Source: an uncultured Chlorobiota bacterium
Lineage (GTDB): Bacteria > Bacteroidota > Bacteroidia > Bacteroidales > JAADGE01
Direction: 5' to 3'
Length of the DNA stretch: 33,677 nt
NCBI GenBank assembly: GCA_947311265.1
Contig: CAMZKQ010000022.1
Span: 1 to 33,677 of the forward strand
This document shows positions 1 through 33,677 of this stretch, one piece after another. A program made the translations under genes and the position numbers. Position 1 is the stretch's first letter; each line of letters begins with the position of its first letter. The notes below the pieces were generated by a model, which was given only the letters and a program-made list of their open reading frames with translations, searched no databases and was not told the origin of the DNA.

Positions 1-2379
1 ATTTTCCTTCACTTTTTTCTGTGAAAAATGATGTTTATGGTATTGCCCTGCCACATATAAGTCCGTTTGGTCGCAATAGTGTGGGCTTGCAGGTATGCCA
101 CTGTTCCCAGTGGGAATAATTGTAAAAGAAGCGTCCCAATCCGAGAGGTCGAATATATGCCGATGCGAGGCTCCGTGCGAAGCGGTAAATGGCGTTCCGA
201 ATTTGTAAGAATAAGGGCTTACCGTATGAAAACTTCCGCCGACAGGTAAATCTTTTCGGTTCATATTAAATACAAAATCTAAGGCTTTACTTGTAAAGTT
301 ATCCTTACTTGCTATTGGGTGGTTAAGGGCAAGTGTATGTACTGTTCCCCACTGCTGTTTTTTTGCTCCTTTGCCCAAATCTGCCTCTATTTTTGCCACC
401 GCTCCCCTGAATGATTTTTGTAGCATAAAAGCAAAATCTTCTACTTTATCGGTTGTAGTAACATCATCGCTCCAATCCGTTTTTCCTGTTTTTAGGGCTT
501 TATCTATCACAAAATTAGGCATCATATCTAGTTTTATAAATTCGGCATATAGTTTTTGCCCCAGCTCATCAACAAATAAATTTTTAGAAAGCTCAATAAA
601 CAGGTATTCAAAAACTGTACTTGCATTGCTAGTGCGAGCAAAATCGTAGTTCCAATTTTCTAAAAATTGGAGTGCTTCTTTTTCCTGTGGTGTAAAATCG
701 CTAATTGTTTTGCAAGCTGCAATTATTTGCGGGGTCATTTCTTTGGCAAGTATCGAAACTTGGTCGTTTTGGATATTCTTAAAATCGTTCTTAGAAAGCA
801 ATTCTTTTTCGGTAAGTAACTCAGTAATTCTATCGACACGGTAGGATAAATCGAACCAAGCACTGATGTAATAGGGGTAATCATCTGGGGCAGTTCTGTT
901 GTTGGCAGAGCGTAGGTAACCGCATTCAGGGCTGTAGCTATGTGGTAACGAATCGAATGGCACAAAGCCTTTCCAGTCGTACTCATCGGTATCGCCCGGG
1001 AAAATTTGTACGCCATTATTGGTTTTCCGTATGGGTATGCCTGCCGAGCAGTACATGCCTATATTGCCTTTCACATCTGCATAATTAACATTCTGGCTTA
1101 CAGAGGATAAGGTGCTAATAGCGGTTTTAAAATCCGCCCAATTTTTGGCTCTGTTCAACAAATATACCGAGCGAATTTCGTTACTGTATTCGTTGCCTGT
1201 CCAGTGCATCGAAATTACTGCATCATCTAGTTTTTTCATGCCGCTAATAATTGGTCCTCGGTGGGTATATTTTATTTCTCGCACGGCTACAGAATCTTTT
1301 TTTATACTAATTTTCTCTTTTATAACGGTTAAATCGACCCATTTCCCATTAAATTTATATTGGTTGGGGTTTTCAGGGTTTATTGTTTCTTGGTAATAAT
1401 CTAAATCGTCGAGCATTACATTGGTCATGCCCCAAGCGATATTTTTGTTATGCCCTGCAATAATAAATGGCTGCCCAGGCAAGAGTAGCCCCGAAACATC
1501 AAGCCCTTCTTCCGTTGTTTGGTGGGCTTGATACCAAATCCCGGGGGTACTTAGCGAGAGGTGCATATCATTAGCAAAAATGGGCTTTCCTGTAGCACTT
1601 TTTTGGGCTGCAACCACCCAGCTATTACTGCCGTTCATTATTTCGGGTACGATGCCTTCCATGGCTTCTTCTCCCGAGAGCAGTGTAGAGTCGGGGATAT
1701 TCCCTTTGAGGTGAAAATCAGGAAAAACGGTAGTTTTTTGCAAATCAAGGTTCGGTATTAGGTCTTGATATTTTGATGCACTGACTATTTTTTTGATTTT
1801 ATAAATGATGATTTCAGATTTTTTTGCCATTGATAAATCCCAAGCCATGTAGCCTATTAAATTGATTGAATATTCAGGTTTCCATTTTTCGGGTTTGTAT
1901 TTTAGTATGGCAAATTCCATTGGGAGGTTGTTGGTATTGTCCTCTATGTACTGATTTACGCCATCGGCGAAAGCCTCTAGGGCTTGCATCATGGGGGGGG
2001 TAATGGAGTCCAAAATCATTTTTGATTTTTTGGGGATTTGCAACGAACGCAATAAAATATCTGCTGAGAGTAAATCGGCGCCTAGAATTTCGGACAATTT
2101 GCCTTGTGTTACTCGGCGGAGCAAATCCATTTGCCAGAGGCGGTCTTGTGCCATCAGGTAGCCTGTGGCACGGTAGGCATCGTTGTCTGTTTTTGCAAAG
2201 ATGTGCGGAATGGCGTACTTATCTCGGGCTACCGATACGTCTTCGGATAATCCTGAAAGGACTATATTTTTATTGTAATCGGGCAAACCGCCTGCTGCTA
2301 TGCTGTTGATGTATAAAAAAGCGGTCATTAGTAAGGTGGTGAGTATGGCAGAAATTATAAACCATGTTTTTTTTTTCAT
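1..2379 (-). CDS. Penicillin acylase family protein (3' end truncated by left window edge)
   Basis: Open minus-strand frame from ATG at 2379 to position 1 (793 codons, no stop), absent from the ORF track because it runs off the edge. Translation begins MKKKTWFIISAILTTLLMTAFLYINSIAAGGLPDYNKNIVLSGL. It contains GSNSWVVAAQKSATGKPIFANDMHLSLSTPGIWYQAH (N-terminal nucleophile Ser motif of penicillin acylases) and near the C-terminus PTGNSGIPASPHYCDQTDLYVAGQYHKHHFS. Confidence 0.92.
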   Translation of the reverse strand, partial: MKKKTWFIISAILTTLLMTAFLYINSIAAGGLPDYNKNIVLSGLSEDVSVARDKYAIPHIFAKTDNDAYRATGYLMAQDRLWQMDLLRRVTQGKLSEILGADLLSADILLRSLQIPKKSKMILDSITPPMMQALEAFADGVNQYIEDNTNNLPMEFAILKYKPEKWKPEYSINLIGYMAWDLSMAKKSEIIIYKIKKIVSASKYQDLIPNLDLQKTTVFPDFHLKGNIPDSTLLSGEEAMEGIVPEIMNGSNSWVVAAQKSATGKPIFANDMHLSLSTPGIWYQAHQTTEEGLDVSGLLLPGQPFIIAGHNKNIAWGMTNVMLDDLDYYQETINPENPNQYKFNGKWVDLTVIKEKISIKKDSVAVREIKYTHRGPIISGMKKLDDAVISMHWTGNEYSNEIRSVYLLNRAKNWADFKTAISTLSSVSQNVNYADVKGNIGMYCSAGIPIRKTNNGVQIFPGDTDEYDWKGFVPFDSLPHSYSPECGYLRSANNRTAPDDYPYYISAWFDLSYRVDRITELLTEKELLSKNDFKNIQNDQVSILAKEMTPQIIAACKTISDFTPQEKEALQFLENWNYDFARTSNASTVFEYLFIELSKNLFVDELGQKLYAEFIKLDMMPNFVIDKALKTGKTDWSDDVTTTDKVEDFAFMLQKSFRGAVAKIEADLGKGAKKQQWGTVHTLALNHPIASKDNFTSKALDFVFNMNRKDLPVGGSFHTVSPYSYKFGTPFTASHGASHRHIFDLSDWDASFTIIPTGNSGIPASPHYCDQTDLYVAGQYHKHHFSQKKVKEN

Positions 2380-2441
2380 ATTTTAGGTATTTTTCTGTAG
2401 TGAAGGATTTTGTTGCTCAAAGTTAGCTAAAATTGGGTAAA

Positions 2442-4829
2442 TTATTCTATAATAGGTAGTCCATTTTCTATAATTTCGCAAGAAAGGGGGGGTAAAATTA
2501 TTGAGATATAATTTTTTTCTTTTGTTAATTTTGTACCCAAAAGGGGTTTAAATTTTTCCTCTCTAGTGGTTGAAATGGGTAGCATAAATAGTTTTTCTTC
2601 GTTGCTATTATTGATAAGTGTATATACTTTTGAGCCAAAATAGTTCCGTTCTAAAAGGAAGGTTTCTTTTTCTGCTTTTACAACTCGGTACTCGCCATAA
2701 ATGAGCGGTAATGATGTGGCTCTAAAATTTAAAATTTTAGTCGCTATGTTTTTTAATTTTTGCTCTTCTTTATTAAGGTTTTTAAATCGCATCATTCTTC
2801 TGTTGTCGGGATCGTTGCCACCCGACATGCCGATTTCATCGCCGTAGTAAATTACGGGTACACCTGGTATTGAGGCTATAATTGCCATTAGCATTGCTGA
2901 TTTTTTATAGCCCGATTTATTTTTGACTCCCACTTTTCGAGTCCAGCCGGCTAGTTTTGCATCTTCGCTAAAGCTTAAATCGCCAGAGGCGTAGGATATA
3001 AATCTGCCCCGGTCTTGGTTGCCAGTAATGTTGCCCATTAAATGGTTATTGCCATAATAGTCAGCACTTTGTGCAATTATTTCGGCAGTATGTTTAAAAT
3101 TTCCTCCGCCTGCAAGGGCGGATACGATTGCATCGTAGCAGTTGAAATCGAATTGTGCATCTAGCATTCCTGTACCAACGTAGCTGCTGATAAGCTCGGG
3201 TGTACCATAGGTTTCTCCGATTTGGTAAATGCGGCGTTGTTCTGGAATTACTATTTGTTTTTTTAGTTTTTTTGTTAGTGTTCGCCAGAAAATTTCAGGA
3301 ATATGTTTTGTTGCATCATGGCGAAAGCCATCTAAGTTGTATTTTTTTATCCAATAAACGGCGGAATCTGAAAGCATATTATAGACCTCTGGTTTTGCCA
3401 AATCTAGTGTGGGTAGGAATATGTCGAACCAAGTGGTGAGGCGGTGTTCGTCCCAGCGTTCGGTGTTTAGTGTGCCATCGGGTAGGTGCAGTTGGGTGGC
3501 CCAATCGGGGTGCTGTTTGTATATGGGGTGGTCTTGGTGTACGTGGTTGGCCACAAAATCTAAGAGTACGTTTAGGTTGTTGTTGTGAGCTGTTTTTACG
3601 AGTTTTTTAAACTCGTTTTCTGTTCCAAAGCGGTTGTCGATAAGTGTAAATGAAATAGGCCAATAGCCATGGTAGGCTGAAAATGTAGTTTCTGTGTTGG
3701 GATACTTCCCAAAAGCTCCCTCTGGGTTTTTCACAATGGGTGAAATCCATATTGTATTTTTGCCTAATTTTTTGAAATAGCCGCTTTCAATTTTCTGTGT
3801 AATTCCGGCTATATCTCCTCCATGGTAATTGGCTCGTGGGTGGATTGCCTTGTCTGGCGTGGGGCGATTATTTGTACTATCGCCATCAAAAAAGCGGTCG
3901 ATGAAGGTGTTGTAAAGTACGGCGGCCTCGAAGTCGGTGCGGTCGATTTGCTTGGGCGAGTTAAGCAGCATTCCATTTTCGAGTGGGATTAACAAATCGT
4001 TGGAAAAGCCGCCTTTTCCGTAGCTGTAAACTCGTATAAATGTGCGTTTCTTTTGTCTGGCTGCTTTGGGAATATTTATAAAAAGGGTAGTTCCTTTTTC
4101 TTCTTTTGCTATTTGGGAATTATTGTAAAGTACGATTGTTTCAAGGTTGTTGTTAGCTATTTGGAGTGTAATTTGTTCGGAGGAGTGGGTAAATGTGCTT
4201 AGTTTTGGTGCTGGGCTAGTATTGCTTTTGCCTATTTTTAAGAGTGAGTTGTATTTGCCGCTGCCATTGGGTACGCTATCGGTATTTTGCGGGTCGAGTT
4301 GCTGTTTGCCATCGAGTACCAGTAGGTATTGAAATTTTCCGGGTTCAACTTCAAAGGTGGTTTCCCATTGCCCGTTTTTTTGTTCGAGTGTGTTGTTTTG
4401 TGGGTTCCATGCGTTCATTTCGCCCATTATTTGTACTTTTTTTAGCTTGTTATTTTTTGGCTTATATATAAAGGTGTAGTTTATTTTTTTTGATTTTTTT
4501 AAAAGCAAGGAATATTCAAAAGAATTAACAAGCACTTTTAGTACCGAAAGCAATGGCAGTTCCTTGGGGTTTATAGATATTTTAGTTTTTCCTTTTGCTA
4601 CGATACTTTTTGGAAATTTTGGAATATATACTGTATCTATTTTTTCCAGCAATGGGAAAAAATCGCTTAAGTCGATTTCTGTAACTCCTGTATTTAATTG
4701 TATTGGGGAGGCTAGTCCTACAATTTCACTTTTTTTGGGGAAGGTTTTTGTTTTGCTTTCTATCGTAACTTCTGGTTTGCACGAAAATAAAAAAAGAAGA
4801 GCCAGGACAATGGGTATGAGTTTTTTCAT
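2442..4829 (-). CDS. GH13 alpha-amylase family lipoprotein (cyclomaltodextrinase/neopullulanase-like)
   Basis: 795 aa. Lipobox MKKLIPIVLALLFLFSCKPE, N-terminal CBM48/E-set-like region (QIMGEMNAWNPQNN). GH13 regions: DFVANH (I), GFRHDATKH (II), QIGETYG (III), GNQD (IV); YYGDEIGMSGGNDPDNRR. Confidence 0.9.
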   Translation of the reverse strand: MKKLIPIVLALLFLFSCKPEVTIESKTKTFPKKSEIVGLASPIQLNTGVTEIDLSDFFPLLEKIDTVYIPKFPKSIVAKGKTKISINPKELPLLSVLKVLVNSFEYSLLLKKSKKINYTFIYKPKNNKLKKVQIMGEMNAWNPQNNTLEQKNGQWETTFEVEPGKFQYLLVLDGKQQLDPQNTDSVPNGSGKYNSLLKIGKSNTSPAPKLSTFTHSSEQITLQIANNNLETIVLYNNSQIAKEEKGTTLFINIPKAARQKKRTFIRVYSYGKGGFSNDLLIPLENGMLLNSPKQIDRTDFEAAVLYNTFIDRFFDGDSTNNRPTPDKAIHPRANYHGGDIAGITQKIESGYFKKLGKNTIWISPIVKNPEGAFGKYPNTETTFSAYHGYWPISFTLIDNRFGTENEFKKLVKTAHNNNLNVLLDFVANHVHQDHPIYKQHPDWATQLHLPDGTLNTERWDEHRLTTWFDIFLPTLDLAKPEVYNMLSDSAVYWIKKYNLDGFRHDATKHIPEIFWRTLTKKLKKQIVIPEQRRIYQIGETYGTPELISSYVGTGMLDAQFDFNCYDAIVSALAGGGNFKHTAEIIAQSADYYGNNHLMGNITGNQDRGRFISYASGDLSFSEDAKLAGWTRKVGVKNKSGYKKSAMLMAIIASIPGVPVIYYGDEIGMSGGNDPDNRRMMRFKNLNKEEQKLKNIATKILNFRATSLPLIYGEYRVVKAEKETFLLERNYFGSKVYTLINNSNEEKLFMLPISTTREEKFKPLLGTKLTKEKNYISIILPPLSCEIIENGLPIIE

Positions 4830-4873
4830 TTGTAAAAATTACTTGGTAAGTGGTAAATATACTAGACTGCTAT

Positions 4874-4906
4874 AAAAAAAGCCAATAACGGATGTCCACT
4901 ATTAGC
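4874..4906 (-). terminator. Rho-independent terminator downstream of cheR
   Basis: Minus strand reads GCTAATAGTGGACATCCGTTATTGGC followed by TTTTTTT; about 11-bp stem including G-T wobbles. Confidence 0.6.
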
Positions 4907-4942
4907 CTTATTTTAAGATGGTTATAATATTATAAACAGGTT

Positions 4943-5761
4943 TTATTTTTTAATATAAATAGTGCCTCGCTTTTCAAATTTATTTACAATATCTCCTAAG
5001 ATGCCTTCGTGTCGTCCTATTATCATTGTTCCGCCCGGTACAAGGGTATCGTAAAACATTTCAAAAATTCTATTTTGTAGGTCGTGGTTAAAGTAGATGA
5101 GGACATTGCGGCAGAAAATAATATCAAACTGTTTGCCGAAAGGGGGCTGTAGGGTAACTAGGTCGTGCTGCTGGTAGGTGGCTTTTTGTGTAAGAAATGG
5201 TTTGATTTTAATTAAACTTTTGCCTCTCGAAATCTCAATATAATCTTTCATTTCGGGCAAATCGGTTTCCTTAAATGCGGTGTTAAAGTTGTTTATATAT
5301 TCGTCTATTTCTCGGTATTTGTACTTGCCCGATTTTGCGACTTCAATAACATCGGTATTTAAGTCGGTGGCATAAAAGTTTGATTTTTCAAAGAGTGATT
5401 TAGTGTGCATGGCAATCATCATCGAAAAAATTTCTTGCCCTGTGGAGCAACCGGCGTGCCAAATATCTATTTTTTGCTGGTCTTTGTATCTAGGAATAAC
5501 GTCACGAAGTATAGCCTGCCAAATTGCTGGGTCTCTGAACAGTTCGGTAGTATTTACGGTAATGTCTTTTACCACTTTTTCTAAAAATTTTGAATCGGCA
5601 GATAGTTTGGCGACAAATTGGTGGATGTCCATACGGTTATCCATCAATAATTTATCAACTCTTCGGGTAAATGATTTGATTGAATAATCGCCAAAATCGT
5701 AGCTTGAATGCTGGCTAATTGTCTGTATAAAAAAATCGACTTCCTCTTCTGTTACTGCCAT
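4943..5761 (-). CDS. cheR: CheR-type protein-glutamate O-methyltransferase
   Basis: 272 aa. CheR motifs: TVNTTELFRDP, WHAGCSTGQEIFSMMIAM (SAM binding), YATDLNTDVIEVAKSGKY, FDIIFCRNVLIYFNHDLQ. Confidence 0.92.
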   Translation of the reverse strand: MAVTEEEVDFFIQTISQHSSYDFGDYSIKSFTRRVDKLLMDNRMDIHQFVAKLSADSKFLEKVVKDITVNTTELFRDPAIWQAILRDVIPRYKDQQKIDIWHAGCSTGQEIFSMMIAMHTKSLFEKSNFYATDLNTDVIEVAKSGKYKYREIDEYINNFNTAFKETDLPEMKDYIEISRGKSLIKIKPFLTQKATYQQHDLVTLQPPFGKQFDIIFCRNVLIYFNHDLQNRIFEMFYDTLVPGGTMIIGRHEGILGDIVNKFEKRGTIYIKK

Positions 5762-5807
5762 GTTAGGTTCTATGGGGTTAATTTTAGCTTTTCTTTTAGT
5801 GGCTTAT

Positions 5808-6647
5808 TTAGTTCATTGTTACAGAGTTACGCAATTTCTCGATGGCTTTTACGAGTGTTTTTAGTTGCTCTGCTGTTGGGGTTGCTTCTTTTATATTTAC
5901 GAGGATTTTTCCAACAGGTTGCATTTGCGTATAGATTTCTTTGATTTCTTCTTTTGAGCTATGAATTTTGAGTAAACCGGATAAAATGGAATAGGCTTTT
6001 TTTTGTTTTATAATATTTTCTTTAATTTTACTATTATCGGTAGCCACTATTGCTAATTGTGTGGAAAGGTACATGGTTTCAATCCAACCACCGACCAAAA
6101 TAAGTACTGCTGTACTGCTTTTTTCGTTGCTATTAAGGAACATAAAAGTACCATGGTAAGTTGAAGTAACAATTTTATGCAGTTTTTCAGGGTTTTCAAG
6201 ATTAGCTTCTAAATCTTCCCCAAACTCTTGTGTATAAATGGTGTTAATTTCCAACTCTTCCGATAGTTTTTTTAGGACTTTAAAGTATGCTTTTACTTCT
6301 TTACTTTTTTTGTAAGTACCGGCATAGCCTAAATCTGCACCATAAATACCAAGGTTTATTGCTCTTTGCTTTTCTAAAATATATTTATTGGCATTAGTAG
6401 CTGGGTTAGTAAGGTCAAAAACATAAGCTGCACCGGCCTCTTGCAGTAGCTGTGTTGTTTCATAAGGGGTAGGAATTGGGTACGATGCCATTTTTTCTAG
6501 TGGCACTTCTGTATTTTCTTCGGTAATCTTAGCAGAGTCTATAATTTCTGTAACCTTAGTGTCTTTTACTTTTTGTTCCTCTTCTGCACAAGCATTAAAA
6601 ATAATTAATGCACAGAGTAAGAGAATATAATTGCTTAACTTTTTCAT
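5808..6647 (-). CDS. Conserved hypothetical lipoprotein
   Basis: 279 aa. Lipobox MKKLSNYILLLCALIIFNACAEEE; PIPTPYETTQLLQEAGAAYVFDLTNPATNANKY resembles a lipoprotein widespread in Bacteroidota (recalled, no search). Confidence 0.75.
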   Translation of the reverse strand: MKKLSNYILLLCALIIFNACAEEEQKVKDTKVTEIIDSAKITEENTEVPLEKMASYPIPTPYETTQLLQEAGAAYVFDLTNPATNANKYILEKQRAINLGIYGADLGYAGTYKKSKEVKAYFKVLKKLSEELEINTIYTQEFGEDLEANLENPEKLHKIVTSTYHGTFMFLNSNEKSSTAVLILVGGWIETMYLSTQLAIVATDNSKIKENIIKQKKAYSILSGLLKIHSSKEEIKEIYTQMQPVGKILVNIKEATPTAEQLKTLVKAIEKLRNSVTMN

Positions 6648-6986
6648 ATTTAAAGTCCAAATTTTAGTATTGTTATCAGTTTGTAGTTGACAAATTTAGA
6701 ATTAAATACATGAAAATTAAAATTTTTATACCTTTATTTAGGTATTTATTTTTAATCCAGCTATAATTAGTCTATTTATTGCCCATTTATTACAGTGCGT
6801 TCTTCATTTTCAATCCATATTAGAGGTGTTCCTGCTGTGTACGGTAATTTCAACTTGACGTTAAATAATTAACCAAAAGTTAAGTTCAATTAGAAAAAGT
6901 AGATTTAATTAAAAATCTGTTCAAAAGCAGATTAGTTTCTCAAAAATAATTTGTAAATTCGCAGAAACTTATAAAAAAAATAAATT

Positions 6987-7925
6987 ATGTCAAAAGTAAC
7001 CGTAATAGGTGCCGGAAACGTAGGCGCTACCGCTGCTAACGTTATTGCACAAAAAAACATAGTAAAAGAAGTTGTCCTTTTGGATATAAAGGAAGGCCTT
7101 GCAGAAGGCAAAGCACTAGACATGTGGCAAACTGCACCAATTCGTAAGTTTAGCACAAAAATTACTGGCGTAACTAACGATTATGCAGCAACTGCTGGCT
7201 CGGAAGTTATTGTAATAACATCTGGCTTACCCAGAAAACCGGGCATGTCGCGCGATGACCTTATCGAAACCAATGCTAAAATCGTAAAAATTGTAACCGA
7301 AAATGCAATAAAGCACTCCCCAGATGCCATCATTATCATCGTATCCAACCCGCTTGATGTTATGACTTATGCCGCTTTTAAAACCGCAGGCACCTCCTCT
7401 AAAAAAGTATTCGGTATGGCTGGGATTTTAGATACCGCTAGATACCGTGCATTTTTAGCTACTGAATTAGGCATTTCGCCAAGGGATATACAAGCCCTAC
7501 TTATGGGTGGGCATGGCGATACCATGGTGCCACTTCCACGCTACACTACCGTTGGCGGAATACCTGTTACCGAGTTAGTGTCCAAAGACAAATTAGATGC
7601 CATTGTAAAACGTACAAAAATGGGTGGTGGCGAATTAGTAAAACTAATGGGTACATCAGCTTGGTACGCTCCGGGTTCTGCTGCCGCAGAAATGGTGGAA
7701 GCCATTGTTTGCGACGAAAAGCGTGTACTCCCAGTATGTGCATACCTTGATGGCGAATTTGGTCTAAAAAACATCTTCCTTGGTGTGCCAGTTATTATGG
7801 GAAAAGGCGGTATCGAAAAAATCATTGAAATTGATATGAATGAAGAAGAGAAAAAAGACATGAATAGTTCCGCAGCTGCCGTAAAAGGCGTTATGGATGT
7901 GCTTGATAATATGAACATTATATAA
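6987..7925 (+). CDS. mdh: Malate dehydrogenase
   Basis: 312 aa. MSKVTVIGAGNVGATAAN Rossmann start, ITSGLPRKPGMSRDDLIETNAKIV, VSNPLDVMTYAAFKTAG, MGGHGDTMVPLPRYTTV. Confidence 0.97.
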   Translation: MSKVTVIGAGNVGATAANVIAQKNIVKEVVLLDIKEGLAEGKALDMWQTAPIRKFSTKITGVTNDYAATAGSEVIVITSGLPRKPGMSRDDLIETNAKIVKIVTENAIKHSPDAIIIIVSNPLDVMTYAAFKTAGTSSKKVFGMAGILDTARYRAFLATELGISPRDIQALLMGGHGDTMVPLPRYTTVGGIPVTELVSKDKLDAIVKRTKMGGGELVKLMGTSAWYAPGSAAAEMVEAIVCDEKRVLPVCAYLDGEFGLKNIFLGVPVIMGKGGIEKIIEIDMNEEEKKDMNSSAAAVKGVMDVLDNMNII

Positions 7926-8060
7926 GTGCAAAATAAATATTGAGGTAGGCATAAAAGCGAAGACTTGAAATACTTTTGCAGAATTGAACAAAACAATGGT
8001 TTAATATTCACTTTATTTTGTGTACTGCTATTTTAGGACGGGACTAATCATTAAATAAAA

Positions 8061-8092
8061 ACGAGCCATTCTTAGGAATGGCTCGTTTTTTT
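8061..8092. terminator. Bidirectional terminator between convergent mdh and the ankyrin gene
   Basis: Perfect 11-bp stem ACGAGCCATTC-TTAG-GAATGGCTCGT flanked by A-run on the left and T-run on the right. Confidence 0.88.
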
Positions 8093-8109
8093 CGTGGTAA
8101 ATTTTGACT

Positions 8110-11100
8110 TTATTTTTGTGCATTAAATTTTAATGTAAAGGGTATTTTTCGCTTTTCAGCCGTGCCGCCTTCGGGGGTGTAGTAGCCAACGGGCGATACA
8201 CTTATTACTTCTTTTTTTATGGCTAATGTTTTTGTGTTGATGTACCATTTCTCGGTAAAAATTAATGATTTCACTTCCTGCGGAATTAAGTAATCGTGCT
8301 GCTCTGAGCCTTGTGGGTAGCCACTGAACTCGTCGGCAATATAGGTTCTGGTGATACAATTTTTCTTTATTTGCACTGTATCTATTGGGTTGCCTGTGGA
8401 GTAATCGTAGCATTTTGCTTTGCCCGAAAATGCCCTTGTAAATAGTTGCTCGCTAAATTTTTTAGTATGGGCTTCGTTCCAAAAAAGGGGGTCAAAATCT
8501 TCGATATGTGGTGTATTCATATTTCGGTCTTCGTCGTAGGTGGTGTAGCCTATTTCGTAACTAATTGTTTTTAGATATTTCATTTTCGATTTATCTTGCT
8601 TTTTGGGTTGGATAATATAGCCTACTAGTTTGTATTTCCTGCTCTGCAAATCATCTTCGTTATCGTAGCTAATAAATGGGGAGTAGGCAAAAACATCTTT
8701 TTGTAGGGAGAATTTATTTTCGTCGAACGCCCAATTTTCATAACACTTAACACCCTCTATTTTAGGGTGGCTATAGTTCATCTTTCGTTCTTGGCTTGGT
8801 AGGGCACTGTAGTTTAAGGGCGAAAAAGCGGAATGGCTTTCAAAATCGTCCATTTGGAAGAGGGGTAAATTAGATGTATTGTGTGCGTTGTTATATAAAT
8901 TTTCAAAAGAAATATTACTTTCTCCTTCTACTTTAAACTCAAATTCTGGGAAATAGGAAGGTGAGTTTTTTGTTTTTTGTAGTGTTGTATTAAAAGGGGT
9001 TATTATTTCGGTCTGTGCGTAGCTTTTTTCATCTTTTTTATTAAGAAAAACAGTAAATAGAATTTTCTTTTTTATGGACTCGTCACTGTACGGTTCAACA
9101 TAATAGCGTACTGGCGATAGGGCAACTACCTCCTTATGAATCCGCATGGTATTTTTATCGATATACCAGTTTTCGTGGAAAATTACGGCTTGTATTTCGG
9201 CAATATTGTAGGGGTTTAGTGCTGTATGTTCAATAATATTACCTTGGTCATCGAATTCAAATTCGTCATCATAATATCCAATTATTTCGGCACTTTCGCC
9301 GAGTCGCTTGCGGGCTTCTTTTGTTGAAATTGCTTGCCCTGTTGTAAAATCATAGGCTTTTTTCTTGCCGGTAAGTACTGCATCGACTATCATTTTTTTG
9401 AATCGTTTTTGCGTTTGGTCTGTCCAAAGTGGTGCATTTCTTTGTTCGCCCGAAAGTGTTGCTTTTTCATTGTTTAACTGAAATTCGTATTTTATTTTTT
9501 TGAAGAGTTGCATTTTTTTCAGGGCTTTTTTCTTTGCCCTTTTGTTTTTGTAATCGTCGGATACAATTGTAAATGCTGGTGTTATAAAATGTGTAGCTTC
9601 GTCAAACATATCTTCTATACGCACTGGCGAATAGGCTTTTACTGTTTTTTGCATTGTAAATTTATATTCATCAAAATTCCATTTTTCCCAAAACTTAATG
9701 GCTTGTATTTCATTTTTATCTACCGAGAAGTTTTCTATTTGCACCAGCTCTTCAAAAGTATCTGGGTCGTATAGCGTGGTTTTATGCAGGTCTCCACCAA
9801 GGTTGTGTTCGGCGGTTTTAAAAGTTATTTTTTTTTGTTTTCGATGCTTGGGCAAGTAAGGTTTGTAGTTTGGGCTGTAAAGTAGTCCTCCTTTTTTGCT
9901 ATTCATTTTTTTTACAATTAACTTTTGAATATCAATATCATTAAGGCTTTGCGAGCTGTAGTATTTTGCCTTTCCTGCTGTTGGAGTATAACTATAGTAA
10001 TCTTCTTTACTGAACTTACTGTTCCAAATAAAATCATTGATAATGATTTCTGTGTTTAGCTTTGCGGTTTGCTTTGCATGTTTTTTTATTTTTTTTTCTT
10101 GAAGTTTTGAAATATAGTTTATAATTTCTGTATTTCCTCCTATAACTGCACTGTGCAAAGGGTTTTCTCCATTTTCATCTTCTGCAAATAGGTCTGCTTT
10201 TTTTTCGATTAGTAATTTTACGGCATCAAATGCCTTTGGGTTTTCTGCCACTATGTGTAGTGGCGTTTTGTCTTCGTAGCTTACATTACTAATGTCAGTT
10301 GTATTTACTAATATATTATTGAGCATAGTATAGGAGGATTTTTGCTTTGCTATGGCTATTAGCATTTCGCCATCTTTTTTTTCATTGCCTATTGGGCTTA
10401 GTTGTAATCCTTTTTTAAGGTAAAAATCTAAGGCTTTAAAGTTGTTGTTGGCCAAGGCCATATCTGCCAAATTTTTGTTGTCCTCATTAGTGTAGTTAAT
10501 ATCTGCCCCAGCAGATAGTAAAATTTCTAGAATTTTAATTTTTTGCTTTGTAATTGTAGCTATAGCAATAGGCGTATAATTATTGTTATTTTTGATATTT
10601 ACAGTTTGTGGCGAAAGCAGCAATTCACAACGTTCTGCTGAGATGGGCTTATGTAGGGCATAAAGCAAAGGCGTTTCGCCATTGCTATCCTTGCTGTGTA
10701 GGTCTGCCCCATTGGCAATTAGCTGTTCTAAAATTGCATTGCCCCCAGAGACTGAGGCAGAAGCATGGAGCAAGCTTTTTTTATCTTTTTTAGTTTCAAC
10801 TTTATAGTTTTGCGGATACTCCATTAGTAATTTTGCAATATCAAATGCTTGTGTTTTTATGGCTTTGTAAAGTGGTGTTTCGCCTTTGTTATTGGCTTCT
10901 GTTACCGAAACGCCAGCCTGAAGAATTAACTTTACATTGTTGGTGTTGGCACTGTATCTACTAATGGCATAGAAAAGAGCAGTTTCTCCGAGTTTATTTT
11001 TTGCATTTTTATTTTTGACTAAGCTAAGTAGTGCTGCTAATGATTTATCAGATTTATAGCTAATGGCATAATGCAGGCAGCTATTTTTTCCTAGCCCTTT

Positions 11101-12246
11101 GTTTAATACCGCTCCTTTACTTGCCAAAAAGGTAATGATTTCTGCCGGGGAATTGTTCTCGATGGCATACATCATGGGGGTTACTTTATCTGAAGAAAAT
11201 TGGTTTATATCTGCTCCTTTTTCTATAAGGTAGTTTATGATTTTAGGGTTTAATTTCTTTTTTATGTTGTAATAATTCCAGCCACAGGCACTATGGATTG
11301 GGTATATTCCATAAGGGTTTGTGGCATTTACTTTTGCCCCGCTTTCGACCATTAATTTTACTAGCTCCAACTTGCCAGACTCAATGGCCACGTTCAAAGG
11401 GCGAGATAAATCTATGCCCGTGTCCTTACTTCGTTTTCGGAGTAATTTAGCTAACCTAGGGTTATTATTTTCAAGGCTAACGTCCAAGGCACGCAGGTAG
11501 CTGGTATTAATATCTGCCCCAGAGTTGAGCAGAAATTCGGTAAATTTATACGCCCCCTTGTGGCGAGATGATGTATAATAAATTAGTGTAAATCCCTGTT
11601 TATCAGGCTTATTTATGTCTTTAAGATTGTTTTTTACTGCCTTCTTAAAATCTTCAAAATTACCAAATTCGGCTAAAAACTGGGGCGTATAAACTTTGTC
11701 TTTGAAGATACTTGCAATGGCTTTATTGCCATCAGCAATTTGCTTTTCGTATGGGGTTTGTCCCTTATTATTTTTAATTTTAAAATCTGCATTTCTGTAG
11801 GCAAGCAACATCGCTAATTTTCCTGCATACCGCCCATTTAGCAAGTGTGCGGCTGTGTTTCCGTTGTTATCTGCGAGGTTAATATCCGTACCTGCCGAGA
11901 TTAAATAGTCGGCAATAAATTCTTTGGAATAGTGGTAATAGGGGTCTTCAATAACTCTGTGTAAGGCTACTTTTCCATTGCCCGATTTTTTATTTGGATT
12001 AGCCTTATTATTGATAAGAAGTTTTATAATGTCGGTATTTCGGGCATGCTCGGTGGCTACATATAATAATGTTTCGCCATTTTTATTCAAAATATTAGCA
12101 GGTACACCACTTTCTATAATTTGCTGGGCAATATATAGCTGCGAATGCCTTACCGCCTCAAAAAGGCTGTCTTCTTTTTCAGGATTTTGCCCATTTGCCA
12201 AAAAAAAGAACAAAATTAAGTTAATCGTTAAAAGTATATTTTTCAT
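8110..12246 (-). CDS. Secreted ankyrin-repeat protein with C-terminal array of GldN/PorN-like motifs
   Basis: Track ORF 8110-12282; likely start is the internal Met at 12246 (signal peptide MKNILLTINLILFFFLANGQ). About 19 ankyrin-like units counted by eye (e.g. NGETPLLYALHKPISAERCELLL). C-terminal half has four EkWxxDxxxxxxxKxVxaxSPV motifs. Confidence 0.88.
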   Translation of the reverse strand: MKNILLTINLILFFFLANGQNPEKEDSLFEAVRHSQLYIAQQIIESGVPANILNKNGETLLYVATEHARNTDIIKLLINNKANPNKKSGNGKVALHRVIEDPYYHYSKEFIADYLISAGTDINLADNNGNTAAHLLNGRYAGKLAMLLAYRNADFKIKNNKGQTPYEKQIADGNKAIASIFKDKVYTPQFLAEFGNFEDFKKAVKNNLKDINKPDKQGFTLIYYTSSRHKGAYKFTEFLLNSGADINTSYLRALDVSLENNNPRLAKLLRKRSKDTGIDLSRPLNVAIESGKLELVKLMVESGAKVNATNPYGIYPIHSACGWNYYNIKKKLNPKIINYLIEKGADINQFSSDKVTPMMYAIENNSPAEIITFLASKGAVLNKGLGKNSCLHYAISYKSDKSLAALLSLVKNKNAKNKLGETALFYAISRYSANTNNVKLILQAGVSVTEANNKGETPLYKAIKTQAFDIAKLLMEYPQNYKVETKKDKKSLLHASASVSGGNAILEQLIANGADLHSKDSNGETPLLYALHKPISAERCELLLSPQTVNIKNNNNYTPIAIATITKQKIKILEILLSAGADINYTNEDNKNLADMALANNNFKALDFYLKKGLQLSPIGNEKKDGEMLIAIAKQKSSYTMLNNILVNTTDISNVSYEDKTPLHIVAENPKAFDAVKLLIEKKADLFAEDENGENPLHSAVIGGNTEIINYISKLQEKKIKKHAKQTAKLNTEIIINDFIWNSKFSKEDYYSYTPTAGKAKYYSSQSLNDIDIQKLIVKKMNSKKGGLLYSPNYKPYLPKHRKQKKITFKTAEHNLGGDLHKTTLYDPDTFEELVQIENFSVDKNEIQAIKFWEKWNFDEYKFTMQKTVKAYSPVRIEDMFDEATHFITPAFTIVSDDYKNKRAKKKALKKMQLFKKIKYEFQLNNEKATLSGEQRNAPLWTDQTQKRFKKMIVDAVLTGKKKAYDFTTGQAISTKEARKRLGESAEIIGYYDDEFEFDDQGNIIEHTALNPYNIAEIQAVIFHENWYIDKNTMRIHKEVVALSPVRYYVEPYSDESIKKKILFTVFLNKKDEKSYAQTEIITPFNTTLQKTKNSPSYFPEFEFKVEGESNISFENLYNNAHNTSNLPLFQMDDFESHSAFSPLNYSALPSQERKMNYSHPKIEGVKCYENWAFDENKFSLQKDVFAYSPFISYDNEDDLQSRKYKLVGYIIQPKKQDKSKMKYLKTISYEIGYTTYDEDRNMNTPHIEDFDPLFWNEAHTKKFSEQLFTRAFSGKAKCYDYSTGNPIDTVQIKKNCITRTYIADEFSGYPQGSEQHDYLIPQEVKSLIFTEKWYINTKTLAIKKEVISVSPVGYYTPEGGTAEKRKIPFTLKFNAQK
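8113..10085 (-). other. GldN/PorN-like repeat region within the ankyrin protein (approximate bounds)
   Basis: FWEKWNFDEYKFTMQKTVKAYSPVRI (~9616-9692), FHENWYIDKNTMRIHKEVVALSPVRYY (~9102-9180), CYENWAFDENKFSLQKDVFAYSPFI (~8671-8746), FTEKWYINTKTLAIKKEVISVSPVGYY (~8179-8259). Confidence 0.6.
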
Positions 12247-12472
12247 AGTCAAGTTTATCTTCAAATGCAATCTGTTTTCCATAATCCTTATAACACTGGT
12301 AATAAGAATATTACAAATCTTTTTAAATTTTCATTTAGGGGCTTATGTATTAAATCAAAAACCACGCCTTAAAGTTGCCATGTTAATAACTTTTTAAAAT
12401 TTCTTTTCGTAAAATAGGCTAAACTTTAATAAATTTAAAGTTCTCTTTTTTTAAATTTTTATTTCCGAAAAA

Positions 12473-12480
12473 TAAATTTG
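12473..12480 (+). promoter_or_regulatory. Bacteroidota-type -7 box (TAnnTTTG) upstream of TPR-SpoIIE gene
   Basis: Exact TAAATTTG, 133 bp before the probable ATG; no clear -33 element verified. Confidence 0.4.
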
Positions 12481-12612
12481 TATTGGCATAATTAACAGTT
12501 TGTAAAACTTTGTTTACTGCATGCTTGTTTTTTTTCGATTATTCATTTCTTTTTTCTAAAAAATATTTAGTTTATGTTAAAATATTTTTACTTTTACACA
12601 AAAGATAGCTCT

Positions 12613-14415
12613 ATGAAAAAAATTCAACTCACTTTATTAATCCTATTTTTAGGTATTTTTACAGCCTCGGCACAGCCGGGTTATATAAAAGCTCTTGAAA
12701 AATCTATAGAAACTGCAAACAATACCGAAAAGCTAGTTATTTTAGAAAAACTATCTGAATTTTATTTGGATTATGATATTACTATTGCCATAAAATATGC
12801 CGGTGTTGGGCTAAAAATATCAAAGAAAGAAAAAGCAGACGACAAAGTACAAGCTAGTTTTTACAATAAATTAGGGGCGGCTTACTATTACAACGGAAAA
12901 TATCGAAAATCATTAAGGTATTACGAAAAAGAATTATTTTTAATTCAGAAGGACGGCAAACCTAAGGAAACAATAAAGGCACTTTATAATATAGCCGTTT
13001 TGTATCAAAAATCTAAAAAATATAGAAAAGCAGCTAAGTACTTTGAACTCAGCTACGAAAAAGCACAAGAATTAAAGTCGAAAGACCTAATTATGCACAA
13101 CCTAAAAGCCCTCTATGAAGTGTACGAACAGTGGGGTAAAGATGGGAAATCTTTAAAATACCTACAAGCCTATATCGCCTTAAAAGACAAACAGTTTAAA
13201 AAAACAGAAACTAATGTAAGCATTCTTCGTAAAAAGTACAAAAAAGAAAAAGCACTTAGGCAAACTACTGAAAACCTATTAGATGTTACTGAAAGCAAGT
13301 TAAACGTATCTGAAAATGATAAAAAAGAACTGACCGAAGACACCTTAAGAAAAGCCAACAAAATAGAGCTACTTGCCCTAGAAAAGAAAATGGCAGAGAA
13401 ATTAGATGCACAAGAAGAGGCTATAAATAGTGCAAACGTAATGCTGCACAAAGCCCAATCGGACAGGAAAGCAATACAATTTTCGCTTTTAGGATTAGTT
13501 ACTTTTTTAGTACTGGCTGCTGGGGTTTGGTTATTTTACCTGTATCGCCAAAAGCGAAAAGCGAATGATATTTTGCTAATTCAAAAAGAGGAAATTGAAG
13601 AAAAAACAGTAGAACTTACTGCGGTAAATGTAGAGCTGGAAGAGAAAAACACACAAATTATTGATAGCATAAATTATGCTAGGCGTATCCAAGATTCTAT
13701 TCTGATTCCAGAAGATCAAATTAAACAGCATTTGCCCGAAACATTTATTTATTACCAACCAAAAGATATTGTAAGTGGGGATTTTTATTGGTTCTCCGAA
13801 GTGAACGGTAAATTTATATTAGCCGCAATAGATTGTACTGGGCATGGCGTTCCTGGGGCATTTATGTCCATGATTGGGAATACGCTTTTAAACGAAATTG
13901 TAAACGAAAAAAACATAACAAAGCCCGATGAAATCTTAGCCCATTTGCACGAAGGGGTAATGGTATCCTTGCAACAAAATACAGGTCGGTTTGAAGCCGA
14001 AGACGGCATGGATATGTCCTTATGCACGATTGATCCTAAGCTAAAACGCTTTCAGTTTGCAGGGGCAAAAAACCACCTTTACGTTATCCAAGGCGAACGC
14101 CTAAAGGTACTGAAAGCCAACCACCACTCCATTGGTGGTCGCCCTTTGCGGGACGACATTGAAGTTTCCTTTACTTCCTACGATTTTATGTATGACGATA
14201 ACACCTCAATTTACATGATGTCTGATGGCTATATGGATCAATTTGGCGGTTTGCAGGACACCAAATTTAACTCCAAACGCTTCAAGCAAATGTTACTCGA
14301 TAATTGCAAACTGCCTATGGCAGAACAAAAAGATATAATTAAAAAGCAGCTCAACGACTGGAAAGGCGATAAAGCTCAAATTGATGATATTTTAGTTTTG
14401 GGGGTCAAGCTCTAA
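12613..14415 (+). CDS. TPR-containing SpoIIE/PP2C-type serine phosphatase (RsbU-like), membrane anchored
   Basis: Track ORF starts 12574; the in-frame ATG at 12613 gives signal peptide MKKIQLTLLILFLGIFTASAQ. TPR units, TM helix FSLLGLVTFLVLAAGVWLFYLY, and SpoIIE motifs SGDFYW, AAIDCTGHGVPGAFMSMIG, YMMSDGYMDQFGG, DDILVLGVKL. Confidence 0.92.
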   Translation: MKKIQLTLLILFLGIFTASAQPGYIKALEKSIETANNTEKLVILEKLSEFYLDYDITIAIKYAGVGLKISKKEKADDKVQASFYNKLGAAYYYNGKYRKSLRYYEKELFLIQKDGKPKETIKALYNIAVLYQKSKKYRKAAKYFELSYEKAQELKSKDLIMHNLKALYEVYEQWGKDGKSLKYLQAYIALKDKQFKKTETNVSILRKKYKKEKALRQTTENLLDVTESKLNVSENDKKELTEDTLRKANKIELLALEKKMAEKLDAQEEAINSANVMLHKAQSDRKAIQFSLLGLVTFLVLAAGVWLFYLYRQKRKANDILLIQKEEIEEKTVELTAVNVELEEKNTQIIDSINYARRIQDSILIPEDQIKQHLPETFIYYQPKDIVSGDFYWFSEVNGKFILAAIDCTGHGVPGAFMSMIGNTLLNEIVNEKNITKPDEILAHLHEGVMVSLQQNTGRFEAEDGMDMSLCTIDPKLKRFQFAGAKNHLYVIQGERLKVLKANHHSIGGRPLRDDIEVSFTSYDFMYDDNTSIYMMSDGYMDQFGGLQDTKFNSKRFKQMLLDNCKLPMAEQKDIIKKQLNDWKGDKAQIDDILVLGVKL

Positions 14416-14448
14416 AAGCTGAAAATAAAAATGATAAAATCATTGGCT

Positions 14449-15075
14449 TTACTTAAAGAAATTTTCATTTAGCCAAGTTCTGCTTTGTTTTTGTTCGGCA
14501 TTTTCCACACTATCCTCCTTCTTAGTTTCCTCCATATCATAATTTCCATAAAGCATATTGTGCATTTCCTTTAGGATAAAAAGCAACCTAGGGCCCCAGA
14601 TGTGCTGGAAATTTTGGAGGCACTCCCAAAGCCCTTCGTTGATGGCCTCCAAGTTGGCAAACTCATAAAGTTGCACAAAATCTTTACAATCTTGGTAAAT
14701 ATCGGCAAAGCATTCCGATAGGCTCACGCTCACGGCTTCCTCTTGATTTAAAGGCTCGTAGAGTTCCGAAAAAATTTCTTTTTCACCCAGTTTTTCTGAA
14801 ACAGTAGCCTTTACAAAAAGCCAATCTTCCTCGCTTACAAATTTTTCGGTACCCTCCTCGCTAATATTTTGTGGTTCTTGCAAAGTTAAAGCTTTAAGGT
14901 ACAGTAAGCTAAGCAAACTTTGAGCGTTTTGAATAAAATCTTTCCTAAGCTGCTGGCTTGTATTTTCGACCAATGTGCAGTACTCATTAGCTACTGCTAC
15001 AAACTCAATGGTTTGTTTTGAGTATATTAAATCTCTTAGTTCGCCCATATTTTTTACTGTTTTTATTCTTGGCAA
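14449..15075 (-). CDS. DUF5063-like domain protein
   Basis: 208 aa. VAVANEYCTLVENTSQ..., SLSECFADIYQDCKDFVQLYEF..., HIWGPRLLFILKEMHNMLYG match my recollection of DUF5063. Confidence 0.65.
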   Translation of the reverse strand: MPRIKTVKNMGELRDLIYSKQTIEFVAVANEYCTLVENTSQQLRKDFIQNAQSLLSLLYLKALTLQEPQNISEEGTEKFVSEEDWLFVKATVSEKLGEKEIFSELYEPLNQEEAVSVSLSECFADIYQDCKDFVQLYEFANLEAINEGLWECLQNFQHIWGPRLLFILKEMHNMLYGNYDMEETKKEDSVENAEQKQSRTWLNENFFK

Positions 15076-15195
15076 AAGTATTTAAAATCTTCAAAACAGG
15101 CAAGAATAAAATCATCACCCCAAACTTGAGACAAAATGCGTAAACGCTAGTTTAGCTTTGTATTTGTAAAAAAGCTAACGGCTGTGCTAAAAGCA

Positions 15196-16119
15196 TTAAT
15201 TTACCTTAAAAGTGGTATCGCCATTATCAAAGAAATTGATTATCTGCGAAACGGCTGCGACACCAGCATTAATATTTGCCTCGGCAGTTTGTGCCCCCAT
15301 TTTTTTAGGGGTAAAGAATACTCTATCAGGAAATTCTTGTTCAAATTTTGCCCGATTAGCTGGGGCAATATCCGAGATGTAAATAAAATCATCTCTTTCA
15401 TTCATTAACTTTAACAACTCCTCCTCGTTTATCACTTCCTTTCTTGCCGTATTTACAAGCACCGCATTTTCGGGCATTTGCGAAAGCAACTCATAATCAA
15501 TGGACTTTACAGTATCTATATTGGCAGGTATATTTAGCGAAATATATTGGCACGAGTGATATAAATCTTCTGCCGAATCCATTGCTTTTACGTTATCCAT
15601 TTCAATTTTTTCTTGTGGGACAAAAGCATCAAAAGCACGCACATCCGTATCAAAACCTTGAGCAATTCGAGCTACATTTCGCCCCACATTGCCATAGGCA
15701 TGTATGCCTAGTTTCTTACCTTTCAGTTCAATGCCTGCTTTAGCACTAAATTTGTTGCGTGCCATATAGCACATCATACCAAAGGCCAGTTCGGCAACCG
15801 CATTAGAGTTTTGCCCAGGCGTATTCATGGCCACAATGCCACAATCTGTGGCTACTTTACAATCAATATTATCGTAACCAGCACCTGCCCGCACAACAAT
15901 TTTCAGTTTGCCTTTTACAGCTTCAAGCACTTCTTTATCCGCCTTATCGCTACGGATTATCATGCCATCTGCAGCTTTTGCAGCATCAATTAGCTGTTGC
16001 TTATCGGTATAATTTTCGAGTAATGTAAATTGAAAATCAGACTCTTCGGCAAGCTCTTGCATCTTAATTATTGCTGCCGGAGCAAATGGTTTTTCTGTTG
16101 CAACCAGAATATTTTTCAT
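15196..16119 (-). CDS. serA: D-3-phosphoglycerate dehydrogenase (short form)
   Basis: 307 aa 2-hydroxyacid dehydrogenase: VVRAGAGYDNID, NTPGQNSNAVAELAFGMM, GKKLGIHAYGNVGRNVARIA; adjacent to serC. Confidence 0.88.
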   Translation of the reverse strand: MKNILVATEKPFAPAAIIKMQELAEESDFQFTLLENYTDKQQLIDAAKAADGMIIRSDKADKEVLEAVKGKLKIVVRAGAGYDNIDCKVATDCGIVAMNTPGQNSNAVAELAFGMMCYMARNKFSAKAGIELKGKKLGIHAYGNVGRNVARIAQGFDTDVRAFDAFVPQEKIEMDNVKAMDSAEDLYHSCQYISLNIPANIDTVKSIDYELLSQMPENAVLVNTARKEVINEEELLKLMNERDDFIYISDIAPANRAKFEQEFPDRVFFTPKKMGAQTAEANINAGVAAVSQIINFFDNGDTTFKVN

Positions 16120-16176
16120 TAGCGTAATGTTTTGGGGTTAAGTTATTTTTTTATAAAGATTATTTGCACATAAATT

Positions 16177-17238
16177 TTAGCTATTTTTCTTTTCAAACTC
16201 TTGCATTGTGGCAATAAGTGCTTCCACACTTTCTTTGGATAGTGCATTGTAAGTCGAAGCTCGGAAGCCTCCTACCGAACGGTGGCCTTTAATCCCCACC
16301 ATTTGTTGTGCGGTGGCAAAAGCTAAAAAGTCTGCCTCTAAGTCTTTATATTGCTCTTCCATTACAAAACAAATATTCATTAGCGAGCGGTCTTCTTTGG
16401 CTACTGTGCCTTTAAAGAGTGGGTTACGGTCAATCTCGGCATAAAGCAAATTGGCTTTTTCTGTATTCAACTTGTACATCGCCGCTACACCGCCGTTGGT
16501 TTTAATCCATTTTAGAGTTTGCAAGGCCGTAAAAATAGGAATTACAGGTGGCGTATTGAACATTGAGTTTTTAGTTACAAATGTTCTATAGTCCAGCATC
16601 GTTGGGATTTTATGGTCCACTTGCCCTAAAACTTCGTCTTTAACAATAACAAAAGTAAGCCCAGCTGGTGCAAGGTTTTTTTGAGCACCACCATATATAA
16701 TGGCATATTTAGAAATATCAATAGGGCGGCTAAATATATCGGAAGACATATCCGCCACTAGCGGCACACCAAAGTCCATATCTTCATGGTACTCAGTACC
16801 ATATATCGTATTATTTGTGGTGATATGCACATAATCGGTATCCTTATGTACCTCTATACCTTTGGGCAAAGAGAAAAAATCTGGATTTTTAATTTCGACC
16901 ACATCGCCAAATAATTTTGCTTCTTTTAGTGCCTTTGCTGACCAAGTGCCAGTGTTTACATATACTGCCCTTTTCTTCATTAAATTAAATGGCACTAGTG
17001 CAAACTGCGTGCTTGCCCCACCGCCCATAAAAAGTACAGAATATCCTTGGGGGATATTCAAAAGCTCTTTAAATAGAGCAATTGCTTCGTTAATAACGGC
17101 ATCAAATTCTTTGGAACGGTGCGACACCGAGGCCAAAGAAAGCCCTGTTCCAGAAAAATCTTTTAACGCCTCAATAGTTGCATCAATTGCCTCTTGAGGA
17201 AGAATTGAAGGGCCTGCATAAAAATTATGTTTTTTCAT
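16177..17238 (-). CDS. serC: Phosphoserine aminotransferase
   Basis: 353 aa. [53 protein letters not shown] (PLP lysine), [31 protein letters not shown]. Confidence 0.97.
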
Positions 17239-17402
17239 TTTGATAAATTTAAAGGTCTTTGTTTTGATTTAAGAAGTAATTATCAATTAGGTGCAAAAGT
17301 GCAAAAAAAAACTTAGTTTAATATGTTTTCTAACTGCTTTTATTGTTTTTTTTATCTTTCTTTAATTTTGTGCCAAGCCTGTTCTAAGTGGGGCAAAAAG
17401 TG

Positions 17403-18800
17403 CTAGCTAATATAACTGCCCTCTTGCCGAAAAATATACTCCCCTTTTTGTGCAGGGTTAGTAAATACACCATTATCGAAGGCTAATTTTCCCCTTAAAA
17501 AGACTTGCTCTACTTTGCCTTTTAGGCGGAAGCCTTCATAAATATTGCTATCGCAATGTTGGTGATGTGTTTTTGTAGAAATTTTATGCACTGTGTTAGG
17601 ATTAAAAATAACTAAATCGGCATCTAAGCCTACTGCAATATCTCCTTTTTTATGCGATAAGCCAAAAAGATTTGCAGCCCCAGTGGAGCATAAGTAAACA
17701 AATTCTTGCAAACTTATTTTGTTTTTGAGTACGCCATAAGTGTAAAGCAGCTCTAGCCTATGTTCTATGCCCCCTGCCCCGTTAGGGATTTTTGTAAAAT
17801 CGAGTTTCCCTAGCTCTTTTTGATGCTTTAAATTAAATGGGCAATGGTCAGTGCCAAGGGCAGTAACTGTGCCATTTTTTAAGGCTTTCCAAAGGAAGGC
17901 ATGGTTTTCTTTTGCTCGAATGGGTGGGCTTAGCACATAGGGAGCCGATTTTTCAAATGGTTGGTAATAGACCTGCTCGTCCAGCAATAAATATTGTGGG
18001 CAAGTTTCGGCGAATATTGGCCAACCTTTGGCTTGTGCTTTGGCAATTATTTTCATGGATTTTTGGGAGGAAACATGCACGATATAAAGGGCTGCCTGTG
18101 TTTTTTTTGCAAGTAAAATGGCTCTTTCTACGGCCTCTGCCTCTGTTGCCTCGGGGCGAGATTGTGGGTGATACTTGACTTGGGTCTTCCCTTGGGCAAT
18201 AAATTTTTTCCGTAAAAAATTTATAATATCTCCATGTTCTGCATGTACTGTTACCAGTGCGTTGTTTTTCTGTGCAGCATCTAAAACATTAATAAAATCG
18301 GCATCTTCCAAGCCAATTCCGTTTTTGCCTTTGTAGGCAAGGTAGGTTTTAAAAGAGGGCATGCCCAGTTGTTCTTTGCAGGCTTTTATTTCCTGTGCTG
18401 TGTTGCTGTGCCAGTAGGTAATACTCATGTGGAAGGCAAAGTCGATGAGGGAGTTTTGGGCTTCTTTTTTGCGTTTTTCAAACGCAATTGAAAGTGGCTC
18501 TTCTTTTTCGGGGGTTACAAAATCTATGATACAAGTTGTGCCACCGGCTATTGCTGCTTTGCTGCCTGTAAAAAAATTATCGGCAGATTTTCCGGCAGGT
18601 GTTTGTAGGGCAAGGTGCACATGTGGGTCTATCCCGCCAGGGAAAACATATTTGCCTTGGGCATCGTAAATTTTTGCTCCCAAGCCATCAATATCTACTC
18701 CTATTCTTTTTATTTTTCCATTTTTGGATAAAATATCGCCTATAAAAGTGGCTTTTGATGTTACAATAATTCCATTTTTTATAAGTACTTTTTTTTGCAT
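17403..18800 (-). CDS. Dihydropyrimidinase/hydantoinase-type amidohydrolase
   Basis: 465 aa. DPHVHL, KTYLAYKG (carboxylated Lys), TVHAEHG, IVHVSS, LGTDHCPF: metal ligands present; overall dihydropyrimidinase pattern. Confidence 0.87.
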   Translation of the reverse strand: MQKKVLIKNGIIVTSKATFIGDILSKNGKIKRIGVDIDGLGAKIYDAQGKYVFPGGIDPHVHLALQTPAGKSADNFFTGSKAAIAGGTTCIIDFVTPEKEEPLSIAFEKRKKEAQNSLIDFAFHMSITYWHSNTAQEIKACKEQLGMPSFKTYLAYKGKNGIGLEDADFINVLDAAQKNNALVTVHAEHGDIINFLRKKFIAQGKTQVKYHPQSRPEATEAEAVERAILLAKKTQAALYIVHVSSQKSMKIIAKAQAKGWPIFAETCPQYLLLDEQVYYQPFEKSAPYVLSPPIRAKENHAFLWKALKNGTVTALGTDHCPFNLKHQKELGKLDFTKIPNGAGGIEHRLELLYTYGVLKNKISLQEFVYLCSTGAANLFGLSHKKGDIAVGLDADLVIFNPNTVHKISTKTHHQHCDSNIYEGFRLKGKVEQVFLRGKLAFDNGVFTNPAQKGEYIFRQEGSYIS

Positions 18801-18882
18801 ATTATTGTTTTAAAAAAGCAATTTCCTGTTAAGAAAATCGCTTTTATGTAATGAACTTATTGGCATAAATTTTAGTTTAGAA

Positions 18883-19692
18883 CTAAGATTTCATGTGTAC
18901 ATCAATTTGTGGAAATGGTATTTGAACATTGGCTTGGGTGAGGGCTGCCTTGCCTTGTTCGTAGATGTCGAAATATACGTCCCAGTAGTCTTCTGGTTTT
19001 GCAAATGGGCGAACGGCTAGTTTCATTGCACTGTCTCCTAATTCGCCAAGCCCTACAAATGGGGCTGGGTCTTGCAGTACTTTTGGGTGTTTTTCCATCA
19101 CTTCTACGAGTGCTTTTCTTGCGGCTTTAATGTCTGCATCGTAGGCAATTCCGAAATGTAAATCTACACGAATTTTACCTTCGGTGGTGTAGTTTAGAAT
19201 GTTACCGTTGGATAAAATGCCATTGGGAATGATTGCTGTTTTGTTCTCGGGGGTGGTTAGGGTGGTAATGAAAATTTGGATTTCTTTTACGTTGCCTAGT
19301 TGCCCTTGTGCTTCGATTAAATCGCCTACTTTAAATGGTTTGAAGATTAAAATAAGTACGCCACCTGCAAAGTTGGCAAGTGTGCCTTGCAAAGCCAGCC
19401 CTACTGCTAAACCTGCTGCACCAAGTATGGCTATGAAAGAGGTGGTTTTAATGCCCACCATATCGGCCACGCTTACTAGGAGCAATACTTTTAGTACTAT
19501 GGAGAGCATGGAGAGCAGGAAGCTGCGTAAAGAAGGGTCGGTGTTTTTCTTTTCCATTACTTTTGCAGTAACTTTTCCTAGCTTTTTAATAATAAATAGC
19601 CCTACTACCAGAACTACTATTGCTAAAATTACCTGTGGTCCTTTTTCCATGAGTAGCTTTACGCCTTCATCAATGTATTCTTGTGTTGTCAT
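18883..19692 (-). CDS. MscS-family small-conductance mechanosensitive channel
   Basis: 269 aa. AILGAAGLAVGLALQGTLANFAGGVLILIFKPFKVGDLIEAQGQLGNVKEIQIFITTLTTPENKTAIIPNGILSNGNILNYT. Confidence 0.95.
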   Translation of the reverse strand: MTTQEYIDEGVKLLMEKGPQVILAIVVLVVGLFIIKKLGKVTAKVMEKKNTDPSLRSFLLSMLSIVLKVLLLVSVADMVGIKTTSFIAILGAAGLAVGLALQGTLANFAGGVLILIFKPFKVGDLIEAQGQLGNVKEIQIFITTLTTPENKTAIIPNGILSNGNILNYTTEGKIRVDLHFGIAYDADIKAARKALVEVMEKHPKVLQDPAPFVGLGELGDSAMKLAVRPFAKPEDYWDVYFDIYEQGKAALTQANVQIPFPQIDVHMKS

Positions 19693-19774
19693 AACTTATT
19701 GGTTTTAAGTAAATAAATAATCACAAATTTAGTTTTTATTTTTTAAAATTGAAATATAATTATTTAGTTTTTGC

Positions 19775-21985
19775 TTATAACCGATATACTTTTTCTAAGT
19801 CTTGGATTTTTTTTAAATCGCCAACAAGGTGGTTTATAACTTCTTGGCTGGCTACTAGCATTTCTATTGAGCCTTTAAATACCTCTTTATCGGCTTTTAC
19901 ATTGAGGGCAATCATGTTGATGCCCATTTCGTTGGAAATTACTTTTACAATATCGCCTAAAATATGGGTTCTGTCTAGCCCTTTAAACTCTACTTCTGCG
20001 GGGAATACTGCGTTGTTTGACAGTTTCCAAATCACGACTGTTGTTTGCTCTTTAAAGAGGGCGTTTTTTTCGTGTGCAGTTTGGCAATCTCTTTTATGTA
20101 CTTCCAATCTTGTTTCGGAGCATTTTATAACAATGCTTTCATCGCCTGGTACTGGTCGGCAGCAGGTGCTTATTTCTATGCCTTCTGGGTCGGTAATTTT
20201 AAATGGTTTTTTGGGGTTGAAGTTAGTAATTCTATCTTCTACTGTTTCTTTCGTTTTTTTACTATCTGTTATTACCTCGTTCTCTTTGGTGTTAAAAAGC
20301 CCCCAGAAACTGAATGGGCGAGATGGGAGGAGTTCTTTTTTAAGTTCTTCGTGTAAGATGCTGTTATTTGCTAATCGCAAATAAATTTCGTCCATAGAGT
20401 TGCATGCAAAGCGTTGGCAAAGGGTTTTAAATAGTTCATCTGTAACTTTATATTCTTGAATAATGAAGTTAAAAATGATTTTTCCTTTCTTAATGTTTTC
20501 AAGGCGTAGGCCTCTGAAATATTTTTGTAGCTTGCTTTCTGCTTTTGAGGTGGTGATGTGATCGAGCCATTTTTTTGAGGGCTGGCAACTCTCGCAGGTG
20601 ATGATGTAAACAGAGTCGGCATGTGTAAGTACGGTGCTGTATGGGGCGGGTGTGCCATTGACTTCGGCGGCTCTAAATTTCAGCCCAAGTTCGGTATGTA
20701 TATGGAAGGCGTAATCGAGTACCGTTGAGCCTTTTTTCATGACAATTAATTCGCCCCTATCGGTAAATACATGGATTTCTTTGGAGGCGGGTTTTATTAT
20801 GCGAAGGACTTGCTCGTGGGTAAGATTGGGGTCTTTCAATTGCTGGCTTAATGATTTTAGCCACTCTGTGGTTTTTAAAAACTGCCTGCTATTGTCGTGG
20901 TTTTCGGCAAATCCTCGCATTGCAATTTGGTTCATTCGGGTAGTCATTATTTGTACTTCAATCCATTGCCCTTCAATCATTAAATTAACAAGTAGTGTTT
21001 CAAATCCGTTTGTTTTTGGGTGGGTAACCCAGTCTTTTGTGCCCCTTACATTTACATTAAAATAATCGGTAAGTAGGGCATAAAACATAAAGCATTGTTG
21101 CTTTTCTGTATGGGTATCTGTGGGGTCAAAAATTATTCTTAGGGAGTTAAAGTTATGGATTTCAGTTACCTCCTTGTGGTTACCCTTCATTTTTCCCCAC
21201 ACCGAGTAATAGGATTTTGTTATTTTTTTTACTTGAAAATTGGGCTGAAAATCTTTTAAATTAGCTTTTAATACTTTTTCAATTTGATTAAAATAATTGG
21301 CTTGCCTTTTACCTTGCTCATCTACGAGTTGTTTTACTTTTTTAAATTCTTCTGGGTGGCGGTATTCAAAACTAAGGTTTTCTAGCTCTTTTTTTATCAC
21401 AAAAAGCCCCAGACGGTGGGCAATAGGGGCATATACCATTAATGACTCTGCGGTTTTTATCATTTTCGAGCTCTCGCTCATGTCTGCCAAGGTACGCATA
21501 TTGTGCAAGCGGTCGGCAATTTTAATAAAGGCAATTAATTTAGATTCTGCCATTTTCAAAAACATGTCTTTGAATGTTTCCGACTGCTGTGTTTTTGAGC
21601 AGTTCTTTGGTACGGTTTTAATTTTAGTAAGCCCATCAATAATTTTAGCAACTTCTTTCCCAAAATTAGTTTCAATATCCTGCAAGGAAATTTCAGGACA
21701 GTCCTCTACCGTATCGTGCAGGAGGGCAGCCACTACTGCGGTTTTACCAAAGCCCATTTCTTGGGCTACAATTTTGGCCACTGTTATTGGGTGGGTAATA
21801 TAGGGTAACTTTTGCCCGCCTTTACGGAACTGCGAGATATGCCCTTTGTCGGCAAACTCAAAGGCTTTCGTTACTAGTTCTTGTGCTTGGGCAGAGGCCA
21901 ATCTAGGGCTACATTTTAATAAGTCCTGAAAGTTTTGCTCTACAATTGCACGTTTTTCTTCATAGGTAAGATGTGGAAGTTCCAT
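19775..21985 (-). CDS. RelA/SpoT homolog (RSH); HD hydrolase domain intact, synthetase domain divergent
   Basis: 736 aa. HD domain: YITHPITVAKIVAQEMG, LLHDTVEDC, KIADRLHNMRT. Synthetase-like region NSLRIIFDP...KTNGFETLLVNLM...WIEVQIMT; TGS-like (IHVFTDRGELIVMKKGSTVLDYAFHIHTELG) and ACT regions. Confidence 0.92.
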   Translation of the reverse strand: MELPHLTYEEKRAIVEQNFQDLLKCSPRLASAQAQELVTKAFEFADKGHISQFRKGGQKLPYITHPITVAKIVAQEMGFGKTAVVAALLHDTVEDCPEISLQDIETNFGKEVAKIIDGLTKIKTVPKNCSKTQQSETFKDMFLKMAESKLIAFIKIADRLHNMRTLADMSESSKMIKTAESLMVYAPIAHRLGLFVIKKELENLSFEYRHPEEFKKVKQLVDEQGKRQANYFNQIEKVLKANLKDFQPNFQVKKITKSYYSVWGKMKGNHKEVTEIHNFNSLRIIFDPTDTHTEKQQCFMFYALLTDYFNVNVRGTKDWVTHPKTNGFETLLVNLMIEGQWIEVQIMTTRMNQIAMRGFAENHDNSRQFLKTTEWLKSLSQQLKDPNLTHEQVLRIIKPASKEIHVFTDRGELIVMKKGSTVLDYAFHIHTELGLKFRAAEVNGTPAPYSTVLTHADSVYIITCESCQPSKKWLDHITTSKAESKLQKYFRGLRLENIKKGKIIFNFIIQEYKVTDELFKTLCQRFACNSMDEIYLRLANNSILHEELKKELLPSRPFSFWGLFNTKENEVITDSKKTKETVEDRITNFNPKKPFKITDPEGIEISTCCRPVPGDESIVIKCSETRLEVHKRDCQTAHEKNALFKEQTTVVIWKLSNNAVFPAEVEFKGLDRTHILGDIVKVISNEMGINMIALNVKADKEVFKGSIEMLVASQEVINHLVGDLKKIQDLEKVYRL

Positions 21986-22202
21986 AATTGCGGTTGGCTA
22001 AAAAAGGTTTCATATAAATAGTTTAGTTTCCGCAATTTAAAGTTACGGTTCTTTTATGATGTTGATTGCAACATTGTGTACTTTTAGTTAGTTTGTTTTA
22101 CTTTTTATTTTAGGAAAAACAGGTATAATAACATTTTATAATGGGTTACGAAGAAAAATAAAAAATGTTTCATAAACAAGATAAAAAGCTATAAAAATAG
22201 TT

Positions 22203-22835
22203 TTAACTTAGTTTTTTTATTTCATGTTGTAAATTTAGCCTTGCTTGTAGTTCGTATTTTTCATAAAAATAAGGGGTTCTAAAAATGGCTTGGGCATCTA
22301 AAAATTGTTTCAATACTTTTTTCCTGCCTGCCCTAAAAAGAGTTTCTGGCACAATTTTATATTCTTTGCGGATATTTTTTGTGTTTATATCATAATTTTC
22401 TGGCGAGCCACCCAAACTCATCAAATCTAAATCCAACATAAGCTGCAAATCAATACTTTCACCCTCTTCTCTAAAAAAATGATTTTTTGTACGCCTTATA
22501 ATATGTGCCACTTTTTCTATCCGCTTTTGCGGAAAGTTTAATTTTGAAAGTGCCGATATTGCAAAATTTGCACTGTCTTCTTCATTGGTTTTGCTTAATG
22601 GTTTATAAATAATATCGTGGTAGAAAATCGCAAATATTAAATCGTCAGAATAAGAAAATTCAGCCGTTATTTTATCGGCCTTTAAAAGTAAGCTGCTAAT
22701 ATGGTTAGCATTATGATAATACCGTCCTTTTTCATTATAGCAATTTATTAAGGCTGTAAACTGCTTTTTAATTACTGAATTATCCGAACAAAACTGCTGT
22801 GCAATAGCAGCGTATTTTAGTTTAAGAGTAGGCAA
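22203..22835 (-). CDS. Predicted metal-dependent HD-superfamily phosphohydrolase (COG4339-like)
   Basis: 210 aa. YYHNANHISSLL, LIFAIFYHDIIYKPLSKTNEEDSANFA, VAHIIRRTKNH, LDLDLMSLG. Confidence 0.8.
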   Translation of the reverse strand: MPTLKLKYAAIAQQFCSDNSVIKKQFTALINCYNEKGRYYHNANHISSLLLKADKITAEFSYSDDLIFAIFYHDIIYKPLSKTNEEDSANFAISALSKLNFPQKRIEKVAHIIRRTKNHFFREEGESIDLQLMLDLDLMSLGGSPENYDINTKNIRKEYKIVPETLFRAGRKKVLKQFLDAQAIFRTPYFYEKYELQARLNLQHEIKKLS

Positions 22836-22967
22836 TAAAAAAAGTATAAATTAAAAAAATAGAAGTCCCAAATTTATGATAAATAAAAAAACGAAACAAG
22901 TGAAAAGGCTTTTTTTTAATATGTTATAAAAACTTTTTTTATAATTCTTAATCCCATAAAAAAACAC

Positions 22968-22975
22968 TATTTTTG
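22968..22975 (+). promoter_or_regulatory. Bacteroidota-type -7 box upstream of pckA
   Basis: Exact TATTTTTG (TAnnTTTG), about 50 bp before the pckA ATG. Confidence 0.45.
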
Positions 22976-23026
22976 TAATATTTTAAAAAAATTAATCAAT
23001 TATTTACTCACTAAAAACAAAGTAAA

Positions 23027-24625
23027 ATGCAGTTAGATTTAAGCAAGTATGGAATTTCTGATGTGTCAGAAATTTTAAGAAACCCATCGCACGAAGTACT
23101 ATTTAAGGAAGAAATGAAGCCAGGATTAGAGGGGTTTGAAAAAGGACAGCTTACCGAGCTAGGTGCGGTAAACGTAATGACTGGAGTATTTACCGGACGC
23201 TCACCAAAAGATAAATATATTGTAGAAGACGATGTAACAAAAGATACAATTTGGTGGACTACACCAGCCGCCCCCAACGACAACAAACCAATTAGCCAAG
23301 AAATTTGGACTGATTTAAAGGCACAGGTTAGCCAGCAACTCTCGGGCAAACGCCTTTTTGTAGTGGATACTTACTGCGGTGCAAATGCAGATACCCGCCT
23401 AAAAGTACGCTTTGTAATGGAAGTCGCATGGCAAGCCCACTTTGTAACCAATATGTTTATCCGCCCATCAGCAGAAGAACTAAAAGACTATGAGCCTGAT
23501 TTTGTAGTGCTTAATGGCTCTAAAACCACCAATAAAAATTGGGAAGCTCAAAAGTTAAATTCAGATGTATTTACAGTATTCAACCTTAGCGAAAAAATGC
23601 AGGTTATAGGCGGCACTTGGTACGGTGGCGAAATGAAAAAAGGAATGTTTGCCATGATGAATTATTACCTACCGCTTAACGGAATGGCCGCCATGCACTG
23701 CTCTGCTAACCAAGGCAAAGATGGCGATACTGCTATATTCTTCGGCTTATCGGGAACAGGAAAAACAACACTTTCGACCGACCCAAATCGCCAACTCATT
23801 GGCGATGACGAGCATGGCTGGGACGATGACGGTATTTTTAATTTCGAGGGCGGTTGCTATGCCAAAACAATTAATTTGGACAAAAATGCAGAACCCGAAA
23901 TTTATGCTGCAATAAAACGAGATGCACTCCTAGAAAATGTAACGGTTGATAAAAATGGGAAAATTGATTTTACTGATGGCTCAACCACCCAAAACACTCG
24001 TGTTTCTTACCCTATTTATCATATCGAAAATATTATAAAGCCTGTTTCAAAAGGTGGGCATGCAACAAAAGTAATTTTTCTTACCGCAGATGCCTTTGGG
24101 GTAATGCCACCAGTATCCAAACTTACGGCAGAGCAAACTAAGTATCACTTTTTATCTGGCTTTACAGCAAAATTAGCCGGCACCGAACGTGGAGTAACCG
24201 AGCCACAACCTACTTTCTCTGCCTGTTTTGGCGAAGCCTTCTTATCGCTACACCCTACTAAATATGGGCAAGAATTAGTGAAGAAAATGAAACAGCATGG
24301 GGCAAAAGCATACCTCGTAAATACGGGCTGGAATGGCACAGGAAAACGCATATCTATAAAAGATACACGTGCAATTATTACTGCAATTCTCGATGGGTCT
24401 ATTGAAGAAGCAGAGACCAAAGTAATGCCAATTTTTGACTTAGAAGTACCGACAACGCTAGCCGGTTGCGACTCTAAAATCTTAGACCCCCGAGATACTT
24501 ATGCCGATGTAGAGCAATGGAATAAAAAAGCCAAAAAATTAGGCCAACTTTTTATCGACAACTTTGTAAAATACACCGACAACGACGAAGGCAAAGCACT
24601 TGTTGCTGCGGGGCCTAAATTGTAA
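23027..24625 (+). CDS. pckA: Phosphoenolpyruvate carboxykinase (ATP)
   Basis: 532 aa. [32 protein letters not shown] (P-loop), [45 protein letters not shown]. Confidence 0.98.
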
Positions 24626-24650
24626 ACTGCATAGCCGTAAAAATTAAGCT

Positions 24651-24718
24651 GTTTTGCTTAAGAGCAAAACATTTGGACTATCAAAACGCCCTGTAAAAAT
24701 AAATTTGCAGGGCGTTTT
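24651..24718 (+). terminator. Two tandem hairpins after pckA, the second a terminator candidate
   Basis: GTTTTGCT-TAAG-AGCAAAAC (24651-24670), then AAAACGCCCTG-N14-CAGGGCGTTTT (24683-24718). Confidence 0.75.
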
Positions 24719-24787
24719 ATTACTTAATATATTCTAAAAAAAATCGGATTATCTTTATTTTATAGTAAGCATTTCTGGTCTTATTTA

Positions 24788-24922
24788 TTACTCATTAAAT
24801 TTAGAGATTGTTCTTCCTTTTAAGCTTTGTATAGGTCGGAAATTATTATGCAAAATGGCTTGAAAATCAGCAATTTGTGCTGCCGATGCAGTAGCAAAGG
24901 GATATTGTTTTGTGCCTTGCAT
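24788..24922 (-). CDS. Possible small protein (44 aa), below track cutoff
   Basis: Complete minus-strand ORF: MQGTKQYPFATASAAQIADFQAILHNNFRPIQSLKGRTISKFNE*; amino-acid composition looks protein-like. Confidence 0.35.
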   Translation of the reverse strand: MQGTKQYPFATASAAQIADFQAILHNNFRPIQSLKGRTISKFNE

Positions 24923-25088
24923 ATTTTAAGAAAATCATTTTCCACCCCTAAGTTAAATATACTATCAGCTTTATTAATATAAATTAAGGTAGTACTAAAT
25001 TGAGTTCAATACTTTTGATATAAAAATCAAGCCGTTGCTAAATTTTATGGTTTTCTGTTTTTAGACTGGGACATTAATTATTTAAAAG

Positions 25089-25916
25089 TTACAAAATATC
25101 GTGCAAACTATTGGCCTTGTCCATCCATAGGCTCATATTTTCGTAGTCTTCATTTTCTACCATAGTACGAATATTTTTCATTTGTTGCTCAAAAACATCA
25201 AGCGAGTCAAGCATATTTTTTCGGTTCTGCCTAAAAATATCCGTCCACATCTGCGAGGACGACTTGGCAATACGGCTCATATCCCTAAAACCACCACCGG
25301 CAAGAGAAATAATGTCGGTCGGTTTTTCGTGGTTCATTACCGTATTGGCAAGGGCGTATGAAATCGCATGTGGCAAGTGCGAAATGTAGCAAGCATGCAC
25401 ATCGTGGGTCTGTGCGTCCATAAAAACGATACGCATAGCAATAGCACTAAAAATTTGTAAAGCCCTGTTTTTATGAAATTCAGCACAGTCCTCAATATTG
25501 CAAAGCACAATAGTTTTACCTTCGTAGAGTCCTTTTATGGCCGCCTTGGGGCCAAATTTTTCAGTCCCCGTCATGGGGTGGGCAGCAATAAAATGGCGAC
25601 GCAAATTGGGGGGGATATTATCTACAATCATTTTTTTTGTACTGCCAAAATCAATAATTGTTGTTTCTTTTTTGATATTTTTAAGTTCAGGAAGAAAGGC
25701 AATAATGGCATCTACCGGAATGGCAAGTACAATTATATCGCAAGCAGAAAGTGCCTCAATCGTTACAATTTTATCTACAAGCCCCAGTTTTAGGGCTTGT
25801 TCCTGATGCTCTGGATTTTTATCGTAGCCAATAATTGCCTTCGCAATTCGGTACCTTTTTATGGCTTTTGCAAAAGAGCCACCCATTAGCCCTAGCCCAA
25901 CTATTCCAAATTTCAT
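25089..25916 (-). CDS. tyrA: Prephenate dehydrogenase
   Basis: 275 aa. MKFGIVGLGLMGGSFAKAIKR, HFIAAHPMTGTEKFGPKAAIKGLYEGKTIVLC, DVHACYISHLPHAISYALANTV, SLAGGGFRDMSRIAKSSSQMWTDIFRQN. Confidence 0.94.
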   Translation of the reverse strand: MKFGIVGLGLMGGSFAKAIKRYRIAKAIIGYDKNPEHQEQALKLGLVDKIVTIEALSACDIIVLAIPVDAIIAFLPELKNIKKETTIIDFGSTKKMIVDNIPPNLRRHFIAAHPMTGTEKFGPKAAIKGLYEGKTIVLCNIEDCAEFHKNRALQIFSAIAMRIVFMDAQTHDVHACYISHLPHAISYALANTVMNHEKPTDIISLAGGGFRDMSRIAKSSSQMWTDIFRQNRKNMLDSLDVFEQQMKNIRTMVENEDYENMSLWMDKANSLHDIL

Positions 25917-25963
25917 ATTTTTGTATTAATTTAAAAGCCAATAGTAAGCAATAAATGCCAAAT

Positions 25964-25994
25964 AAAAAAAATCCAGCTAACCAGGCTGGATTTT
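25964..25994 (-). terminator. Terminator-like hairpin in the tyrA 5' leader (attenuator candidate)
   Basis: Minus strand AAAATCCAGC-CTGGTTA-GCTGGATTTT running into a T-run, about 50 bp upstream of the tyrA ATG. Confidence 0.65.
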
Positions 25995-26229
25995 AACTCT
26001 CGGATTAAACCTTAAATTCATTAACTCAAAACCATTTGAGAATTAATATTTTAAAGTTTTCTTTTTTTTCATGATAAAAGGCAAATAATGCACTGTAAAA
26101 TGAATGTTGTTTTTCGACTATTGTATATCACAAGTTGTGCCAAAAGTCATAACTCACTTATTATTAGTTAGTTATACACTATTTAGATTATTTCTTAATT
26201 TAATAAAATTGTACGGAAATCAGAACTTA

Positions 26230-26247
26230 TTGTACGAAATCGTACAA
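26230..26247. promoter_or_regulatory. Palindromic operator candidate upstream of mce
   Basis: TTGTACGA-AA-TCGTACAA, perfect 8-2-8 inverted repeat; half-site TTGTACGG at 26209-26216. Confidence 0.5.
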
Positions 26248-26287
26248 GTTTAAGCGATTAAAGCAATTATTTTTCTACAAAAAATAG

Positions 26288-26295
26288 TATATTTG
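26288..26295 (+). promoter_or_regulatory. Bacteroidota-type -7 box upstream of mce
   Basis: Exact TATATTTG, 46 bp before the mce ATG. Confidence 0.45.
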
Positions 26296-26340
26296 TAAAA
26301 ATATAAAATCTAAACACACCTTATAATAATACACTCCAAA

Positions 26341-26763
26341 ATGAATTTAACCCACATAGAGCATATTGGCATGGCGGTAAAAAGCATAGCAGAAGCCTCT
26401 AAATACTACACAGAAATATTAGGGCTAGAATGTTATGCCACCGAAACGGTAGAAGAGCAGAAAGTTAGAACCGCTTTTTTTCGCATAGGCGAAACCAAAA
26501 TTGAACTACTCGAAGCCACATCGGCAGATAGCCCAATTGCAAAATTTATAGAAAAAAAAGGCGAAGGCGTACATCATATTGCATTTGCCACAAAAAATAT
26601 TGCAGACGCACTAAGGGAAGCTGGCGACAAAGGTGTAAGACTTATAGATAAAGTACCTAGAAACGGAGCAGAAGGCATGAATATTGGTTTTTTGCACCCC
26701 AAATCCGCCTTTGGAGTACTTACCGAATTTTGCTCACCACAAAAAATTAGCGATAACTCGTAA
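26341..26763 (+). CDS. mce: Methylmalonyl-CoA epimerase
   Basis: 140 aa glyoxalase-fold protein: IEHIGMAVKSIAEASKYYTEILGL, KIELLEATSADSPIAKFIEKKGEGVHHIAFATKNI. Confidence 0.94.
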   Translation: MNLTHIEHIGMAVKSIAEASKYYTEILGLECYATETVEEQKVRTAFFRIGETKIELLEATSADSPIAKFIEKKGEGVHHIAFATKNIADALREAGDKGVRLIDKVPRNGAEGMNIGFLHPKSAFGVLTEFCSPQKISDNS

Positions 26764-27116
26764 AAAAGATTTTGTTTTTATTGCAAATTAAACTACTTTA
26801 ACAGTATTAAATATGAAATATGTAACAGGAATAAACAAAAATGTAAAATATAATATACTTTTGTAGAAAAGTATTAAATTTGGCATCAAAATTGAAAATC
26901 TAAACTAGCAACCCAAAAACAAAGTACCATTTTAGGCATTGAATTACTTGTAAATTCCTGATTTATTGCACTTTATATATTAAATTATAAACAACTATAA
27001 AAAAAACTTAAACCCCTGTATTATTTTAACCAAAAAATGATGCAACCAAAAATCAAACATGAGCGTCTTAATGAAAGACAGCTCTAAAATTTATTAATTA
27101 ACTTATTTTAAAATTG

Positions 27117-27629
27117 ATGAAAAAATTAATCACCGCCACGTTAGCAATAGTATTACTATTTTCTGCGTCTGACCTTTTTGCACAAAAAGGAAAATTTCAA
27201 GCTGTATTTATTTTCAACTTCTACAAACAAATGGAGTGGCCAGCAAAATACAAAAATACAGAATTTGTAATCGGTATCCTTGGGAAATCCGAAGTAAAGC
27301 CAATGCTCGAAAAGCTAACAACATCTAGAACATCAGGTGGGAGAACACGCTTTGTAATTAAACAATTCAATACCCCAAGCCAAATATCAAAATGCCAAAT
27401 GCTATACATACCCAGCAACCAAAGTGCTAAATTTAACGAAGTTACACGGAAACTTAGAGGCACATCAACACTCGTAATTACCGAAAAAGCAGGACTTGGA
27501 GGGCGAGGAGCAGGCATCAATTTTGTAAAAATAAACCGAAGGCTACGCTTTGAAATGAACCGCTCATCACTACGGAAAGCACATATAGAAGTGTCCCAGA
27601 TGCTAAAAACATTAGCCATTTTAATTTAA
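27117..27629 (+). CDS. YfiR family (DUF4154-like) secreted protein
   Basis: The track's first residue is a TTG at 27114; the ATG is at 27117. Signal peptide KKLITATLAIVLLFSASDLFAQ, then KFQAVFIFNFYKQMEWPAKYKNTEFVIGILG... and GRGAGINFVKINRRLRFEMNRSSLRKAHIEVSQMLKTLA. Confidence 0.82.
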   Translation: MKKLITATLAIVLLFSASDLFAQKGKFQAVFIFNFYKQMEWPAKYKNTEFVIGILGKSEVKPMLEKLTTSRTSGGRTRFVIKQFNTPSQISKCQMLYIPSNQSAKFNEVTRKLRGTSTLVITEKAGLGGRGAGINFVKINRRLRFEMNRSSLRKAHIEVSQMLKTLAILI

Positions 27630-27701
27630 AATAAAAACTTGTTATGAAATTAGTTGGATAGCCAACTAATTTCAACAAAAAACTATTGTAGAAAACGAAA
27701 C

Positions 27702-27738
27702 AGAAAACTCTCTGCAATTCTTTTGCGAGAGTTTTCTT
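27702..27738 (+). terminator. Terminator-like hairpin downstream of the YfiR-like gene
   Basis: AGAAAACTCTC...GAGAGTTTTCT, with inner GCAA/TTGC pairing. Confidence 0.6.
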
Positions 27739-27829
27739 AGCTAAAAAAAAAGAAGAACATCTAACCAAATACCATTAACAAACAATCCCCTAAAACAACT
27801 AAGTTTTAGGAACAAATACCACTTCCGTC

Positions 27830-29800
27830 ATGAAGAAATTTACTAAAATTGCCTGTATTGTAATCATTACAATAATTACAACACAATCTGCATTTGCACA
27901 AAAAAACGTAGGGATAAACACCCTAACACCCAACCCCAACGCAGTACTAGAACTCGTTGCCCCAGATGGCAACCAAGGCCTACTACTCCCCCGCCTAAGC
28001 ACCACACAGCGAAACGCCCCCAGTTTCCTAACTGCACTTGGCACAGCCGAAAACGGACTAATAGTATATGACACCACAGAACGAGCATTATACTGGTGGG
28101 ACGGCACAAGCTGGAAAACATTTACAGGAGCAGGTGCAGCATATACCGCAGGGATAGGCATACAAATTTTAGCCGGCGAAATTATAAACAGCTCCCCCGA
28201 CCAAGAAATTACACTGCAAGGCACAGGGGCAACAACCGTAACAGGCACATACCCCAACTTTACAATAACCACCACCGACAACACCGACGATGCCGATGCA
28301 GACCCCACTAACGAAATACAAACCTTTTCCTTTACAGGAAACGAATTTTTATTATCAGGCAGTGCAAATACAGCACTACTTTCCTCCACAACACCTGCTG
28401 ACGGACAGGTACTTGTTTGGAGTACAGACCATTGGGAAGCACAAGCTTTGGCAGGAATCGATAACCAAAACCTAGAACTTTTAGCAGACAATACATTATC
28501 CATAGAAGGTGGCAACTCGGTCGATTTATCTCCTTATTTAGATAATACCGATGCTCAGGATTTAAGTTTAGCAGGTAATATTTTAAGTTTAACCAATGAT
28601 GGTACAACAGTTGATTTGTCTAGTTTTGCTAATACTGATGCACAGGATTTATCTTGGAACGGCAATAAAATACAAATTTCAAATGGCGGTGATATAAACC
28701 TCTCCGCAACTCCCCCTGCAACTGGGGAAGTTTTAACATGGGATAATACAAATAGTCGTTGGGACGCAAGTGCCATACCTGCCCCAAGTTTAACCAATGC
28801 CAATATTTTCGTTGGAAATGCAGGCGGTACTGCCACAGGCGTACCCATGACTGGCGATGCAACCATAGACAATGCAGGTGCTTTAACCATAGCCAACAAT
28901 GCAGTAACCACCCCAAAAATATTAGACGGTGCAGTAACCACCGCAAAGATTGCCAACAATGCCATAACCACCGCTAAAATATTAGACGGTACAATTGCCA
29001 CAGTTGATATTGCCAACAATGCCGTAGATGGCACAAAAATAGACCTTTCAGGAAATACAGATGGAAATATTATGTACTACAGTGGCACAGGCTGGGTGCG
29101 TTTAGCAACAGGAGCAAATGATGAAGTTCTAAAATTAGCTGGCGGTGTGCCAACTTGGGCTACAGACAATGGCGACACCTACTCCGCAGGTAATGGCATA
29201 GCCATTGATGGTTCAAATGTAATTTCTAGTACCATTTGGAACATTAGTGGTGGCGATATAACCCTAGTCGCTCCTGCTAATAATATCGCCATTGGCGGTG
29301 CCGTTGATGCTAATTATAAACTAAAAGTTTACGGACGTTTTCAGTCCGCAGGGGTAAATGAACTCTCTGATGAGCGATGGAAACAAAATATTAAAACCCT
29401 TGAAGGAAGTAGCCTTAGTAAAGTAAAACAACTCCGTGGGGTAAACTACGACTGGCGAATTAGCGAGAACCCCGAAAGAAATTTCCCGAAAGGGAAACAG
29501 TTCGGTTTTATTGCCCAAGAGGTAGAAAAAGTATTCCCACTTGCCGTGGATACCGATAGCGAAGGCTACAAATCAGTACAATACAGCCACATGACTGCAC
29601 TACTGGTAGAGGCCATGAAGGAGCAACAAACCATAATTGAAAATCAGCAAAAACAAATTGATAATTTAAAAGCTGAACTTGCCACAAACACTACAAACAC
29701 TAACCAAACCAAGAGTATTAAAGCACAGTTAGAAAAAATGCAACAGCAAATTAAAAATATGCAAGCCCTACTAGATGCCTCTAACACCGCAGGTAAATAA
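27830..29800 (+). CDS. Tail-fiber-like secreted protein with C-terminal Peptidase_S74 (intramolecular chaperone) domain
   Basis: 656 aa. Signal peptide ...TTQSAFAQKNVGINTLTPNPNAVLELVAPDGNQGLLLPRLSTTQR; repeats NNAVTTPKILDGAVTTAKIANNAITTAKILDG; C-term ELSDERWKQNIKTLEGSSLSKVKQLRGVNYDWR...KQFGFIAQEVEKVFPLAV then coiled coil. Confidence 0.88.
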   Translation: MKKFTKIACIVIITIITTQSAFAQKNVGINTLTPNPNAVLELVAPDGNQGLLLPRLSTTQRNAPSFLTALGTAENGLIVYDTTERALYWWDGTSWKTFTGAGAAYTAGIGIQILAGEIINSSPDQEITLQGTGATTVTGTYPNFTITTTDNTDDADADPTNEIQTFSFTGNEFLLSGSANTALLSSTTPADGQVLVWSTDHWEAQALAGIDNQNLELLADNTLSIEGGNSVDLSPYLDNTDAQDLSLAGNILSLTNDGTTVDLSSFANTDAQDLSWNGNKIQISNGGDINLSATPPATGEVLTWDNTNSRWDASAIPAPSLTNANIFVGNAGGTATGVPMTGDATIDNAGALTIANNAVTTPKILDGAVTTAKIANNAITTAKILDGTIATVDIANNAVDGTKIDLSGNTDGNIMYYSGTGWVRLATGANDEVLKLAGGVPTWATDNGDTYSAGNGIAIDGSNVISSTIWNISGGDITLVAPANNIAIGGAVDANYKLKVYGRFQSAGVNELSDERWKQNIKTLEGSSLSKVKQLRGVNYDWRISENPERNFPKGKQFGFIAQEVEKVFPLAVDTDSEGYKSVQYSHMTALLVEAMKEQQTIIENQQKQIDNLKAELATNTTNTNQTKSIKAQLEKMQQQIKNMQALLDASNTAGK

Positions 29801-29820
29801 GTTGAAAATTGTTAGGTAAT

Positions 29821-29858
29821 ACTTACAACTTCATACTTACAACTTCATACTTACAACT
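29821..29858. repeat. Short tandem repeat, 14-bp unit ACTTACAACTTCAT, about 2.7 copies
   Basis: Two exact copies (29821-29834, 29835-29848) plus a partial (29849-29858). Confidence 0.95.
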
Positions 29859-29875
29859 TAAAAAAACATTTTCCA

Positions 29876-32800
29876 ATGAAAAAGTTTACCATTTATATAT
29901 CCGCCATACTAATTATTCTTGCAACAGCCTTGCCAGCCTCTGCACAGTTTATTGGCAATTACACAATAGACCCCACAGGGGTTGACGATACTGGTACAGA
30001 CCCTGGGGGTGTATCGGGCAAGAATTACCTCAACTTTACCGATGCAATTAGCACTTTGAAATCTTTTGGCGTAAGCGGAGCAGTTACTTTCGAGGTAGTA
30101 TCTGGCACTTACAACGAGCAAATTTCAATACCACAAATTACAGGGGCATCTGCTGCCAATACCATCACCTTTAAGTCGCAAGACCCAGCGATTTACGCCA
30201 CCTTACGCCACATTTCGTCCACTACCGATAACTGGGTAATAAAACTAGACGGTGCCGACTTTATTAGAATACAAGAACTCTCAATTATTACAGATCATAC
30301 TAATAGCAACGACGGCATAGTAATCTTTTTCGATGATACCAACAGTAGCATAGATGATATACAAATTTCAAGCTGCGATATACAAGGACGAGTGCTTGCA
30401 ACAATTGTACCCTCAGGGGCAGTAATTACAAGAGCACCAGCTGCTAGCAATGGAATATTCAATATTAGCATCAACGCCAATAGCATAACCAATGGCTCGT
30501 ATGGCATATATTTACCAGCATCTGCTACATTTCCCCATACAGGGCTTGTTATTTCTAATAATGATATTTATGATTTCAATTCGCATGGGATATTTGTAAA
30601 AAAGGGTACTGCCGTAGAAATTCTAAAAAATATTATTAAAAGCAAGCCTGTACCTGCTGCCCTTGCGGTAGGTTTACGGGCAGAAGAGTGCGGAGCAGGT
30701 ACTATTATAGACGGCAATAAGATAGAAGTAACAAGTGCTAGCCAGAATATAGGGCTTTGGCTTGAAAACTGCATAGGCACTAGCGGCACAGAGAACTTAA
30801 TCACAAACAATATGGTTGTAACCGCCAGTACAGGAACAGCCCAAACGTCCTACGGTATTCATTTTGAGAGCTCTACATGGACTAATGTATATTACAACTC
30901 GGTGCGAGTAAGTGGTGGTAAAAACGACTCCCCCGCCTTTTTCCTCGACATCTCTGCTGGAGCAAAAAACAACAGTATTCAAAATAATATTTTCACAAAT
31001 ATGAGCACAGGCGTTGCCATTAAAATAAATAACCCCTCCACGGAAAATGTTAATTACAACGACCTATACGCCACTTCGGGGGACGTTGGGCTTAAAGGCG
31101 CAGTAAAATACTCTACCCTTGCCACATGGCAAACCGCATCTGGCTACGATACCAACTCACTAAACCAAGATCCACAGTTTGTAGCCGGAAATGATTTACA
31201 CCTTTCGGTAGATATTCCTGCCTTTAAAATGAATGCTATACCTTCGGTTTTGGAAGATATAGACGGCACCCCACGTGGAGCAACCCCATACATAGGGGCT
31301 CACGAATTTATAACCCTACCCCCCGCAAGTCCCGAAAATGCACTCGATTTTGACGGAGTTAATGATAATGTTTCCGTTCCATACTCCGCCACGCTGGACT
31401 TCACAGACCAGTTTACTGTCGAAGCATGGATAAACCCTGCAACACTTGGAGAAAATGAAAAAATTGTTTCAAAGTCCAACGGAACAGACCATGGTTTTAT
31501 CCTTGCCCGAAGCGGGGGGAATGAAATTATTTTAGAAATGTGGAATACCGGAGGAACATATATCCAGGCTTTCGGCGGAAATTTGAAAATGGAATGGACT
31601 CACTTTGCCGCAAGCTGGAATAAAAACGGCGACCTTATTGTTTACATGAACGGCGTAGAAGTGGCCAAAACTCCCGGAGGAGGTCTGAATATTCGTAATG
31701 AAACAGGAGCTTTTGCTGATTTAACAATAGGTAAAGATTCCTGGGGAGGTACTTTCCCATTTGAAGGAAAAATAGACGAAGTACGCATTTGGGACTATGA
31801 AAGAACCCCCGACCAAATTAGAGAAAATATGTGCCAAACCATAAACACCAACTCCGCAGGTTTGGTCGCCTACTATACCTTCAACCAAGCCCCAGGAGAT
31901 GCAATAGACCAAACTGGCAACGGACATACCGGCACACGATTTGGCGGTCCTGTATATGTAGCCTCAACCGCCTTCACCACCTGGACTGGCAATACAGACA
32001 ATGATTGGACAAATGCCGCCAACTGGACAAACGGAATACCTAATACAAACTCTGTAAATGCAGGAATAACAAATCAAACAAATTCAGCAACAATTGCAGG
32101 TAGTGAAAATGTAAATCATCTTGTAATTGCATCAGGAGCAACATTAGAAAAATCTACATTTAATATAAAATCATCAGGAAATATTTTTAATTTTGGTTCA
32201 GATAATGGAACAGGTTACTTGGAACTCTTCGGAGGAACAGAGCAACACTATATAGCAGGAGATTTTGCAACATTAGAAGTAAATGACAACATCAATAATG
32301 TAGGTTTAGCAAGTTCTGTTAGTCTAAATACAGAAGTTAAAATGACAAATGGTAAAGTGTTCCTTTACGATAATGATTTTACACTTAATTCAGGAGCTAA
32401 TATTACAGGTTCAGTAGGGGCTAGTAACTATTTTGTAGCCGACCAAGTAGGAATTTTTGCACAAGATGTAGGAGCTTCGGCATCAGAAATATATCATATA
32501 GGAACAACTGCAAATTATTCACCCGCAACATTTACGAACAAATCAGCAACACTAGGTACATTTACCGCAAGAGTATTTCCTGATGTTAGAGATAATGGTT
32601 TGCAAACAGGAGGAGCTACAATCCCAACTATTGACGACTGTGTAAACCTCACATGGATACTAGGACAAACATCAGCAACGCCAATAAATTTTGACTTAAA
32701 TCTTCAATGGAATGCTACATCAGAAGGAGGCACATTTGACCGCACAAATTCAGCAATAGGTGACTATACCGCTGTATGGAACAGTACTATTGCAGCTCCT

Positions 32801-33677
32801 GCTGCTGGCGGAGCAAGTCCTTACACACAAAGTAGAACAGGCTTGTCAGCCTTAGGCTCTTATGCAGTTGGTGATTTAGAAAGTCCAATGGCACTAACTG
32901 GCATACCACCAGGGCATGCCCTCGACTTTGACGGCACAGACGACTATGTAAGTGCCGACGGTACTGCTTTTGATGGACTACCTGCAATTACAGTAGAAGC
33001 ATGGGTGAACCTGACAAACGCAGGGAACGATCAAAAAATAGTGGGGCAAGCTTTACTAGGTACTCCTTGGAAGGGTTTTATTTTAGGGGTTGCAGCTTCT
33101 AAAATAAAATTTGAAGTTTGGAATACTAACGAAACCAAATATACCATTCAAAATGGAACTGTTCCTTCCGGGCAGTGGGTACACCTTGCCCTTACGTGGA
33201 AAAAAAATGATAAAATGATAGCCTACATTAATGGCGAAGAAGTCGGAAACCTAGCAACAGCCAATTTTAACATAGCAGCAAGTAGCAGTAATTTAATTAT
33301 AGGAGCAGCCCCTTGGAGCCCCATCTACTTTAAGGTTAATGGGCAAATTGATGAACTTAGAGTTTGGAACACAGCACGTACTGCTTGCGAAATACGAGCA
33401 AATATGAATAACGAACTTATAGGCAACGAAGTAGGGCTTGTAGCTTATTATAATTTTAACCAAGGCGTAGCAGGAGCAAACAACGCAGGAGAAACTACTT
33501 TAATAGATAACTCTACAAACTCCCACAATGGCACATTAAATACCTTTGCACTTAGTGGAGCAACATCAAACTGGGTCGCCTCGGCAGCAAATGTAAATGA
33601 CCTTACCAACTTATCGGTTTGCACTACTTCTCCTAGTGCATTTCAAAAAGAAGTAGCAGCAAACTCTGATGTTATCG
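29876..33677 (+). CDS. Large secreted protein: parallel beta-helix region + two LamG-like (concanavalin A-fold) domains; truncated by right window edge
   Basis: Open frame from ATG 29876 to the edge (>1267 codons), absent from the ORF track. Signal peptide MKKFTIYISAILIILATALPASAQ; beta-helix-like ISNNDIYDFNSHGIFVKKGTAVEILKNIIKS; LamG units ALDFDGVNDNVSVPYS...KIDEVRIWDYERTPDQIRENM and ALDFDGTDDYVSADG...QIDELRVWNTARTACEIRANM. Confidence 0.9.
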   Translation, partial: MKKFTIYISAILIILATALPASAQFIGNYTIDPTGVDDTGTDPGGVSGKNYLNFTDAISTLKSFGVSGAVTFEVVSGTYNEQISIPQITGASAANTITFKSQDPAIYATLRHISSTTDNWVIKLDGADFIRIQELSIITDHTNSNDGIVIFFDDTNSSIDDIQISSCDIQGRVLATIVPSGAVITRAPAASNGIFNISINANSITNGSYGIYLPASATFPHTGLVISNNDIYDFNSHGIFVKKGTAVEILKNIIKSKPVPAALAVGLRAEECGAGTIIDGNKIEVTSASQNIGLWLENCIGTSGTENLITNNMVVTASTGTAQTSYGIHFESSTWTNVYYNSVRVSGGKNDSPAFFLDISAGAKNNSIQNNIFTNMSTGVAIKINNPSTENVNYNDLYATSGDVGLKGAVKYSTLATWQTASGYDTNSLNQDPQFVAGNDLHLSVDIPAFKMNAIPSVLEDIDGTPRGATPYIGAHEFITLPPASPENALDFDGVNDNVSVPYSATLDFTDQFTVEAWINPATLGENEKIVSKSNGTDHGFILARSGGNEIILEMWNTGGTYIQAFGGNLKMEWTHFAASWNKNGDLIVYMNGVEVAKTPGGGLNIRNETGAFADLTIGKDSWGGTFPFEGKIDEVRIWDYERTPDQIRENMCQTINTNSAGLVAYYTFNQAPGDAIDQTGNGHTGTRFGGPVYVASTAFTTWTGNTDNDWTNAANWTNGIPNTNSVNAGITNQTNSATIAGSENVNHLVIASGATLEKSTFNIKSSGNIFNFGSDNGTGYLELFGGTEQHYIAGDFATLEVNDNINNVGLASSVSLNTEVKMTNGKVFLYDNDFTLNSGANITGSVGASNYFVADQVGIFAQDVGASASEIYHIGTTANYSPATFTNKSATLGTFTARVFPDVRDNGLQTGGATIPTIDDCVNLTWILGQTSATPINFDLNLQWNATSEGGTFDRTNSAIGDYTAVWNSTIAAPAAGGASPYTQSRTGLSALGSYAVGDLESPMALTGIPPGHALDFDGTDDYVSADGTAFDGLPAITVEAWVNLTNAGNDQKIVGQALLGTPWKGFILGVAASKIKFEVWNTNETKYTIQNGTVPSGQWVHLALTWKKNDKMIAYINGEEVGNLATANFNIAASSSNLIIGAAPWSPIYFKVNGQIDELRVWNTARTACEIRANMNNELIGNEVGLVAYYNFNQGVAGANNAGETTLIDNSTNSHNGTLNTFALSGATSNWVASAANVNDLTNLSVCTTSPSAFQKEVAANSDVI

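Follow-up and report, generated by a model that had tools for sequence, protein, structure and literature searches.

The window, a stretch of 33,677 nucleotides, encodes an exported ankyrin-repeat protein, Ank-GldN4, whose C-terminal region almost certainly consists of four modules with the fold of GldN, a subunit of the type IX secretion (T9SS) and gliding machine. This architecture suggests that T9SS machine parts have been copied and reused for another cell-envelope assembly. The gene lies on the minus strand at 8110..12246, which makes 1378 aa when translation starts with the ATG at 12246. The reading frame itself is open to 12282, and its first ATG would give 1390 aa (8110-12282, minus strand). 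Position 12246, the start already implied by the original prediction, is the better choice because it is directly followed by a Sec-type signal peptide (MKNILLTINLILFFFLANGQ; 12187..12246, minus strand), which by inspection has no lipobox. Signal peptides stand also at the N-termini of the Ank-GldN4 orthologs. A malate dehydrogenase-like gene (mdh; 6987-7925, plus strand) and a TPR/SpoIIE-type gene (12574-14415, plus strand), both assigned by inspection, flank it on the opposite strand, and the gene therefore looks monocistronic. No gldK-gldL-gldM genes flank it in the window, nor were any found in the relatives' loci inspected. The window is an entire contig of a genome of 2.57 Mb in 275 contigs that is 71% complete.

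The ankyrin-repeat solenoid occupies residues about 36-730 (10093..12177, minus strand), as delimited by the Pfam Ank_2, Ank_4 and Ank models and a unit scan. Ank_2 scores 221 bits (E 1.8e-66, 9 stretches), above the Pfam cut-offs, and the Pfam ankyrin matches together cover most of residues 40-725. About 19 ankyrin-like units had been estimated, a number compatible with the arm's length of about 695 aa; the unit scan, run with a quick self-trained profile, gave 13 units or part-units between residues 66 and 725.

The remaining 656 aa (residues 735-1390), close to the ~650-residue region originally marked out, contain the four GldN-core modules, which form two successive A-B pairs. M1, a module of A type (residues 742-917; 9532..10059, minus strand), aligns to canonical GldN with an hhalign value of 98.8 and falls in the A group of the module tree. 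M2 (B type; residues 925-1082; 9037..9510, minus strand) reaches 98.5 and holds the best Pfam GldN match (residues 946-1080). M3 (residues 1090-1227; 8602..9015, minus strand), of A type and the most degenerate, reaches 94.9, and M4 (B type; residues 1235-1390; 8113..8580, minus strand) 91.1. Against a reference alignment built from the canonical GldN of relatives (21 proteins), all four fall on the GldN core (about 64-202 of the 280 canonical positions); as controls the reversed modules gave probabilities of 0.06-0.30 and the ankyrin region 0.28. Within the array the closest pair is M2 and M4 (hhalign 99.9), and M1-M3 at 98.7 stands slightly above M1-M2 (98.4) and M1-M4 (97.3). A tree of 56 modules, with weakly supported deep branches and with the window's M3 left out as too short, places the second and fourth modules of the arrays in one group and the first and third in another, from which it follows that an A-B pair was duplicated. 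Canonical GldN forms a separate clade in this tree (support 98/89).

Two tests had been named as able to refute the GldN assignment, a profile search and a structure prediction, and both came out in its favor. Pfam GldN (PF19841) matches Ank-GldN4 in 2 stretches at 51.8 bits against a cut-off of 23 (1.1e-13), and the GldN profile scored 50.9 bits on the real sequence versus a best of 6.8 bits among 500 shuffles, far more than chance would give. The curated T9SS GldN equivalog, TIGR03523, also matches there, with 31.5 bits where its cut-off is 85.9. The motif given in the original prediction, DPETYEE..FFDKQRSV..IIGIAPV, does occur in the canonical GldN proteins of the relatives. Since the array profile gave no match when the PDB sequences were searched directly, the link to PorN rests on Pfam, the canonical intermediates and the fold. 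The AlphaFold model of the first module pair (residues 735-1084, seven alignment rows) is of low confidence overall, with a mean pLDDT of 59.7 and pTM of 0.63, and is best in the M2 core at up to about 90. Its top five Foldseek matches in the PDB are nevertheless all PorN (7pvh twice, 9mzu, 9ots and 9myj) at probability 1.00; the match that follows them has 0.04, and among the fifty listed every other one is at 0.07 or below. The weaker model of the full 656-residue array (mean pLDDT 48.7) brings the identical five PorN chains to the top, and is too poor for module packing to be read from it. Because TM-scores and rmsd are poor, the Foldseek result identifies the fold rather than the packing.

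What the modules have kept and lost of GldN was read from a residue table in which the published PorN interfaces were mapped onto the relatives' GldN and the four modules (PMC12421860). In that work PorN binds PorK through its N-terminal helix, the N44-W47 loop, the F156-D162 turn and the C-terminal helix and tail, and the D4 domain of PorM was cross-linked to PorN at A241 (PMC12421860). The core residues E152, W154 and P172 (PorN numbering) are kept in all four window modules. The GldK-contact loop F156-D162, FDKQRS in the relatives, is replaced by FDEYKF, IDKNTM, FDENKF and INTKTL; the N-terminal arm and W47 loop are missing together with the conserved READVMWSK stretch; and the modules end near PorN residue 195, without the C-terminal helix, region 9 and the A241 cross-link site. 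Nothing in them corresponds to the conserved canonical sequence that precedes about residue 57 or lies beyond about 195. Judged by sequence, the modules are a GldN core that has been retained while its ring-building surfaces were lost.

The combination of Sec signal, ankyrin arm and four GldN modules, which the original prediction proposed to seek elsewhere, recurs in at least three other genomes of two Bacteroidales families. These relatives are of 1324 aa (G006, L048/L067) and 1386 aa (G009, L049), with a third from another family that is cut at both ends by the fetched stretch (G278, L071); the G006 gene has a near-copy, partly masked, in another MAG (L066), and G003 has the last part of an array at a contig end. 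Because the fusion is shared with independent genomes, an assembly chimera is ruled out. The three named relatives of the host are all MAGs of Bacteroidales, and two come from sulfidic caves. GldN pairs occur also without ankyrin repeats (G014, G030, G147, G278), followed by a long C-terminal region without Pfam match that is TPR-like by eye (G186), or, as two modules closer to canonical GldN, with TPR and LRR (G005), and lipoproteins with single or paired modules are found in many Bacteroidales families. At 1e-8 the array profile has matches in 123 of 393 genomes of the order, with canonical GldN counted among them. In a draw of 395 other genomes of the phylum no array was found with that profile, and only two match it, weakly, in open frames of 304 and 374 aa. 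The expansion of GldN modules is therefore, at this sensitivity, a Bacteroidales trait.

A clue to function comes from an exported protein of 586 residues (G409, L105:8589-10346) in which GldM_4th is fused to an A-B GldN pair. The GldM_4th match scores 36.8 bits (cut-off 24.6) and the GldN modules 59.5 bits, and a degenerate second GldM_4th copy can be discerned by eye. The D4 domain of GldM is the known neighbor and natural partner of GldN. Both halves of the fusion stand alone elsewhere, relatives of the GldM part as proteins of 309-318 aa (G164, G273, G282) and the GldN pairs in G278, G147 and G030, and together with the fusion they give a classical fusion clue, here from a single case. G000, G005, G009, G014 and G017 encode free D3-D4 or D4 proteins, in G009 a D3-D4 protein at L107:4286-5311, and the window's own genome is among those that do. 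Structural modelling of weak confidence has placed the PorM D4 tip in the cleft between two neighboring PorN copies, a contact with moderate support (PMC12635249). The PorM cross-link site A241 falls in the part of PorN that the modules lack, an observation that counts against D4 binding. Whether Ank-GldN4 binds GldM D4-type domains is on these grounds nearly an even question, with the balance slightly to the negative.

Our preferred reading, offered tentatively and at somewhat less than even probability, is that Ank-GldN4 serves as a periplasmic scaffold of T9SS parts in which the GldN pairs hold GldM-D4-type domains. The protein would be exported as a soluble periplasmic scaffold and would take no part in building either the ring or the track of GldKN. 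Paired side by side, its GldN modules may imitate the cleft between neighboring GldN copies and so hold D4-type domains, either the GldM tip itself or the free D4 proteins, while the ankyrin arm would bind a further client.

The original prediction of a ring-associated scaffold or decoy is hereby narrowed to a scaffold. In the ring or track reading, the protein would sit within, or would cap, the GldK-GldN ring or gliding track as a component or a decoy, its four fused GldN subunits altering ring size or stalling movement. A run of four GldN cores could occupy several N-layer positions, the window's genome has a complete SprA, and canonical gldN is present in the relatives as well. Yet the N-terminal arm, the C-terminal helix and the FDKQRS loop are absent or changed in 4/4 modules, and the score with TIGR03523 (31.5 against 85.9) stays below the equivalog cut-off. 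Since the elements that bind GldK are missing, as is the site of the PorM cross-link, a ring-type GldN subunit was rejected as unlikely; Ank-GldN4 is very probably not a member of the GldKN ring, and a role as ring or track part or decoy is decidedly improbable.

A more serious competitor, though still an unlikely one, is a general periplasmic protein-protein scaffold, in which a sturdy beta-sheet GldN core was duplicated for adhesion or docking in a manner unrelated to type IX secretion. Consistent with it, the non-canonical modules group apart from the canonical clade, many Bacteroidales families have stand-alone lipoproteins next to unrelated genes (M16 peptidase, DprA and UspA), and gldKLM was seen beside none of the non-canonical genes in the loci read. 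Against it stands the natural fusion of GldM_4th to GldN. GldM itself is present in nearly all carriers tested, but canonical GldM is above cut-off in 72/80 genomes and is equally common in array carriers and non-carriers; being near universal in the sampled genomes, its presence has no power to speak for T9SS dependence. Very improbable is that the protein acts as an ankyrin effector, exported and either toxin-like or directed at a host. Such effectors are known, and matches to the NCBIfam T4SS Ank models were obtained, but through the repeats alone and with scores far below their cut-offs, so that a T4SS effector identity was rejected. The protein also has a Sec signal peptide and no enzymatic domain was found; no T9SS C-terminal sorting domain (CTD) family matched in an NCBIfam scan at E up to 1, and the C-terminal end is that of module M4. 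The conserved C-terminal modules are structural, and the cave origin of most of the named relatives also speaks against a host-directed role.

The periplasmic scaffold that we favor may in some lineages have a co-encoded partner. The gene of this candidate, which codes for an exported protein of about 245 residues, comes directly after the array in G009 (L049:17801-18529), with 16 bp in between. In G186 it likewise comes directly after the gene pair, its first ATG lying about 105 bp downstream; the two proteins are 41% identical. Among the 21 genomes of the home family the partner is present in G000, G003, G006 and G009 only, which are exactly the array carriers and represent four genera (Fisher p = 1.7e-4, shared ancestry ignored). 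When the home family is combined with f63, it is found in 7/7 carriers versus 1/21 others (p = 6.8e-6, shared ancestry ignored), carriers being those with ankyrin-, long-arm- or D4-type arrays and G003 counted with its fragment. In the window's genome the partner copies are unlinked to the array, and across the order the partner usually adjoins another lipoprotein rather than GldN modules. Its motifs FPE..RYS, DFSIG.FQMKPSFAE and AYN.GF recall goose-type lysozymes and lytic transglycosylases; no significant match was obtained in Pfam, NCBIfam or the PDB, the profile matches to goose lysozyme (E 0.78) and SLT (E 0.14) being non-significant. By these motifs the partner is possibly lysozyme-like; one of its Glu residues, E75 in the G009 protein, is invariant. 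With such a lysozyme- or lytic transglycosylase-like exported protein as client or co-worker, the scaffold might link parts derived from the T9SS with a local opening or remodelling of peptidoglycan, although a cell-wall role together with the partner is, on balance, doubtful. Still more speculative, and rather unlikely, is a second envelope assembly in some Bacteroidales, built from duplicated T9SS parts (A-B GldN modules in tandem, carried on ankyrin or other long arms, and GldM D4 domains, free or fused) together with a new lysozyme-like enzyme. Such an assembly would stand apart from the T9SS ring, with a cell-wall or export task to itself.

To our knowledge GldN has been described only as a single-core subunit of the ring or track in the T9SS and gliding machinery. 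The phrase "GldN domain" was absent from the library searched, and, judged by title and abstract, none of 17 papers mentioning GldN as well as ankyrin describes their fusion. The GldN core now appears as a widespread Bacteroidales module, single, paired or fourfold, with ankyrin, TPR or GldM-D4 arms, and the loss of its ring-forming surfaces indicates that the core function of the fold is separable from ring assembly. The natural GldM-D4 fusion makes a direct, testable prediction of binding by the GldN core, a contact that the 2025 PorKN papers only modelled or cross-linked. Automated annotation is likely to label Ank-GldN4 merely as an ankyrin-repeat protein.

Among known systems GldN/PorN (TIGR03523, PF19841; 7PVH, 9MYJ, 9MZU, 9OTS) shares with Ank-GldN4 the core fold, the Pfam family match, E152/W154/P172 and Sec export. 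It has one core per chain rather than four and no ankyrin arm, whereas Ank-GldN4 is without the GldK-binding arms, a kept GldK loop and the PorM site, is encoded outside gldKLMN and scores below the equivalog cut-off. GldO, the GldN paralog of F. johnsoniae, shows that GldN paralogs exist but, unlike Ank-GldN4, is a single full-length near-copy of GldN. The periplasmic AnkB of Pseudomonas is a bacterial protein with exported ankyrin repeats, as in Ank-GldN4, but without GldN modules. By the tree, the dual-module exported GldN-like proteins of Bacteroidales (among them L005, L007, L072, L184) have the same A-B pair; these and the lipoproteins (L009, L011) have one pair only and lack the ankyrin arm. 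The G409 fusion again shares the A-B pair and carries GldM D4-like domains where Ank-GldN4 has its ankyrin arm.

GldN-like modules are joined to other domains in single proteins of two relatives. An exported protein of genome G409 (contig C265; locus L105, 8589-10346) combines GldM_4th, the C-terminal domain of GldM, in one or more copies with two GldN-like modules, both parts scoring above the Pfam cut-offs, and in G005 (contig C54; L062, 2-2710) two near-canonical GldN modules are followed by TPR and leucine-rich repeats. GldN-like lipoproteins that are for the most part single-module, of ~190 aa, lie beside M16-type peptidase genes in several Bacteroidales families (loci L098, L090, L063 and L020), and dual-module ones adjoin dprA-like genes in one family (L076, L079, L081, L083) and UspA-like genes in others (L077, L084, L088), all three neighbors being named by inspection.

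The exported ~245-aa family with lysozyme/transglycosylase-like motifs, a putative partner, is carried by 39 of 393 Bacteroidales genomes and has no name in Pfam or NCBIfam; members include L049:17801-18529 and L113:11416-12177 in relatives, and contigs C263 (3789-4430) and C173 (7634-8263) of the window's own genome. It is often adjoined by a conserved lipoprotein of ~480 aa (L157:10456-11904, L156:10520-11971, L155:2279-3706, L151:5286-6764, L159:7436-8917) with the motif IPPDIWVD..G..V.G.I.IKYREF, two members of which gave no match in a Pfam scan. A protein resembling this lipoprotein also precedes the dual GldN gene of genome G147 (L185). Elsewhere in the window, at 27830-29800, is another exported protein whose C-terminus, by inspection only, resembles the peptidase S74 intramolecular chaperone of phage tail fibres.

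GldM paralogs matching the N-terminal half only, or the C-terminal domains only, are common in Bacteroidales (e.g. genome:contig G034:C56, G110:C103, G187:C117, G085:C62; G264:C147, G126:C495), so it seems that duplication has affected not only GldN but also parts of GldM.
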